From Fictibacillus macauensis ZFHKF-1 (GTDB taxonomy: Bacteria; Bacillota; Bacilli; Bacillales; Fictibacillaceae), in contig NZ_AKKV01000024.1 in assembly GCF_000269865.1 (NCBI RefSeq), positions 124,001 through 188,000 of the forward strand: a DNA stretch of 64,000 bases. Direction: 5' to 3'. The notes beneath the pieces were generated by a model, which was not told the DNA's origin, made no database searches, and was given only the letters and a program-made list of their open reading frames with translations. Both the position numbers and the translations under genes were made by a program. This document shows, in pieces, positions 1 to 64,000 of the stretch. How positions within the stretch are numbered: position 1 is the stretch's first letter; the number at the start of each line of letters is the position of its first letter.

Positions 1-123
1 AGTGGAATGTCTCCACCCATTGAAGGTATGTCTCTCGGATTTTCAATGAGTGTTCTCACGATTTGGGCGTTTGTTGCCCTCGTCCTCTCTTTTATTGTCT
101 TTACAAAACGAGATGTATATTAA
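1..123 (+). CDS. ABC-2 type transporter permease, C-terminal fragment
   Basis: The window opens inside an open reading frame (frame 1) that ends with TAA at 121-123 after 40 codons. The residues form one hydrophobic helix (WAFVALVLSFIVFTKRDVY at the end). A final membrane helix followed by a short basic tail ending F-x-x-R-D is typical of ABC-2/NatB-like permeases, in which the last helix ends the protein. The rest of the gene lies upstream of the window. The family call is an inference from the tail only, and another polytopic exporter is possible. Confidence 0.5.
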   Translation, partial: SGMSPPIEGMSLGFSMSVLTIWAFVALVLSFIVFTKRDVY

Positions 124-172
124 AAAAAGAGCGTTAACTGAAGTGGAGATTGTCCTCCCTACAGTTAACGCT
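122..172 (-). terminator. Rho-independent terminator of yjbE
   Basis: An 11-bp inverted repeat (AGCGTTAACTG at 130-140 with CAGTTAACGCT at 162-172) is followed on the minus strand by seven T residues (A tract at 122-128). It lies directly after the yjbE stop. The upstream plus-strand gene may share the stem, but the T tract serves the minus strand. Confidence 0.8.
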
Positions 173-186
173 ATTCTTCCTATAGC

Positions 187-885
187 TTACTGACTCCCGT
201 CTTTTTCAATAAGAAGTGGCATTTGCTTTTCCTTTTTTCGCTTTACGATTAATCCAATAGTCACTACACCCGCAACAACGAGGAATTCAAATCCATATTT
301 AATCCATACATTCATAAAATATTTTTCTAAAAATGGTTCTCCTACAATCATTTTTCCTGCTGTCCACGCAAGAATCGCTGCGCCTATTGTAATAATCCAA
401 GGAAAACGCTCCATTAATTTCAAAAATAGTGTACTGCCCCAAACAACGATTGGAACGGAAATTAGCAATCCTAAAATGACGAGTAAGAAGTTATCTTGAG
501 ATGCTCCAGCTACAGCAAGAACATTATCTAGTCCCATCACAGCATCAGCGATAATAATGGTTCGAACTGCTGCCCAAATACTGCTTCCAGCTTGCACATC
601 ATGTTCTTTTTCTTCAATCATCAGCTTATATGCAATATACGTTAGAACAAGACCGCCACCTAATAATAAACCGGGAATTTTCAATAACCAAACAACTGCT
701 AAGGTTGCCGCTGCACGAATGACAATTGCGCCAACAGTTCCCCATATAATAACTTTTTTTTGTTGTTCTTTTCGTAAGTTTCTAGCCGCCATCCCAATCA
801 CGATTGCGTTATCCCCTGCTAGTACGAGGTCAATAATAACAATTGATAATAAAGCCGTGAAAAATTGTGCTGAAAATACATCCAC
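187..885 (-). CDS. yjbE: TerC family integral membrane protein YjbE
   Basis: This is a polytopic membrane protein of about seven helices. It carries the paired acidic motifs of the TerC family, DLVLAGDNAIV near residue 20 and DAVMGLDNVLAV near 113, whose aspartates and asparagines are thought to bind metal. TerC proteins of Bacillus are linked to manganese export and metallation of secreted enzymes. The length of 232 residues fits the YjbE subgroup. The start is GTG (CAC at 883-885) with AGGGAGGA about 8 nt upstream. It is a single gene divergent from the BrkB-like gene. The 138-bp upstream region is too short for, and does not resemble, the yybP-ykoY manganese riboswitch seen with some relatives. 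Confidence 0.85.
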   Translation of the reverse strand: MDVFSAQFFTALLSIVIIDLVLAGDNAIVIGMAARNLRKEQQKKVIIWGTVGAIVIRAAATLAVVWLLKIPGLLLGGGLVLTYIAYKLMIEEKEHDVQAGSSIWAAVRTIIIADAVMGLDNVLAVAGASQDNFLLVILGLLISVPIVVWGSTLFLKLMERFPWIITIGAAILAWTAGKMIVGEPFLEKYFMNVWIKYGFEFLVVAGVVTIGLIVKRKKEKQMPLLIEKDGSQ

Positions 886-1044
886 GTGCGCGTTCCTCCC
901 TTTTGCCTTCTACAATACCTTGTAATCCAACATATACTCTACATACGAGCAGTTCGAATAATGGTTTCATTTTTTTTTAAGTCTTTGTTAGGCAAACATT
1001 GGAAATACTAAAATGAGGATGGATTGTTAAAGGAGTTACTTCTA

Positions 1045-1854
1045 ATGATTGTATTTTTAAAAGAACTAAAAATGCGTTTTTTTGAAGATAAGGTGTTTGA
1101 TCTTTCTGCGCAATTAGCTTACTACTTTTTAGTTTCATTGTTTCCTTTTTCATTTCTTGTCTTTACACTAGTCGGATTATTACCAATAAATGCGGCATCC
1201 ATTCTTGATTTAATTCGCCCTTTTGCACCGCAACAAGCATTCGATTTAATTGAGTATAATTTAACAGCTGTTCTTCATCAAAATAGTAAAGACCTTTTTT
1301 CACTTAGTATTCTTATTACTGTATGGTTATCTTCAATAGGCATCTTAGCTATTATTCGTGTTTTTAATCAAGCTTATCACGTCAAAGAAAGTCGCCCTTT
1401 TTTGCGAGAATTACTCATTGGCATATTGTTAACGATTGGATTAATTTTTGCCCTTGTCTCAACCTTGGTCTTGCCCGCACTCAGTCATTCTGTGATTCGC
1501 TTTCTATCCACGATGCTTCATTATCAAGAACCGGCCCTTCATTTATGGAATGCAACGAAATGGACGTTAAGCTTTCTTATTCTCATGCTTACTTTTCTTA
1601 CGCTTTATTCAGTTGCTCCGAATATGAGACTACGACTAAAGGACGTACTCGTTGGCTCTCTTTTTGCTACGCTCGGTTGGCAATTAATCTCTATAGGATT
1701 TGCCTATTACGTTACACTCTTTGATTATCGCCAAATCTATGGCAACCTTGGGGCATTGTTAACATTAATGATTTGGTTCTATCTTTCGGCCATGATATTA
1801 ATTCTTGGTGGCCAAATTAATGCAGCCATTGTTTATTCCAAACGAAGAGATTAA
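1045..1854 (+). CDS. YihY/virulence factor BrkB family membrane protein
   Basis: This is an inner membrane protein of the YihY/BrkB family (B. subtilis YfkH type). It has about six membrane helices and the family core, including LAYYFLVSLFPF near the N-terminus, the WLSSIGILAIIRVFNQAY stretch and YGNLGALLTLMIWFYLSAMI near the C-terminus. Some databases still name the family ribonuclease BN, a name not supported for these proteins. The precise role is unknown. The ORF is open from a TTG at 1024, but ATG 1045 is preferred because AAAGGAG lies 9 nt before it, giving 269 residues. The gene is monocistronic. Confidence 0.8.
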   Translation: MIVFLKELKMRFFEDKVFDLSAQLAYYFLVSLFPFSFLVFTLVGLLPINAASILDLIRPFAPQQAFDLIEYNLTAVLHQNSKDLFSLSILITVWLSSIGILAIIRVFNQAYHVKESRPFLRELLIGILLTIGLIFALVSTLVLPALSHSVIRFLSTMLHYQEPALHLWNATKWTLSFLILMLTFLTLYSVAPNMRLRLKDVLVGSLFATLGWQLISIGFAYYVTLFDYRQIYGNLGALLTLMIWFYLSAMILILGGQINAAIVYSKRRD

Positions 1855-1904
1855 TCTTTACCTCATATAGGGAATTGAATGCTACTTTTGTTACGATTTT
1901 ATTG

Positions 1905-1930
1905 TCAAAATGATCAATTTCTCATTTTGA
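1905..1930. repeat. 9-bp inverted repeat between brkB-like gene and acyltransferase
   Basis: TCAAAATGA (1905-1913) and TCATTTTGA (1922-1930) form a perfect 9-bp stem with an 8-nt loop in the 183-bp gap. It is AT-rich and not followed by a clean T tract, so it could be a weak terminator or an operator. Nothing else stands out in the gap. Confidence 0.3.
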
Positions 1931-2037
1931 GGTTTATTACTGCAACGAATGGTGGAATTTATAGAAAGGGCTACAAAAAGGATCGTAACGTGCCGAACAA
2001 CTATGATTGCATGCCTTAGTCAAATGATGGAGGGTTT

Positions 2038-3057
2038 ATGGGGACAGCTATAAAAGAACGAGATTATTTTTTCGATAATGCCCGCTTTATTTTAATTTTT
2101 TTAGTCGTACTTGGCCACTTTATTTCACCAATTAAAAGTCAAAGTACGCTGCTGACAACACTATATAACTTTATATATACATTTCACATGCCAGCCTTTA
2201 TTTTAATTTCTGGTTTCTTTACAAAAGGTGTAGCGAAAGATGGCTATTTACTTAAAATCGCAAAAAAAGTGTTAATACCCTATGTCATTTTTCAAATCAT
2301 TTATACTTTTTATTATTACAGCTTGTATGACTCACAATCGGTTAAAGTAAACGTCTTTGATCCTCAATGGACGCTTTGGTTTTTACTAAGTCTTGTCTTT
2401 TGGAATCTTTTATTAAAGCTTTTTGTAAAATTAACCTATCCATTGTTCTTTGCCATTGTTTTAGGAATTGCTGTCGGTTATAGCACACAATTAGGAACTT
2501 ACTTAAGTCTGCAACGAACATTTGTCTTTTTCCCGTTGTTCTTGCTAGGTCATTATTTAACAAACCGAGATTTCAAAGCAATCTTCAAGCCTTGGATTAG
2601 AGTGCTAGCACTCATTTTTCTCTTTGTTTTGTTCATCTCTTATCACTATTGGATTCCAGATGAAGCAAAAGATTGGCTTCTATCCTCTTCCTCTTATGAA
2701 GAATTGCTTGGCAAAAAGGCGATTTATGGTGGGCTCATTCGGCTTGGACTTTATCTTGCCATGTTTTTAGCTACCTTTAGTTTTCTAGCGATCATTCCAC
2801 GAAGAGAGTTTTTCTTTACAGCTTTCGGTGGAAGAACGCTTTATATTTATTTACTTCATGGCTTTATTTTAAAATTTTTATTTACAACAAAGTGGTTTTC
2901 CGCAATTCAAAACAATAGCTACTATTTCATGTTGTTCGTATTAGCGTTGCTCATTACATTAGTGCTTGCGAGTAATCCCGTTATTGCACTCGCTCAGCCC
3001 TTCATTGAACTTCGATTAACAAAGCTTCACCGTTGGTTTCAAAAAGGAAGAAAATAA
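2038..3057 (+). CDS. Acyltransferase family 3 membrane protein
   Basis: This 339-residue protein has about ten hydrophobic helices and the acyltransferase-3 signature: DNARFILIFLVVLGHF with a conserved His in helix 1, and FHMPAFILISGFF about 40 residues later. Such proteins O-acetylate (or otherwise acylate) extracytoplasmic sugars or wall polymers. It resembles the fucose 4-O-acetylase-like subgroup of Bacillus (YkrP-like), but the substrate cannot be read from the sequence. The start is ATG with GGAGGG a few bases upstream. The gene stands alone and ends at a bidirectional terminator facing hutI. Confidence 0.75.
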   Translation: MGTAIKERDYFFDNARFILIFLVVLGHFISPIKSQSTLLTTLYNFIYTFHMPAFILISGFFTKGVAKDGYLLKIAKKVLIPYVIFQIIYTFYYYSLYDSQSVKVNVFDPQWTLWFLLSLVFWNLLLKLFVKLTYPLFFAIVLGIAVGYSTQLGTYLSLQRTFVFFPLFLLGHYLTNRDFKAIFKPWIRVLALIFLFVLFISYHYWIPDEAKDWLLSSSSYEELLGKKAIYGGLIRLGLYLAMFLATFSFLAIIPRREFFFTAFGGRTLYIYLLHGFILKFLFTTKWFSAIQNNSYYFMLFVLALLITLVLASNPVIALAQPFIELRLTKLHRWFQKGRK

Positions 3058-3061
3058 ACAA

Positions 3062-3091
3062 AAAACCACCCATTTTTCCTTGGGTGGTTTT
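3062..3091. terminator. Bidirectional terminator between acyltransferase and hutI
   Basis: AAAACCACCCA (3062-3072) pairs with TGGGTGGTTTT (3081-3091). It has A and T tracts on both flanks, between two convergent genes. Confidence 0.85.
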
Positions 3092-3097
3092 AGTCGT

Positions 3098-6027
<2,930 letters not shown>

Positions 6028-6077
6028 CTCGTGTCCGTTGCTAACCGCGTCTTTAGGTTATGCAACGTACCTCCCTT
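6028..6077 (-). promoter_or_regulatory. hutU translation start with hairpin between Shine-Dalgarno and ATG
   Basis: Read on the minus strand, a strong SD (AAGGGAGGTA, 6077-6068) is followed at once by a stem: CGTTGC (6067-6062) pairs with GCAACG (6041-6036) and TAACC with GGTTA inside it. This makes 11 bp with one bulged base and a 9-nt loop. Eight bases (GACACGAG) then lead to the ATG at 6027. If the stem forms, SD and ATG are about 10 nt apart. The SD and stem are seen directly; bridging by the ribosome is inferred from cases such as phage T4 genes 25 and 38. Confidence 0.6.
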
Positions 6078-6092
6078 CTTTTTTTAAAGAAT

Positions 6093-7628
6093 TTATATTT
6101 GTACTTCTTCAGATGCACTCGGTGGATATAAAGAAAATAGATCTTCCAATGATACGTCAGCAAGCCATGCTGTCATTCGTTCAATATCGGTTGAAAATAC
6201 TTTATCTTCTTTAAAAGGCGGACATATTTCTGACGCCTTTTCAAAAATGTGTCGTGTTTTTGGTGCTAATCGTTCTTCATCTCTGTAAGAAATCGCTTGC
6301 ACGGCACAAATCATTTCAATAGCTAATACACGGCGCGCATTCGTTATAATTTGATAGGCATGTCTTGCGCCAATAGTACCCATACTTACGTGATCTTCTT
6401 GGTTCGCTGAAGAAGGGATTGAATCGACACTTGCTGGGTGTGCTAACGTCTTGTTTTCAGAAACGAGCGCAGCCGCACAATATTGCATAATCATGGCCCC
6501 AGATTCAAGTCCTGGATTTGGACTTAGAAAAGCAGGTAAGTCATTTAACTGTGGATTTACCATCCGCTCAATTCGACGCTCTGAAATGTTCGCAAACTCT
6601 GCCATGGCAATGCCTAAAAAGTCCATAGCTAAGGCAATCGGCTGACCATGAAAATTACCACCCGAAATTACTTTTTTGCCTTCGTCAAAAATAAGCGGGT
6701 TGTCAGTTGCTGCATTCATCTCAATTTCCAACTTTTCTTTTACATACCCTAACGCTTGCCAAGAAGCACCGTGCACTTGTGGAATACAGCGAATGGAATA
6801 CGCATCTTGAACGCGCTCTTCTCCCTGAGTAGTCGTTAATCTACTTCCCTCTAATAAAGAAAGAATGCGAGCGGCCACATCGGTTTGCTCTTGATAGCCT
6901 CGTGCTAAATGAATGGCTGGATCAAAGGCATCTGTAATGGCTAATAATCCTTCCATTGTTAGCGCCGCAATCGCTTCTGTTTGCTTAGCTAGCTGCTCTG
7001 CTTCTAGATAAGCAACCACACCTTGTGCTGTCATTGCTTGTGTACCATTAATAAGAGCAAGCCCTTCTTTTGCAGTTAAAATTAAAGGTATAATATTTTC
7101 TGCTACCAAGGCAGCCATCGCGTGCTTGCGTTCTCCTTTATGCCACACTTCTCCTTCCCCAATTAACACGAGCGCCAAATGGGATAACGGAGCTAAATCA
7201 CCACTTGCTCCTAGTGATCCTTGCTGTGGAACAATAGGTGTGATGTCAGCGTTCACAAGCTGAAGAAGCGTCTCAACAACAGCTGGACGGACACCGGAAA
7301 ACCCTTTTAACAATGCATTAGCGCGGAGAACAAGCATAAGTTTACTAACTTTTTCAGGGAATGGCTCTCCTACTCCCACCGCATGACTACGAATTAAATT
7401 AAGTTGCAACTTCTCTGTATCTTCTGGAGCAATGTACACATCGCTTAGCTTTCCAAACCCCGTCGTAATACCATAAATAACTTCCCCTTGCTCAACAATA
7501 CGTTCTACAGCTTCTCTACTTTTTTTCACATTCTCCATGCTATCTTGACATGCAGCAACCTGTTCATTGCCCACAACAATTCGTTTCGCTTCTTCAAGCG
7601 TTAATGAATGACCTGTTAACAGAATCAT
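6093..7628 (-). CDS. hutH: Histidine ammonia-lyase HutH
   Basis: This enzyme deaminates L-histidine to urocanate, the first step of the pathway. The Ala-Ser-Gly triad that cyclises to the MIO electrophile is present in [14 protein letters not shown] (about residues 141-143). [10 protein letters not shown], the NATDNPL motif, GGNFHGQP and [12 protein letters not shown] also match the family. A GTG at 7637 is open, but ATG 7628 aligns with the family N-terminus (M-x-x-L-x-G-x-S-L-T) and has AGGAG 8 nt upstream, giving 511 residues. Expression should depend on HutP read-through of the terminator just upstream. Confidence 0.96.
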
Positions 7629-7658
7629 TTCATCCACTCCTCTCTCCTCTTAAACATC

Positions 7659-7735
7659 AAAAAGAGGCCGCATTTAACTAGTCACACGGTGTGTGAAAAG
7701 TAAAATACGGCCTCCTAAACACTACTTGCTCACTA
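7659..7735 (-). promoter_or_regulatory. HutP-responsive leader: UAG triplets and terminator between hutP and hutH
   Basis: On the minus strand GAGGCCGTATTT (7714-7703) pairs with AAATGCGGCCTC (7675-7664), capped by a TCACAC/GTGTGA hairpin and followed by TTTTT (7663-7659). This is an intrinsic terminator before hutH. Three UAG triplets precede it (7735-7733, 7724-7722, 7717-7715). In B. subtilis, histidine-bound HutP binds spaced NAG triplets at this position and prevents termination. The arrangement and the hutP gene just upstream make the same control very likely here. Confidence 0.8.
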
Positions 7736-7744
7736 TAGGCCAAC

Positions 7745-8179
7745 TTATATGTGGTTAATTCCTAAACCGATGGCTTCATGTTCTAAGCCTTTTACAGGAG
7801 CACCAATTGTTCCATAAAGTGCAACAGCAATCCACTCCCCTTCAGCTTCTTTCTCGTATGGCGTACCCCTTACGATTGAAAACTTTAGACCGACTGTTCG
7901 TAGCACTGTTCCAAGCTGCACTTGCCCTCGCGTCACACCATGAAGCGCTTCCATAATGGCATGATAAAGCGCATGTGTTTCGCGATAGACGGAACCATTG
8001 ATGATTTCATTTTTTTTTGCGGCTGTTTCTATTGCAGCCACGACTTTATTCGATTCCATTGAGCCTACTTTACCTATACATTGTTGCCAACCGAGCACAT
8101 CAACATGTGAAGTGTAGGTTTCATCTAAAACAGAAAGCATCGCTAGCTTTCCAATTAACTTTTCCTCTGAAAGCGACAT
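7745..8179 (-). CDS. hutP: Hut operon antiterminator HutP
   Basis: This is an RNA-binding antiterminator activated by L-histidine and Mg2+. It binds the leader between hutP and hutH. The 144-residue protein keeps the hallmark segments [16 protein letters not shown], the metal/histidine ligands in [15 protein letters not shown] (His69 and His73), [32 protein letters not shown] and the C-terminal GINHI. It is the first gene of the hut operon, transcribed from a promoter at about 8230-8258. The ATG at 8179 has a moderate SD (GAAGTGAT). Confidence 0.95.
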
Positions 8180-8229
8180 CTAGATCACTTCTTTCACTAT
8201 CAAGCACTAAAAACTAGAGAACTACTTTA

Positions 8230-8258
8230 AGTGTATTCGTTTACAAACTTTTCGTCAA
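8230..8258 (-). promoter_or_regulatory. hut operon sigma-A promoter with overlapping CcpA (cre) site
   Basis: On the minus strand TTGACG (8258-8253) and TACACT (8235-8230) are separated by exactly 17 bp. The plus-strand sequence TGTATTCGTTTACA at 8232-8245 matches the cre consensus TGWAANCGNTNWCA at all but one position. It covers the spacer and the -10 box, so CcpA binding would block the promoter. B. subtilis hut is also under catabolite repression. Confidence 0.7.
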
Positions 8259-8366
8259 TTATCCTTCAACAACTTATTGCTTTATTGAAGCATTGAACAA
8301 AAGGTATAAACTAGCAATCTAGTGGCTATCCTAGTGGTAAATTAATAGAAAGTGAGTGTGGAAACT

Positions 8367-8825
8367 ATGATACAAGTTCAGCGCATGATTGTCCAAACTA
8401 CAATGTCTCGTCTTCCCGTTAAGCAAGAAAGTAACCAAGACTTTTTTATAGGCTACGATCATAAAGAAATGCCTTATCTGCTATTACCAACTGCACCAGG
8501 TTTACTATCTGAAGAAGAATGTTTCGCTCTTCCGTTTGAACGCGACCTCTATAATAGTTATAAATACACACTAAATTATGCTAAAACGATTGTGAATCTT
8601 GAAGAGCTTACCTTGTTTATTGATCATTTAAGTTTCTTTTTTGGTCCTGATCAAAATATGCTGCGCGTTTACTTACAAAGCAAGCACTATGAAACGTTTG
8701 TAGAGTGGAGTGAGGAAAAACAATCGAAAAAAATTCAAGAAGCATTGTTTAATTATGAGAATGTTTCCTCGTTAGAAGAAAAGAAAAAATATACAAACTT
8801 ACTTATGCAACTGTTAAAGCGATAA
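8367..8825 (+). CDS. Hypothetical protein, 152 residues
   Basis: I do not recognise this protein. It is soluble, has no signal peptide and is rich in acidic and basic residues, with a helical C-terminal half ending in KKYTNLLMQLLKR. Codon use looks ordinary for the region. A GTG at 8352 is open, but ATG 8367 is the more usual start. The SD is weak in either case. It diverges from hutP across a 190-bp gap and has no clear terminator, so it may be its own small unit. No hut-related role can be claimed. Confidence 0.6.
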   Translation: MIQVQRMIVQTTMSRLPVKQESNQDFFIGYDHKEMPYLLLPTAPGLLSEEECFALPFERDLYNSYKYTLNYAKTIVNLEELTLFIDHLSFFFGPDQNMLRVYLQSKHYETFVEWSEEKQSKKIQEALFNYENVSSLEEKKKYTNLLMQLLKR

Positions 8826-8966
8826 ATAGCGCATTACGCCGATCAGTAAATGGACTTTTAATGGACGAGCTATTGATACGCTAGCGAAATACCAATTACT
8901 GCACTTTACCAGCCACTTCTCACTGTAGAACACCGAACGGACTAATATTTACCAACAAAGAACTTA

Positions 8967-8995
8967 TTGACTTCGACTCTTTTCGACAATATACT
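8967..8995 (+). promoter_or_regulatory. Sigma-A promoter of the amino acid permease
   Basis: TTGACT (8967-8972) and TATACT (8990-8995) are separated by 17 bp, about 55 bp before the permease ATG. Five of six bases match at both boxes. The rest of the gap between 8826 and 9049 shows nothing else I can support. Confidence 0.7.
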
Positions 8996-9049
8996 ACAAT
9001 TAACAAATTTATATGAATTTTCTTTCAATTTAACACCTTGGAGGTACGT

Positions 9050-10435
9050 ATGAGCATCTTTCGAAAAAAGTCAATCACAGACATGCTTGCTCAAAGCCAG
9101 CAAAAAGGATTAAAGCGTTCTCTCGGCGCCTTTGATTTAACGTTACTAGGCATTGGCGCGATTATCGGAACGGGAATTTTTGTATTAACCGGTGTCGTAG
9201 CTGCTAAAGATGCCGGGCCTGCTCTTATTTTATCTTTTATTTTATCTGGAATTGCCTGTGCCTTTGCTGCTTTCTGTTATGCAGAATTCGCTTCTACGGT
9301 TCCGATTGCTGGAAGTGTATACACGTATACGTACGCCACGCTCGGTGAAGTATTTGCCTTTTTAATTGGTTGGGATCTTATGCTGGAATATTTATTAGCA
9401 ACCTCTGCTGTAGCAACAGGCTGGTCCGCTTATTTTCAATCCTTACTGGCAGGCTTCAATGTTTATCTGCCCACCTCTCTAACCTCCGCGCCAGGAGCTG
9501 GACATGGGGGCATCATAAACTTGCCAGCGGTACTAATTATATTGTTAATTACCACTTTACTCAGTCGAGGCATTCGTGAAAGTGCCCGCGTTAATAATAT
9601 TATGGTCATTATAAAGCTAACTGTCATTGTATTGTTTATCGTCGCTGGGGTATGGTACGTAAAACCATCAAACTGGTCTCCTTTTACACCATTTGGATTC
9701 GAGGGTATTGTAACAGGAGCAGCTACCGTCTTTTTTGCTTACATCGGTTTTGATGCCGTGGCAACCGCTGCTGAAGAAGTAAAACGACCTCAACGTGACT
9801 TACCACTCGGAATTATTTGGTCACTTGCTATTTGTACATTTTTATATATTGTTGTTTCGTTAATTCTAACAGGCATTGTTCCTTATACACAGCTAAACGT
9901 TGCTGATCCTGTTTCATTTGCGCTTACCTTCGTTGGCCAAAATACCATTGCTGGCTTAATCTCTGTTGGTGCAATTGCAGGAATTACAACCGTATTACTC
10001 GTCATGCTATTTGCCCAAGTGCGGGTATCTTACGCGATGAGTCGTGATGGATTATTGCCTCGCATGTTAAGCAGTGTTCATCCAACGTTAAAAACACCCT
10101 TTAAAAACACATGGATTACAGGCTTTGTCGCTGCTTTTATCGCTGGTTTTATTGATTTAGAAACGCTAGCTCATTTAGTAAATATGGGAACATTATCTGC
10201 TTTTTCATTAGTAGCAATCGCCGTACTCGTTTTACGAAAAACACATCCAACGTTAGAACGTGCGTTTAAAGCTCCATTTGTACCTGTTTTACCAATCCTT
10301 ACTGTACTATTTTGTCTCTACCTTATGATTTCTTTACCAGGTATTACATGGATTTCATTTGTTATTTGGCTAACGATTGGAGCCCTTGTCTATTTTGTTT
10401 ATGCTCGCAAACGAAGTACATTAAACAAGTCATAA
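9050..10435 (+). CDS. APC superfamily amino acid permease
   Basis: This is a twelve-helix amino acid permease of the cationic amino acid transporter-like branch (YfnA type in Bacillus). The helix-1 signature GIGAIIGTGIFVLTG, the helix-2/3 region YAEFASTVPIAGSVYTYTY, GWDLMLEYLLA and AEEVKRPQRDLP are all present. The ORF is open from a TTG at 9038, but ATG 9050 has GGAGG 5 nt upstream, giving 461 residues. Its own promoter and a downstream terminator make it monocistronic. Histidine is a conceivable substrate because hut here lacks hutM, but this is only a positional guess. Confidence 0.85.
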   Translation: MSIFRKKSITDMLAQSQQKGLKRSLGAFDLTLLGIGAIIGTGIFVLTGVVAAKDAGPALILSFILSGIACAFAAFCYAEFASTVPIAGSVYTYTYATLGEVFAFLIGWDLMLEYLLATSAVATGWSAYFQSLLAGFNVYLPTSLTSAPGAGHGGIINLPAVLIILLITTLLSRGIRESARVNNIMVIIKLTVIVLFIVAGVWYVKPSNWSPFTPFGFEGIVTGAATVFFAYIGFDAVATAAEEVKRPQRDLPLGIIWSLAICTFLYIVVSLILTGIVPYTQLNVADPVSFALTFVGQNTIAGLISVGAIAGITTVLLVMLFAQVRVSYAMSRDGLLPRMLSSVHPTLKTPFKNTWITGFVAAFIAGFIDLETLAHLVNMGTLSAFSLVAIAVLVLRKTHPTLERAFKAPFVPVLPILTVLFCLYLMISLPGITWISFVIWLTIGALVYFVYARKRSTLNKS

Positions 10436-10440
10436 TAAAA

Positions 10441-10473
10441 AACAAGCGAACGAAAAGTTTTCGTTCGCTTGTT
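10441..10473. terminator. Bidirectional terminator between permease and ktrB
   Basis: A perfect 16-bp inverted repeat (10441-10456 with 10458-10473) has A and T tracts at both ends and lies between convergent genes. The apical part must open to form a loop. Confidence 0.85.
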
Positions 10474-10477
10474 CTAT

Positions 10478-11830
10478 TCAACCTGTAAATAACTCACCAT
10501 CTGGATAACGAATATTTGCTTTTTGTGGCCGAGCTAGCGAAAAAGCAAGAGTTAATGGCCCAATTTTCCCTAAGAACATAATACAAATAATCACACACTT
10601 CCCAAACAGTGAAAGAGTCGCAGTGAAATTCATCGTTAGTCCTACTGTACCAAAAGCCGAAGCAACCTCAAATAAAATCGTCATGAGCGGCGCGTGCTCA
10701 CTCATCGTCAGTAGCAACGTTCCAACAAACACGAGCATCATACTTAACGTCGCAATAGCAAGTGCTCGCAGAATGACCGCATTTCGAATCGTTCGCTTCA
10801 TAATTGTAGTATGTTCTTTTCCTCGGAGAAAGGTAATTACGGCAAAGAGTATAACGATAAACGTTGTTAATTTAATTCCTCCACCCGTGGAAGTACTACC
10901 CGCACCAATGAACATTAGAATAACCATTAACAAAGCAGAATCTTGCCTCATACTTCCAATATCAATTGTGTTAAAACCTGCTGTTCGAGGAGAAATTCCT
11001 TGAAAATAAGCAGCCCACAACTTATCGGTTGGCGAAAGCGCACCGAGCGTATGTGGATTATTGTATTCAAATAAATAAATTAGTACGACAGCAACAACGT
11101 TTACAGCAAATGTACTAATGATCATAACCTTTGAGTGCAATGAAAGGTTGCGCCATTCTCTGCTATACCAAAGATCTACTAATACCGTAAAGCCAAGACC
11201 CCCTGTCATAATAAGAAGAGTAATAACAAGGTTAACTGTTGGATCGCCAACATAACGTGTTAGATTATCAGGCCATAAGCCGAATCCAGCATTGTTATAG
11301 GCAGCAATTGTATGAAAAATACTATAGTATATTCCTTTTGCAAAACCGAGATCTGGTACCCAACGAATGGATAAAAACAGTACAGCAATCGCTTCTATTG
11401 ATATAGAAAATAACAATAAGTTACGAACGAGGCGAATGACGCCCCCAATCGAAGGTTGATTGAGCGCCTCTTGCATAATAAGCCGCTGCTTAATCCCGAT
11501 TTTTTTTCCAAGCATTATAACAACGAGAATGGCAAATGACATAATACCAATCCCACCGACTTGAATTAAAAACAAAATAACAACCTGCCCAAAAATCGTA
11601 AACGTCGAGCCCGGATCGACCGTAACAAGCCCTGTTACCGTTGCTGCTGAGACTGCTGTAAAAAACGCATCAATCCAATCAATGCCTTTTACTGTGGAAA
11701 TTGGTAGTTTCAATAAACAACCACCAACGACAACTAGCGTAAGGAAGATTAATGCTACGGTTTGTGGAGGAGTTAACTTGATCGGTCTATATAGAAAAGA
11801 TTTTCGTTTTTCACTAGTGGAAAAGCCCAC
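10478..11830 (-). CDS. ktrB: Potassium uptake protein KtrB (TrkH family)
   Basis: This is the membrane subunit of a Ktr-type Na+-dependent K+ channel/transporter. Four M1-P-M2 repeats carry the filter glycines, seen in SAATVTGLVTVD, AAYNNAGFGLW, SPRTAGFNTID and ASAFGTVGLTMNF. GAGSTSTGGGIKLTT is the conserved region preceding the third-to-fourth repeat gate. The 450-residue length fits KtrB. It starts with GTG, with AAGGAG 8 nt upstream, 3 bp after ktrA, so the two form one operon under the c-di-AMP riboswitch. Confidence 0.92.
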   Translation of the reverse strand: MGFSTSEKRKSFLYRPIKLTPPQTVALIFLTLVVVGGCLLKLPISTVKGIDWIDAFFTAVSAATVTGLVTVDPGSTFTIFGQVVILFLIQVGGIGIMSFAILVVIMLGKKIGIKQRLIMQEALNQPSIGGVIRLVRNLLLFSISIEAIAVLFLSIRWVPDLGFAKGIYYSIFHTIAAYNNAGFGLWPDNLTRYVGDPTVNLVITLLIMTGGLGFTVLVDLWYSREWRNLSLHSKVMIISTFAVNVVAVVLIYLFEYNNPHTLGALSPTDKLWAAYFQGISPRTAGFNTIDIGSMRQDSALLMVILMFIGAGSTSTGGGIKLTTFIVILFAVITFLRGKEHTTIMKRTIRNAVILRALAIATLSMMLVFVGTLLLTMSEHAPLMTILFEVASAFGTVGLTMNFTATLSLFGKCVIICIMFLGKIGPLTLAFSLARPQKANIRYPDGELFTG

Positions 11831-11833
11831 AAC

Positions 11834-12490
11834 CTACACTCCTTCATGTTGGAAACGAGCAAGATCCTTGTTTTGTCCGATGACAACAAGAACGTCTCCA
11901 GGTTTTAAAACAACGTCAGCAATTGGTGAAACAAGAATATCATTATCTTGTTTAATCGCTACGATATTACAGCCGTATTTTGCTCGTACATCGAGTTCGG
12001 TTAACGTTTGCCCTGCAAGTTTCGTTGTGACGCCCACCTCTATTATGCTATGTTCATTTGATAGTTCAATAAAATCAATAATTTTATCGGACGTAATGAG
12101 CTGTGCAACGCGTAACGCCATATCTCGCTCTGGATGAATAATCCGGTCCGCACCTAACTTTTCTAATACTTTATGATGATAGTCATTTTGAGCTTTCACC
12201 CATACTTTAGCTACGCCTGCTTCTTTAAGAAGAAGGGTCGTTAGTATACTTGATTGAATATCTTCTCCTATGGACACAATGACATGATCAAAATTCCGGA
12301 TACCTAGTGCCACTAAGGCTTTTTCGTCTGTTGAGTTCGCCTGTACCGCCTGCGTAGCGATATTGGCATATTCATTAACACGCTCTAGATCGCGGTCAAT
12401 TGCCATCACTTCGTAACCCATCTTCGCAAACTCCTTACAAATACTGCCGCCGAATCGACCTAAGCCAATTACAGCAAATTGCTTGTCCAT
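11834..12490 (-). CDS. ktrA: Ktr potassium uptake regulatory subunit KtrA
   Basis: This is the cytosolic gating ring subunit. An N-terminal RCK Rossmann domain (GLGRFGGSICKEF, residues 8-20, with the acidic MAIDRD end of strand 2) binds ATP/ADP. The C-terminal TrkA-C domain (about residues 135-218) is the c-di-AMP binding module in homologues. The 218-residue length is typical. The ATG follows AAGGAG by about 8 nt. The upstream yuaA-type riboswitch supports ktrA rather than ktrC. Confidence 0.93.
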   Translation of the reverse strand: MDKQFAVIGLGRFGGSICKEFAKMGYEVMAIDRDLERVNEYANIATQAVQANSTDEKALVALGIRNFDHVIVSIGEDIQSSILTTLLLKEAGVAKVWVKAQNDYHHKVLEKLGADRIIHPERDMALRVAQLITSDKIIDFIELSNEHSIIEVGVTTKLAGQTLTELDVRAKYGCNIVAIKQDNDILVSPIADVVLKPGDVLVVIGQNKDLARFQHEGV

Positions 12491-12527
12491 TCTATTCTCT
12501 CCTTAAGGTTCTATTCGTTGAAACAAT

Positions 12528-12554
12528 AAAAAAAGACCATTACAAATAATGGTC
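12528..12554 (-). terminator. Terminator (expression platform) of the ktrA riboswitch
   Basis: On the minus strand GACCATTA (12554-12547) pairs with TAATGGTC (12542-12535), with a 4-nt loop and then seven T residues (12534-12528). It lies between the aptamer and ktrA and should form when ligand is bound. Confidence 0.85.
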
Positions 12555-12706
12555 AGTTACATGCTCAACTGTCCCTTCCTTCGTATGACGCTTACGAGGT
12601 TAGCTGTCGGATTAGGAATGGAAGTATCCCCTCTTACATTCGTAAGATTCACCCCGATAGATGGGTCCCCCGCTTTCACATTGAAGATGTGAAATTAAGC
12701 GATCAA
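12555..12706 (-). promoter_or_regulatory. ydaO/yuaA-type c-di-AMP riboswitch
   Basis: The minus strand carries the conserved blocks of this class in order: ATCGCTTAATTTC, AGCGGGGGACCCA, GGGGTGAATCTTACG, CATTCCTAATCCGACAGC, TAACCTCGTAAGC and GAAGGAAGG. A terminator and ktrA follow. B. subtilis ktrA (yuaA) has the same element. High c-di-AMP turns the gene off, limiting K+ uptake. Confidence 0.95.
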
Positions 12707-12739
12707 AAAGACACTATTACATTGTGTTTTACTACATTA

Positions 12740-12768
12740 AATTTATAAGGGCTTCTAGCAAATGTCAA
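12740..12768 (-). promoter_or_regulatory. Putative sigma-A promoter of ktrAB
   Basis: TTGACA (12768-12763) is followed after 17 bp by TAAATT, or after 15 bp by TATAAA (12747-12742). It is placed so that the transcript starts just before the riboswitch. The rest of 12491-12830 is riboswitch, terminator and the uppP terminator. Confidence 0.55.
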
Positions 12769-12807
12769 TGATTTCTTTCTACCTTCATCACTCATAGTCA
12801 CACTATG

Positions 12808-12830
12808 AAAAACTCTCCAAAAAGGAGAGT
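12808..12830 (-). terminator. Terminator of uppP
   Basis: ACTCTCC (12830-12824 on minus) pairs with GGAGAGT (12818-12812) and is followed by five T residues, directly after the uppP stop codon. Confidence 0.8.
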
Positions 12831-13613
12831 CTAAAAAACATGAATTCCTTGCAGAAGCAAAATGAAGGCACCAAGAGCCCAAACATACACGGCAAAGCCT
12901 TTTAACGACCCTTTTTTCAACAGAGAAATCATCCATTTAACCGCCACATAACCGAATAACGCGGAAGCAAGTGTTCCAATAAATAATGCCGAAAAAGATA
13001 AATGTTCACTTCGTTGAAAAAATAAATCTTTTAACTGCAAAACACATCCGCCTGCAATTGCTGGGATTGATAATAAAAAAGAGAAATAAGCGGCAGTCGC
13101 TTTATCAATCTTTCGAAACAGCGCAGCAGCGATCGTTAGTCCCGAGCGCGAAAGAGCAGGTAAGATGGCTGCTCCTTGAAAACTACCTATAATTAATGCA
13201 TCCATGGTTGTTATTTGTTGCAGCGTCTTATGGCCTTTCTTTTTCATCGTATCCGCTAACCATAAGATACATCCTGTCGCTAAAAACTCCCATCCTACTG
13301 TTATGCCTGTTTTTGATATCTCTTCAAAAAAATCTTTAAAAGCTAATCCGATAATGACTGTTGGTAATGTTCCTGCAACTAAAAGCCATGTGATTCGACT
13401 AAAAGGTTTCCTCACAATCGATTTAAGTTCTTGCCAATAGACGGTAACTACCGCTACCAATGTTCCAATATGAAGCAGACTATCTAGCAGCAAACCCGCA
13501 TCCTCTAACCCAAATAACTTTCTTCCGAGTAATAAATGTCCTGTCGAGCTAATCGGTAAAAATTCCGTCAAGCCTTGAATTATTCCTAGTATCAGCGCTT
13601 CAAACCAATCCAT
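12831..13613 (-). CDS. uppP: Undecaprenyl-diphosphatase UppP (BacA)
   Basis: This membrane phosphatase recycles undecaprenyl pyrophosphate for cell-wall polymer synthesis and confers bacitracin tolerance. The N-terminal QGLTEFLPISSTGHLLL has the (E/Q)xxxE motif (Gln13, Glu17) and catalytic-loop residues. The second motif reads PALSRSGLT near residue 155, where most family members have PGxSRSG, so Gly is replaced by Ala. About eight hydrophobic segments and 260 residues fit the family. The ATG follows GAGGTGG. Confidence 0.93.
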   Translation of the reverse strand: MDWFEALILGIIQGLTEFLPISSTGHLLLGRKLFGLEDAGLLLDSLLHIGTLVAVVTVYWQELKSIVRKPFSRITWLLVAGTLPTVIIGLAFKDFFEEISKTGITVGWEFLATGCILWLADTMKKKGHKTLQQITTMDALIIGSFQGAAILPALSRSGLTIAAALFRKIDKATAAYFSFLLSIPAIAGGCVLQLKDLFFQRSEHLSFSALFIGTLASALFGYVAVKWMISLLKKGSLKGFAVYVWALGAFILLLQGIHVF

Positions 13614-13680
13614 AAGACCACCTCTTATCCATCGTCCATGATAAAACGTATTCTCGCTATGGATTGATTAGTACAGGCAT

Positions 13681-15183
13681 TTACAATACGCCAGAAAATA
13701 ATCGGGCAAAAGATTCTTTAGAACGTTCCCATCTGCCTCGCTCCTTAAAGTCTTTTAATGAAATATGTTCACAATCCTGTATGTCCATTTTATATAGTTC
13801 ATGAAGTTCTGAAACGACTTGATGTCCTGTCAAAAACACATTCACTTCAAAATTCAAATGAAAGCTTCGTAAGTCCATATTTGCTGAACCGACAGATGCT
13901 AATTCCCCATCTATTAACACTACTTTTTGATGCATAAATCCTTTTTTATAAAAATAAATCTCAATGCCAGCACGCAATAGCTCAGGCACATACGATCTCG
14001 AAGCGTATTTGGTTAAAAAGCTATCGCTATTCTCTGGAACCATTACTCTTACTTGAATACCTTTACGAGCAGCCACTCTTAACGCTGTCCGAATGGCTTC
14101 ATTTGGAACGAAATAAGGAGTGGCAATCCAAATCGACTGTTTTGCACAAGAAATCATTGAATAATATAAATCACTCATAACACCTTGACCCGTATCTGGA
14201 CCGCTTGGTACTACTTGAACGCTACCGTTTCCTGCTACGCTATAACTTTCCGTATAACGATGCTCCTGCATTAAGGATTCATTCGTAACATAATTCCAGT
14301 CTAATAAAAAAATAGCGTGCAACGCTTGAACGGCTTCTCCTTGTAATAAAAGATGGGTATCTCGCCAAAAACCTAATTTTTTATTGGCACCTAAATACTC
14401 CATACCAATGTTTAAGCCTCCCGTAAAACCGTATTTTCCATCAATAATAGCGATTTTACGATGATTTCTAAAATTGAATTTTTGATTAAAGAATCCATGT
14501 TTAATCGGTAAGAATGGATAGACCTTTACGCCAGCTGTTTTTAACCGCTTAATATCACGATTTGCGAAAGTAAGGCTGCCCATTCCATCAAATAGAAAGC
14601 GAACATCAATTCCTTCTTGTGCTTTTTGAATTAACACATCAATAATACTTCTACCAAGCTCATCTGAACGAAACGTGTAATATTCCATATGTATATACGA
14701 AGTAGCTGCCAGTAACTTCTCCTTTAAAGCAGTAAACGTTTCTTCGCCATTCACTAATATATCAGTATGGGTATGTTCATGATACATCGTCATATACAGC
14801 TGTTGTGACGACTTGGCAAAGCATGCGCCTGTTTCGCTTAACGCTTCGTAGTTAGGCTCAGTTCCTTTTTCCGCTAATAATTGAAGCTCTTTTCGATCAT
14901 GCTTTAATTTCGTTTGAAATAATTGACCTTTTAAATAAAGCTGTCCGGAATATAAGTAAAAGAGATACCCGATAAATGGAAGGAAAATGAGAACATACAT
15001 CCATACGAGGGTAAAATGGGACGTACGGTTTTCTAACATTAACGAATACAAGGTCCAAACAATAATGGCTACATATACACTTGCTGCACTCCATTTCCAT
15101 CCGTAAGAAAGGGATGTAAAACAAATAACAATTAAGCAAGCAAGTAAAAGAAATAGAAAACAAAATTCTAACAATCGTCTCAT
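13681..15183 (-). CDS. cls: Cardiolipin synthase (Cls/ClsA type)
   Basis: This membrane phospholipase D-type enzyme condenses two phosphatidylglycerols to cardiolipin. Two N-terminal membrane helices (within residues 5-70) are followed by two HKD motifs, HRKIAIIDGKYGFTGG near 240 and HQKVVLIDGELASVGS near 420, each with H-x-K-x4-D. ATG 15189 is open, but GGAG lies 7 nt before ATG 15183, so that start is preferred, giving 500 residues. It is monocistronic, with a possible stress promoter upstream. Confidence 0.92.
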   Translation of the reverse strand: MRRLLEFCFLFLLLACLIVICFTSLSYGWKWSAASVYVAIIVWTLYSLMLENRTSHFTLVWMYVLIFLPFIGYLFYLYSGQLYLKGQLFQTKLKHDRKELQLLAEKGTEPNYEALSETGACFAKSSQQLYMTMYHEHTHTDILVNGEETFTALKEKLLAATSYIHMEYYTFRSDELGRSIIDVLIQKAQEGIDVRFLFDGMGSLTFANRDIKRLKTAGVKVYPFLPIKHGFFNQKFNFRNHRKIAIIDGKYGFTGGLNIGMEYLGANKKLGFWRDTHLLLQGEAVQALHAIFLLDWNYVTNESLMQEHRYTESYSVAGNGSVQVVPSGPDTGQGVMSDLYYSMISCAKQSIWIATPYFVPNEAIRTALRVAARKGIQVRVMVPENSDSFLTKYASRSYVPELLRAGIEIYFYKKGFMHQKVVLIDGELASVGSANMDLRSFHLNFEVNVFLTGHQVVSELHELYKMDIQDCEHISLKDFKERGRWERSKESFARLFSGVL

Positions 15184-15215
15184 TTTCATTCTCCGCTCTT
15201 TAAGTTTCTACTGAT

Positions 15216-15240
15216 ATTCCCTTAATAAGGTTATTCAAAC
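15216..15240 (-). promoter_or_regulatory. Possible sigma-B promoter of cls
   Basis: On the minus strand GTTTGA (15240-15235) is separated by 13 bp from GGGAAT (15221-15216), close to the sigma-B consensus GTTT-N12..15-GGGTAT with one -10 mismatch. It lies about 30 bp before the cls start. A B. subtilis cardiolipin synthase paralogue (ywiE) is sigma-B controlled. Confidence 0.4.
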
Positions 15241-15265
15241 GTTAATCCTAAAAATTACAACTATT

Positions 15266-15303
15266 AAAAAAAGTCCAATTTGTGATGAGATCACAAATTA
15301 GAC
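15266..15303 (-). terminator. Terminator of small membrane protein gene
   Basis: A 14-bp stem (15290-15303 with 15273-15286), with one G-T pair and a 3-nt loop, is followed on the minus strand by seven T residues. Confidence 0.85.
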
Positions 15304-15310
15304 GCAAAGA

Positions 15311-15493
15311 TTATTGTTCTTCGTGATGATGTTCAAATAAATCAATGACACCAAGTACAATATGAGCTAGTCCAAAGCCTAAGAGTACATGAGATAATGT
15401 TTTATATTTTCGTGTCGTTGTACTAAACGAAAAAGATGCTAAACTCACTGCCGTTCCAAGAATGGTTGGAATCATTCCTTCTCTTTTAAACAT
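15311..15493 (-). CDS. Small membrane protein with His-rich tail, 60 residues
   Basis: I do not recognise this protein. It has two short hydrophobic segments (about residues 8-24 and 36-52), a basic loop (TTRKYKT) between them and a C-terminal EHHHEEQ tail. The cluster of three histidines and acidic residues could bind a metal, but nothing else supports this. The ATG follows AAGGAGGGAAC, a strong ribosome site, and a strong terminator follows, so it is very likely a real gene. Confidence 0.7.
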   Translation of the reverse strand: MFKREGMIPTILGTAVSLASFSFSTTTRKYKTLSHVLLGFGLAHIVLGVIDLFEHHHEEQ

Positions 15494-15621
15494 GATATGT
15501 TCCCTCCTTCACCTTTTCATACAAGTAGTATTTTCGATTGTATGAAAAAATCATCAAGGAGTTTTTTCCAAACCGGATATTTCATGGTATAATCTAGCAA
15601 AAAAATCAAATGAGGCGTATT

Positions 15622-15807
15622 ATGAAAAATTCCTATCCCTACTTATATTTCGGCTTTTGTTGCCTATTCTTATTTGGAGGTACCTTTTCTCTGCGCTTTT
15701 ACCGAGAAGGTGCTCTTTATGTACCAGAAATGCTGATGTCACTAGTTAGTTTACCCATCATCATCACTGGGATCGTCTTGTATATAAAAAAACAGCGGAA
15801 AGAGTGA
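15622..15807 (+). CDS. Small two-helix membrane protein, 61 residues
   Basis: This is an unrecognised protein with two hydrophobic helices (about residues 8-24 and 34-56) and a basic tail KKQRKE. The ORF is open from ATG 15610, but ATG 15622 has GAGG 6 nt upstream and is preferred. It lies between divergent and convergent neighbours as a single gene. Its last codons overlap the terminator stem of the convergent marR gene. Confidence 0.6.
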   Translation: MKNSYPYLYFGFCCLFLFGGTFSLRFYREGALYVPEMLMSLVSLPIIITGIVLYIKKQRKE

Positions 15808-15822
15808 ACGCTCTCCGCTGTA
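15786..15822 (-). terminator. Terminator of marR gene overlapping the end of the small + gene
   Basis: CAGCGG and CCGCTG arms, with an inner AGAG/CTCT extension, form an imperfect hairpin. The A run before it (15786-15792) becomes the T tract for the minus strand. The left arm is inside the last codons of the convergent 15622-15807 gene. Confidence 0.7.
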
Positions 15823-15826
15823 TTCC

Positions 15827-16282
15827 TTATGATGAATACGTTAATTCTTGATGTTGTTTTGAAGATTTTCCAAATTTACCATAAATGCTTACCAACATGT
15901 CCAATTCTTCTTTAGATAGTGTGCTAAGCAAGTTTTCCATACTTCTTAATCGTTTATCTTCTGCTTCTTTTAAAATGCTCGTACCTGTTTCAGATAACTC
16001 TAAATACACAATCCGACGATCATTTTCGCTGCGGTAACGTTGAACATACCCTCTCTTATAGAGACGATCTACAGCCACTGTAACAGCACTCGGCTTTACC
16101 TCAAGCATCTCAGCAAGCTCTGTAACAGTCCATCGATCTCTAACAGAAAGCATACGCATTAGCACATATTGCGTGCGAGTTAAATCGCTTTCATTATCAG
16201 TTTCAGGATGTAAGCTCTTTGAGAGTATATAGTGTGCCACTTCAAGCTTTTCTACGTAAGCCTTTAGTCCTTGAATTTTCAT
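15827..16282 (-). CDS. MarR family transcriptional regulator
   Basis: This is a 151-residue winged-helix regulator. The recognition region reads TVTELAEMLEVKPSAVTVAVDRLYKRG (written here in part), followed by the wing motif RSENDRRIVYLELSETG with the conserved D-x-R. An N-terminal helix and C-terminal helices form the dimer domain. The ATG follows GGGGGA. The 240-bp upstream region is very AT-rich, with a TATAAT box near 16320. Its targets are unknown; neighbours give no strong hint. Confidence 0.85.
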   Translation of the reverse strand: MKIQGLKAYVEKLEVAHYILSKSLHPETDNESDLTRTQYVLMRMLSVRDRWTVTELAEMLEVKPSAVTVAVDRLYKRGYVQRYRSENDRRIVYLELSETGTSILKEAEDKRLRSMENLLSTLSKEELDMLVSIYGKFGKSSKQHQELTYSS

Positions 16283-16529
16283 TTGACAGCATCCCCCAAG
16301 TTTATAAATTAATTACATTATACTAAAAAGTTTCAAATATATAAATACACTTTTTTCAAAATTTTATATTTATAGGACTATCTTATCACATTTATCAGAA
16401 AAAAGATAAACCCATTGGCCCTTATTTAATAAAAAATTAAGAATTGTCGGTACACGAGTCCTTTTCCATGATACGATAAAAGCATATATGGTAAATATTT
16501 CTACATTTAAAGAGAAAGGATGCAAAGTA

Positions 16530-17069
16530 ATGAACACTCTCTATCTTGTCCGCCATTGCCAAGCTACAGGTCAGGAAGCACTTGCTCCATTAACTATAGA
16601 AGGAAGCAAACAAGCACAGGCGCTATGTCACTTTTTTAAAAACAAGCCTATAGATCAGATTATTTCCAGTCCCTTTAAACGAGCGGTTGATACAATTGCT
16701 CCGCTTGCGCGTCTACGGAACTTACCCCTTCATACAGATGATCGCTTAAGTGAACGCATCTTATCTCCCCAAGATCGTGATGACTGGTTAATGCAGTTAG
16801 AGCGAACGTTTGAGGACTTAGATTATGTGTTAGAAGGTGGCGAATCAAGTCAAACTGCCATCAATCGTATTACTGCTGTTATGAATGAACAGCGTCAAAA
16901 CGACGCGACAACTTCTCTTATTCTCGTTACTCATGGAAATTTGTTATCTCTGCTGTTGAAAAGCGTTGGCTATCATAAAGGGTTTCAGGACTGGCGTAAG
17001 CTTACAAATCCTGATGTATTTAAGATTTCATTCAAGCCTGAGATGCATACCCAAAGAATTTGGGAATAA
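16530..17069 (+). CDS. Histidine phosphatase superfamily protein
   Basis: This 179-residue branch-1 histidine phosphatase has the N-terminal LVRHCQATGQ, where the phospho-accepting His is kept but the usual RHG glycine is Cys. It also has ISSPFKRAVDTIAPLA with the second Arg, DDRLSER with the acid, and LVTHGNLLSLLL with the second His. The substrate is unknown; relatives include phosphoglycerate mutase-like and alpha-ribazole phosphatases. The ORF opens at 16488, but ATG 16530 follows AAAGGA by 9 nt and starts exactly at the first strand (MNTLYLV). Confidence 0.8.
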   Translation: MNTLYLVRHCQATGQEALAPLTIEGSKQAQALCHFFKNKPIDQIISSPFKRAVDTIAPLARLRNLPLHTDDRLSERILSPQDRDDWLMQLERTFEDLDYVLEGGESSQTAINRITAVMNEQRQNDATTSLILVTHGNLLSLLLKSVGYHKGFQDWRKLTNPDVFKISFKPEMHTQRIWE

Positions 17070-17175
17070 ACAAGGTACTTTTTTCCATACCCCCACAGTA
17101 GGACAGTATTAGGGCGAAACATTTTGTTGTGTAACACACACACACTATATTTATTTCATCCTAGGGGGTTTTTAC

Positions 17176-17760
17176 ATGAAAAAAGTAATCGTAGCTTCAC
17201 TGTTAGGTGCTTCATTATTCGGTGTCAACGCTGGAATGTCTTACGCCGCTTCATGCCCGTATAGCGACGCACAACAACAACCAGCTTCAAAATATATGCC
17301 TCAAGAGCAAAAAGTAAACGATAGCCAACAACAAGAACAGCCAAAAGTGGACGAGTCTTCAGCTTCGTCACAAAGTCAATTAACAGCTGATGAGAAGCAA
17401 ATGCTTAATTCGGTTAATAAAGAGCGTGCTAAAGCAGGTGTGAAACCGTTAGTCGCAGATATGAAACTTACTAAAATGGCGCGTGTAAAAGCACAAGATA
17501 TGATTTCAAACAATTACTTCGATCACAATTCACCTAAATACGGTTCACCATTTGATATGATGAAAAAATTCGGCATCACGTACCGTACAGCAGGTGAAAA
17601 CTTAGCAGGAAATGCAACAGTTGCTAAAGCACACACAGCACTTATGAATTCTGCTGGTCACCGTGCAAACATCCTAAAAGCTGGCTACACTAAAGTCGGA
17701 ATCGGAATTATTAAAGGTGGAAAATACGGTAAAATGTTCGTTCAAGAATTTACTGGTTAA
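17176..17760 (+). CDS. Secreted CAP-domain (SCP/PR1, YkwD-like) protein
   Basis: A Sec signal peptide (residues 1-25, cleavage near SYAAS) is followed by a Gln/Ser-rich linker to about residue 70 and then a CAP domain. Its signatures are VNKERAKAGVKPL, YFDHNSPKYGSPFDM, TAGENLAGN and SAGHRANIL, which include the conserved His/Glu cavity residues. Bacillus relatives (YkwD) are secreted or spore-associated proteins of unclear function. The ATG follows AGGGGG. A strong terminator ends the single-gene unit. Confidence 0.9.
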   Translation: MKKVIVASLLGASLFGVNAGMSYAASCPYSDAQQQPASKYMPQEQKVNDSQQQEQPKVDESSASSQSQLTADEKQMLNSVNKERAKAGVKPLVADMKLTKMARVKAQDMISNNYFDHNSPKYGSPFDMMKKFGITYRTAGENLAGNATVAKAHTALMNSAGHRANILKAGYTKVGIGIIKGGKYGKMFVQEFTG

Positions 17761-17770
17761 TAAGAACAAC

Positions 17771-17802
17771 AGAGGTGTCTGGACTTCCAGTGCCTCTTTT
17801 TT
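17771..17802 (+). terminator. Terminator of CAP-domain gene
   Basis: AGAGG and CTGG arms pair with CCAG and CCTCT around a short loop (17771-17797) and are followed by six T residues. It reaches the end of the convergent kinase gene. Confidence 0.85.
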
Positions 17803-19234
17803 ATGTGTTTTGTAAAACGGGAAGCCGTACTTCAAAGGTCGTCCCCTTGCCTACTTCACTTGATACTTGAATGGAGCCTTTATGTTTTTCGATGATTTTA
17901 TAGCTTACCATCAATCCTAATCCTGTTCCCTCCTCTTTTGTTGTATAAAAGGGTTTGCCAATTCGATTCAGCACGTGATGGGGCATACCTGTTCCATTAT
18001 CAGCAAAGCGAAAAGCAACCATCTTTTCTTTAGGCAAGAAATGGGCTGAAACTTTAATTTTCCCCGATATTTGTGTAGCTTCTATCCCATTCTTAATCAG
18101 GTTAATAAATACTTGTTTTATTTGAAAAGGATCACACTCAATTGGTGGAATCTGTTCACCAATCTCCAGCTGCAAAACAATATTCTTTAAAATGGCCTGT
18201 GTTTGCAACAATGTTACCGTTTCTATTAATACCGGGATCAAATTACTATTCTCCACTTGTTGATGATCGGTTTTAGCTAATTGAAGAAATTCAGATAAAA
18301 TATGTTCAATTCGATCTACCTCATTTAAGATGATGGAATAGTAGGGCCCGTTCGTGCTACTCTCATTCTTAATCAGTTGAATAAATCCTTTTAAGCTTGT
18401 TAGTGGATTACGAATTTCATGGGCAATTCCAGCAGCCATTTCTCCAACCACATTTAAGGTTTCTGCCTTCCGAAGCCGCTCTTCTGTTTGGCGTTGCTCT
18501 GTAACATCTTGTAAAATCATTAAATGCATGCCATTTAAAATATCGTGCTTCCCTCTTACTTCAATCGTTCGTCCCTCTGTTATATCACCTGTTTTATACT
18601 CCCACGTATGATGACGATCGATTCGAAATACATCCCAATTCCAAAAGAATTCATTCGCATTGTGCGGCTGTAATAATTCATGCAAACGACACTGCCCCGA
18701 TGGGAAAGGATACAGTTGTAACAACTGACACGCTGCTGGATTTGCTTCTGATACAACCATATGATCATCCACTAATAACGTTGGATGAAGCGTATGTTTG
18801 AAGATTTCTTTATATTTACGAATGATGCCTTCTCTTTCCATAGGAAGCGAAGACGGTGTGCGATCAATTGTACGTCCAATCACTTCTGAAACAATACCAT
18901 CTCGATAAATAGGCGTTAAAATTGTAGTAAACAATCGATCATCTACTTCCGTTTCATAAAAGCAAAGCTCTCCTTGAAAAGCTTTCTCAAAAAAAACTTC
19001 CCATGCCTTTACTTCATTCTTTGGAAGGATATAATCGATCCACTCTTCTTGAAACCCAAACCCTGTTACGGCTTCTTCTGCAACGGAGACAGCATAATTC
19101 CCTACGGATGTTTTCTTTAACGCAAAAGAATGAACAAATTCACGTCCTGAATCCTTGACACTAAACGCTTGATTAAAGAAAAAATCAAGTGATCGTACTG
19201 TCATGGACATCTTTGCTAGAGAGTTTTCAACCAT
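17801..19234 (-). CDS. PAS-domain sensor histidine kinase (orphan)
   Basis: This 477-residue kinase has no membrane segment. Two PAS-like domains (about 20-130 and 140-250) precede HisKA, with MAAGIAHEIRNPLTSLKG containing the phospho-His. The HATPase domain has the N box IKNGIEA, the G1 box FADNGTGMP and GTGLGLMVSYKIIEKH. This architecture is that of cytosolic sporulation-type kinases feeding Spo0F, and no response regulator is nearby. The ORF opens at 19327, but ATG 19234 is chosen because GGGGGAG lies 6 nt upstream. The cognate signal is unknown. Confidence 0.85.
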   Translation of the reverse strand: MVENSLAKMSMTVRSLDFFFNQAFSVKDSGREFVHSFALKKTSVGNYAVSVAEEAVTGFGFQEEWIDYILPKNEVKAWEVFFEKAFQGELCFYETEVDDRLFTTILTPIYRDGIVSEVIGRTIDRTPSSLPMEREGIIRKYKEIFKHTLHPTLLVDDHMVVSEANPAACQLLQLYPFPSGQCRLHELLQPHNANEFFWNWDVFRIDRHHTWEYKTGDITEGRTIEVRGKHDILNGMHLMILQDVTEQRQTEERLRKAETLNVVGEMAAGIAHEIRNPLTSLKGFIQLIKNESSTNGPYYSIILNEVDRIEHILSEFLQLAKTDHQQVENSNLIPVLIETVTLLQTQAILKNIVLQLEIGEQIPPIECDPFQIKQVFINLIKNGIEATQISGKIKVSAHFLPKEKMVAFRFADNGTGMPHHVLNRIGKPFYTTKEEGTGLGLMVSYKIIEKHKGSIQVSSEVGKGTTFEVRLPVLQNT

Positions 19235-19380
19235 GGGCAGCTCCCCCTTCATCCATAGCTGTATTTTGCGTGCACGTTTACCCCCTTTTCTAATTTCGCT
19301 AAAAGGTAAGAAATTCCTATTCATCAAAGTGCCTAATTTAAAATTTTTATGAAATAGGCTTTTATTACTATATATTCTCT

Positions 19381-19420
19381 AAAAAAAGTCTCTCCCCTGC
19401 CATCAGCAGGAGAGAGACTT
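19381..19420 (-). terminator. Terminator of resA-like gene
   Basis: AGTCTCTC-CCTGC arms pair with GCAGG-GAGAGACT (one bulge) around a 5-nt loop and are followed by seven T residues on the minus strand. Confidence 0.85.
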
Positions 19421-19423
19421 TTC

Positions 19424-19999
19424 TTAATATTTTGCAAAACTATTCATTTCCTCTAATGACAGGGGACCAATCACCTTTTTCTGGATGATTCCCTCTTCAT
19501 CAATTAAATAGCTTGTTGGTAACGAAACCGCTGCAAATTGTTTACTTACCTTTCCTTCTTCATCTAACAATATCGGAAAGGTAACGTTGTTTTTGCCAAT
19601 AAAACGAGAAACGTTTTCTGTACTTTTTTCTGTATGTCGTAAGTTTATTCCGATAACTTCAAGTGAAGATGCTTTATGCTTTTTATACATTTTTTCCATA
19701 TCAGGCATCTCTTTTTGACAAGGTGGACACCATGTTGCCCAAAAGTTCAAGATGACTCTCTTCCCTTTTAGACTACTTCTTTTTACCTGTTTTCCTTGTA
19801 ACGATGGTAATGCAAAGTCTGGAACTTCATTGCCTGGTTCAAGTCCTACACTTCCATTTGCTTTTACCTGTTCAAAAACAACTGATTTGTCTTTAGTAGC
19901 TTTTTCTTGATTCGTAGTGTGGTGTTGCACTGACCATAATGCTCCACCAATAACGGCAATTATGACAAAGAATAGGATAAGGCTTGTCTTTTTTTTCAT
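19424..19999 (-). CDS. Membrane-anchored thiol-disulfide oxidoreductase (ResA/TlpA-like)
   Basis: One N-terminal membrane helix (residues 5-24) anchors an extracytoplasmic thioredoxin fold. The active site is WATWCPPCQKEMPDM (Cys91-Pro-Pro-Cys94), with the cis-proline loop VSLPTSYLIDEEG. Such proteins reduce apocytochrome c cysteines or other exported thiols. No res or ccd genes are adjacent, so the client is unknown. The ORF opens with TTG at 20017, but ATG 19999 follows AAGGA by 7 nt and starts MKKKTSL, a normal membrane-anchor start (191 residues). Confidence 0.85.
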   Translation of the reverse strand: MKKKTSLILFFVIIAVIGGALWSVQHHTTNQEKATKDKSVVFEQVKANGSVGLEPGNEVPDFALPSLQGKQVKRSSLKGKRVILNFWATWCPPCQKEMPDMEKMYKKHKASSLEVIGINLRHTEKSTENVSRFIGKNNVTFPILLDEEGKVSKQFAAVSLPTSYLIDEEGIIQKKVIGPLSLEEMNSFAKY

Positions 20000-20109
20000 G
20001 TCGTCATCCTTGATCAATAAAATTTAGTTCTTACTTGTCATTATACCGATAGTTGGTGTCATGTGGAAAATTAATTCTAGCGTCATATGTACTTCCCTCT
20101 TTAGTCCTA

Positions 20110-20136
20110 TTAACAGTCGAAAGCAATTGCCGATAT
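20110..20136 (+). promoter_or_regulatory. Sigma-D (flagellar) promoter of motAB
   Basis: TTAA (20110-20113), 15 bp, then GCCGATAT (20129-20136) matches the sigma-D consensus TAAA-N15-GCCGATAA closely. It lies 43 bp before the motA start, as expected for a late motility gene. Confidence 0.8.
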
Positions 20137-20178
20137 AGAGAAAGACGAGTGACACTAACAGAAGCGAGGATGAAGCAG

Positions 20179-20964
20179 ATGGACAAAACATCAGTTATGG
20201 GGGTACTCATTGGGATTCTTGCAATTGGAACAGGAATGATCCTAAAGGGCGTTTCTATTGCGGCACTTCTTAATCCTGCAGCGCTCCTGATCATTTTTGC
20301 AGGTACAGCTGCCGCATTGCTAATTGCCTTCCCACTCAATAAAATAAAAAAACTGCCAAAATTATTTACGATCTTATTTACAGATCAAAAAATAATGACG
20401 ATGCCCGAAGTGATTGCCATCTTTATGGAATGGGCATTCATTGCTCGAAAAGAAGGCTTGCTAGCGCTTGAACCGAAATCCGATGAAATTGACGACCCAT
20501 TCTTGAAGCAAGGCATAAAGATGATTGTTGATGGCCAATCACCTGATTTTATCCAAGACGTATTACTTAAAGATTTAGAAACGATGGAGGAGCGACATTT
20601 AAGCAATGCTAGTCTCTTTTCTCAAGCAGGTACATATGCACCTACATTAGGTGTTCTTGGTGCAGTCATCGGACTAGTCGCTGCCCTTGGCAACATGAAT
20701 GATATTGAAGCATTAGGGGAAGCAATTTCTGCCGCTTTTATTGCCACCCTATTTGGAATTTTTAGCGGGTATGTACTTTGGCACCCTTTTGCTAACAAAC
20801 TGAAACATAAATCTCAACAAGAAATGAAAGTAAAAGAAATCATGATTGAGGGACTTCTTTCCATCCAAGATGGCACCTCCCCTAAAGTTCTAGAAGAAAA
20901 ATTACTCACTTATGTATCAGCAAGCGAACGGCAGCAAGTTAAAGAAGGTGTGAACATTGCCTAG
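20179..20964 (+). CDS. motA: Flagellar motor stator protein MotA
   Basis: This is the proton-channel stator subunit. Four membrane helices are visible. The cytoplasmic loop contains REGLLALE and the DDPFLKQGIKMIVDG region, and QAGTYAPTLGVLGAVIGL plus ATLFGIFSGYVLWHPFANKLK are the helix 3 and 4 signatures with the conserved prolines. It begins MDKTSVMG like B. subtilis MotA. The ORF runs from 20053, but ATG 20179 has GAGGA 8 nt upstream, giving 261 residues. It overlaps motB by 8 nt. Confidence 0.95.
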   Translation: MDKTSVMGVLIGILAIGTGMILKGVSIAALLNPAALLIIFAGTAAALLIAFPLNKIKKLPKLFTILFTDQKIMTMPEVIAIFMEWAFIARKEGLLALEPKSDEIDDPFLKQGIKMIVDGQSPDFIQDVLLKDLETMEERHLSNASLFSQAGTYAPTLGVLGAVIGLVAALGNMNDIEALGEAISAAFIATLFGIFSGYVLWHPFANKLKHKSQQEMKVKEIMIEGLLSIQDGTSPKVLEEKLLTYVSASERQQVKEGVNIA

Positions 20965-21763
20965 GTTTACACAAAAACAAAAGCAAAAACAAAAAAAAAG
21001 TCATGAAACAGATGAAGCGTGGTTAATTCCCTATGCTGATATGCTAACATTGCTTCTTGCTTTGTTTGTCGTATTGTTTGCTATGAGTGAAGTGGATGGA
21101 AAAAAGTTCAAAAAATTCTCAAGCGCATTTCATCAACAATTTACCGGCGGAACTGGCGTGTTAGAACACGATGCTCCCATTGAAACTCCGTTAGGTTCCT
21201 CAGTGGCCGATCTACAAAAAAAGCAAAAAACGGCTGGTGAAGATGCTGCCTATATACAACAAGTGAAAAACGAACTGCAATCACTACAAACCGTTCAGCA
21301 GCGAATCAATGCGTTCATCACTAGCAAACATTATGAACAAAGTTTACAAACGAAACTTACTGAAAATGGACTTCTCATTACGATTTTAGATCATGCACTT
21401 TTTGATTCAGGAAGTGCCGAAGTAAAGAAAAGTGCTGTTAAACTAGGTGCAGACCTATCTCAGCTACTCGTTACTAATCCACCTAGAAGCATCACAATTG
21501 CTGGACATACTGATAATATCCCAATTGTAACGAACCGTTATCAATCCAATTGGGAGTTAAGCGCTATGCGTGCGATCAATTTTATGCAAATTCTTTTAGA
21601 AAACAAACAATTATCACCAAAGCATCTTAGCGCTAGTGGATATGGTGAGTATCGCCCTACAGCAAGCAATAAGACAACAAATGGACAATCAAAAAATCGT
21701 CGCGTTGAAGTGCTGATTCTACCAAAATATAATGTAAAGCCGAATGCTAACGTTATCAAATAG
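20957..21763 (+). CDS. motB: Flagellar motor stator protein MotB
   Basis: MotB forms the proton path with MotA and anchors the stator to peptidoglycan. A basic N-terminus is followed by one membrane helix, PYADMLTLLLALFVVLFA, whose Asp28 is the proton-binding residue. The OmpA-like C-terminal domain (about 130-260) includes ITIAGHTDNIPI, NWELSAMRAINFM and NRRVEVLILP. The helix is of the H+ type rather than MotS-like. The start is TTG, with AAGGTG 8 nt upstream, inside the end of motA, so translation is coupled. Confidence 0.95.
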   Translation: MPRFTQKQKQKQKKSHETDEAWLIPYADMLTLLLALFVVLFAMSEVDGKKFKKFSSAFHQQFTGGTGVLEHDAPIETPLGSSVADLQKKQKTAGEDAAYIQQVKNELQSLQTVQQRINAFITSKHYEQSLQTKLTENGLLITILDHALFDSGSAEVKKSAVKLGADLSQLLVTNPPRSITIAGHTDNIPIVTNRYQSNWELSAMRAINFMQILLENKQLSPKHLSASGYGEYRPTASNKTTNGQSKNRRVEVLILPKYNVKPNANVIK

Positions 21764-21772
21764 TAACCAAAG

Positions 21773-21808
21773 AAAAAGGTTGGACCGACATTGCGGTCCA
21801 ACCTTTTT
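21773..21808. terminator. Bidirectional terminator between motB and yhfN
   Basis: A perfect 15-bp stem (21773-21787 with 21794-21808) has A5 and T5 ends and a 6-nt loop, between convergent genes. Confidence 0.9.
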
Positions 21809-21810
21809 CT

Positions 21811-23061
21811 TTATTTTTGATACGATTGTAAATACGAAATTCGTTCTAACATCGTTGGATGTGTGTACAAGAAAAACTTTACAAGACCTGGGGGATTCAC
21901 TTCACTTAAACCTTCCGCAGCAAGTTTTTGAAAAGAAGTAACCGCCGCTTCAGGATTTTTCGTTAATTCAATGGCATAACGATCGGCATCATGTTCGGCC
22001 TTCCTAGAGATCATATTCTCTACAGGCCCCGCGGCAAACGAAAGTAAACTAAAGATTAATAAAAGTACCGGCAAAGCTGCTAGGTCACCCGGCCCTTTCA
22101 ATCCCCACTTTTCTCCCCACTTCAAAATAAACCACTTATACAGTTTGCTACCAAACCATAAACCAAAAAACGATAAGACAATCGCTCCAATTAAGTTTTG
22201 ATACAAGTGGTTCATCACATAATGACCCATTTCATGTGCCATAACGAAGAGAACTTCTTTATCTTTCAATTTGTCGAGCGTCGTATCCCACAAAACAATC
22301 CGTAAATTCGAACCAATGCCATTTACATAAGCATTTAACGCATTCGTTTTCTCAGACATATTCACTTCGTATACATTGTGAGCAGGAATGTCTGCTTTTT
22401 TTGCTAGTGTTAAGATTTTTTCCTTTAATTGTTCATTTTTTAACGGATAAAATTTATTGTACAACGGGTCAATAACGACTGGCTGAATAAAGAACATAAA
22501 GATTGTAAATGGAATGGATACTAACCAAGCTCCAAGCCACCAACGTTTAGAAAACTTGCGAATAAAAAAGTAAAGAACAATGACGGTTGCCGCCATAATG
22601 GCATAATTCACCCAAAAATCAATGAGACTATCTTTCATCCATCCTTTAAAAGGCTGAACGGAAATGCCATAGCTTTTCGATACAGTATAGCTATAATAGC
22701 GTAATGGAAAGGTTAATAACCAACTCAGAAAAGTTAGCAATAACACATACAAAGCAGTGTGTAACGCAGAGAACTTTGTAATGCCTCCCGTCAGCTTCCG
22801 CATGCCTTTGGAAAGTCCAAATCCGAGGATTAGAAGATAAATTAGCCATTCCAACGGTACGGATAAAAAGTAAATCCAATCTTTTATTCGTGAGAAATCA
22901 TAGCTTAACTTCAGCTGATGTTCATTCATAAACATCGTTGGATCAGCCGCTGATCCTTTTAATTGAATAGGAATATCGGTTTGCGCTCCGTGAAACAGAT
23001 AGTACCACATAAGAGCTGCGTATATGAATAACCCGACAGCAAACATAATGGCTTTTTTCAC
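21811..23061 (-). CDS. yhfN: M48 family (Ste24-like) zinc metallopeptidase YhfN
   Basis: This integral membrane protease is related to CAAX prenyl protease 1. An N-terminal five-helix M48-N domain (to about residue 195) precedes the catalytic domain with HEMGH (276-280). The third zinc ligand lies in SRKAEHDADRYA, and YVNGIGSNLRIVLWDTTL is a typical M48 strand. The 416-residue length and gene type match B. subtilis YhfN. It probably takes part in membrane protein turnover, but bacterial substrates are unknown. It is a single gene ending at a terminator. Confidence 0.88.
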   Translation of the reverse strand: MKKAIMFAVGLFIYAALMWYYLFHGAQTDIPIQLKGSAADPTMFMNEHQLKLSYDFSRIKDWIYFLSVPLEWLIYLLILGFGLSKGMRKLTGGITKFSALHTALYVLLLTFLSWLLTFPLRYYSYTVSKSYGISVQPFKGWMKDSLIDFWVNYAIMAATVIVLYFFIRKFSKRWWLGAWLVSIPFTIFMFFIQPVVIDPLYNKFYPLKNEQLKEKILTLAKKADIPAHNVYEVNMSEKTNALNAYVNGIGSNLRIVLWDTTLDKLKDKEVLFVMAHEMGHYVMNHLYQNLIGAIVLSFFGLWFGSKLYKWFILKWGEKWGLKGPGDLAALPVLLLIFSLLSFAAGPVENMISRKAEHDADRYAIELTKNPEAAVTSFQKLAAEGLSEVNPPGLVKFFLYTHPTMLERISYLQSYQK

Positions 23062-23128
23062 TGACTTTCCCCCTTAAGGACATCCTATTCTAAGTTTAGC
23101 CGGCTTTGTCCAATTTAGAACAAAAACT

Positions 23129-23956
23129 TTATAGTACGCCTTCTAGCGTGGGAACAACATACAATTGCTCTGTTGAGAGATCGTAGCCATTTGGTTGGAT
23201 GTAGACCGCATGAAGCCCTTCTAAGAGTGCTGGTGCAATTTCATTAATAAAATTATCACCAATAGAGACAGCATGACTTGGCGCTACGTTATATTTATCT
23301 AGCAATTTTTGCAAAACGGCTTTCGTTTGAATCGGCTTAAAGGAAGAAGCGTGTATTTCATGAAATACATCTTCTAAATCAAGCTCTTTCATCAGTCGAT
23401 TCACATCATCAATGTCGCTATTTGTCATAACAACTAAATACTTCTCTTCCTTTAATTGCAGAAGACGCTCCTTTAATCCTGGTGTCTTCGTAAGCGAAAA
23501 AGCATCACTAACCATATAAAGCTTTGTCGCATTATAACATTCCCACGTATCCTCTTGCTTCAATCCATAATGCATAGCCGTAACATAAGGAAGCCACCAA
23601 CCATCACCGATTGGAACAAAGCGTTCAAAATCATATGTAATTTCTCCGCTATACTCTTCGTTAAGATGCTCGTCTGCTATAGCTTTCCCTTCCCACGTAT
23701 GCGCAGCGGTTACTTGTAATGTAAATGGGTCAACGGTTAACGCACGGTCGTGCTTTAAATCATAGGCTTTTCCAACCGCTACTGGATGAAGCCCTTTTTT
23801 CATTTTTTCATAATCATCATAAAACACATCTTGAATGGATGCTTCTGCTCGTTCTTGGAGTTGTCGACAATAATAGTCGAAATGATCAGTATCCTCATAC
23901 AATGTGCCATCTAAATCAAAAATTAATAGTTTACTTTCTTGAATCATTTCTTTCAT
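23129..23956 (-). CDS. HAD family hydrolase
   Basis: This is a haloacid dehalogenase-type phosphatase. Motif I is LLIFDLDGTLYE (residues 10-20), motif II MTNSDIDD, motif III the Lys in SSFKPIQ, and motif IV SIGDNFINEIAPA. A large cap (about residues 30-150) contains a tryptophan-rich segment GDGWWLPY. The substrate is unknown. GTG 23974 is open, but ATG 23956 has AGGGAG about 8 nt upstream, giving 275 residues. It sits alone between yhfN and the divergent GntR operon. Confidence 0.8.
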   Translation of the reverse strand: MKEMIQESKLLIFDLDGTLYEDTDHFDYYCRQLQERAEASIQDVFYDDYEKMKKGLHPVAVGKAYDLKHDRALTVDPFTLQVTAAHTWEGKAIADEHLNEEYSGEITYDFERFVPIGDGWWLPYVTAMHYGLKQEDTWECYNATKLYMVSDAFSLTKTPGLKERLLQLKEEKYLVVMTNSDIDDVNRLMKELDLEDVFHEIHASSFKPIQTKAVLQKLLDKYNVAPSHAVSIGDNFINEIAPALLEGLHAVYIQPNGYDLSTEQLYVVPTLEGVL

Positions 23957-24020
23957 AGCCTTCTCTCCCTTCACTATTATTTTATGCGTTACATTTCTGG
24001 AAGTAAAATACTAACACTGC

Positions 24021-24049
24021 TTGACTTTTATTTTTTTCTATCTTATTGT
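24021..24049 (+). promoter_or_regulatory. Putative sigma-A promoter of the GntR-ABC operon
   Basis: TTGACT (24021-24026), 17 bp, then TATTGT (24044-24049), about 50 bp before the gntR start. The AT-rich stretch just after it may hold the YtrA-type operator, but no clean palindrome was found. Confidence 0.5.
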
Positions 24050-24099
24050 AATAATTGTACTACTTCGAATAATACACTCAAATTACAGGAGGTACATCT

Positions 24100-24501
24100 A
24101 TGCTTTTAGAATTAAATCCAAGAAGCAGTACGCCTATATGGGAACAAATTGTAAATCAAGTGAAAGAATTATTACTAAAAAATATTCTACTCCCTGGTGA
24201 AAAGCTTCCATCTGTTCGTGAACTATCCTCGCTACTTGTTATTAATCCTAACACCGTAAGTAAGGCTTACCAAGAGCTTGAGCGCCAAGGGGTTATTGAA
24301 ACATTACGTGGTAGGGGAACTTTTATCCCTGCCTCACTATCGTTAAAGCCTGATGAAGCAAAACTCGCAGCCGTGCGCCAAACATTGAAACAGTTAATTA
24401 TTGATGCTTCATACTTAGGGATGACGAAAGAAGAATTTTTGAAACTAACGCATGACTATTTAGAGGAGTTTGGGGGGCTTACTGATGCTAAACGTACGTA
24501 A
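24100..24501 (+). CDS. GntR family regulator, YtrA subfamily
   Basis: This short GntR regulator (133 residues) has an N-terminal winged helix (STPIWEQIVNQVK, LPSVRELSSLLVINPNTVSKAY, then the wing GRGTFIP) and only a brief helical C-terminal dimer domain. This is the YtrA form found in front of ABC transporter genes. It probably autoregulates the three-gene operon in response to cell-envelope stress or antibiotics, as in B. subtilis ytr. AGGAGG precedes the ATG. Its end overlaps the next gene by 17 nt. Confidence 0.88.
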   Translation: MLLELNPRSSTPIWEQIVNQVKELLLKNILLPGEKLPSVRELSSLLVINPNTVSKAYQELERQGVIETLRGRGTFIPASLSLKPDEAKLAAVRQTLKQLIIDASYLGMTKEEFLKLTHDYLEEFGGLTDAKRT

Positions 24502-25366
24502 CATTAATAAAACGATTGAAGATAAAAAAGTACTTCACGATATCTCTTTTTCACTAACGGCTGGAACAATAACCGGCTTAATTGGCAGAAATGGTACAGG
24601 AAAAACAACGATTTTAAAAACGATTGCTGGCATTCTAGATCCCACTTCTGGAGATATAACGTTCAACAATCTCTCCATTCAGAAACATCCATCTGAAAAA
24701 GTGAATTTCGTGTATGTATCTGACTCTACACAATTTTTAAACAGTTATACACCAAATGAAATAGCAAAACTGTATATAAGCATTTATCCGACTTTTGATT
24801 TTGAATTATTTAAAAGCCTTATGAGTCGTTTTCAGTTGCCACTTAAAAAGATTCGTAGTTATTCAAAAGGTATGAAAGCACAACTAGCAATTATCCTGGC
24901 CTTCTCATCTCGTGTGTCACTTGTTTTGTTAGATGAACCAACAAACGGTCTTGATCCGATCGTCAAACGACAAATCCTTCAATTTATCGTAGAAGAAGTG
25001 GCAGTACATAATGTAGCCGTTTTAATTTCCACGCATCACCTCAATGAGATCGAACAAATTGCTGATCAAGTTATTTTACTTCGTGATGGAAAAGTAGACT
25101 TGGTTGCCTCTATAGAGGATGCGAAAGAGCGTTATGTAAAGGTGCAAGCTGTCTTTAAAAATGAGCTCCCTGAACGCTTAACCTTACAAGAAAATATTAC
25201 GGTTCTCGGGAAAATCGGTCGTGTATATACGTTACTTATCAATGATTCGATTTCCCAAACTTATGCGCTCATCGAAGCAGAGCATCCGTTGCTATTAGAA
25301 GAAATTCCTATGACCCTTGAAGATATTTTTGTCATTCTATTAGGAGGCGACGACTATGTATCCTAA
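24485..25366 (+). CDS. ABC transporter ATP-binding protein (YtrB-like)
   Basis: This ATPase has Walker A GRNGTGKTT near residue 37, a signature motif that deviates (YSKGMKAQ instead of LSGGQ), Walker B LVLLDEPTNGLDP and the switch His in ISTHHLNEIEQ. The C-terminal extension of about 80 residues is seen in ATPases that pair with ABC-2 type permeases. ATG 24485 lies 7 nt after a run of six G, so it is preferred to TTG 24470, giving 293 residues. It overlaps gntR and the permease, so all three are coupled. Confidence 0.87.
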   Translation: MLNVRNINKTIEDKKVLHDISFSLTAGTITGLIGRNGTGKTTILKTIAGILDPTSGDITFNNLSIQKHPSEKVNFVYVSDSTQFLNSYTPNEIAKLYISIYPTFDFELFKSLMSRFQLPLKKIRSYSKGMKAQLAIILAFSSRVSLVLLDEPTNGLDPIVKRQILQFIVEEVAVHNVAVLISTHHLNEIEQIADQVILLRDGKVDLVASIEDAKERYVKVQAVFKNELPERLTLQENITVLGKIGRVYTLLINDSISQTYALIEAEHPLLLEEIPMTLEDIFVILLGGDDYVS

Positions 25367-26372
25367 AGCCTTATGGAAATTGTTTAACAAACAAACGCGC
25401 TTTGTTCTTGGAGCCTACTGGTTTCTTACGTTGCTAGCTACTCCATATATGTACTGGCTAGTTGGTAGGTTTGACACAGATAATTCTTTTGAATTTCATC
25501 ATAGTCTTGATTCGCTTACTGGTAATCTCACACTTGGAGCTGTCATCGCTCTAGCTTGTATCGTCATGGGCTATGCGCGTAACAATCGATATAATGAATT
25601 TACACTAACGCTTCCCTATTCGCGAAAAACAATCTTTTTTTCTTATTGGAGTTTTGGGACATTTCACATTATGCTAGCTACTAGCATGAGCTACATCTTA
25701 ACGTACATTACGATTCAATCCACCTACTTGCATACGTATATGGCTTCTGGCTATCTGTGGAAAGCCTGGAGTGGCTACTTACTTTTTACAGTAGCTATTT
25801 ATAGCTTGGCACTTTTTGTCGGTACGTTTACAGGCGGATTTGTTTCCCAATTTATCATTACACTTTTTCTACTCATTTTACCTGGCGTATTCGTCGTTAC
25901 CTTTGATGAATTATTACGTATTCATACTGTAAGAGATTTCTCTCTCTTACAGTATGTAAGCCCTGCCGAACCTTATAGCTTGAGCATGCTGACGAATACC
26001 TTTGAGATGTTTATTGAAGTTAAAAATAGCGTTATAGTATACGAATATTATTTACCGAACTGGAGCATACACACACTCCTTTCTCCACTGCTATACATTA
26101 TCCTTTCTTTAGGACTTGGGTTGTTTTTATTTAGCCGCAGCAAAAGCGAAAATAACGGAAAAATTATTATTTTCGAGCGTTTCCAACCGTATTTTTTCGG
26201 TGTAGCTACCATTTTAATCATGATTTTAGGCGGCTTTATTATTCCATTATTTCTACCATTTGTTCAGCCAGAACGCCTATACAGTTTCTATCTCGGTGCC
26301 TTCATCACCGGCATTCTTTGCTTCTTTATTCTTCGACGTATTATGAATAAAAAGTTAACGTGGTTAAAATAA
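25356..26372 (+). CDS. ABC-2 type transporter permease
   Basis: This is a 338-residue membrane protein with about seven hydrophobic segments and a longer extracytoplasmic region (about 185-235). It lacks sequence motifs beyond hydrophobicity but follows an ATPase directly with an 11-nt overlap and AGGAGG before its ATG. The EFTLTLPYSRKTIFFSYW segment is typical of ABC-2 permeases of the ytr/bce-like Firmicutes type. The substrate is unknown; an exporter or envelope-stress role is likely. Confidence 0.75.
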   Translation: MYPKALWKLFNKQTRFVLGAYWFLTLLATPYMYWLVGRFDTDNSFEFHHSLDSLTGNLTLGAVIALACIVMGYARNNRYNEFTLTLPYSRKTIFFSYWSFGTFHIMLATSMSYILTYITIQSTYLHTYMASGYLWKAWSGYLLFTVAIYSLALFVGTFTGGFVSQFIITLFLLILPGVFVVTFDELLRIHTVRDFSLLQYVSPAEPYSLSMLTNTFEMFIEVKNSVIVYEYYLPNWSIHTLLSPLLYIILSLGLGLFLFSRSKSENNGKIIIFERFQPYFFGVATILIMILGGFIIPLFLPFVQPERLYSFYLGAFITGILCFFILRRIMNKKLTWLK

Positions 26373-26374
26373 GA

Positions 26375-26412
26375 AAAAGCATCGCAGGCTTCACGCCTCG
26401 CGATGCTTTTCT
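26375..26412. terminator. Bidirectional terminator after the GntR-ABC operon
   Basis: AAAAGCATCG (26376-26385) pairs with CGATGCTTTT (26401-26410), with an inner AGG/CCT pairing. It has A and T tracts and lies between convergent genes. Confidence 0.9.
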
Positions 26413-26416
26413 TTAT

Positions 26417-27277
26417 TTATTCAGCGATAAAGCGTTCGATGGCATGAGCCACGCCGCTTTCCTCATTGGATTTTGTTACATAAGAAGCAATCGCTTTAAT
26501 CTCAGCTTCTGCATTTCCCATGGCAACACTCGTACCAGCCATTTCAAGCATGGATACATCATTATAGTTATCACCAATAGCCATTGTATTCTCTAATGAA
26601 ATGTTTGCATGCGCAGCAAAATCTAAAAGAGCAAGCCCTTTTTGTGCTGCTTTATTCGTAATTTCTAAGTTGTTATTAGCCGAGGAACTTACGGCTAGAT
26701 CGCCCATCTCTTTTAATTGCTGTGCAGCTTTCGATAATTTCTCATGATGGCTAGAAAACGCAAGTAACTTATAAATTTCAAAATCCTGCTTTTGAAAGAG
26801 TGTCTCATACGAATCAATATGATGAACAAGACCGAGCTTAAAGCGCATTAACGCCGCTTTATGCACATCTTCTTCACTTGCTTCAGGATTTGATGTTAAA
26901 ACGATATCTTTCATCACTTCAAACGCCTGCTCGCGATCATTCGTATACGTACCATCACTTCCATAAATCTCAAAGTACACATCCTGCTCCATTAGCACTT
27001 TCGCCATCATTTCATAGCGTTCAAATGAAATTGGCACACTTGATACTTTCTTTCGATTTTCATCTAAAATTTCAGCTCCATTTACACAAATAAGCGGCAA
27101 TGTTAACTGAGCCTCATCTAGTGTAAAGCGTGCTTCATCTAGCGAACGACCTGTAGCAATGACTACAATATGCCCTGCTTTTTGCGCTTTTTGAATAGCA
27201 TCCTTATTTTCTTGCGTAACCTTTAAACGCTTGTTTACTAACGTTCCATCCATATCAATTGCAATTAATTTCTTCAT
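26417..27277 (-). CDS. Cof-type HAD-IIB sugar-phosphate phosphatase
   Basis: This HAD IIB phosphatase has motif I AIDMDGTLVNK at the N-terminus, motif II IATGRSLDEA, the cap domain (about 85-190), the lysine in ITNKAAQKGLAL and motif IV MAIGDNYNDVSML. Members dephosphorylate sugar phosphates, flavin precursors or pyridoxal phosphate, and the substrate cannot be told here. The ORF opens at 27304, but ATG 27277 has AAAGGA 7 nt upstream (286 residues). Confidence 0.87.
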   Translation of the reverse strand: MKKLIAIDMDGTLVNKRLKVTQENKDAIQKAQKAGHIVVIATGRSLDEARFTLDEAQLTLPLICVNGAEILDENRKKVSSVPISFERYEMMAKVLMEQDVYFEIYGSDGTYTNDREQAFEVMKDIVLTSNPEASEEDVHKAALMRFKLGLVHHIDSYETLFQKQDFEIYKLLAFSSHHEKLSKAAQQLKEMGDLAVSSSANNNLEITNKAAQKGLALLDFAAHANISLENTMAIGDNYNDVSMLEMAGTSVAMGNAEAEIKAIASYVTKSNEESGVAHAIERFIAE

Positions 27278-27393
27278 CGTACCATCCTTTAGTTCTTTTT
27301 CCATTTTACAGTCTTCCCGAATTATAAATATAATTATCCTCTCATGATTGGTACGCTATGTAAAGTAACTACGCTTACACGCTTCATAATGAA

Positions 27394-27424
27394 TAAAAAA
27401 ACAAGCCTAAACGGCTCGTTTTTT
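27394..27424 (-). terminator. Terminator of the pdh-bkd operon
   Basis: AAAAAAACGAGCC pairs with GGCTTGTTTTTTT across a 5-nt loop. T7 follows the stem on the minus strand, just after the lpdV stop. Confidence 0.85.
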
Positions 27425-27430
27425 TACCTC

Positions 27431-28864
27431 TTATTTAGACAGGGTTTCTTTCTTTTTAGAAGGTGGAATGTGAATTGCCTTACCTGTTGCTGCTTCCACA
27501 GCTTCCATCCATGCTTCACTTAAAGAAGGATGTGCATACAATGGATAGGCAACGTCTTCTTCACGTGCAGCCATTTCTAGCAGCATAACACCGGCTTGAA
27601 TGAGTTCCGTTGCTCCCCTTCCAAGCATATGAACGCCGAGAAGAAGGTCGCTTTGTTCATCCATAACAAGTTTAACGACACCATCCTTTTGCCCCGCAAG
27701 TGCTGTAAAACCGTTCCCACCCATCGCAAATTGACCACTTTTCACAGTATAACCCGCTGCTTTCGCTTCATCTTCTCGTAAACCGCTATACGCAATCGGT
27801 GGGTTCGTATGAATGACCATCGGAATACTTGCCAAATTAAAGGCGGCTTTCAAACCACCAATGCACTCGGCAGCAACTTTTCCTTGCTTAATTGCTTTGC
27901 TCGCTAATTTCGGCCCAATTGTACAATCGCCGACAGCATAAATGTTTTGAACAGACGTAGCACACCCTTCATCCACTTCGATCATACCCGCTTCATCAAC
28001 AGCAATCTTAAGAAAGTCACAGCCAATTTCTTTACTATTTGCTTCATAAGAACCTGCTACAAGCAAGTGAGAAGCTTCTATTGTGACGCGTTCTTCTTGC
28101 GCCAAAACAGTAGCAATAACGGTTTCACCGTGAAGAGACACCTCTATGAGCGTACTATTTTTCAAGAGTTTTATTTTTTCCTTTTTCATCACTCGTTGCA
28201 GTTCTTTCACTACTGCGCGATCGAGCCCAAATGTTTCATCATCCGTCATTAACGTGACTTGGCTACCAAGCTGACAATACGTGAAAGCCGCCTCTAGTGC
28301 CATGTAGTCACTACCGATTACGAGTAAATGCTCTGGCAGTTCGGAAAGCTTCCACCACTGCGCTAGCGTCATGATTTTCCCTTCAATATAGGACAGCTCT
28401 TTAGGCATCTTCATCGTTGCTCCAACGGCAATAATCGCTTGTTCATATTCGTATATCTCAAACTGGTGACCTGTTTCTACACCTATGCGATTTTCTTGCA
28501 TAAAGGAAGCCGTTCCACGCAGAATTTCTATTCGATTTGCCTTACAAAGAGCTTCTACACCTGAGCGCAGGTTTGATATTTGTTGTTCCTGAAAAGAACG
28601 AAAGGTATCTAACGAAAACGTTGCGTCGCCGACATTGATTCCCATCGCTTTATAGTGAGCTAACGATGATAGGTTGCTAGCCGCTTGGGTCATCGCCTTC
28701 GTCGGTATACATCCCTCATTTAAACACACTCCACCCATCGCTTCTTTTTCAACGAGTGTTACCTCAAGACCAAGCTGTGCGGCACGAATAGCCGCATGAT
28801 AACCGCCTGGTCCACCACCAATAATCATTAACTGTCGTTTTTGAACGAATTCTCCAACTACCAT
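27431..28864 (-). CDS. lpdV: Dihydrolipoyl dehydrogenase, E3 of the 2-oxoacid dehydrogenase complex
   Basis: This FAD enzyme reoxidises the lipoyl group of BkdB with NAD+. The FAD site is IIGGGPGGYHAA near residue 15, the redox disulfide is GGVCLNEGCIPTKA, the second FAD motif is IYAVGDC, and the C-terminal His-Pro-Glu region is YAHPSLSEAW. The NAD site (LLVIGSDYMALEAA) has Ser-Asp where GGG is usual (G-x-G-x-x-G reads G-S-D-Y-M-A), a noticeable deviation. It follows bkdB by 1 bp and is last in the six-gene operon. Confidence 0.92.
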   Translation of the reverse strand: MVVGEFVQKRQLMIIGGGPGGYHAAIRAAQLGLEVTLVEKEAMGGVCLNEGCIPTKAMTQAASNLSSLAHYKAMGINVGDATFSLDTFRSFQEQQISNLRSGVEALCKANRIEILRGTASFMQENRIGVETGHQFEIYEYEQAIIAVGATMKMPKELSYIEGKIMTLAQWWKLSELPEHLLVIGSDYMALEAAFTYCQLGSQVTLMTDDETFGLDRAVVKELQRVMKKEKIKLLKNSTLIEVSLHGETVIATVLAQEERVTIEASHLLVAGSYEANSKEIGCDFLKIAVDEAGMIEVDEGCATSVQNIYAVGDCTIGPKLASKAIKQGKVAAECIGGLKAAFNLASIPMVIHTNPPIAYSGLREDEAKAAGYTVKSGQFAMGGNGFTALAGQKDGVVKLVMDEQSDLLLGVHMLGRGATELIQAGVMLLEMAAREEDVAYPLYAHPSLSEAWMEAVEAATGKAIHIPPSKKKETLSK

Positions 28865-28865
28865 G

Positions 28866-30098
28866 TTACACCATCTCCACTAGCATGAACGAAGGATTTT
28901 CGATAAAGTGCTTAAAGCGATTCGTAAACATAACCGCGCTTGCACCATCTGCCACCCTATGATCAAAAGACATCGATACATTCATCATGGAACGAATGAC
29001 AATCTCTTCGCCCATAACAACGGGTACACGCTTTGTTTTATGAAAAGCCATGAGTGCTACTTCTGGAGCATTAATAATCGGCGTTGCTCCCATGCTTCCA
29101 AGTGGACCAACGTTAGAAATCGTAAACGTACCATTGCTCATATCTTGTCGAGACAACGTGCCATTTTTTGCTTTTTCCATTTTCATTTTCATATCTTCAT
29201 TAATTTCTTTAATGCTTAACGCCTTGATATCATGAATGACCGGAACGATTAAACCATCTTCCGCATCGGTAGCAATTCCAATATTGATTTGCTCATGCAT
29301 CTGAATGACATCATTTGCTTCGTCAAGCTTACTGTTGAAAATCGGGAAATCACGCAATGCAAATTGAAGTGCTTTTACGAAAAATGCTGCTACAGATACA
29401 TTCGTATCATTTTGCTTTAATTGCTTTTTCATTTCTAAAAGCGCTGTCATATCGATTTCTTCAAAATGAGTAACGTGAGGAATGGTAAATAACGATTGCG
29501 TCATTTTTTTGGCGATTTGCTTGCGACGACCTTTAAAAGGAATTGTTGAAACGGTTGCTGTAGAAAGGGATGAATCTTTTTGCGGTTCTTCTAGCGCTGC
29601 TGCAGAAACGATGTTATCCTTTTGATCACCTGCTACAAAACGCATGACATCCTCTTCTGTAATTCGGCCAGCTGGGCCCGTACCCGTTACTAGTTCTAGA
29701 TCAACTTGATGCTCACGAGCTAGTTTTCTCGTATAAGGAGCCGCCAATATTCGTTTCGTTAGAAGCGCTAAAGCACTCTCGTCTTTAGGTGAGTTGCCGA
29801 CTGTTGTCACTTGTTTTGCAGCGCCAAGCGGCTCTTGACTTTCCTTCTTCGCATGAGAGCTACCTTCACCTTCTAAAACTAATAGTACCGTTCCAACTGT
29901 TACCGTTTCTCCTTCTTTTACAAGCAGCTTTGAAACTTTTCCAGCCACCGGTGAAGGTAGTTCAGCTGTTACTTTATCTGTTTGTACCTCTACAAGAGGT
30001 TGATCAATGGTTACGATATCCCCAGGTTTTACAAAGAAATGAAGAATTTCTCCTTCGTGCATGCCTTCTCCGATGTCATGAAGCTTTACTTCTACCAT
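28866..30098 (-). CDS. bkdB: 2-oxoacid dehydrogenase E2 acyltransferase BkdB
   Basis: This is the core acyltransferase of a branched-chain-type 2-oxoacid dehydrogenase. Residues 1-78 form the lipoyl domain with the lipoylated Lys in VQTDKVTAEL. The peripheral-subunit binding domain is near 115-150 (APYTRKLAREHQ, GTGPAGRITEEDV), and the catalytic domain ends with SFDHRVADGASA (active-site His and Asp). The 410-residue length is normal. In this operon the likely acyl group is phenylacetyl from phenylpyruvate, although branched acyl groups remain possible. Confidence 0.92.
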   Translation of the reverse strand: MVEVKLHDIGEGMHEGEILHFFVKPGDIVTIDQPLVEVQTDKVTAELPSPVAGKVSKLLVKEGETVTVGTVLLVLEGEGSSHAKKESQEPLGAAKQVTTVGNSPKDESALALLTKRILAAPYTRKLAREHQVDLELVTGTGPAGRITEEDVMRFVAGDQKDNIVSAAALEEPQKDSSLSTATVSTIPFKGRRKQIAKKMTQSLFTIPHVTHFEEIDMTALLEMKKQLKQNDTNVSVAAFFVKALQFALRDFPIFNSKLDEANDVIQMHEQINIGIATDAEDGLIVPVIHDIKALSIKEINEDMKMKMEKAKNGTLSRQDMSNGTFTISNVGPLGSMGATPIINAPEVALMAFHKTKRVPVVMGEEIVIRSMMNVSMSFDHRVADGASAVMFTNRFKHFIENPSFMLVEMV

Positions 30099-30110
30099 TT
30101 ACTTCTCCTC

Positions 30111-31106
30111 CTAACAGTCCATCACAGAAACAATTGCCGCTTGTATACGTTCCGACGTAGGCAAATAATGATCTTCTAACGCAAACATCGGAACAGGCGT
30201 ATCATGTCCTGTCACTTTTTCTACAGGTGCCTTCATATAAAAGAACGACGTATCATTAATAAGAGAAATAAGGGTATCGCATAAACCACCTGTTTGTGGC
30301 GCCTCATGCACAATGACCGCGCGACCTGTTTTTTGTACACTGGCCGCAATTAGTTCTTTATCTAGTGGATATAGGCTTCGCAAGTCAATCACTTCTACCG
30401 AATACCCTTTTTCGCTAGCAGCTTCGGCGGCCTTTACGCACTGCTCTGTTAACGAACCATACGTCAATACTGTGACATCTGATCCTTCTCTTAAAATGCT
30501 GCCTTTACCTAACTCGACTGTATACTTTCCTTCAGGCACATCCATTTTTGTACTTCTATAAACTCTCATCGGTTCCAGAAAAAGAACCGGATCTGGATCT
30601 TCAATACTTGCAATCAACATTCCTTTTGCGTCGTATGCATTAGAGGGAACAACAACTTTCATACCTGGCATATGAGCAAATAACGCTTCGACGGAATCTG
30701 AATGAATTTCGGGAGCACGTACACCCGCACCATACGGAGCACGAATGACCATTGGAACGGTAAATGCTCCAAGCGTACGGGCACGAATACGCGTCGCATG
30801 CGTCATAATTTGGTTAAACGCTGGATAGATAAAGCCTAAAAACTGCATTTCAGCTACTGGCCGAAAACCATTCATCGCTAGACCAATCGACGTTCCAATA
30901 ATGCCTGATTCTGCTAAAGGCGTATCAATTATACGTTGATCCCCGAACTCTTCTAACAACCCGTCGGTCGCTCGAAACACCCCACCATTTTGGGCAACAT
31001 CTTCACCTAAAACAAGCACGTTATCATGTTCCTTCATCATCGTTCGTAACCCATCCGTTACCGCTTGTACTAACGTCATTTTTTTCGTTCCAACTGCAGT
31101 CGTCAT
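30111..31106 (-). CDS. bkdAB: 2-oxoacid dehydrogenase E1 beta subunit BkdAB
   Basis: This 331-residue beta subunit of the thiamine diphosphate-dependent E1 has GEDVAQNGGVFRATDGL near residue 38, TPLAESGIIGTSIGLAM, the conserved HSDSVEALFAHMPGMKVV and, at the end, KVTGHDTPVPMFALEDHYLP. It forms an alpha2beta2 heterotetramer with BkdAA. It lies 1 bp downstream of bkdAA, and its ATG follows GAGGAG. It acts in oxidative decarboxylation of 2-oxoacids. Confidence 0.92.
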   Translation of the reverse strand: MTTAVGTKKMTLVQAVTDGLRTMMKEHDNVLVLGEDVAQNGGVFRATDGLLEEFGDQRIIDTPLAESGIIGTSIGLAMNGFRPVAEMQFLGFIYPAFNQIMTHATRIRARTLGAFTVPMVIRAPYGAGVRAPEIHSDSVEALFAHMPGMKVVVPSNAYDAKGMLIASIEDPDPVLFLEPMRVYRSTKMDVPEGKYTVELGKGSILREGSDVTVLTYGSLTEQCVKAAEAASEKGYSVEVIDLRSLYPLDKELIAASVQKTGRAVIVHEAPQTGGLCDTLISLINDTSFFYMKAPVEKVTGHDTPVPMFALEDHYLPTSERIQAAIVSVMDC

Positions 31107-31107
31107 T

Positions 31108-32169
31108 TTATTCTCCTCTCATCCCAGCATACGCTCGTTTTTGTTCTTCAATTGGCCATGGATTTTCAGCAAAGACATAATCAAACATTTCACTATAATG
31201 TGGCGCTGGCTCTTGCTCCATTTTTGCTACCGCTTCTTCTATTTCTTTCATAATCGTTTGTTCAATTTCATTAGCAAACTGCTCGTCCCACATATTTTCA
31301 TGCTTCATATATAATTCAACACGTGTAACTGGATCGCCACTTTCACGACGACGAACACTTTCCTCTTGATCGCGATATTTTGATGGATCATCTGCTGTCG
31401 TATGCGCACCATAGCGCCATGTCATTGCTTCAATTAACGTTGGTCCGTTTCCTTTGCGCGCATTCTCAACGGCCTTTAACGTATGAAAATACACAGCAAA
31501 GACATCATTTCCATCTACACGCACACCTTCAATATCATAACCAACACTTTTTTGAGCAATAGTCTTAGCTTTCATTTGCTTGGCAATCGGAACGGAAATT
31601 GCGAAACCGTTATTTTGATTAAAAAAGACAACCGGTACGTTAAAGACGCTAGCAAAGTTTAAACCTTCATGAAAGTCACCTTCAGATGTGGCACCATCAC
31701 CAAAATAGACAATTGAGGCACGATCTGTGCCTTTTAGCTTTTCTGCCCAAGCTGTCCCTGTCGCATGCAATAATTGCGAGGCAATTGGGACAGCTGGTGG
31801 GAAAATATTTTTTCCTGCTGGTGGTACACAACCAATTTGACGGCCTTTCCAATACAACAAAACATTTTTTAACGAATGACCAAATGTCAACGTTGCCCCA
31901 TGATCACGATACGTCGGAAACATCCAATCGCCCTCTTGCATCGCCATTGCACTACCAATCTGTGCTGCTTCTTGTCCTTCAAAAGGCACATACGTACCAA
32001 TGCGACCTTGTCGCTGTAAATTGACACCTTTTCGATCAAACAAGCGCGCTCTCACCATCTTTACGTACAGTTCTTTTACAAGAGACTCTGTTAGTAAACT
32101 ACGATAAGACTCATCAACTAGCACACCATTTTGATCAATGATTTGTAACATAGGAAATTCGTTTTGCAT
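31108..32169 (-). CDS. bkdAA: 2-oxoacid dehydrogenase E1 alpha subunit BkdAA
   Basis: This 353-residue alpha subunit has the thiamine diphosphate motif FGDGATSEGDFHEGLNFA (the GDG...N type) near 180 and the phosphate-binding RYGAHTTADDPSKYR loop near 285. YVPFEGQEAAQIGSA and TYRDHGATL are also standard. The ATG follows AAAGGAGG. In B. subtilis the bkd operon also holds ptb, bcd, buk and bkdR. Here only a dehydrogenase and a thioesterase precede it, pointing to a different physiological substrate. Confidence 0.93.
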   Translation of the reverse strand: MQNEFPMLQIIDQNGVLVDESYRSLLTESLVKELYVKMVRARLFDRKGVNLQRQGRIGTYVPFEGQEAAQIGSAMAMQEGDWMFPTYRDHGATLTFGHSLKNVLLYWKGRQIGCVPPAGKNIFPPAVPIASQLLHATGTAWAEKLKGTDRASIVYFGDGATSEGDFHEGLNFASVFNVPVVFFNQNNGFAISVPIAKQMKAKTIAQKSVGYDIEGVRVDGNDVFAVYFHTLKAVENARKGNGPTLIEAMTWRYGAHTTADDPSKYRDQEESVRRRESGDPVTRVELYMKHENMWDEQFANEIEQTIMKEIEEAVAKMEQEPAPHYSEMFDYVFAENPWPIEEQKRAYAGMRGE

Positions 32170-32183
32170 TCCACTTCCTCCTT

Positions 32184-33329
32184 TTAATGTCTAACCTGCC
32201 ATTTTGCTCGCTTGTCATGCGAAAAAAAGCTATTGCGTGTCTTACGCTGTGCAATTCTTGCTTCACAAAAGCGATTTGCCGCTTCCATTGTAGAGAGATG
32301 CAACTCTTTGCTTTGTTGGTAGATTTCAAGAAGAGAATCATAGATTGCTTTCGTTTGTTTTAATACACGTGATGTATTCGGTCCATACAACTCATCTGCT
32401 ACTTGGATCAGACCACCAGCATTAACAATGTAGTCAGGGCCGTATAAAATCCCTTTTTGTTGTAAATACAAACCATGATGATCTTCTAACAATTGATTAT
32501 TCGCACTGCCAACGATCGCTTTTACTTGCAATTGATCTATTGTTTCATCATGAATGATGCCTCCAAGTGCACAAGGTACAAAAATATCTGCTGGAACGCT
32601 ATAAATTTCATTCCCTGAAACGACTTGCACTGTTCCCGGCAATTGTTCCGCTCGTTCTGTGATCATCTTTAAGACAATTGGATTAACGTCGGTCACATAA
32701 AGATGTGCACCTGCTGTTAATAGCTCTTCCGCTACTTTATAGCCCACTTTGCCTAATCCTTGAATGCTATAGGTCACACTATGAAGCGCTTCTGTCCCAT
32801 AAAGCGTTTGTAGTGTTGCTTTTAGACCGTAAATGACTCCTTGTGCTGTTGGTACAGATGAATCACCACTACCGCCATACTCTTTTGGTACACCGACAAT
32901 ACAATTTGTTTCTTTCATAGAATGAACGAAATCCTCGGGTGTCGTTCCCATATCTGTTCCGGTGTAAAAGCGCCCATTTAATGAATCAACAAACTGTCCG
33001 AATGCCCGAAACAACGCGGGTGATTTATCGCTCATCGGATCCCCGATAATAACCGATTTCCCGCCACCAAAGTCAACATCGGCACCTGCACATTTATAGG
33101 TCATCCCTTTAGATAGGCGCAGTACATCTTCAAGTGCCTCGTCTGTCGTACGATATGGACGCATACGACAGCCCCCTAAAGCCGGTCCAAGCGTCGTATT
33201 ATGAATAGCGATAATAGCTTTTAATCCCGTTGAAGGATCATTGCAGTACACAACTTGCTCATGCTCTGCTATTTGTTCAAACATATCAAGTTCTTCAACC
33301 CTTTGATGCTTTAAAGTAAGCGCTTTCAT
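32184..33329 (-). CDS. pdh: Phenylalanine dehydrogenase
   Basis: This NAD-dependent amino acid dehydrogenase has substrate/catalytic lysines Lys79 (MTYK) and Lys91 (FGGGK) and a Rossmann motif GLGKVG. It belongs to the leucine/phenylalanine dehydrogenase family, but subtype residues match phenylalanine dehydrogenases of Sporosarcina and Lysinibacillus: [54 protein letters not shown], and the tail NSFF...KW. Leucine dehydrogenases instead read NAAAGLNLGGGKTVI and TAEDVGTT. It converts L-Phe to phenylpyruvate. It overlaps the preceding gene in an ATGA. Confidence 0.88.
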
Positions 33330-33736
33330 TTTTGGGTATTCTCCATTCTCATACTTTGTAGTTTTTGTGTGATTTTCTCTTTCGATAAAATATATTGTGT
33401 TACATCACCTTCACCAACTACCATTTTTTCATTTGCTACTTTTACTTTACATACAACTGTTTTCCCTGTTAGTTCTGTAACCGTTGCTGTTATCGTTAAA
33501 TTCATTCCTTCAGGAGTTGGCGCAAGATGCTTAGCAGATACACCACCACCAATACCTTCCTCGCCTTCTTCTAAAAAGGGTAGAATAATTTGGCGAGCAG
33601 CCCATTCCATATGATAGACCATGGACACCGTAGAGTAGGCTGGATGAACTAATGACCCTTCAAATTGAGCAAACATCTCGGGCGTTACTGTTGCCGTAAT
33701 GACGGCTTCATCTCCTATTTTTATACCAGGTTTCAT
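33326..33736 (-). CDS. FlK-like hotdog thioesterase
   Basis: This 136-residue hotdog-fold protein resembles the fluoroacetyl-CoA thioesterase-like group. Visible are PEMFAQFEG, then [25 protein letters not shown] with a conserved Glu in the helix, and a His in [12 protein letters not shown]. It is the first gene of the pdh-bkd operon, and its stop overlaps the pdh start (ATGA). A plausible role is hydrolysis of phenylacetyl-CoA or another acyl-CoA to relieve CoA trapping. That is inference; the family is small and diverse. The ATG follows GAGGTGAT. Confidence 0.75.
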
Positions 33737-33760
33737 ATCATCACCTCTTAATAAGCGTTA

Positions 33761-33774
33761 TGTAACGGTTTACA
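33761..33774. promoter_or_regulatory. Candidate cre (CcpA) site in the pdh-bkd leader
   Basis: TGTAACGGTTTACA matches TGWAANCGNTNWCA at all but one fixed position. It lies between the promoter and the first gene, where CcpA would act as a roadblock. Confidence 0.5.
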
Positions 33775-33851
33775 AAAAGAAAGGCACAAATCCATTTTGC
33801 GTCATGTATCTGCCCCTTCTAAAGTCTATCGCTTTACACGATAATTATATA

Positions 33852-33897
33852 ACGTTTTCTTAACGTAATGATATCATTTTGTAGAATAATCAGTCAA
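33852..33897 (-). promoter_or_regulatory. pdh-bkd operon promoter with perfect palindromic operator
   Basis: On the minus strand TTGACT (33897-33892), 18 bp, TATCAT (33873-33868). One base later begins ACGTT-AAGAA-AACGT (33866-33852), a perfect inverted repeat with 5-nt spacer lying over the expected transcription start. A closely related sequence occupies the same position in the paaA promoter. No sigma-54 (-24/-12) element or bkdR was found, unlike B. subtilis bkd. Confidence 0.7.
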
Positions 33898-33903
33898 TAA
33901 ATG

Positions 33904-33946
33904 AAAAATAGAGGAGATGTTTTCCAATTAAGAAAACACCTCCTCT
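33904..33946 (-). terminator. Terminator of the sodium symporter gene
   Basis: AGAGGAG-TGTTTTC arms pair with GAAAACA-CTCCTCT (one mismatch) across a 6-nt loop and are followed by ATTTTT on the minus strand. Confidence 0.85.
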
Positions 33947-33964
33947 TTAGGAAGATCATGGATA

Positions 33965-35314
33965 CTATTTAAATAGCTTCCATACACCTAGTTGATTTAA
34001 AAAGACGATAATAATAACAACAGGGGTCACATAGCGAATTAACAATAACCACAAAGCAAAGCCTTTTTTACCAATCGTAGCTCCGCTTGTAAATTCTTCA
34101 TATAGTTGACCCTTTGGGTAACGATAGCCGACAAACAAGGCTATAAATAAAGAACCCAATGGTAATAAAATATTACTCACAAGAAAATCTAATGAATCAA
34201 AAATCGTACGATCGCCGATTAGCGTAACATGTTTCAGTGCTCCTGTTGATAAAGCAGATGGCACACCGACAATGAAAATTAACACGCCAATGATCCAAGA
34301 CCACTTCGTTCGCTTGCTAACATCATCTTTAATAATGGCTGCAATAATAATTTCTAACATGGAAAATGCTGATGTGAGTGTTGCAAATAAAAAGAGTGCT
34401 AAAAAGATAACGAAAAACACTTTTCCAAACACTAACTGTTCAAAAACAGAAGGTAACACAACGAATAGTAAGCCCGGGCCTTCTGCTGGTTTTAATCCGA
34501 GGGAAAATACGCCTGGGAAAATAGCGAGTCCAGCCAATAATGATATCACAACATTTAAACTTACAATTGTTGTCGCAGACTTAGGTAAACTTTCTTTTTT
34601 AGATAGGTATGAACTATACGTAACCATAACCGAGATCCCCACACTTAATGAGAAAAACGACTGGCCAAGCGCAAACAAAATGGATTCTCCTGTAATCGAT
34701 GCAAAATCAGGCTTTAAAAAGAATTCCACACCTTTCATAGCCCCATCCAATGTTAAGGAGCGTACAATTAAAATGAGAAACATAATGAAAAGCGCAGGCA
34801 TCATAATGTTATTTGCTCTTTCAATTCCACTTTTTACTCCGCGGGAAACGATCAGGACAGTAATCAGCATAAATACAGCTTGGGCGATTAACACGCCACC
34901 TGATTCGGAAATTGAGCGTCCAAATAACGCACTATAATCTTGACCAAACACTTGCCCAGTTACACTTTTGTATAAATAAAGGATTATCCAGCCACCAATA
35001 ACACTATAAAATGACAACAGGATAAAAGCGGTTGTCACTCCCATTCGCCCAAGCCATGGCCAGGCTGTCTTTGGTGCAATTGTCTTATACGCTGAAATGG
35101 CTTCTTTTTGCGCACCGCGACCGATTACAAATTCAGCCATTAACAACGGAAAACCAATTAAAAATGTAAATAATAAAAACAGTAGAAAAAAGGCACCGCC
35201 ACCACTCGTTCCAACAACATAAGGAAACTTCCAAATTGCGCCCAAACCAATGGCTGAGCCGGCTGCGGCTAAAATAAAGGCTAATTTTGAGGTCCATTGC
35301 TCTTGCTGCTTCAA
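33965..35314 (-). CDS. Neurotransmitter:sodium symporter (NSS) family transporter
   Basis: This is a LeuT-fold Na+-coupled amino acid transporter. The helix-1 sodium/substrate motif AAAGSAIGLGAIWKFPYVV is present, as are GGGAFFLLFLLF, the helix-6 region FFSLSVGISVMVTYSSY and LTSAFSMLEIIIAAI of helix 8. About twelve helices and 449 residues fit. Bacterial members such as LeuT and MhsT carry hydrophobic or aromatic amino acids. Next to pdh, phenylalanine uptake is a reasonable inference. The start is TTG with AGGAGG 8 nt upstream. Confidence 0.87.
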   Translation of the reverse strand: MKQQEQWTSKLAFILAAAGSAIGLGAIWKFPYVVGTSGGGAFFLLFLLFTFLIGFPLLMAEFVIGRGAQKEAISAYKTIAPKTAWPWLGRMGVTTAFILLSFYSVIGGWIILYLYKSVTGQVFGQDYSALFGRSISESGGVLIAQAVFMLITVLIVSRGVKSGIERANNIMMPALFIMFLILIVRSLTLDGAMKGVEFFLKPDFASITGESILFALGQSFFSLSVGISVMVTYSSYLSKKESLPKSATTIVSLNVVISLLAGLAIFPGVFSLGLKPAEGPGLLFVVLPSVFEQLVFGKVFFVIFLALFLFATLTSAFSMLEIIIAAIIKDDVSKRTKWSWIIGVLIFIVGVPSALSTGALKHVTLIGDRTIFDSLDFLVSNILLPLGSLFIALFVGYRYPKGQLYEEFTSGATIGKKGFALWLLLIRYVTPVVIIIVFLNQLGVWKLFK

Positions 35315-35416
35315 AAAATACGTCCTCCTACAATATAAAACTTTACAGCATTGCCGTAGCTATGCTGCATAACCAAAAAGTCTACCGCTTTTTATGTAAA
35401 AAAGCAAGCCTCCGTT

Positions 35417-36220
35417 TTAAGATAAAATGGCTCGATCATTTACAAGCTGTTCCCCTTTAATACGTTGAAAAAGCTGAAGTAACCCTTCTACCGTTAATGT
35501 CTTTTTCTCTTCTTCCTTCACCTCTACTATAATTTGCCCTTTATCCATCATAATTAAGCGGTTACCAAGATCAATCGCTTGTTGCATATTATGTGTTACC
35601 ATGAGCGTCGTTAAACCGTTAGCGTGGACAATTTCTTTCGTTAAAGATGTAATCAGTGCCGCTCGAGACGGATCAAGCGCTGCCGTATGCTCATCTAATA
35701 ATAAAAGATCCGGTTTTGTAAAAGACGCCATTAATAGCGAGAGCGCTTGTCGCTCCCCTCCCGATAACAGACCGACTTTGGCTTTAAAGCGATCTTCAAG
35801 GCCAAGATGTAATGAAGATAGGGCTTCTTTAAAAAAAGTACGATTCGCTTTTGTCAGCCCATTACGTAAAGATCGTTTCCGATTACGTGCATAGGCCATA
35901 GCTAGATTTTCTTCAATTGTCATAGAGGGTGCTGTGCCTGCCATTGGATCTTGAAAGACACGTCCAATCATTTTCGATCGTTTATATTCCGGCAGGGTCG
36001 TTACCTTCTTACCGCCAATCATGACTTCTCCTTCATCTGGAAACAGCACTCCAGATATGATATTCATGAGCGTGGATTTGCCCGCTCCGTTACTGCCGAT
36101 AATCGTAACAAAATCACCGGCTTCTACGGTTAAATTAATATGCTGTAAGCTTACCTTTTCATCAGCTGTACCTTCATTAAACACTTTATAAACCGAGCTT
36201 AGTTGAAGCAACGTCATCAT
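35417..36220 (-). CDS. ABC transporter ATP-binding protein (TrpZ-like)
   Basis: This 267-residue ATPase has Walker A GSNGAGKST, the Q-loop region GRVFQDPMAGTAPSMT, signature LSGGERQALSLLMA, Walker B LLLLDEHTAALDP and the His switch MVTHNMQQAI. Glu-His replaces Glu-Pro after Walker B, as is usual in this subfamily. It overlaps the permease gene by 35 nt. The SD (AAAGG) abuts ATG 36220, so ATG 36217 is also possible. With the next two genes it forms an importer of the TrpXYZ type. Confidence 0.88.
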   Translation of the reverse strand: MMTLLQLSSVYKVFNEGTADEKVSLQHINLTVEAGDFVTIIGSNGAGKSTLMNIISGVLFPDEGEVMIGGKKVTTLPEYKRSKMIGRVFQDPMAGTAPSMTIEENLAMAYARNRKRSLRNGLTKANRTFFKEALSSLHLGLEDRFKAKVGLLSGGERQALSLLMASFTKPDLLLLDEHTAALDPSRAALITSLTKEIVHANGLTTLMVTHNMQQAIDLGNRLIMMDKGQIIVEVKEEEKKTLTVEGLLQLFQRIKGEQLVNDRAILS

Positions 36221-37205
36221 CCTTTCGTTGCAGCGCTGCTATCGCCGCTTTTCGTCGTTTGGTTTTTCGGACTTTTTCTTTTTGTCGATCTACAACTTTA
36301 GGAATAACAAGCGCACCAATTACGATTACCGCCGTAATTAACTTTAAATCACCCGGATCAAATATATCGATTTTAAGAGCAAACGTAATCATTATACGGT
36401 ACACAATAGCACCTAGAAAAACAGCCAGTGTTGTGCGTGCTATGGATTTTGTGCCAAATAACGCTTCACCAATAATGACGGAGGCTAACCCGACAATAAT
36501 CATCCCGATTCCCATACCAATGTCGGCTGTGACATTGTATTGTGCAAAAATAGCCCCAGATAGAGCGACAAAGGCATTAGAAAGGCCAAGTCCAAGAATC
36601 GTTAACCAATCTGTATTGGCCGATAAGCTTGAAATCATGCGCTTGTTATCACCCGTTGCACGAAGCGCTAGACCAATTTCGGTGCGTAAAAACCAATCAC
36701 ATAGCCCTTTCATCATAAGAGCAAGGGCACCGATTACGAACAGCACACTCCACGTTTCAGGTAAATCATCACCAAAACCAAGCATGGTAAAGAAAGAATT
36801 GAGAAGATCATCTAGACCAAGCGCTTCCCATGCATTGCGAATTGAGGTAAGAATCGTCTCTTCATTCGCTACCGAAACCGTTGCGCTTTGATCCATGATT
36901 TTCAAATTAATTGAATACAAAGCGGTCATCATTAAAATTCCCGATAGAAGTGGATTGATTTTACCTTTTGTATGTAGAATACCGGTTAAACAACCAGCAA
37001 TAAATCCTGCAAATAATCCAGCTAGTGTAGCAAGGAACGGATTAAAGCCCCCTACAATCATCATGGTTGTCACCGCACCGCCTGTTACAAAACTTCCATC
37101 CACCGTTAAATCAGGAAAATCAAGAATACGAAAGGATACGTAAACACCGATTGCCATCATAGCAAAAATGACCCCTAAATCCATAGCACTTAGAATCGCA
37201 TACAT
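36186..37205 (-). CDS. ABC transporter permease (TrpY-like)
   Basis: This membrane permease of the branched-chain/TrpY-like type has about eight helices. VYVSFRILDFPDLTVDGSF near the N-terminus and ALRATGDN with the coupling-helix motif are diagnostic. A basic C-terminal tail (KEKVRKTKRRKAAIA) follows. The ORF opens at 37238, but ATG 37205 is preferred because AGGAGG lies 6 nt before it, giving 339 residues. It is separated from the binding-protein gene by a terminator-like hairpin. Confidence 0.87.
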   Translation of the reverse strand: MYAILSAMDLGVIFAMMAIGVYVSFRILDFPDLTVDGSFVTGGAVTTMMIVGGFNPFLATLAGLFAGFIAGCLTGILHTKGKINPLLSGILMMTALYSINLKIMDQSATVSVANEETILTSIRNAWEALGLDDLLNSFFTMLGFGDDLPETWSVLFVIGALALMMKGLCDWFLRTEIGLALRATGDNKRMISSLSANTDWLTILGLGLSNAFVALSGAIFAQYNVTADIGMGIGMIIVGLASVIIGEALFGTKSIARTTLAVFLGAIVYRIMITFALKIDIFDPGDLKLITAVIVIGALVIPKVVDRQKEKVRKTKRRKAAIAALQRKDDDVASTKLGL

Positions 37206-37235
37206 GTAAGTCCTCCTAATGAATTGAAATGTAAA

Positions 37236-37281
37236 CAAAAACGCTGGATTTAACCCGCCAGTGGAAGGTCAAATCCAGCGT
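37236..37281 (-). terminator. Intra-operon terminator/attenuator between binding protein and permease genes
   Basis: ACGCTGGATTT (37281-37271 on minus) pairs perfectly with AAATCCAGCGT (37251-37241) and is followed by TTTTTGTTT. A strong stem with T tract inside the operon would lower permease/ATPase mRNA relative to the binding protein. Confidence 0.75.
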
Positions 37282-37285
37282 GCAC

Positions 37286-38272
37286 TTAATCGATATATTC
37301 CGCTATTGAATTCCATTTAGGGTTCAATTTTACGTTCATCGCTGCAGCTGCTTTTTTGTTAATAACTAGTTTTAATTTTTTAGGAAACTCTACTGGGAGA
37401 TCACTAGGTTTTTTACCGTCTTTTAAAATTTTAGCGGCCATTTTCCCCGCTTGATAGCCGATATCATAATAGTCAAAACCGTAGGCCGCAAAGCCGCCTT
37501 TCTTCACTGAATCCAGTTCGCCGACAAATAAAGGTATTTTTTTACTTTCAGCAACGGATATGACAGAAGGTAACGTTGAAACGACCGTATTATCTGTGAC
37601 TACATAAAAGGCGTCAGCTCTTCCTACGAGAGAAGCTGCTGCCTGCTTAACATCAGCAGATTTTGCAACGGTAGCTTCGACAGCTTTCACATTGTACTTC
37701 TTTAACTCTTGTTTTACTTTTTCAATTTGTACAACGGAGTTTTGCTCGCCTTTATTGTAAAGTAGTCCCACTGATTTTGCCTTTATTTCTTTTCCAATAA
37801 ATTCAACCGTTTTCGGTATCGCCTCTGGGTGAGTATCTGTTGTACCTGTTACATTCGTACCCGGTGCTTCTAAACTTTTAACAAGCTTTGCCCCAACAGG
37901 ATCTGTCACAGATGTAAATACAATTGGAATGCGTTTCGTTGCATTTGCAGCATGTTGTGCACTTGGTGTAGCATTAGCAAAGATTAAATCGACTTTATCG
38001 CCAACAAAGGTCTTGGCGATGGATACAGAATTCGTTTGCTCACCTTGAGCCACTTTGTATTTAAAGTCCACATGTTGAACACCGCCATCCTTTACTCCTT
38101 TTTGAAACCCTTTATAGGCCGCATCAAGAGAAGGATGCTCAACAATTTGTGTTACCCCAATCGTAACGGTTTTGTCACGATCCATCTTACTGCTAACATC
38201 ACTTTTTCCACACCCTCCAAGCAACAATACAGCCGCAGTCGATACACCGACTATTCCCTTCCACGTTTTCAC
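37286..38272 (-). CDS. ABC transporter substrate-binding lipoprotein (TrpX-like)
   Basis: The protein starts MKTWKGIVG and has a lipobox LLLGGC (Cys21), so it is a membrane-anchored binding protein. It belongs to the ABC_sub_bind family (periplasmic-binding type I fold). TIGVTQIVEHPSLDAAYKGF, FTSVTDPVGAKLV, TGTTD and YYDIGYQAG are typical. Family members include TrpX of tryptophan-regulated operons, so an aromatic amino acid ligand is likely but unproven. The start is GTG with GGGGG about 10 nt upstream. Confidence 0.87.
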   Translation of the reverse strand: MKTWKGIVGVSTAAVLLLGGCGKSDVSSKMDRDKTVTIGVTQIVEHPSLDAAYKGFQKGVKDGGVQHVDFKYKVAQGEQTNSVSIAKTFVGDKVDLIFANATPSAQHAANATKRIPIVFTSVTDPVGAKLVKSLEAPGTNVTGTTDTHPEAIPKTVEFIGKEIKAKSVGLLYNKGEQNSVVQIEKVKQELKKYNVKAVEATVAKSADVKQAAASLVGRADAFYVVTDNTVVSTLPSVISVAESKKIPLFVGELDSVKKGGFAAYGFDYYDIGYQAGKMAAKILKDGKKPSDLPVEFPKKLKLVINKKAAAAMNVKLNPKWNSIAEYID

Positions 38273-38289
38273 CCGTTCCGTTCCCCCTT

Positions 38290-38360
38290 TTGTCAGGCAA
38301 CAGACATCTTTCTGGTTGCAAACTAACGGCGAGGCTATGCCTTTCGCTTATTTTCAAACT
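38290..38360 (-). promoter_or_regulatory. Structured 5' leader upstream of the TrpX-like gene
   Basis: The leader on the minus strand can form GCGA-AA-GGC/GCC-TCGC capped by ATA, and then GCAA-C-CAGA/TCTG-TTGC capped by 6 nt, before the GGGGG ribosome site. It is too short for a T-box and I could not match it to a riboswitch class I know. A TATAAT box sits upstream near 38374-38379. Confidence 0.35.
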
Positions 38361-38396
38361 ATTTACACTATTGATTATATTACAAATTATTACGAT

Positions 38397-39374
38397 TTAA
38401 CAGCTTTCTTCCTTATTTTTAAAAGAATGGAACGTTTGAAATGACTGTTCAATAGCATAAGAAGCTTCATCCATCATCGTTGTCATTAGTTCACGTGCAG
38501 TCGGGATGCTCGTAATTAAACCAGCAATTTGACCACTATTAATAAAGCCTTCTTGTAGATTGCCATCCATCGCACCTTTAAGATGGTGGGTTTCGGTCGT
38601 GAGTTCATTAAATTGCTCAAGTGTGACGCCTTCTTTTTCATAGTGTAATAAGGTTTGTGCATACGGAGCCTTCATGACACGGCGAATTCTGCCGACCGAG
38701 CGACCCACCACAACGGTATCCTGATCGGAAGCTTCGAGAAGTGCCTCTTTATACACAGCATGAAAAGGAGATTCTTGGACAGCAATAAAGCGCGTGCCAA
38801 TTTGTACACCTTGTGCGCCAAGCATCATGCTTGCTGCTAATCCTCTGCCATCAGCAACCCCTCCAGCAGCAACAACCGGCACAGACACAGCGGAAGTTAC
38901 TTGTGGAACTAAGGTCATCGTCGTCGTTTCTAACGGTGAATTGAGCCCTGCTGCTTCATAACCTTCTGCTACAATTACATCTGCACCAGCTTCCTCTGCT
39001 TTTTTTGCATGATAAACAGAGGCAACGACACAAATCACAACAATTCCGTGCGCCTTTAGCTTCGGAATAAATGGCGCTGGATTTCCTGCTGATAAAGAGA
39101 CAATGGGGATGCTATGAGAAACGATGAGTGCCATGATTTCTTTAATACTTGACGCTACTGTCAAAGGAACATTTACTGCAAAAGGCTTATTTGTCAGTGC
39201 TTTTGTTTCAAGAATGAGTGCTTCAATTTCTTGTGGTGAACGCGTCCCAACACCGATTGTTCCAAGACCCCCGGCATTCGATATAGCTGCTGTTAAGGGA
39301 GCATTGCTTCCATTGCCCATCCCACCTTGAAGAATGGGTACATCTATATTAAGAAGTTCACATAATGTTTTCAT
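38397..39374 (-). CDS. Nitronate monooxygenase-like FMN enzyme
   Basis: This 325-residue TIM-barrel flavoprotein belongs to the nitronate monooxygenase/2-nitropropane dioxygenase family. VPILQGGMG (FMN phosphate region), NAGGLGTIG, VAEGYEAAGLN (the family usually has EGxEAGGH) and VVAAGGVADGRGLAASMMLGA match. Such enzymes oxidise alkyl nitronates, and some relatives are FabK-type enoyl reductases. The catalytic His of classical enzymes is not obvious in EAAGLN, so the activity is uncertain. AAAGGA precedes the ATG. Confidence 0.8.
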   Translation of the reverse strand: MKTLCELLNIDVPILQGGMGNGSNAPLTAAISNAGGLGTIGVGTRSPQEIEALILETKALTNKPFAVNVPLTVASSIKEIMALIVSHSIPIVSLSAGNPAPFIPKLKAHGIVVICVVASVYHAKKAEEAGADVIVAEGYEAAGLNSPLETTTMTLVPQVTSAVSVPVVAAGGVADGRGLAASMMLGAQGVQIGTRFIAVQESPFHAVYKEALLEASDQDTVVVGRSVGRIRRVMKAPYAQTLLHYEKEGVTLEQFNELTTETHHLKGAMDGNLQEGFINSGQIAGLITSIPTARELMTTMMDEASYAIEQSFQTFHSFKNKEESC

Positions 39375-39452
39375 CTATGTTATTCCTTTCATGCAATCTG
39401 GTATATACTTTTAGAGAAGTTTTGTTTTACTAGTTAAGGAGGAACTTATTGT

Positions 39453-39977
39453 ATGCTTCACTCATTTGACGGAAAAAAGCCAACAATCGATGAGAGCGCT
39501 TTCGTAGCGCCGGGTGCACAAATCATTGGAGATGTCACCATTGGTAAAGAATCAGGCATTTGGTTTAATAGTGTGCTTCGTGGTGACGAAGGTCCAATTA
39601 CCATTGGCGACCGCTGCAACGTGCAGGATAACTGTACCCTTCATTTATACGAAGGAAATCCCCTTACGTTAGAAGACGAGGTATCCATTGGTCATAACGT
39701 CATTCTCCACGGCTGCACGATTCGTAAACGTGCCTTAATTGGTATGGGAGCCATTATTCTAGATGGAGCTGACATTGGCGAAGAAGCTTTCATTGGCGCC
39801 AACACACTTGTACCATCTGGAAAGAAAATTCCTCCACGCACGCTTGTACTAGGTTCACCAGCAAAAATCATTCGTGAGCTCAATGAAAAAGACTTAGAAT
39901 TAATTGCCGTAACGATTGAAACCTATCGTCAAAAAGCACAAATGTTTAAACAATCTCTTGAACAAACTCATCCATAA
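39453..39977 (+). CDS. Gamma-carbonic anhydrase family protein (YtoA/PaaY-like)
   Basis: This left-handed beta-helix hexapeptide-repeat protein of 174 residues has ESGIWFNSVLRGDEGPITIG, NVQDNCTLHLYEG and SIGHNVILHGCTI, which contain the three metal-binding histidines. Homologues are named gamma-carbonic anhydrase or YtoA. In E. coli the related PaaY is encoded beside PaaX and acts as a thioesterase for phenylacetate pathway by-products. Here it is convergent with paaX, which makes a PaaY role attractive though unproven. AAGGAGG precedes the ATG. Confidence 0.87.
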   Translation: MLHSFDGKKPTIDESAFVAPGAQIIGDVTIGKESGIWFNSVLRGDEGPITIGDRCNVQDNCTLHLYEGNPLTLEDEVSIGHNVILHGCTIRKRALIGMGAIILDGADIGEEAFIGANTLVPSGKKIPPRTLVLGSPAKIIRELNEKDLELIAVTIETYRQKAQMFKQSLEQTHP

Positions 39978-39991
39978 AGCATGATGTAAAT

Positions 39992-40039
39992 AAGGTTGTC
40001 TAGCACATTCACTAACGAATTGACCTAGACAACCTTTTC
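39992..40039 (+). terminator. Terminator between gamma-CA gene and paaX
   Basis: AAGGTTGTCTAG (39992-40003) pairs perfectly with CTAGACAACCTT (40025-40036) and is followed by TTCT. It probably serves both convergent genes. Confidence 0.8.
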
Positions 40040-40058
40040 TAATCAACTAGCTTCCTTA

Positions 40059-40946
40059 TTACAGTTCATTAATTAATGGATGATTTAGCGCATTGTACGC
40101 TTTATCTTTCTTAACGGTGTTGCCTTCTTGATAAATGGTTTCAAAAAACCGCGAAGACGGTACTGCTAATGTCCGATAATAATCACTAAATAATGACGCA
40201 GCGTAATTCCCTAGCCAATTGTCTGGCAATAGTTCTTGTGGCAAACCAGGATCCACAAATAAAAATTTACGATATTCGTGCACGAGCTTTGTTCGTTCTA
40301 CAAAGCATTCACCATCGGTCATCTCGCCGTTTTCAATCTTGGTTTTATCAATCACATACTTTTCTGAATAGATTTTAATAAAACGATCGTATTTCTCATT
40401 CGTTGCTTGTAAGTCCCAGCACTCGTTCACGAGCTTTGCACATTCATTTGGACCATCATACGTTGCCGTAAAGTAATGTACATAGTCTCCAATCTCATAC
40501 TTCTCTAACATTTGTTGTATTTGTTCTCGCTGATTGTTAGGAGAAATCCAAAAACTATTTGCTAATAGACCAAATCCACTCCAGACAAGTTCTTTTCGAA
40601 GTTCATCTCGTATGCTCCGCTTCTCTTCGGGAATGGTATACGTGAACATATACCACGTTTGATCCCACTCATCTGGTTGCAGTTTAAAAATTCGTTTTGC
40701 AGCCTCGTCCATACGGCGAACGCCACGTGGTGTTAGGTAATAATAGCTTTTGTTTCCTTGCTTCCGTGAAACAATCCATCCTTGCTTATTCATGCGAGAA
40801 ATAGCGGCACGAACCGCTTGCTCATTATGTCCAAATTCTTCCAACAACCGAATAAGGCTTCCAATCCAAATTTCATTTCCATAATGACGAATATAATCTC
40901 CATACAGCGTAAAAATCATGGAACGAGTGTTTAAACTGTTTTGCAT
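40059..40946 (-). CDS. paaX: PaaX family transcriptional repressor
   Basis: This is the phenylacetyl-CoA-responsive repressor of paa genes. An N-terminal winged helix (RSMIFTLYGDYIRHYG, then NEQAVRAAISRMNKQGWI as the recognition region) is followed by the PaaX core with KSYYYLTPRGVRRMDEA, GLLANSFWISP and FLFVDPGLPQELLPDNW. The 295-residue length is normal. It is last in the paa gene series. The palindromes at the pdh and paaA promoters are its likely operators. The ATG follows GAGGG. Confidence 0.93.
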   Translation of the reverse strand: MQNSLNTRSMIFTLYGDYIRHYGNEIWIGSLIRLLEEFGHNEQAVRAAISRMNKQGWIVSRKQGNKSYYYLTPRGVRRMDEAAKRIFKLQPDEWDQTWYMFTYTIPEEKRSIRDELRKELVWSGFGLLANSFWISPNNQREQIQQMLEKYEIGDYVHYFTATYDGPNECAKLVNECWDLQATNEKYDRFIKIYSEKYVIDKTKIENGEMTDGECFVERTKLVHEYRKFLFVDPGLPQELLPDNWLGNYAASLFSDYYRTLAVPSSRFFETIYQEGNTVKKDKAYNALNHPLINEL

Positions 40947-40970
40947 GTAATTCCCTCATTTACTTATTCA

Positions 40971-40986
40971 TACGGTACAGTACGTA
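40971..40986. repeat. Imperfect palindrome upstream of paaX, possible autoregulatory site
   Basis: TACGGTACAGTACGTA lies 25 bp before the paaX start. It resembles the ACGTT-N5-AACGT operator in half-site sequence, but its spacer is 4 nt. The similarity is suggestive only. Confidence 0.3.
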
Positions 40987-41041
40987 GTAACTTTTATCCT
41001 ATCAAACGACTGTTTCAACGTACAAGTTTTAAAAGCTTGCC

Positions 41042-41830
41042 TTATTCTCCTTTAAATTGAGGCGGCCGCTTTTCACTAAATGCTTCTAACGCCTCTATAC
41101 GATCTCGCGTTGGAATCGTAACCTCATATGCTTTCGCTTCAATAGCTAGACCTGTGTGCAGATCTGTATCCATTCCGTGTTTAATCGCATACTTCGCTTG
41201 CGTAACAGCAATTGGGCCATTTTTTAAAATGGCAGCAGCATACGCTTCACAAGCAGGTAATAATTCATCAAGTTCGGTCACTTTATTTAAGATGCCATAC
41301 GCTAACGCTTCTTGTGCACTTAGTTTTTTTGCTGTTAGAATGAGCTCCATTGCTTTTGGAACTCCAATTAGACGCGGCAAACGCTGTGTTCCACCTGCAC
41401 CAGGAATAATCGCCCATCCTAGTTCTGTTAAGCCCATTGAGGCAGCTTGTACAGCAACACGCAAATCACACGCAAGAGCTAATTCAAACCCTCCGCCAAA
41501 TGCGTGACCATTCATCGCTGCAATGGTTGGTTGTGGCAACTGTTCAATCGCAGAAAACACATCACGAATTTTTTTCACATTTCGTTTAACATCGTTTTCT
41601 GATAACGTTCTTCGTTCTTTCAAATCAGCGCCTGCACTAAAGGCTTTTGCACCAGCACCTGTAAAGATTACCACGCGAACATCGCCATTATGATGAATAG
41701 CTTCAACGACTTCACCAAGCTTTTGTAACGTTGAATAATTAAAACAATTCAACACCTCAGGACGATTCAGTGTAACGTAGGCGATATGCTCTTTCACTTC
41801 ATACAAAATAGCTTCTTGTTGTTGTATCAT
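41042..41830 (-). CDS. Enoyl-CoA hydratase/isomerase family protein
   Basis: This 262-residue crotonase has the oxyanion-hole segments AKAFSAGADLKERR and GHAFGGGFELALACD, and both catalytic glutamates: ELGWAIIPGAGGTQRLPR holds the second and the first is in GFELALA. It is therefore probably a true hydratase rather than an isomerase. It is the third crotonase of the paa cluster. It may act on a ring-cleavage intermediate or in general beta-oxidation. In-frame stops upstream fix the ATG at 41830, which has no nearby SD; a strong one lies behind a hairpin (next entry). Confidence 0.9.
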   Translation of the reverse strand: MIQQQEAILYEVKEHIAYVTLNRPEVLNCFNYSTLQKLGEVVEAIHHNGDVRVVIFTGAGAKAFSAGADLKERRTLSENDVKRNVKKIRDVFSAIEQLPQPTIAAMNGHAFGGGFELALACDLRVAVQAASMGLTELGWAIIPGAGGTQRLPRLIGVPKAMELILTAKKLSAQEALAYGILNKVTELDELLPACEAYAAAILKNGPIAVTQAKYAIKHGMDTDLHTGLAIEAKAYEVTIPTRDRIEALEAFSEKRPPQFKGE

Positions 41831-41883
41831 AGATTTCTGCTTCTACTGTTAGTACTGCTGTTTAGAAGCAGTTCACCTCCCTT
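41831..41883 (-). promoter_or_regulatory. Hydratase start region: Shine-Dalgarno, hairpin, ATG
   Basis: On the minus strand AAGGGAGGTGA (about 41883-41873) is followed by CTGCTTCTA (41871-41863 in reverse complement of TAGAAGCAG), a 17-nt loop and TAGAAGCAG (41845-41837). This is a perfect 9-bp stem, then AAATCT and the ATG at 41830. Folding would place the SD about 8 nt from ATG. An alternative is a CTG-started 14-codon leader ORF ending in an ATGA overlap. Confidence 0.55.
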
Positions 41884-41929
41884 TTCTTTTATACTGCTTG
41901 CTTTCTAATGAAACTTGAGTTGTAACCAG

Positions 41930-43135
41930 TTATGCTTCGATATTTTCAATGACAGTCGCAATCCCTTGACCAACACCAATGCACATTGTAGCTAATCCAT
42001 AGCGCACCTTACGTTTTTTCATTTCATGTAGCAACGTCGTTAGAATTCGAGCGCCACTTGCGCCAAGTGGATGACCAAAAGCAATGGCTCCACCATTCAC
42101 ATTGACTTTAGCGGGATCTAGTTCTAACTGCTTCATGCACTCTAACGACTGCGATGCAAATGCTTCATTCAATTCAATAAGACCGAGATCATCTTTCGTT
42201 ATACCTGCGCGCATAAGCGCCTTCCGACTCGCCTCTATTGGCCCTAGTCCCATCACAGCCGGCTCAAGCCCTGCTACTGCAGATGCTTTATAGCGCGCCA
42301 GTGGCTTGAGTCCTAGTTCCCTTGCTTTTTCTGCACTCATTACTAACAGAACCGCTGCACCGTCATTCACGCCAGAAGCATTACCCGCAGTAATCGTTCC
42401 GTCTGGAAAAAGAGGTTTTAACTTTGCTAGTGTTTGTACTGTCGTATTGGGACGCGGATGTTCATCTGTATCGACTAACGTAACATTCCCTTTTTTGTCT
42501 TTATGTTCAATCGCAATGAGCTCTTCTTGAAAGCGACCTGCCTCCATAGCAAGTTGAGCACGTTGCTGACTTTCTGCGGCAAAGGCGTCCTGCTCCTCGC
42601 GGCTAATTCCATAGCGTTTAGCTACATTTTCTGCTGTTTGTGGCATGGAGTCTGTTCCATACAACGCATGTAATGCTGGATTTATAAAACGCCAACCAAT
42701 GGTTGTATCAAACATCTTCATGTCACCGCGTGGAAAATCAATGTCCGGTTTTCCCATGACAAGCGGTGCACGTGTCATACTTTCTGTTCCGCCGGCAATA
42801 TACACATCCCCTTCACCAGCCATAATCGCACGTGCACTATAAATGACCGCATCCATACCCGATCCGCATAAGCGATTAATTGTTGTTCCACCAACTTCAA
42901 TTGGAAGATCCGCAAGTAATGCAGCCATTCTACCTACATTACGATTATCTTCACCTGCTCCATTCGCATTGCCGAGCACCACTTCTTCAATGATGGCGTG
43001 GGAAACGCGCGGATTACGCTTCATTAGACCTTTAATGGTCATCGCTGCTAAATCATCAGGACGAATGTCTTTTAGTGCTCCTTTATACCGACCGATTGGC
43101 GTTCGTACAGCGTCTACTATAACGACGTCTCTCAC
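41930..43135 (-). CDS. paaJ: 3-oxoadipyl-CoA/acetyl-CoA thiolase PaaJ
   Basis: This is the last step of phenylacetate catabolism, cleaving 3-oxoadipyl-CoA to acetyl-CoA and succinyl-CoA. The nucleophile is in [11 protein letters not shown] (about Cys90), and the base residues are in [16 protein letters not shown] and [10 protein letters not shown]. The segment [10 protein letters not shown] is typical of the PaaJ/PcaF type. The 401-residue length fits. The start is GTG and overlaps the paaH stop in GTGA, so the two are coupled. Confidence 0.9.
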
Positions 43136-44007
43136 GATTTCACCGCCCCGTCTTTCTCTGTTGAATAATCATACACACCACGTCCTGTTTTTCGCCCAAG
43201 ACGCCCTGCTTTGACGTATTTAACGAGAAGTGGACACGGACGATACTTTTCACCTAACGTTTCATGAAGATAGCGTAAATTATTTAAGCGTGTATCAAGA
43301 CCGACTAAATCTCCAAGCTCAAATGGTCCCATTGGATAGTTCAACCCTAGTTTAATGGCTTTATCAATCTCTTCGGCGGTACCAACACCCTCTTGAAGCA
43401 TATAAAAAGCCTCATTGCCAACCATCGCCGAAATTCGACTTGTAACGAAGCCGGGAAACTCATTGACTACCACGGTTTCCTTGCCCATTTTCTGAGCGAC
43501 CACTTTCACCACTGCGACCGTATCATCATCAGTTTCATGACCACGAATAATTTCAATGAGTGGCATTTTATGAACAGGATTAAAAAAGTGCATAGCAATG
43601 ACTTGATTCGGTCGTTTTGTAAACGAACCAAGTTCGGTTGGACTCATCGTCGACGTATTACTTGCCAAAATACAATGAGACGGTGCATGCTCCTCTAATT
43701 GTGTAAAGACGGCTTTCTTTATTTCTAGTGATTCTGGTACAGCTTCAATGACAAGATCCGCATCCTTCACAGCTGTTGCTAGATTCAATTCGTAACGAAG
43801 CTGTCCTTTCGCAGTAAGCGCTTCCTCGCTAGAAATCTTACCACGTGCCACCCCTTTTGCAAACAACTCTTCAATTTCACGTTGCGCCTGACCAAGAGCT
43901 TGTTCATCTGCATCTATAAGTTGTACAGCGAATCCTCCTATCGCTGCCGTATAGGCGATTCCTCGACCCATCACACCTGAACCTATAACCGTAATCACTT
44001 CAATCAT
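43132..44007 (-). CDS. paaH: 3-hydroxyacyl-CoA dehydrogenase PaaH
   Basis: This NAD-dependent enzyme oxidises 3-hydroxyadipyl-CoA to 3-oxoadipyl-CoA. The Rossmann motif is [16 protein letters not shown] near residue 6. [13 protein letters not shown], the active-site region [15 protein letters not shown] (catalytic His) and [10 protein letters not shown] follow, and the C-terminal domain has [18 protein letters not shown]. The 291-residue length is normal for the bacterial short form. It starts a second paa transcription unit after a terminator. Its ATG lacks a close SD and has an SD-hairpin arrangement (next entry). Confidence 0.92.
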
Positions 44008-44086
44008 CGCTCACTGCTACTAAAAAATAGAGACATACACACTATCAATATTTGTGTTAATTTAGTAGTCAGTTTTCCTCTCCTTT
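44008..44086 (-). promoter_or_regulatory. paaH start region: Shine-Dalgarno, long hairpin, ATG
   Basis: On the minus strand AAAAGGAGAGGA (about 44086-44077) is followed by ACTG-A-CTACTAAA (44073-44061), a 36-nt loop and TTTAGTAG-CAGT (44024-44013). This makes 12 bp with one bulged A. GAGCG then leads to the ATG at 44007. The folded distance from SD to ATG is about 8 nt; the linear distance is about 69 nt. An in-frame CTG ORF (22 codons) and a short ATG ORF ending in ATGA are alternative explanations. Confidence 0.5.
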
Positions 44087-44140
44087 TGCCTTACACTAAC
44101 ACCGTGTACTCTTATTTATAACGCCTGACATATCCTTTTA

Positions 44141-44187
44141 TTGTAAAATAAGAAAGCGCGCGATCAAAACCGCTAGCTTTCTTATTT
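44141..44187 (-). terminator. Terminator between paaG and paaH
   Basis: AAATAAGAAAGC (44187-44176 in reverse complement) pairs perfectly with GCTTTCTTATTT (44157-44146). The T-rich arm continues as TACAAT. It divides the paa genes into two units. Confidence 0.65.
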
Positions 44188-44192
44188 ACGTG

Positions 44193-44966
44193 CTATTTAC
44201 CAATAAAAGATGGTTTTCGCTTTTCCATAAAAGCAGAAACACCCTCTTTGTGGTCATACGTTTGACCAGCAGTGCTTTGGGCAATCGCTTCATCTTCTAG
44301 CACTTCTGTTAAATCACTGTCCCAGCTTTTATGCATATAGCGCTTAATAAGACCAATCGCTTTCGTAGGCATTGACGCAAGCCGAACGGCAAATGCTTCT
44401 ACTTGTGAAACAAATATCTCATCTTCTATTACGTTCGTAACAAGTCCAAGAGCCGCTGCTTCATCTGCACGTACTTTCTCCCCAAGTACGGCTAATTCCA
44501 TCGCTTTTGCATGACCAACTAAACGCGGTAGGAAATAGAGATTGCCGGAGTCTGGTACAAGTCCTACGTGAATAAAAGCTTCTATGAAACTCGCTTGTGA
44601 GGAAGCAAGTCGAAAGTCACAGGCAAAAGCAAGACTTGCCCCCGCTCCTGCAGCTACTCCATTAATGGCAGCAATGACCGGCTTTTCTAAAGAAACAATC
44701 GCTTGAATAAGAGGATTATAGCCTTCACGTAACACGTCGCCGTAGTCTAGCGTTTGATCATCATTGCTTAAATCTTGCCCTGAACAAAACGCCCGACCAG
44801 CACCCGTAATTACAACCGCACGTATTTCCTCATCTCTTTCGGCGACCTTTAACGCCTTTTGAAGCTCTTTATGCATTAACGGTGTAAACGCATTAAGTTT
44901 CTCCGGACGATTTAACGTTACCCAGGCTACACCTGCGCGCGTTTCATAAATAATCGTTTCGTACAT
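44193..44966 (-). CDS. paaG: 1,2-epoxyphenylacetyl-CoA isomerase PaaG
   Basis: This crotonase-fold isomerase converts ring-1,2-epoxyphenylacetyl-CoA to the oxepin and also moves double bonds in later steps. The segments RAFCSGQDLSNDD, YNPLIQAIVSLEKPV, NGVAAGAGASLAFACDF and GLVPDSGN match PaaG: Gly-Ala replaces the first hydratase Glu and Asp replaces the second. The ORF opens at 44972, but the SD AGGAGGAG runs into that ATG, so ATG 44966 (257 residues) is preferred. It is 12 bp downstream of paaF. Confidence 0.9.
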   Translation of the reverse strand: MYETIIYETRAGVAWVTLNRPEKLNAFTPLMHKELQKALKVAERDEEIRAVVITGAGRAFCSGQDLSNDDQTLDYGDVLREGYNPLIQAIVSLEKPVIAAINGVAAGAGASLAFACDFRLASSQASFIEAFIHVGLVPDSGNLYFLPRLVGHAKAMELAVLGEKVRADEAAALGLVTNVIEDEIFVSQVEAFAVRLASMPTKAIGLIKRYMHKSWDSDLTEVLEDEAIAQSTAGQTYDHKEGVSAFMEKRKPSFIGK

Positions 44967-44978
44967 TGCCATCTCCTC

Positions 44979-45755
44979 CTATTTCCCTAGAAACAACGCT
45001 TTTCTCTTTTCAACAAAAGCTTGCATGCCTTCTTTTTGATCGTGTGAAGAAAATAGTAAATAAAAGTTTTTTCGTTCAAGCTGCATACTATCGTATACCG
45101 AATCATCGACCGCTTTGTAAACGCTTTCTTTTATAAGCCGAAGCGGTAATGGTGCTTTTGTTGCCAGCGTCTTCGCAAATTTCATAGCCTCGTCTACAAC
45201 ACGTTCTGGAGCAATAACACGATTGATGACACCATAACGATGTGCTTCTTTTGCTGTCATAGGCTCTCCTAACCATAACCATTCAAGCGCCTTCTTTTGT
45301 CCCATCAGCTTCGTTAACTTGACTGTTCCACCGGCTCCAGGCATAACACCTAGCTTTATTTCTGGAAACCCAAATTGCGCATTTTCTGCAGCAAATAAGA
45401 TATCACAGCAGAGCGCTAGCTCAAATCCGCCACCAAAGCAATAGCCATTTACTGCCCCGATAATTGGCTTTTTAATCAGCGCTAATTGATCCCAGTCTTG
45501 AAATTGATTGAGCAATTCAAGCGTTATGCTGTCATCATTCATCATCTCATCAATGTCAGCTCCTGCTGCAAAGGCACGCTCATTTCCTGTAAGAACGATC
45601 GCTTTTACTTCATCGTGACGATCAAGGTCCGTTAGCGCCTGCAAAAGCTCTGAAACCATGTGACGATTGATTGCATTCAAGACAGACGGACGGTTAAGAA
45701 CAACTACGCCAACTCTCTCTTGTATATGCACTGTAATCGTTGTAAAATTATCCAT
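44979..45755 (-). CDS. paaF: Enoyl-CoA hydratase PaaF
   Basis: This crotonase-family hydratase acts on 2,3-didehydroadipyl-CoA in the phenylacetate pathway. ERAFAAGADIDEMM and NGYCFGGGFELALCCD form the oxyanion hole with the first catalytic Glu; FPEIKLGVMPGAGGTVKLTKL carries the second. The 258-residue length fits. It overlaps the ethD-like gene by 8 nt and lies within the paaABCD operon. PaaF assignment rests on both-glutamate chemistry and position. Confidence 0.88.
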   Translation of the reverse strand: MDNFTTITVHIQERVGVVVLNRPSVLNAINRHMVSELLQALTDLDRHDEVKAIVLTGNERAFAAGADIDEMMNDDSITLELLNQFQDWDQLALIKKPIIGAVNGYCFGGGFELALCCDILFAAENAQFGFPEIKLGVMPGAGGTVKLTKLMGQKKALEWLWLGEPMTAKEAHRYGVINRVIAPERVVDEAMKFAKTLATKAPLPLRLIKESVYKAVDDSVYDSMQLERKNFYLLFSSHDQKEGMQAFVEKRKALFLGK

Positions 45756-46053
45756 TCACTTCTTCGCCAATCATCATCGTAACAAGATCGCCTGCAAATG
45801 ACATTAAATCTTTTCCAGATGCTCTACCTTCAGCGGACTTCATTCCTGCTTGAAGCGCTTCATGATTGTCATAATACATTTCACATAACAAATAGTATTT
45901 GCTTTCCCCCATCGGTGATCCGACAATTTTCGTTACTTCCATTTTGCGCAAACCCGGTATTTTTTTCGTGACATCAGTATGCGTGCCATAATAATGCTCA
46001 TCAAAAGCGTGTTGATCCTGTGGTGTTTTATACAATGCGATTAATTTAACCAT
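45748..46053 (-). CDS. EthD family protein in the paa operon
   Basis: This 101-residue dimeric alpha/beta-barrel protein of the EthD family has FDEHYYGTHTDVTKKIPGLRKMEV, with the conserved His of the FxxxYxxxH element, and a C-terminal helix and strand. EthD is known from ethyl-ether degradation gene clusters, where its role is unclear. Here it sits between paaD and paaF with an 8-nt overlap, so it probably serves phenylacetyl-CoA oxidation, for example as an auxiliary or detoxifying factor. The ATG follows GAGAGGA. Confidence 0.82.
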   Translation of the reverse strand: MVKLIALYKTPQDQHAFDEHYYGTHTDVTKKIPGLRKMEVTKIVGSPMGESKYYLLCEMYYDNHEALQAGMKSAEGRASGKDLMSFAGDLVTMMIGEEVNG

Positions 46054-46079
46054 GTTAAATCGTCCTCTCTTTTTTAAGG

Positions 46080-46586
46080 TTATCGTATGATTTCATCAAG
46101 GTCAGCGACAGGCTTCATCGCTTCAAACGGATTTTTACACGACCGACAATATAAAATACTGCGACATGCGGTTGGACCAAATATATTTTCCATAGTTACA
46201 TAAGAAGAGTTGCAATAAGGACAATCGATTTCCCAAGGCTCTCCAAGTACATGCTGCGCCGGTGGAGGCGCTATTCCAAATTCCTTTAATCCGGCTTTTC
46301 CGGCCTCGGTAATGCGATCGGTCGTCCAAGCTGGAGAATAGACAAATTCCACCTGCACAGCGTTAACATCCGTAAGCTTCGAAACAGCATTGACTATGTC
46401 TCTTTTAATAATAGGAAGCGCTGGACAGCCAGTAAAAGTTGGTAACACATGAATCGTTACAACGCCATTCTCATCGTGCACATCACCAATCATGCCAAGA
46501 TCAACAATGCTCACCGATGCGATTTCCGGATCTTTTACGGTCGCCAATGCTTCTGTTATGCGTTGTTGCTTATTGACACTGTTCAT
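46080..46586 (-). CDS. paaD: Phenylacetyl-CoA epoxidase maturation protein PaaD
   Basis: This 168-residue protein has an N-terminal MIP18/DUF59 domain (TVKDPEIASVSIVDLGMIGDV, then LPTFTGCPALPII). A C-terminal zinc-ribbon-like part has four cysteines: CPYCNSSYV and, about 20 residues on, CRSCKNPFEAMKP, plus a further Cys pair nearby. PaaD is required for the epoxidase complex, probably in metal or Fe-S assembly. It lies between paaC and the ethD-like gene. The ATG follows GGGAG. Confidence 0.92.
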   Translation of the reverse strand: MNSVNKQQRITEALATVKDPEIASVSIVDLGMIGDVHDENGVVTIHVLPTFTGCPALPIIKRDIVNAVSKLTDVNAVQVEFVYSPAWTTDRITEAGKAGLKEFGIAPPPAQHVLGEPWEIDCPYCNSSYVTMENIFGPTACRSILYCRSCKNPFEAMKPVADLDEIIR

Positions 46587-46614
46587 TGGCTGGCTCCCTT
46601 CTATTTGTTTCCGC

Positions 46615-47409
46615 TTACCAGCTTACAGCAGGATTCGTAACATACACCTCTGCTAGCGTAGCAATCGCTTGTTGCAAATCTGTGGTGTGTTCACCCTTAC
46701 GACCATTTCCCGAAGTCATTCCAGGTTCTCCTGGCAACATGTTCGTATTCGTTTCGTTTAACACTTTCTTGATAGCACTCATCCAACGTGTCTTTAGTAC
46801 ATTTTCATCATCAATAAAATTGGCCTTCACCATCTCACCATAATACGGTCCGAGCGTTAAAACTCCCCCAAAGGAAGCCCATACTTTTACCATCGCCTCT
46901 GTCATGCGGCGTTTCGCCTCATCTGTACTCGTTAAAAGCTGACGGAACCACACTTCCCAATGCATAAGATGATACTGCTGTTCCATTAAAATTTTCTTTG
47001 CTACATTTCTAAGAGGTTCATAGGAGGATAACCGCAGTGAATCTAGGCGAATCTTCTTATGAACGCTATAAAAATAGTTTCGGACAACGGTAAAGGCCCA
47101 ATCATAATTCGGCTGATGCAAGTACGAACCTGTTCCGTTTACTTCCTCTAACAACACCGCATTACGAAAGGCCTCGGGTGCGCGCAGGTGAGCATTCTGA
47201 TCTGCTTCTTGCTCTCCAAGTGCTTCTAACAATTGAAAATACATGGTCGCATGCCCCATCATATCTTGGTTAATAGAAGAAAAGGCTACATCCTCTTCTA
47301 TGTGTGGCGCCAATCCAAGCCATTCGGAACCGCGATAAGCAAGAATAAAATCATCATCGGCAAGCTGATAAATCAACTCTTTAAGCGCTTTCATTTCTTC
47401 GTTGCTCAC
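46615..47409 (-). CDS. paaC: Phenylacetyl-CoA epoxidase structural subunit PaaC
   Basis: This ferritin-like partner of PaaA has 264 residues, mostly helical. It includes LADDDFILAYRGSEWLGLAPHIEEDVAFSS in the N-terminal helices and QQYHLMHWEVWFRQLL in the middle. PaaC lacks a functional diiron site and stabilises PaaA. It starts with GTG inside the end of paaB (4-nt overlap), indicating coupling and stoichiometric synthesis. Confidence 0.92.
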   Translation of the reverse strand: MSNEEMKALKELIYQLADDDFILAYRGSEWLGLAPHIEEDVAFSSINQDMMGHATMYFQLLEALGEQEADQNAHLRAPEAFRNAVLLEEVNGTGSYLHQPNYDWAFTVVRNYFYSVHKKIRLDSLRLSSYEPLRNVAKKILMEQQYHLMHWEVWFRQLLTSTDEAKRRMTEAMVKVWASFGGVLTLGPYYGEMVKANFIDDENVLKTRWMSAIKKVLNETNTNMLPGEPGMTSGNGRKGEHTTDLQQAIATLAEVYVTNPAVSW

Positions 47410-47753
47410 TTGCTCTCTTCCCTTCCACCAAGTATATGTTGCTCTGTAAATTGCTCTTGATTATACTCACGCCATTTCTTTTTTAAATAACCATATCCTT
47501 TTGTTTCACGATACTCTTTTGATAGTTTTGATAGCATCTCTCGCTCACCTTGAGATAATTTCCGAATATTATCACGCTTAACGACCCATAAGTCCGCCAC
47601 AGGTTCTCTGCGGAAAAAGTTTTCTTTCGCCATCACAAGTGCCATATCAGCATTCGGTGCTAGTAAACTAAATTGATGCTGAAAAGGGGATTTATCTGTC
47701 TTTTTACTAAACACTTCATACACATTGTAAAAGGATTGCTCTTGTTCGCTCAT
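47406..47753 (-). CDS. paaB: Phenylacetyl-CoA epoxidase subunit PaaB
   Basis: This small 115-residue subunit has YNVYEVFSKKTDKSPFQHQFSLLAPNADMALVMAKENFFRRE, containing the conserved hallmarks of PaaB, then VADLWVVKRDNI. PaaB bridges PaaAC units and may help electron transfer. The ATG follows GGAGG by a normal distance. It lies 18 bp after paaA. Confidence 0.92.
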   Translation of the reverse strand: MSEQEQSFYNVYEVFSKKTDKSPFQHQFSLLAPNADMALVMAKENFFRREPVADLWVVKRDNIRKLSQGEREMLSKLSKEYRETKGYGYLKKKWREYNQEQFTEQHILGGREESK

Positions 47754-47771
47754 TACAGATTACCTCCAGTT

Positions 47772-48737
47772 CTAGATTGCTTTCTTAGCCGCCAGCGCCT
47801 CTCGTACCCAACCATTCATGTCATACGAGCTTTGGCGGAGAGCAAGACGCTCTTGAGAGCGAGGTCCATGGCCAGAAACAATTTGCTTAAATTCATTCCA
47901 GTCAGCATCTTTATAGACCCATAATTGTGTTGATTCATCAAAATGAATCGTTTCATCAGGTATTGTTAACCCAATCGCCCAAATACGCGGGATGTATTTC
48001 GTGAAAAATTCTTGACGAAGCTCTTCGTTCGTCTTCGTACGAATTTTGTACATAATATTTTTATCTGCATTGGAATTGCCAGTTTCTTTTGCTGATTTTG
48101 GACCAAAAAACATAATGAGTGATGTCCACCAACGATTCAATGAATCTTGTAGAAGCGCTCGCTGTTCGGCTGTCCCTTCTGCTAATGCGAGAACAATACT
48201 TTCACCGTGCTGGGCATGAAAAACTTCTTCGGCACAAATGCGTTTTAACGCGCGCGCATAAGGACCATAGGAAGAATCGAGCATCATACTTTGCGAAATA
48301 ATAGCAGCACCATCTACTAGCCAAGCAATCATGCCTGCATCGCCCCAGGTAGGTGCTTCCATATGAAATACGTTATGAAACTTTAATTTCCCACTAAATA
48401 AATCTTGCATAATATGCTCTCTCGTTTTCCCGAGAGGCGCCATGAGATCTTCTGCGACGCGAAGTAGTAACTGTCCGTGCCCCATTTCATCTTGAACTTT
48501 CGCCATAATTGCTAGTTTACGATGAAGCGATGGTGCTTTTGGGACCCATTCCTTTTCTGGAAGCGCTCCCATAATTTCCGAAATACCATGCATTGAAATT
48601 AAACGAATGAGACTTTGTCGATAATCATCTGGCATCCAATCGTCCGCTTCAATCTTTTCTCCAGCAGCAATACGTTCCATAAAATGCTCATACTTCTCTT
48701 CATTCGTTAAATCATCAAAACTGAGGTATGTTTGCAC
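47772..48737 (-). CDS. paaA: Phenylacetyl-CoA 1,2-epoxidase catalytic subunit PaaA
   Basis: This is the diiron oxygenase subunit that forms the ring-1,2-epoxide of phenylacetyl-CoA. Ferritin-like helices carry the metal ligands, seen in KVQDEMGHGQLLLRVAEDL and CAEEVFHAQHGESIV, with PTWGDAGMIAWLVDGAAI between. The 321-residue length is typical. The start is GTG with AGGAGGG 6 nt upstream. It is the first gene after its own promoter and operator in the 71-bp paaK-paaA gap. No paaE reductase gene is in the window. Confidence 0.94.
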   Translation of the reverse strand: MQTYLSFDDLTNEEKYEHFMERIAAGEKIEADDWMPDDYRQSLIRLISMHGISEIMGALPEKEWVPKAPSLHRKLAIMAKVQDEMGHGQLLLRVAEDLMAPLGKTREHIMQDLFSGKLKFHNVFHMEAPTWGDAGMIAWLVDGAAIISQSMMLDSSYGPYARALKRICAEEVFHAQHGESIVLALAEGTAEQRALLQDSLNRWWTSLIMFFGPKSAKETGNSNADKNIMYKIRTKTNEELRQEFFTKYIPRIWAIGLTIPDETIHFDESTQLWVYKDADWNEFKQIVSGHGPRSQERLALRQSSYDMNGWVREALAAKKAI

Positions 48738-48759
48738 GATGAACCCTCCTGATTGTATT

Positions 48760-48804
48760 ACGTTTATTTACCGTTATTATAAAATAACGTCATATAAATA
48801 ACAA
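48760..48804 (-). promoter_or_regulatory. paaA promoter with candidate PaaX operator
   Basis: On the minus strand TTGTTA (48804-48799), 17 bp, TATAAT (48781-48776). One base later begins ACGGT-AAATA-AACGT (48774-48760), the pdh-bkd palindrome with one half-site mismatch and at the same distance from the -10 box. Confidence 0.7.
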
Positions 48805-48808
48805 CCAT

Positions 48809-50146
48809 TTACAATGTCATTTCCTCGATCCGCTGCTTCATAATACGAACCGCTTTTCCTTGTGATCGCGGAATGTGTCCCGGTTCTTTAAGCTCAACAG
48901 GCATGTTCACAAGACAGGCATTTTTTATAGTGCGCTGAATTTTCATTTTGAGCTCATGATACACTTCTGCATTTAATTGTGGACCATAGGTAGCATAAGA
49001 AGACTCTGTTAGTTCAACATGCAGTGATACTGTTTCCTTTAAGCCTTGTGTAACAATCAAGATTTGATAATGGGGAACCAATTCTTTTATCTGTAGTAAA
49101 CAACTTTCAATTTCAGATGGAAACACATTAACACCTCGTACAATGAGCATATCATCTTGGCGACCTTTCACTCGGGACATGCGAATGCTCGTTCGTCCAC
49201 ATACGCATTTTTCTCGATGCAGCGAGGCAATATCACCTGTTCGATAACGAATAATTGGAAAGGCTTCCTTTGTTAAACTCGTAAATACAAGTTCCCCTGC
49301 CTCCCCATCAGGCATCGGTTGTAACGAGATTGGATCAATCACTTCCACAAAAAAATGATCATCCATAATGTGCAGACCCTCTTGTGCTTCATGACATTCC
49401 ATTGCTACACCTGGCCCCATCACTTCACTTAATCCATAAATATCAAGTGCTTTAATGCCAAGTTTCTCCTCAAGCGCATGACGCATTTCTTCTGACCATG
49501 GTTCTGCACCGAAGATACCATACTGTAACGATGTTTTCCTTGGATCAAGCCCCATTTTCTCCATCGTTTCGGCAATAGTTAAGACATAGGATGGCGTTCC
49601 ACAAATGACTTGTGGTTGAAAGTCTTGAATTAAGAGAATTTGTCGTTCTGTATTACCACCAGACACAGGAACGGTTGTCATGCCTAGCTGCTCAGATCCG
49701 TAATGGAGCCCGAGACCGCCCGTAAACAAACCATAACCATACGCATTATGTAAGATATGACCTGGTTTGCCGCCAGCAAGCGCAATGCAACGCGCTACCA
49801 TGGAAGCCCATTGCTCAATATCATGAGATGTATAGCCAACAACAGTCGGCTTACCACTCGTTCCCGAAGAGGCATGGAGGCGAACGAGTTGATGTTGCTC
49901 CACGGCAAATAATCCAAATGGATAATGATCTCGCAAGTCTTTTTTTGCGGTGAAAGGCAATTTTTGTACATCTGATAATGATTGAATGTCTTCTGGTACA
50001 ATTCCCTTCTTTTGAAAGGCCTGTTGATAAAAAGGAACGTGTTCATAGACTGTTGCCACTGTGTTTTTAAGTCTGCTTAGTTGTAATGCCTGTTTCTCTA
50101 AAACATTCATACATTCCATCTCAGCATTAAAAATCATCCGTGTCAT
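48809..50146 (-). CDS. paaK: Phenylacetate-CoA ligase PaaK
   Basis: This AMP-forming ligase makes phenylacetyl-CoA from phenylacetate, ATP and CoA. The phosphate loop is HASSGTSGKPTVVGYT near 95, followed by IYGLSEVMGPGVAMEC, RYRTGDIASLH and GRQDDMLIVRGVNVFP. The 445-residue length is typical. The SD AGAGG directly precedes ATG 50146, so ATG 50137 three codons later is equally possible. It is transcribed from its own promoter and probably reads on into paaA. Confidence 0.94.
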   Translation of the reverse strand: MTRMIFNAEMECMNVLEKQALQLSRLKNTVATVYEHVPFYQQAFQKKGIVPEDIQSLSDVQKLPFTAKKDLRDHYPFGLFAVEQHQLVRLHASSGTSGKPTVVGYTSHDIEQWASMVARCIALAGGKPGHILHNAYGYGLFTGGLGLHYGSEQLGMTTVPVSGGNTERQILLIQDFQPQVICGTPSYVLTIAETMEKMGLDPRKTSLQYGIFGAEPWSEEMRHALEEKLGIKALDIYGLSEVMGPGVAMECHEAQEGLHIMDDHFFVEVIDPISLQPMPDGEAGELVFTSLTKEAFPIIRYRTGDIASLHREKCVCGRTSIRMSRVKGRQDDMLIVRGVNVFPSEIESCLLQIKELVPHYQILIVTQGLKETVSLHVELTESSYATYGPQLNAEVYHELKMKIQRTIKNACLVNMPVELKEPGHIPRSQGKAVRIMKQRIEEMTL

Positions 50147-50188
50147 CCTCTCCCTTTATGCAGCAATTCCATTACCTTAAAAGACGTG

Positions 50189-50203
50189 ACGTTTTATTTC
50201 CGT
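50189..50203. promoter_or_regulatory. Weak copy of the paa/pdh palindrome in the paaK leader
   Basis: On the minus strand ACGGA-AATAA-AACGT: one half site is intact and the other has two mismatches. It lies downstream of the paaK promoter, further from the -10 box than in the other two promoters. Confidence 0.4.
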
Positions 50204-50235
50204 TTACTATTATTTTTGTAATGCCATTTTTCTAA

Positions 50236-50264
50236 AGCTTACCTTTTTGTCATAATTCTGTCAA
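50236..50264 (-). promoter_or_regulatory. Putative sigma-A promoter of paaK
   Basis: A consensus TTGACA (50264-50259) is followed after 17 bp by TAAGCT (50241-50236). The -10 box is poor, which would suit an activated or tightly controlled promoter. Confidence 0.5.
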
Positions 50265-50279
50265 TTGCAACAAAAAGCA

Positions 50280-50319
50280 TAAAAAAAGAGAGATTCCTTA
50301 TGAAAAGGTTTCTCTCTTG
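50280..50319 (-). terminator. Terminator of lplJ
   Basis: AAGAGAGA-ACC arms pair with GGA-TCTCTC (imperfect) around a short loop and are followed by seven T residues on the minus strand. Confidence 0.8.
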
Positions 50320-50327
50320 CTTCATCA

Positions 50328-51320
50328 TTAATAGAGTAAATCTAAAAACTCTTCTCGAGAAACAGCACCAAAATAATACTGCATGTCGATATCTGCTAAC
50401 ACAGCCTCAATCTCTCCGCGATCGTATCGCGTACCAATTAACCGTTGTTCAATGTCTGTTACATCACCTACACCGAAAAAGTCTCCGTAAATTTTACATT
50501 CTTTCATAACACCTTTTACGATGTGTAACTTAATATCAACGGATCCTCCAGTAAACCGATTTGAAAGCTCTACATTGGACGCTGGCGACTTTCCATAATT
50601 CCATTCCCAGTTTTGATAGCGTTCCGCTGAGATTTTATGAATCATCTCCCAATCTTTTTCTGTTAATTCATAACGAGGAATCGTAGCAAATTCCTCGAAT
50701 AAATAGGAAAGTAACAGTTGTTTAAACTCCTCCATTCCTAACTCTTTGTTTTCTAGATGATCTTTAATATTCGTAACACGACTACGAATGGATTTAATGC
50801 CTTTTGATTGTATTTTGTCCATTTTTACATTAAGGGCGGCTACGACATTTTCAATTTCTGATGAAAACATAAGTGTTCCATGACTAAACATTCTCCCTTT
50901 CGTAGAAAACATCGCGTTACCTGATATTTTCTTACCGTTAACGAGAATATCATTACGACCACTCATTTCCGCATGTAATCCTAATTTCTTAAGTGCCTTT
51001 ACGACGGGATCTGTAAATTTCTTAAAGTCATGAAACGAATCACCGTCATCCTTCGTAATGAAACTAAAATTCAGATTGCCTAAATCATGATAAACAGCCC
51101 CGCCTCCAGAAAGACGGCGTACAACATGAATGCCATGCTCGTCCACATAGTCGGCATTAATTTCTTCCACCGTATTTTGATTCTTTCCTATAATAATAGA
51201 TGGCTCATTTATATAAAATAATAAATAGGTTTGTTCAATATCAAGATGTTTTAACGCATATTCTTCAATAGCTAAATTAATCCGCGGATCTGTAATATTG
51301 TTATTATCAATAAAAAGCAT
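50328..51320 (-). CDS. lplJ: Lipoate-protein ligase (LplJ type)
   Basis: This enzyme activates free lipoate with ATP and attaches it to E2 and GcvH lysines. The catalytic domain has VVRRLSGGGAVYHDLGNLNFSF near 70, the lysine-containing SGRNDILVNGKKISGNA and GTLMFSSE. A C-terminal accessory domain (about 245-330) is present as in LplA/LplJ. The 330-residue length matches. It is a single gene 180 bp from paaK; lipoylation of BkdB is one obvious use. The ATG follows AAGGAGA. Confidence 0.92.
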   Translation of the reverse strand: MLFIDNNNITDPRINLAIEEYALKHLDIEQTYLLFYINEPSIIIGKNQNTVEEINADYVDEHGIHVVRRLSGGGAVYHDLGNLNFSFITKDDGDSFHDFKKFTDPVVKALKKLGLHAEMSGRNDILVNGKKISGNAMFSTKGRMFSHGTLMFSSEIENVVAALNVKMDKIQSKGIKSIRSRVTNIKDHLENKELGMEEFKQLLLSYLFEEFATIPRYELTEKDWEMIHKISAERYQNWEWNYGKSPASNVELSNRFTGGSVDIKLHIVKGVMKECKIYGDFFGVGDVTDIEQRLIGTRYDRGEIEAVLADIDMQYYFGAVSREEFLDLLY

Positions 51321-51445
51321 GTCCCTATCTCCTTTTTCTTAAAAACTACTCCTTCTCGTTATACAACTCTTTTATAACAAGAGCAAGCTAATACTATCCC
51401 ACCTCTATACTTATGCCCTTTTTTGATCGTAGGCAACGGAATTTT

Positions 51446-51497
51446 ATAAAAAAATAAACAACGCTGACCCACCATAAGGTAGGCTACGTTGTTTACA
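51446..51497 (-). terminator. Terminator of the laccase gene
   Basis: GTAAACAACG and GCCTACC arms pair with GGTGGG(T) and CGTTGTTTAT around a 4-nt loop (some mismatches) and are followed by a T run on the minus strand. Confidence 0.75.
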
Positions 51498-51540
51498 GTA
51501 GACATGCTTTTGAGAGAATTGCTACGTTTTCTTAACCTTG

Positions 51541-53202
51541 TTACTCGCGATTTTGTTTATTTTTATTATAACAGCAGCGTGCAAACGAAATATCTGGACA
51601 TTCTTGTGGATCAGGAATACAAGGATTGTATAAAGGATTTCTAAGCACTTCAAATGGGCGCATCATATCATAATCTTCATGCTCTAAAATGTGGCAATGA
51701 AACGGAAATAGCCCCGTAAATGGCCCGAACTTCGCAATAATTCTCGTCACCATTCCAGGATAGGCGCGCACAGTATCTTTCCACCCACGTTCATTTAAAT
51801 CTGGCGGAATAGCAGCACCTACCATTAAATTTGAACCGTTTGGATCACCTGTGAAATTCGCTCGATTTAACACTTGAAATTCAATTAAATGAATATGAAT
51901 GGGGTGCGTTGCCATTGTCATATTATAAAATTCCCAAATTTCCGTTGTACCGTTATACGGTGTGTTTTCAACAGGCAAGCCATTCCAACCTTTATTATTA
52001 ATCGTAAAGTACGGGCGTCCATACGAATCACGTGAAACGGATAAAACATTTTTTCTCGTTGTAATTGCCTGTTCAGGCGGGATCCGTACAATACAGCTTA
52101 ACTGTTTTGGAATGCTCGTTTCATCTCGTTCTTTTTGTTTTGCTTTCACCCGAAATTGCATAATTTGGGCCGTATCTTCAGTCGGTGGCTCTCCATTTGG
52201 AAAGGGTTCCGCTGCTGTATTTCGTAAAATAATGCTTTTCCCTGCTTGCTGACTAAAATCGATAATAAGATCTGCTCGTTCTGCCGGAGCAAGCACTAAT
52301 TGACTAAGCTGAACTGGTTCTTTTAATAGCCCTCCATCAGAACCAATTTGAATAAAAGATTGCCCCGAATCTAACGTCATTTGATAAAATCTGGAGTTGG
52401 CGGCATTTAACATTCGAAAGCGATATTTACGTGGCTCGACCTCTAAATATGGCCATACTTTTCCATTAACTAGATTTGTATCAGCTCCATAACCTGGAAG
52501 GACAGATGGATTTGGCAAATTAGGATCAGTCGGAGGCGGTGGCTGCGGCGCTGGCGGTGATAACTGACCAGGTTGCTCGGGATAAAATAACTCACCATTG
52601 GGATAAAAGCTACGATCTTGAAGAATTAATGGAATTTCATAGCGTCCACTCGGTAAATTCAGCTTTTTTTCTTCTGAATCTCGTAACAAATATAAACCAG
52701 CTAAGCCTGCGTATATGTTTAAGCGCGTAATTCCAAAAGCGTGATCATGATACCAATACGTAGAAGCTCGCTGGCAATTAGGATACTTATAAATCGGATC
52801 CATAAATGCCGGTCCGACATTTTCAAAGTCACGCGTAAACCACGCATCAGGATAACCGTCATTTCCACTTTGTACACGACCACCATGCAGATGAACGACC
52901 GTTCGAACGGACGCTTGCGAAGGCTCTGCTCCCATAACCGTTCGATCGATTGGTAAGAGATGAACATTTGGTAATTTATTCATCCACTTCACTTGAATCG
53001 GTACATTTACCTCTGTTTCAAACGTAGGTCCTGGATATTGGCCATTATATCCCCATACAGTGGTAGGTGGTAAGTCACGATGCAACTTTTGTTTCACTTG
53101 TTTCATAACCACTTCATAATAAGGCATTCCTTCTTTCGTAGCAGTAGGTTGAATGGTCGCTGGAATGGGCAAAGCATCCACATATTTTTGTAGTTGTACC
53201 AT
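51541..53202 (-). CDS. cotA: Multicopper oxidase, CotA-type spore coat laccase
   Basis: This is a laccase/bilirubin oxidase with all four copper motifs: VVHLHGG, YWYHDHAFGITR, HPIHIHLIEF and FPFHCHILEHEDYDMM. In Bacillus the protein is in the outer spore coat and makes a brown pigment. The 553 residues exceed CotA (about 510) because of a proline-rich insert near 215-235 (PPAPQPPPPTDP) and a C-terminal tail with four cysteines (CIPDPQEC, ARCCYNK). The ORF opens at 53226, but ATG 53202 follows GAGGGGGG by 5 nt. Confidence 0.92.
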   Translation of the reverse strand: MVQLQKYVDALPIPATIQPTATKEGMPYYEVVMKQVKQKLHRDLPPTTVWGYNGQYPGPTFETEVNVPIQVKWMNKLPNVHLLPIDRTVMGAEPSQASVRTVVHLHGGRVQSGNDGYPDAWFTRDFENVGPAFMDPIYKYPNCQRASTYWYHDHAFGITRLNIYAGLAGLYLLRDSEEKKLNLPSGRYEIPLILQDRSFYPNGELFYPEQPGQLSPPAPQPPPPTDPNLPNPSVLPGYGADTNLVNGKVWPYLEVEPRKYRFRMLNAANSRFYQMTLDSGQSFIQIGSDGGLLKEPVQLSQLVLAPAERADLIIDFSQQAGKSIILRNTAAEPFPNGEPPTEDTAQIMQFRVKAKQKERDETSIPKQLSCIVRIPPEQAITTRKNVLSVSRDSYGRPYFTINNKGWNGLPVENTPYNGTTEIWEFYNMTMATHPIHIHLIEFQVLNRANFTGDPNGSNLMVGAAIPPDLNERGWKDTVRAYPGMVTRIIAKFGPFTGLFPFHCHILEHEDYDMMRPFEVLRNPLYNPCIPDPQECPDISFARCCYNKNKQNRE

Positions 53203-53361
53203 AATAACCCCCCCTCTCGGTATCATTTAACTGTATTCATCATTAATACATTCATGCCTGTTAGCATAAACATCGCATTTTCCTTTCACTGTCTGTATAA
53301 TTTAGGTACGTCCATGTAGCAATGAACAAGAATACTAAAGATAATAGAGGAGTGGCAGTTG

Positions 53362-54084
53362 ATGATCTCCGTTCGTCATTTAAAGAAATCATTTGGGGAA
53401 TTAGAAGTTCTAAAAGATATTAATTGTGAAATTCAAGAAAAAGAAGTGGTTTGCGTAATCGGTCCCTCTGGATCAGGCAAAAGCACCTTTTTACGTTGTT
53501 TAAATAAATTAGAGGATATTACAGCTGGAGATGTGGTGGTTAATGGCTATACGATTACAGATCCTACTACAAATATTCAAGTCGTCCGCCAAGATGTAGG
53601 AATGGTTTTTCAACAATTTAACTTATTTCCTCATAAAACTGTTTTAGAAAATGTCACAGTCGGTCCGATTAAGGTTCGAAAAATGACACCTGCTAAGGCA
53701 AAGGAAAAAGCTCTTGCGCTTTTAGCTAAAGTGGGCTTAGAAGAAAAAGCTCACGTATTGCCCGGCCAATTATCAGGTGGTCAAAAGCAGCGTGTCGCCA
53801 TTGCTCGGGCCTTAGCGATGGACCCAAAAATTATGCTTTTTGATGAACCAACATCAGCACTAGATCCAGAAATGGTTGGCGACGTGCTTGAGGTTATGAA
53901 AGATTTAGCAAGAGAAGGTATGACCATGGTTGTAGTTACTCATGAAATGGGTTTTGCTCGAGAAGTAAGTGATCGTGTCATCTTTATGGATGGTGGCTAT
54001 ATAGTCGAAGAAAATGAACCAAAAGAACTCTTCGCGCATCCACAACACGAACGTACGAAACTATTTTTAAGTAAAGTATTGTAA
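53362..54084 (+). CDS. Polar amino acid ABC transporter ATPase (GlnQ-like), orphan
   Basis: This 240-residue ATPase of the PAAT family has Walker [20 protein letters not shown]-loop [18 protein letters not shown], signature [15 protein letters not shown], Walker [17 protein letters not shown] and the switch [10 protein letters not shown]. The sequence is intact and strongly GlnQ-like. No binding-protein or permease gene is adjacent, so it must work with a partner elsewhere. TTG 53359 is open, but ATG 53362 follows AGAGGAG by 9 nt. Confidence 0.88.
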
Positions 54085-54087
54085 TAC

Positions 54088-54121
54088 AAAAGCCAAGAAT
54101 GCAAGGCATTCTTGGCTTTTT
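54088..54121. terminator. Bidirectional terminator between glnQ-like gene and opuFB
   Basis: AAAAGCCAAGAATGC (54088-54102) pairs perfectly with GCATTCTTGGCTTTT (54106-54120), between convergent genes. Confidence 0.9.
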
Positions 54122-54126
54122 GTTGT

Positions 54127-55677
54127 TTACTTAATTAATCCTTTTTTTCTTAAAAACTCGCGAGCTACTTCTTTTGGTTCTTTCTTATTGATATCTACTT
54201 CTGTATTCATTTGAGTCATTTCCTCTTCATTAATCTTTCCTGCTAATTCATTAATGGTTTTGCGTAGCTTTGGATATTTTTTTAACGTGTCTTCACGAAC
54301 AACGGGTGCTGCATAATACGCCGGAAATGCTTTTTTATCGTCCTTTAACATTTTTAAATTATAGCGCTTAATGCGTCCATCTGTTGTAAAGGCGGTAATC
54401 ATATCAACTTTCTCATCCTTTACTGCACTGTACATTAAGTTCGCATCCAAGCTTTTCTTATCTTTAAAACTCAAATCCGGATAAGCTTTCATTAAACCTT
54501 TCATACCTTCAGGACGCTCATAAAAATCAGTCGGTGCTCCAAACGTCACTTGTGAAGATTTTGCTTGTAAATCACTTACTGTTTTAATACCAAGCTTCTC
54601 ATATGTGTCTTTTGTTACCGCTAAAGCATACATATTTTGAAAGCCAAGTGGCTTTAACCATGCTAATTTATATTTGTCATGATACATTTTTTCGTCTGTT
54701 TTAAAGATTTGTTCAGCTGATGTACCTGGTTTATAGTCTTGATGCAAAATATCTAGATAAGCCGTACCTGTATATTCTAAATACAGATCAATATCGCCAC
54801 GTTTTAATGCTTGTGTCAAAATGGGTGTGTCACCAATGCCGTCTTTCACTTTTACATCGTAATTTGTTTTTTCTTTCACGTATTCCGCAACGACGTAAGG
54901 AAGGATATATTGCTCTGTCCACTTTTTGCCCGAAATAACAATCGCATCTTCTGAGGCACCCCCTCGCAAGCTAAAAAACACGACCAATGCTGCTACTGGA
55001 ACAACAACGACAGAGGCTTTCTTCCAAGAAAAAGGCTTCTTTCCTTTTCGACCAATTGGATTAGTAGCAATCTCAATTCGCTTAAGAATAAAATCAAATA
55101 ATAGCGCTAATACAGCTGCTGGAATGGCACCTGCAAGGACCAACTCATTACGAGTAGATGCAAGACCGCGGTAAATAAGATCCCCAAGTCCTCCTGCACC
55201 GATAAAAGCAGCGAGCGTTACAACCCCAATTGTTAAAACAGTCGCGGTTCGTAAACCTGCCATAATGGTTGGCATAGCTAACGGAAGCTCAATCATGCGT
55301 AAGATTTGATTTTTCGTCATACCCATTCCACGTCCTGCTTCAACAGCGGATTGGTCAACACCGATAATTCCTGTGTATGTATTTCGTAAAATTGGCAACA
55401 AAGCATAGATTGTTAATGCAATGATTGCCGTTGTATTTCCAATTCCAAATAGCGGTAGTAAGAAACCGAACAGCGCTAAACTAGGAATTGTTTGAAAGAG
55501 GGAAGTAATCCCAATAATTGGTTCAGCTAACTTCTTTTTTCGTGCAATAAAAATTCCTAGTGGCACGGAGATTACAGTTGCAATAACAATAGACACGATT
55601 GATAAAAACAGATGTTGTTGCAGTGCCTCCCAAATATCAGACCATCTTTCAATGAACGTATTCATAAGTTCACTCAC
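54127..55677 (-). CDS. opuFB: Osmoprotectant ABC transporter permease fused to substrate-binding domain (OpuFB type)
   Basis: This 516-residue hybrid has two parts. Residues 1-215 form a BPD_transp_1 permease, with the EAA loop AVEAGRGMGMTKNQILRMIELPLAMPTI (given here in part). Residues 235-516 form an OpuAC/ProX binding domain (SGKKWTEQYIL, EYTGTAYLDIL, GAPTDFYERPEG) facing outward. This is the OpuF form, reported to import glycine betaine and related osmolytes, with no separate lipoprotein needed. It overlaps opuFA by 8 nt. Confidence 0.9.
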   Translation of the reverse strand: MSELMNTFIERWSDIWEALQQHLFLSIVSIVIATVISVPLGIFIARKKKLAEPIIGITSLFQTIPSLALFGFLLPLFGIGNTTAIIALTIYALLPILRNTYTGIIGVDQSAVEAGRGMGMTKNQILRMIELPLAMPTIMAGLRTATVLTIGVVTLAAFIGAGGLGDLIYRGLASTRNELVLAGAIPAAVLALLFDFILKRIEIATNPIGRKGKKPFSWKKASVVVVPVAALVVFFSLRGGASEDAIVISGKKWTEQYILPYVVAEYVKEKTNYDVKVKDGIGDTPILTQALKRGDIDLYLEYTGTAYLDILHQDYKPGTSAEQIFKTDEKMYHDKYKLAWLKPLGFQNMYALAVTKDTYEKLGIKTVSDLQAKSSQVTFGAPTDFYERPEGMKGLMKAYPDLSFKDKKSLDANLMYSAVKDEKVDMITAFTTDGRIKRYNLKMLKDDKKAFPAYYAAPVVREDTLKKYPKLRKTINELAGKINEEEMTQMNTEVDINKKEPKEVAREFLRKKGLIK

Positions 55678-56818
55678 TTCTTACGCCCCCCTCTGGAACG
55701 ACTGAGGTTGTCAAACCAGCTAAGCCGCGCATCATCGTTGTTCGTGTAATTAACCCTGCTAGCTCACCTGTTTTCAAGACCGGTATAAACCCAGCTCCAT
55801 CTTTTGCAAAAATCTCCGCTACTTCAGTGAAAGGAGCATAAACATCGACAGACTGAAACTCAGTGTTCATAATATCTCGCAACGTTTTATCCTCATCTTT
55901 AAAATACACTTCTACATTATTAAGGGTAGCAATTCCTAGCAATTGGCCCCTCGTATCAGTTACAAACAAACTATCAACCTTGTAACTTCTCATCATTTTT
56001 AACGCTTCTGCCAAGCCGCGTGTTGGACGAGCGGTAACGACCTTTTCAATCATAAGATCAGCTGCCACAGGTTGATCATTTTGCATTCCCTCTAATCGCT
56101 GTTCACCAATAAATCCTCTTACAAAGTCATTGGCAGGATGACGGAGTAAGCGCTCTGGTGTATCAAACTGTACAATATGACCATCCTTCATAATAGCAAT
56201 GCGATCGGCAATCTTTAAGGCTTCATCCATGTCATGTGTAACAAAGACAATCGTTTTTTGAATCGATTCTTGAAGTTTAACAAGTTCCTCTTGAAGCTGT
56301 TCACGGCTAATTGGATCAAGCGCACTAAACGGCTCATCCATTAAGATAATGGGAGGATCTGCTGCCATAGCACGAATAACGCCGACACGTTGCTGTTGTC
56401 CTCCACTTAATTCTCCTGGATAACGCTCTCTAAAGGTGGCAGGATCAAGGCCAACCATATTTAATAAATCATCAATTTTGTCTTCATATTTTTCTTTTGT
56501 CCAGCCCTTTAAGCGAGGAACGAGTGAAATGTTTTCCCCAATTGTCATGTGTGGTAACAATCCAATTTGTTGAATGACGTAACCAATATTACGACGAAGT
56601 TCGACGGGATCTTGTGATGCAATATCCTCACCCTCAATTAAAATACTACCTGAAGAAGGCTCAATCAGACGATTGATCATGCGCATGGTTGTTGTTTTCC
56701 CACAACCACTCGGACCAATCAGCGCGATTAACTCTCCTTTTTCGATGTGAAAATCAATGTTTTTAAGTACTTCTAATCCATTAGGATACTTTTTCCCTAC
56801 GTTCTTAAATGTTATCAA
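55670..56818 (-). CDS. opuFA: Osmoprotectant ABC transporter ATP-binding protein (OpuFA type)
   Basis: This 382-residue ATPase powers the osmolyte importer. Walker A is GPSGCGKTTTMRMINRL, the signature is LSGGQQQRVGVIRAM and Walker B is IILMDEPFSALDPISR. Two CBS domains follow (about 250-310 and 310-370), as in OpuCA/OpuFA, where they tune activity to ionic strength or c-di-AMP. The start is TTG with GAGGAG 7 nt upstream. A sigma-B-type promoter lies about 70 bp before it. Confidence 0.9.
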   Translation of the reverse strand: MITFKNVGKKYPNGLEVLKNIDFHIEKGELIALIGPSGCGKTTTMRMINRLIEPSSGSILIEGEDIASQDPVELRRNIGYVIQQIGLLPHMTIGENISLVPRLKGWTKEKYEDKIDDLLNMVGLDPATFRERYPGELSGGQQQRVGVIRAMAADPPIILMDEPFSALDPISREQLQEELVKLQESIQKTIVFVTHDMDEALKIADRIAIMKDGHIVQFDTPERLLRHPANDFVRGFIGEQRLEGMQNDQPVAADLMIEKVVTARPTRGLAEALKMMRSYKVDSLFVTDTRGQLLGIATLNNVEVYFKDEDKTLRDIMNTEFQSVDVYAPFTEVAEIFAKDGAGFIPVLKTGELAGLITRTTMMRGLAGLTTSVVPEGGVRSE

Positions 56819-56884
56819 AATCTCTCTCCTCTTCTCATTTGCAACAAATAGTTCCGTATTGTTGTTAGTCCTCGTTACCTTTCT

Positions 56885-56909
56885 ATACCCGAAAACACGT
56901 CATGAAAAC
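56885..56909 (-). promoter_or_regulatory. Sigma-B general-stress promoter of opuFA-opuFB
   Basis: On the minus strand GTTTTC (56909-56904), 13 bp, GGGTAT (56890-56885). The -10 box is a perfect match and the spacing is ideal for sigma-B. Osmolyte transporters opuD and opuE of B. subtilis also have sigma-B promoters. The rest of the 250-bp gap shows an AT-rich stretch only. Confidence 0.7.
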
Positions 56910-57026
56910 CCTTTTTTGATAAATTTATTAAAAATAAATTTAACAAACTTGATAAAATATCTAGAAAAACCTTCCTGTTCACCGGTTGAAGATGATTCTA
57001 CAACCAAACTCAGAAAATATCAACCT

Positions 57027-57063
57027 AAAAAAAAGCAGCCCTATTCATTTAAAAGGGCTGCTT
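57027..57063 (-). terminator. Terminator of yhgE
   Basis: AAGCAGCCCT pairs with AGGGCTGCTT around an 11-nt loop and is followed by eight T residues on the minus strand, just after the yhgE stop. Confidence 0.9.
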
Positions 57064-57069
57064 GCATGT

Positions 57070-59463
57070 TTATTCGAGTTCTGCTGACTCTTCATTCTGT
57101 TTCAGTTTTTTTGTTTTTAATACAAAGAACACAATAGAAAGAAGAAGCATTGGAATCATAAAGTACATAAGAACAATAGCATTGTTCCACATATCACTAT
57201 AAATACCTGACGTAATAACCGCTCTAAAGCCAGCAATCGAGTACGACATCGGTACGAAATAGTGAATGCTTTGTAAGCCATTTGGAATCATTTCAAGCGG
57301 GAATGTTCCTGCACTTGAAGTCAGTTGGAAAATTAATATAAGGATGGCAATAAAGCGTCCTGGATTTCCCATCGTCGTCGTCAAGAACTGGATAATCGCC
57401 ATATAGGTTAAACTTGTAATGATACTAAACAGGATAAAGTACCCAGTGCTCTGTACTTCTAATCCGAGACCATTTAAAATGATAGCATCAGCAATAAGTG
57501 CTTGAATAACCCCTGTTACCGCCATAAAAGCAAACTTACTAAAGAACCAACTAAAGGCATTTCTTACTCTTCCAGCAGGCTCCACTAGCGGGAACACAAT
57601 CGTTAGCATTAACGCACCTACATATAAACCAAGCGATAGGAAATACGGAGCAATTCCGACACCATACGAAAGATCATCTGTCGCAGATTTGTTTAACGTT
57701 TTAACTGGATCAGCAATCATTTTTACTTCATCATCTGTTTGTTTTGTTTTTTCTGCTTTATTACTTGCTTTATGCAATTTATTGTATAGTTTTTCATTTC
57801 CATCATTTAAAGAATCGATACCTTTGCCTAGCTTTTTCTGACCATCATCTAGCTGGTCAACTCCATCATTTAATTTAATAGAGCCTTCTTGTGCTTTCGC
57901 TAATCCTCCAGAAAGGTCAATACTTCCTTTATATAGTTTCGATTGAGCGTCTTGAAGCGAACCAACGCCTGAAACGACCGTTCCCCATCCTTTGGCAAGC
58001 TTTTCATTCCCATTGGCAAGTTGTGAAGATCCTGCTTGGAGTTTTTCACTACCCTCTTTAACCTCGCCAATCTTACTCATAAATAACGAAGTACCTTTTG
58101 CTAGTTTTTCTTGACCATCCGCTAGTTGTCCAGAACCTTTTACAAGACCTTCTAAACCTGAATGAAGCTGATCGGCTCCACCGGTATATTTCTCTAGTCC
58201 TGAAGCAAGCTTACTAGATCCACCAGCAATTTGATCTGCTCCCTCTACTAAAGAGGATCCTTTTTCAGCAAGAACTTTACTACCTTCGCTTACTTTCTTA
58301 CTGCCAGCTTCTATAGCAGTGAGCTTAGCAATTAATACTTCCTTGCTCATGTCAGGATTTTTCTTCAAAGCTTCAAGGACTGCTGCTAAATTTGTATCTA
58401 CGGCTTCAGCACCTTTTGATGTAGCCAGCACTCCTGCAGCATATAGCTTCGTACTTTTTGATAGTTTTTGTGCCCCATCATTAAGTGTGTTTGCTCCTTT
58501 TGCAAGTGGAGTCCCATTATCAGCAAGTTTCTTCGCACCTTGCTCGGCTTTTTGTGCACCTTCATTTAATTGTGAGGCACCCTTTGCTAGCTTTCCTTGT
58601 GCATCAACAATGTCAGAACCTTTTCCATCTAGTTTTCCTAGGCCACTCGTTAATTGACCAATTCCATCATTTAGCTGCGTTGAGCCTTGGGCTAATTTAT
58701 TAACATCAGACGTTTTACTTTTCACGCCATCATAGAGCTTTCCGGCACCTGCTTCGGATTGTTTAAGTCCATCTGAGAGTTTAGAAGAACCGTTGTTTAG
58801 TTGCCCAATTCCATCGCCAAACTCTTTCGTCTTTTCTGCTAGCTTTCCTGACCCTTTTTGAAGATCATTAGACCCTTTCGTTAACTTAGAAGATCCATCG
58901 GCTAGCTTACCAGCTCCATCAGAAGCTTTCTTAATGCCTTTTTTCATTTCACCAAATTTATCAAATAGAATTTCAGTATATTTTCTCGAAATTTTATGAG
59001 AAAGTTTTTCGTTTAGCTTCTCAATGCCTTTTTTTCCGATTTGAGAACCAAGATAGTTATAGCCGGAATTTGTTTCATATTCCAAGCGTAGCTTATCTGG
59101 ATGGGGATCCATTGCGGTTTTTGCGCGTTTAGAAAAATCTTCTGGCATAACAATACGAGCATAATATTTATTATCCTTAATGCCTTCCTCTGCTTGTTTA
59201 GCCGAAACAAATTCCCACTTAAAATCGTCATTATCTTTAAGCTCTTTCACCAAGTCATCGCCAATATGCAATTTTTTATTATCAAGCTTTGCACCCTGAT
59301 CTTCGTTTACAACAGCGACTGGTAATTTTTCTGTATTAGCATATGGATCCCAAAAGGCCCATAAGTAAATACCGCTGTAAAGAATCGGGATAAATAAAAT
59401 AGCAATGACCGGAATTAATAACTTCGGATTGCGAAGTACTTCCCGAAACTGTTTAAATACCAT
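57070..59463 (-). CDS. yhgE: YhgE/Pip domain membrane protein with long heptad-like repeat region
   Basis: This 797-residue protein of the YhgE/Pip family (related to the lactococcal phage infection protein) has one membrane helix near residues 15-37 and an extracytoplasmic Pip domain (LPVAVVNEDQGA). A region of about 400 residues (about 185-590) is built from tandem G-x-x-x-L-x-x-G units such as KLADGSSKLTKGSNDLQKG. About five C-terminal helices resemble an ABC-2-like membrane domain. The role is unknown, possibly export or a phage receptor. GTG 59475 is open; ATG 59463 with GGTGA upstream is preferred. Confidence 0.85.
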   Translation of the reverse strand: MVFKQFREVLRNPKLLIPVIAILFIPILYSGIYLWAFWDPYANTEKLPVAVVNEDQGAKLDNKKLHIGDDLVKELKDNDDFKWEFVSAKQAEEGIKDNKYYARIVMPEDFSKRAKTAMDPHPDKLRLEYETNSGYNYLGSQIGKKGIEKLNEKLSHKISRKYTEILFDKFGEMKKGIKKASDGAGKLADGSSKLTKGSNDLQKGSGKLAEKTKEFGDGIGQLNNGSSKLSDGLKQSEAGAGKLYDGVKSKTSDVNKLAQGSTQLNDGIGQLTSGLGKLDGKGSDIVDAQGKLAKGASQLNEGAQKAEQGAKKLADNGTPLAKGANTLNDGAQKLSKSTKLYAAGVLATSKGAEAVDTNLAAVLEALKKNPDMSKEVLIAKLTAIEAGSKKVSEGSKVLAEKGSSLVEGADQIAGGSSKLASGLEKYTGGADQLHSGLEGLVKGSGQLADGQEKLAKGTSLFMSKIGEVKEGSEKLQAGSSQLANGNEKLAKGWGTVVSGVGSLQDAQSKLYKGSIDLSGGLAKAQEGSIKLNDGVDQLDDGQKKLGKGIDSLNDGNEKLYNKLHKASNKAEKTKQTDDEVKMIADPVKTLNKSATDDLSYGVGIAPYFLSLGLYVGALMLTIVFPLVEPAGRVRNAFSWFFSKFAFMAVTGVIQALIADAIILNGLGLEVQSTGYFILFSIITSLTYMAIIQFLTTTMGNPGRFIAILILIFQLTSSAGTFPLEMIPNGLQSIHYFVPMSYSIAGFRAVITSGIYSDMWNNAIVLMYFMIPMLLLSIVFFVLKTKKLKQNEESAELE

Positions 59464-59505
59464 TGTTTCTTTCACCCATTTCTACCGTAATTATACAGAA
59501 CATAA

Positions 59506-59528
59506 TGACCATTTTAGTCAAATAGTCA
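59506..59528. promoter_or_regulatory. Operator upstream of yhgE (TGACCATTT-N5-AAATAGTCA)
   Basis: A 9-5-9 inverted repeat with one mismatch lies over the promoter region of yhgE; a TATAAT box is at 59495-59490 on the minus strand. A related 23-bp repeat lies in front of the tetR gene, so it is the probable YhgD binding site. Confidence 0.65.
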
Positions 59529-59603
59529 CCTTGTGCCGAAAAAAATCTTTCGTACAATTAAAAAGCGTTTTTCTAAAATATCATGATCTTCTAACAGATG
59601 CAA

Positions 59604-60173
59604 TTATTTTCGTAAACCATCCATAAGAATCGTTTCAAATAGGCCAGCAATTTCATCTTTGCTTAACGGTGGATGCTCTAATTCCCAATCAAAAACGAGG
59701 GAAATATAAACTTTTAGCATTAAATAGGCCGTAATATCAACATTAATCGGCTTTATTTCCGATCGGATAATTGCCTTTTGTAATTGTTGTTTTATAAAGG
59801 TCAAAACAACGGTTTCTAGCGTTTTACTTGCTTCTAATACTGCTGGCGTATTTAATTCCCTTCCTTCTTGCGCAATCTTAATAGCAAGCTGATGTGACTT
59901 TCGGAAATCAAGAACATTATAAATAGCCGCATGTAAGTTTTCGTTAAAACGACGCTCTTCTTTTATTGAATTTGCAGCCACGGAACGAATTTGTTTAACA
60001 AGATCCTCAACAATTTCACGAAATAAGTCTTCTTTGTTTTCAAAAAATGTGTAAATTGTACCCTTACCAACGTTTGCAATTTTAGCAACTTGATCCATCG
60101 TTGTCGCTTTATAGCCATACAACGTAAATGACTGAGCTGCTGCTTCCATTATATTTTTTTTGCGGTCAATCAT
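59604..60173 (-). CDS. yhgD: TetR family regulator YhgD
   Basis: This 189-residue regulator has the TetR helix-turn-helix at residues 10-50 (AAQSFTLYGYKATTMDQVAKI, then GKGTIYTFFENKEDLF) and a helical ligand-binding domain. The same pair yhgD-yhgE occurs upstream of the heme genes in B. subtilis. Two matching palindromes, one before yhgE and one before this gene, indicate that it represses both. The ATG follows AGGAG. The inducer is unknown. Confidence 0.9.
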   Translation of the reverse strand: MIDRKKNIMEAAAQSFTLYGYKATTMDQVAKIANVGKGTIYTFFENKEDLFREIVEDLVKQIRSVAANSIKEERRFNENLHAAIYNVLDFRKSHQLAIKIAQEGRELNTPAVLEASKTLETVVLTFIKQQLQKAIIRSEIKPINVDITAYLMLKVYISLVFDWELEHPPLSKDEIAGLFETILMDGLRK

Positions 60174-60190
60174 GACTCCTATCCTTTCGC

Positions 60191-60249
60191 TGACTATTTT
60201 TGAAATCTGGTCATTTCAATACTTTACCATGTTCATTTTTAATTGACAA
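60191..60249 (-). promoter_or_regulatory. yhgD promoter and operator (TGACTATTT-N5-ATCTGGTCA)
   Basis: The promoter on the minus strand is TTGTCA (60249-60244), 17 bp, TAAAGT (60226-60221). The operator at 60191-60213 covers the transcription start. One half site is identical to the yhgE consensus half, and 17 of 23 bases agree between the two sites when aligned. Confidence 0.6.
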
Positions 60250-60254
60250 GTATT

Positions 60255-61502
60255 TTAACGAACAGGTAACGTTAGCAGCACTCTTGTACCGGAGCCCGAT
60301 TTACTTTCATAATGAATATTACCGCCAATTTCTCGAATTAATCGACTCATAATCATCGTACCAAGGCCAGTTCCTTTTGTTTTTGTTGTATAAAAAGGAA
60401 GACCGATTTTCGTTAATTCTTCTTCTGTCATTCCTTTTCCGTTGTCTTCTATAGCAAGGGTTAGCTGATTACGATCCGCTGCATATAAGTAAATCGTTAC
60501 AACACCATCATGACGTTCCATCGCTTCAATAGCATTTTTTATAATGTTGATCATACATTGCTTCAAGTAGTGAAGATCCGCTACAACATAATACTCACCG
60601 CCTGCTTTCTTATACGTAATTAACGTATTATGCAAAACGCCATACGGTGCAATAAGCGATAAAATTTCTTCAATCGTCCGATCTAGTGGCAAACTTTTAA
60701 GCGATGGGTTTCCTGGTTTAACTAGCGACAAATAATCCGTAATAATCTTATTGGTACGATCTAATTCGTCTAAAAGCAAAGGGGCATATTCTTTTAATTT
60801 TTGATCACTTGTATCAACTGAAAGGAATTGTATCATTCCTCGCACTGTAGTTAGTGGATTTCTAACTTCATGAGCAATAGCGGCAGCCATTTGTCCAACG
60901 ACTGATAATTTCTCTAGGTAGACGGTTTCCTCCAGTCGATCATTAATTTTCTTTAAACGCTCGATTAAAAAAACCGAACTGAAAAAGGAAAGCATGAAAC
61001 TTGTGAAGTAGACCATATAAAAATTAGTAGGTAAGAAATCTAAATCATACATGAGAATACCCGCGTATAATAAAGTGTAAACACCCGAAATAATGACAGC
61101 CGTTTTCCATCGTTTTCGTTTATTTTTAAACAAATACATAAAACATGCTGCCACCAAAAAAGCAACAAGTGCTAAGACTAATCCTAAATTGACGTAATCT
61201 CCTCCCACAAAGAAACGAGCCACCATCACAACAAGAGTACATATGATGCCTGGAAACAGACCACCATATAAAGTAACAATCATAATTGGAACATTTCTTA
61301 AATCAAAATGAGAATCCTTAAGCGTTTCAATCGGATATGCCATACACAAAAGAGCACAAATTGCCGCAAAGCCACCATACATCCATTTTACTTTCACGCT
61401 GTTTACTTTTTTAGGCAAAAAAGGCGCAATCGTATTCGTTATGTACGTTAGTGAAAAGATGATCGCTACATTAACAAACAATGGCCCTAATAAATATTGC
61501 AT
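60255..61502 (-). CDS. Membrane sensor histidine kinase (KinB-like, orphan)
   Basis: This 415-residue kinase has about six membrane helices filling residues 1-185 in a 5TM-LYT-like arrangement with short loops. HisKA follows, with MAAAIAHEVRNPLTTVRG containing the phospho-His, then HATPase with IKNAIEAM, IEDNGKGMT, FYTTKTKGTGLGT. There is no extracellular sensor domain and no response regulator nearby. The layout matches KinB-type sporulation phosphorelay kinases. The ORF opens with GTG at 61529, but ATG 61502 has AAGGGG 8 nt upstream. Confidence 0.87.
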   Translation of the reverse strand: MQYLLGPLFVNVAIIFSLTYITNTIAPFLPKKVNSVKVKWMYGGFAAICALLCMAYPIETLKDSHFDLRNVPIMIVTLYGGLFPGIICTLVVMVARFFVGGDYVNLGLVLALVAFLVAACFMYLFKNKRKRWKTAVIISGVYTLLYAGILMYDLDFLPTNFYMVYFTSFMLSFFSSVFLIERLKKINDRLEETVYLEKLSVVGQMAAAIAHEVRNPLTTVRGMIQFLSVDTSDQKLKEYAPLLLDELDRTNKIITDYLSLVKPGNPSLKSLPLDRTIEEILSLIAPYGVLHNTLITYKKAGGEYYVVADLHYLKQCMINIIKNAIEAMERHDGVVTIYLYAADRNQLTLAIEDNGKGMTEEELTKIGLPFYTTKTKGTGLGTMIMSRLIREIGGNIHYESKSGSGTRVLLTLPVR

Positions 61503-61632
61503 ACCGATTCCCCTTACCGCATGTAACACTCACAAACTGATTGTTTAAAAATTTTGTGTGCATGCTTTTGTACTAACACGTTCTCCTACTTGTGATTATA
61601 TACGCTCCTTGGCTAGACGTACATGCTCACAG

Positions 61633-61669
61633 AAAAAAAACTGCGGTATAAGCTTACAACCGCAGTTTT
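61633..61669 (-). terminator. Terminator of the hemH-hemY unit, overlapping the hemY stop
   Basis: AAAACTGCGGT (61669-61659 on minus) pairs perfectly with ACCGCAGTTTT (61647-61637) and is followed by further T residues. The upstream arm includes the last hemY codons and the loop contains its stop codon. Confidence 0.85.
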
Positions 61670-63075
61670 TGTATAATATTCTCTACCGCTTTTTCAGCTG
61701 ATGCAACGCAATCTGGAAGACCGACACCTTCATAAGAGGCGCCCGCAGCATATATGTCTGGATACTGCTTTGTTAAATTTTCCTGCAGCGTCTCCCAGTG
61801 TTGCTTATGATCTACTTCATATTGCGGCATACTTTTTACCCATCGTGATACATAATAAAAAGTAGGTTGATCCGTGATGCCCATAATGTTTTTTAAGTCT
61901 TCAAGAACGGCTTGTAGTATTTCTTCATCAGATTGAAAGACAATTTCCTGATCGTTCGCTCTTCCAACATAACATCGTAGTAATACTTGATGATCTGGCG
62001 TCGTATGGGGCCATTTACGATGAGTCCACGTACAAGCAGTGATGGTCGTCGGCTCTTTTCGCGAAATAACAAAGCCTGTACCATTGATGTCTTTTTTCAA
62101 TGCTGACTGATCAAATGCCATCGCGACAGTGGCTACGGACGTAGAAGGTGTGGCATGAAAGCCTTCAACAGCTACTTCTTCGGAAAGAAGTTCTTTCATC
62201 GTTGTATAAGGAGTGGCCATGATGACTGAATCCCCTTGAATTGAGCGTCCGCTTTCTAGCTCCACTGAATAGCCACCAGACGCAAGTTTTACAAGTTCAG
62301 TTACTTTCTCACCCTTTAGGACCGAATCGGCATCTAGCAACTCCTCTAATCGCTTCACGAGTGATGAGAGCCCTGTAGATAACGTTAAAAACTGGCCTTT
62401 TTTCTTTTTACCGTACGTACCAGGACGATCAGATGGCTTAGGTAACGTATGCTTCATACCTAAAATTAAACTACGAGACTTCCTTTCAACATCTTGAAAT
62501 TGCGGAAACGTAGATTGCAAGCTTAGCCTATCAATATTTCCAGCATAAATGCCCGATAATAATGGCTCTATTAAATTTTCGACGACTTCATTTCCTAATC
62601 GTCTTCGAAAAAAATGACCAACCGAGATGTCTTTTTCAGGTTCCGCACGTCTTGGCAAAACTAAATCAAGAGAAGCTCGCGCTTTGCCACCGAGTGAAAA
62701 TAATCCTGTTTTCACAAAGGGACCCATTTTCGTTGGAATTCCCATGACAGCTCCTTCAGGAATGGGATGAAGCTTACCGCCAGACAAGACGTATGCTTGT
62801 CCCGTTTCATTCGTAACAAGCTGCTCTTTAAGTCCAACATTCTCAATAAGAGTGGTCATACTTTTTTTTCGACCTAAATAAGAATCTGGTCCACGCTCGA
62901 TTGTAAAACCATCTCGATAGATGGTTTCAATCTTGCCCCCAAGGCGCTCACTACCTTCAATAAGCGTATAGGTTACCGGTACTCCATTTTCTTTTGCTTC
63001 TTTTTGCAAATAAAAGGCGGCGGTTAATCCTGTGATTCCGCCGCCAATAATCATAACATGCTGATGCTGTGACAA
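61654..63075 (-). CDS. hemY: Coproporphyrinogen III oxidase HemY (CgoX)
   Basis: This FAD enzyme of the coproporphyrin-dependent heme pathway oxidises coproporphyrinogen III to coproporphyrin III. The FAD motif is VMIIGGGITGLTAAFYL, followed by ERLGGKIETIYRDGFTIERGPDSYL, and YAAGASYEGVGLPDC is the C-terminal FAD motif. The ORF is open from 63114, but alignment to the family start (M-S-x5-H-V-x-I-I-G-G-G) and the SD AAAGGA 11 nt upstream favour TTG 63075 (473 residues), 1 bp after hemH. GTG 63084 is a less likely alternative. Confidence 0.9.
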   Translation of the reverse strand: MSQHQHVMIIGGGITGLTAAFYLQKEAKENGVPVTYTLIEGSERLGGKIETIYRDGFTIERGPDSYLGRKKSMTTLIENVGLKEQLVTNETGQAYVLSGGKLHPIPEGAVMGIPTKMGPFVKTGLFSLGGKARASLDLVLPRRAEPEKDISVGHFFRRRLGNEVVENLIEPLLSGIYAGNIDRLSLQSTFPQFQDVERKSRSLILGMKHTLPKPSDRPGTYGKKKKGQFLTLSTGLSSLVKRLEELLDADSVLKGEKVTELVKLASGGYSVELESGRSIQGDSVIMATPYTTMKELLSEEVAVEGFHATPSTSVATVAMAFDQSALKKDINGTGFVISRKEPTTITACTWTHRKWPHTTPDHQVLLRCYVGRANDQEIVFQSDEEILQAVLEDLKNIMGITDQPTFYYVSRWVKSMPQYEVDHKQHWETLQENLTKQYPDIYAAGASYEGVGLPDCVASAEKAVENIIQKLRL

Positions 63076-63076
63076 A

Positions 63077-64000
63077 TTAATCACTGTCCTTTTGATTGAA
63101 TACTTCTGATACAACGTCAGCTAGTGCATCAATAAATGCTGGCTTTGCATTTGGCATCTCTGGTCGATAATATGAAACACCAAGTTCATCTGTAACCACT
63201 TTACATTCGTAGTCATTATCAAATAATACTTCCAAATGATCGGCAACGAATCCAACTGGACAATAAATATAGGAGGTGTAGCCTTTTTCTTGAAACAAGT
63301 CTCTTGTTAAATCTTGTACGTCAGGACCAATCCATGGTTCTGGTGTATTCCCTGCACTTTGCCAGCCGATTGTATAGTGAGCAATCTCGGCTTTTTCTGC
63401 AATGAGATCTGCCGTTTTTTTGAGTTGATCTGGATAAGGATCACCCATTTTTAAGATACGTTCAGGCAAGCTATGAGCAGAAAAAATGACAACAGCTTTG
63501 TCTCGCTCAGCTTGTGACAGGGAATTCATAATCTGTTTAATCTCATTTGCCCAATAATTTAAAAATTTCTCATTATCGTACCATTGATCAACAGAAGTAA
63601 TCTGCAAGTTCCCAAGTTTTTCAGCTTCCTCTTGCGCTCGTCCATTATAAGATTTTACGCTAAAAGTGGAATAATGAGGAGCTAATACAATAGATACTGC
63701 TTCAGTAATACCGTCTTTTTTCATCGCCATAACAGCATCTTCAATGAAAGGATCAATATGCTTTAAGCCTAGATAGCTTTTAAATTGAACATCTTCATAG
63801 CGCTCGTTTAGAGCTTCTTCTAGGCGTAGGGCTTGTTCCTCTGTAATCTTAGCAAGTGGAGATATTCCCCCAATTTGCTCATATCGACTTTTTAAATCTT
63901 CTAGTTGTTCATCAGAAGGCTTTCTGCCTCTTCGTATATGTGTATAATAAGACTCCACTTCATCAAGACTCCGCGGTGTTCCATAGGCCATTACAAGTAA
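63077..64000 (-). CDS. hemH: Ferrochelatase HemH (CpfC), truncated by the window edge
   Basis: This enzyme inserts Fe2+ into coproporphyrin III. The frame stays open to the window edge and reads LLVMAYGTP, which is the family N-terminus minus roughly the first eight residues, so the true start lies beyond 64000. ATG 63991 is internal. Seen are [37 protein letters not shown], the catalytic His in [27 protein letters not shown] and [15 protein letters not shown] with the second metal-site Glu. hemY follows after 1 bp. Confidence 0.93.

Follow-up and report, generated by a model that had tools for sequence, protein, structure and literature searches.

The window, a 64,000-nt stretch of the genome of Fictibacillus macauensis ZFHKF-1, holds three minus-strand genes whose Shine-Dalgarno (SD) sequence is separated from the start codon by a hairpin: hutU, which we take, from reading and not from a family search, to encode urocanate hydratase, an enoyl-CoA hydratase-like gene, and a paaH-like 3-hydroxyacyl-CoA dehydrogenase gene (Table 1). 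Protein names for all other members of the set described below were likewise assigned by reading.

Table 1. Leader elements and genes discussed in the text, in window coordinates.
Feature	Position	Strand	Remarks
hutU SD AAGGGAGGTA	6068..6077	minus	duplex energy with anti-SD -14.7 kcal/mol
hutU hairpin CGTTGCATAACC / loop TAAAGACGC / GGTTAGCAACG	6036..6067	minus	11 bp, one bulge
hutU 5' arm CGTTGC-A-TAACC	6067-6056	minus	bulged base A
hutU loop TAAAGACGC	6055-6047	minus	
hutU 3' arm GGTTAGCAACG	6046-6036	minus	
hutU hairpin-to-start spacer GACACGAG	6028..6035	minus	8 nt
hutU coding region	4372..6027	minus	ATG 6027-6025
c-di-AMP riboswitch (ydaO/yuaA leader)	12574-12711	minus	Rfam RF00379, 92.5 bits; upstream of KtrA-like gene
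Hydratase SD AAAAGGGAGG	41876..41885	minus	
Hydratase hairpin CTGCTTCTA / 17-nt loop / TAGAAGCAG	41837..41871	minus	9 bp, perfect
Enoyl-CoA hydratase-like gene	41042..41830	minus	ATG start 41830; name by reading
GTGTTAGTGTAAG upstream of paaH SD	44090..44102	minus	also 5' of the SD in RecQ and DUF2768-like leaders
paaH SD AAAAGGAGAGG	44077..44087	minus	
paaH hairpin ACTGACTACTAAA / 36-nt loop / TTTAGTAGCAGT	44013..44073	minus	12 bp, one bulge
paaH-like 3-hydroxyacyl-CoA dehydrogenase gene	43132..44007	minus	ATG start 44007; name by reading

The sole strong SD of hutU lies 42 nt upstream of the ATG, measured from the end of its GGAGG, and the gap is occupied by the hairpin, leaving an unpaired remainder of 2 + 8 nt. 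An earlier note on this DNA had placed the end of the SD 41 nt before the ATG, with a single stem-loop filling everything up to an 8-nt spacer, and both statements agree with these measurements; the stem consists of 11 base pairs with a single bulged A. The folding check that it had proposed was carried out on 92 nt: the predicted minimum-energy structure (-20.7 kcal/mol, z -3.2) contains the hairpin, none of 200 shuffles matched the folding energy of the leader, and the predicted arm-arm pairing probability is 0.91. The assignment of the start codon was also upheld, with respect both to an in-frame stop that rules out an earlier start (TAA 6060-6058, downstream of which there is no in-frame ATG, GTG or TTG) and to the fit of the ATG to the protein family, as it agrees with the hutU N-terminus in six congeners. 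The region of the hutU hairpin proved to be single-copy when further copies were sought.

That paaH and the hydratase share this design, as had been claimed, was borne out for both genes at their respective ATG codons. Among 61 window ORFs in a crude listing, hutU, the hydratase and paaH stand out as clear genes that lack a usable SD close to the start; the few other poor SD scores were put down to overlapping genes, mispicked starts or probable non-genes. Whole-leader folding energies are ordinary for the hydratase (z -0.05) and paaH (z 0.71; leaders of about 100 nt), and their arms still pair.

The occurrence of the layout beyond the window was examined in a sample of 1,468,181 bases (1.47 Mb, window included) of the 3.74-Mb genome, with gene calls taken from a simple codon-score script rather than from curated annotation. 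Genes without a good SD at normal distance, which made up 148 of the 1,359 usable genes, were scanned for a strong SD, an inverted repeat and a start with 5-15 nt left unpaired. The arrangement was found in 10 of the 148, compared with a mean of 1.15 and a maximum of 5 in dinucleotide shuffles, and none of 100 shuffled replicates reached 10. Eight of the ten matches were convincing on reading; the other two, C22:46579 and C12:2710, were dropped as members. When the unpaired distance was left unrestricted and the thresholds were raised, eight genes matched, six of which leave 5-14 unpaired nt versus 0.07 in shuffles; such a constraint on the residual distance is what bridging demands. These scans replaced two noisier ones, a first loose scan and one that included intragenic starts (35 gene matches, with 3-16 start matches per shuffled replicate). 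Thus, the SD-hairpin-start layout is neither a product of chance nor confined to the window, and the suggestion that the design is general in this genome, for which a scan against shuffled controls had been proposed, is supported by computation.

At least 18 genes have a hairpin between SD and start codon, 12 in the sample and six outside it. Those in the sample are hutU, the hydratase, paaH, PreT-like, ProC, ResC-like, DUF2768-like, AllC-like amidohydrolase, YpjA-like and RecQ genes, plus a short GNAT-like ORF and, on contig C22, an orphan gene. The remaining ~61% of the genome was covered by motif and model searches only. A motif search of 34 family genomes, at one mismatch or fewer, hit this genome in six places and contributed three new members outside the sample (redoxin-like, membrane and NiaR-like genes). 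Elsewhere, in the other 33 genomes, three places matched equally well, and none of them has the layout. A covariance model was built on alignment A6, which comprises five members; MAFFT alignments A1-A5 and A7, in which the arms were misplaced in at least some rows, were not used for it. The model gave 16 matches in this genome at E up to 1, namely nine known members (five of them the training set), three reverse-strand palindrome matches and four new places. Three new members came from this search (prepilin peptidase-like, M20 amidohydrolase-like and iron alcohol dehydrogenase (Fe-ADH)-like genes), and the match at C23:105469 was rejected as an ordinary site. None of ten model-matched loci inspected in other genomes had the SD-hairpin-start order: six had plain SDs of the GAAANNGAGGTGAA type immediately before a start, one a stem without an SD, and three no gene start. 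Members found by motif or model are biased towards the consensus stem; the 10 of 148 hits of the restricted scan are not.

Several individual sites merit description. The GNAT-like ORF behind its hairpin-bridged start (C22:47789) encodes only 48 aa and is perhaps truncated. The PreT-like leader (C20:163018-163270) carries a 228-nt insert between SD and start, with a 206-nt loop and a z of -3.2, and the insert holds a nested inverted repeat, CTACTACGAG/CTCATAGTAG. Among viral contigs, 9 and 12 motif-bearing stretches were inspected, and the SD-hairpin-start order was seen in none; a CTGCTACTA-TAGTAGCAG hairpin lies 5 nt before an ATG in two of these contigs (one sequence), with no strong SD ahead of it.

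In all 18 members the linear distance from SD to start, 32-242 nt, is beyond the usable range, and allowing for the hairpin reduces it to 7-15 nt (median 11), a usable distance; because the curated members were partly chosen for spacing, the free-spacing scan is the unbiased support for this restoration. The mean SD-start gap of 952 ordinary strong-SD genes is 7.8 nt, in a scan that allowed about 4-14. Loop lengths range from 5 to 206 nt, and the arms differ between genes with complementarity kept, as in CTGCTACTA/TAGTAGCAG, CTGCTTCTA/TAGAAGCAG and CTGCTACGA/TCGTAGCAG, and in the further gene-specific pairs CGTTGTCTT/AAGACAACG and CGACTATTCA/TGAATAGCTCG. When the 5' and 3' arms of 12 members were permuted, the pairing of each arm with its own partner (sum -145.3 kcal/mol; permuted mean -87.7) was equalled in none of 20,000 permutations. 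Five of the 12, RecQ, PreT, ProC, GNAT and YpjA, have consensus-like arms and pair equally or slightly better with the arm of another member, an outcome expected of shared sequence. Alignment A6 by itself, with its five members, gave too few pairs for significance, 109 of 500 shuffles reaching the observed value. The predicted mean arm-arm pairing probability is at least 0.70 in 15 of the 18 leaders and just 0.43-0.56 in those of RecQ, DUF2768 and YpjA. The SD is predicted to be mostly paired in seven of the 18 (unpaired 0.06-0.31), as is the start codon in five (paaH, PH-domain, NiaR, M20 and hutU; unpaired 0.04-0.40). A reading of the hairpins as terminators was rejected, since none of the 18 leaders has four or more consecutive U residues between 3' arm and start.

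Among named matches of hutU, the nearest come from Fictibacillus species. In six congeners the ATG of hutU (87-91% identity) is the same and is immediately preceded by an ordinary SD. One also precedes the corresponding start of paaH (about 76-78%) and that of the hydratase (81-84%), each start being within a few codons of the aligned position; on reading, none of the three genes carries a hairpin there. Within 800 kb of one congener, seven of the 18 member genes were matched at 63-91%, namely hutU, paaH, the hydratase and the ResC-, DUF2768-, YpjA- and M20-like genes, all with a plain SD and no hairpin. Nine members were unmatched in that stretch, and ProC and RecQ were matched at only 40%, probably by paralogs; these 11 are therefore uninformative on orthologs. 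Because every congener ortholog that was matched has a plain SD, the hairpins belong to this lineage, within the genomes compared. Consequently, the compensatory changes for which the earlier note had proposed to compare hutU leaders were not found, and covariation is visible only among genes of this genome. Its interpretation is supported by computation as regards the T4-like joining of SD and start and the generality of the design; conservation of the stem was not found in the six congeners, which lack the hairpin.

RNA thermometers and translational riboswitches likewise place structure near the SD. The leaders described here differ in that the SD lies outside the bridging hairpin; Rfam returned no match at the leaders, whether in the whole window at gathering thresholds or at seven loci with one leader each at E up to 1. 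The c-di-AMP riboswitch in the window stands before a KtrA-like gene, as is ordinary for Bacillales. In E. coli thrS a hairpin lies upstream of the SD, and the present hairpins differ from it in lying between SD and start. The thrS ribosome binding site is split, with a 24-nt single-stranded region that is essential for binding (PMC3936740). For the E. coli S1 mRNA, rpsA, a split SD was proposed, and later work is reported to have disproved it (PMC1805508). The rpsA proposal resembles the present case in that a structured leader would assemble the ribosome binding site, and differs in that the SD itself would be split, a full SD being present here. The closest parallel is provided by bacteriophage T4, in which a hairpin shortens the SD-start distance from 22 to 5 nt in gene 38 and from 27 to 11 nt in gene 25, and destabilizing the hairpin lowers initiation (PMC3014915, reviewing Nivinskas/Malys work). 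The gene 25 arrangement is limited to close T-even phages (PMC3014915). Retention of the stem across close relatives, observed for gene 25, is not a strictly defining feature of this type. Two likenesses are apparent: a strong SD too distant from the start is returned to functional distance by an intervening hairpin, and the layout, like that of gene 25, is confined to a narrow clade, here within the genomes compared. The differences are the bacterial chromosome, the number of genes (at least 18), the related stems, the loops of up to 206 nt and evidence drawn from sequence. A literature search, thin on subscription journals, found no chromosomal set of hairpin-bridged starts.

Computation here shows that the layout occurs in excess of chance, that its residual spacing is preserved, that the arms differ between genes in complementary fashion and that the congeners examined lack it. 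The reading that at least 18 genes carry a family of hairpins that brings a strong SD and the start together, in the manner of T4, is given a probability of roughly three in four. Joining of SD and start as in T4 genes 25 and 38 is the likeliest function of the hairpins; this part of the earlier note is supported by the scan excess, the residual spacing and the sites outside the sample, and we infer that initiation at these starts proceeds by hairpin bridging. The hairpin would fold, and its base would draw SD and start codon to a working distance of 7-15 unpaired nt in place of 32-242; this would let the 30S subunit base-pair with the SD and hold the start codon in the P site with the hairpin looped out.

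Several alternatives to this mechanism were weighed. That long SD-start gaps merely coincide with inverted repeats is extremely improbable. In 800 kb of a congener, the restricted scan matched 2 of 78 genes, both loosely, versus 1.71 expected by chance (the free-spacing scan matched 1 of 78, with 22 unpaired nt), and these loose matches, with the two unconvincing ones in this genome, mean that the loose scan does yield false positives; a chance origin is nevertheless contradicted by the shuffles, by the sites located outside the sample and by own-partner pairing that beats every permutation. Translation of a short leader ORF from the upstream SD, with the gene served by coupling or from a downstream start, would suit the TTG found 4 nt after the SD in hutU and allC, and the hutU TTG frame would cross the hutU start out of frame. 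This reading is nonetheless improbable, since 15 of the 18 leaders have no ATG, GTG or TTG 4-12 nt past the SD and the N-terminus of hutU agrees with relatives. An upstream in-frame stop comes before any in-frame start in 13 of the 18; the allC TTG is in frame and ATGs lie within the loop of the C22 orphan gene, and the assigned starts of these two genes are candidates. The stems might also be bound by a protein or a small RNA that acts as a switch of the SD-start distance, which would make the 18 genes a posttranscriptional regulon. The stem sequence is related in most members, and several are catabolic by reading (hutU, paaH, hydratase, PreT-like, AllC-like, M20 amidohydrolase, Fe-ADH), but this possibility is considered unlikely, as the stem sequences diverge, the functions are mixed (for example RecQ, ProC, ResC-like, prepilin peptidase, NiaR-like and DUF2768-like, again by reading) and the seven leader loci have no Rfam match.

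A further proposal concerns origin and is compatible with hairpin bridging: a palindromic element that is MITE-like or spreads itself in some other way would have dispersed into ribosome binding sites of this lineage, where it is tolerated because it folds away, and bridging would be a by-product rather than a regulatory device. It is given a little under an even chance. In its favor, 14 of the 18 members (three of them motif-found) have CTG among the first five bases of their 5' arm, the hairpins are missing from relatives, and the leader of paaH agrees with that of RecQ at 54 of 59 aligned positions, SD included, the DUF2768-like leader matching their first ~40 positions, also with the SD. 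GTGTTAGTGTAAG occurs in this genome in three perfect copies, and its four one-mismatch matches in congeners include no such leader. GGTGAA follows the SD in six of the first 12 members versus 27 of 952 ordinary strong-SD genes, and CGAAA precedes it in five versus 18 of 952. Since many arms have CTGCTACTA/TAGTAGCAG in common, the hairpins appear to form a lineage-specific family dispersed in the genome, and the shared leaders point to a spread of related sequences followed by divergence, by which most of the hairpins would have arisen in this lineage. Against a self-spreading element, TTTAGTAGCAG has 15 exact matches in the genome, and each of the six with a partner arm (five leaders) is located between SD and start; the remaining nine show no such partner arm in the 330 nt inspected upstream, and no target-site duplication was seen by eye. 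The arms of hutU, allC, M20 and Fe-ADH, moreover, are unlike the consensus, and an independent origin of some hairpins, hutU with AllC, M20 and Fe-ADH, is possible. AACAC occurs in the loop of the paaH, RecQ and DUF2768-like leaders (44005-44107 minus; C20 near 79323-79426 and 266224-266331) and could form a GUGUU:AACAC pseudoknot.

More tentatively, and at less than an even chance, spreading lineage-specific hairpin cassettes may rewire ribosome binding sites, each copy replacing in a single step a contiguous SD-start by a folded, structure-dependent and potentially switchable one, in about 30 genes genome-wide, a figure extrapolated from the 12 inspected in 39% of the genome. The known mechanism of T4 genes 25 and 38 would here be used repeatedly by a bacterial chromosome. 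Start-site prediction and models of ribosome binding sites usually treat the SD-start distance as linear. The many hairpin-bridged starts, with loops of 5 to 206 nt, are natural replicates for testing how the 30S subunit accommodates structure between SD and start and whether the leaders are regulated, and they show a route by which a gene can acquire new leader structure where its relatives keep a plain binding site.
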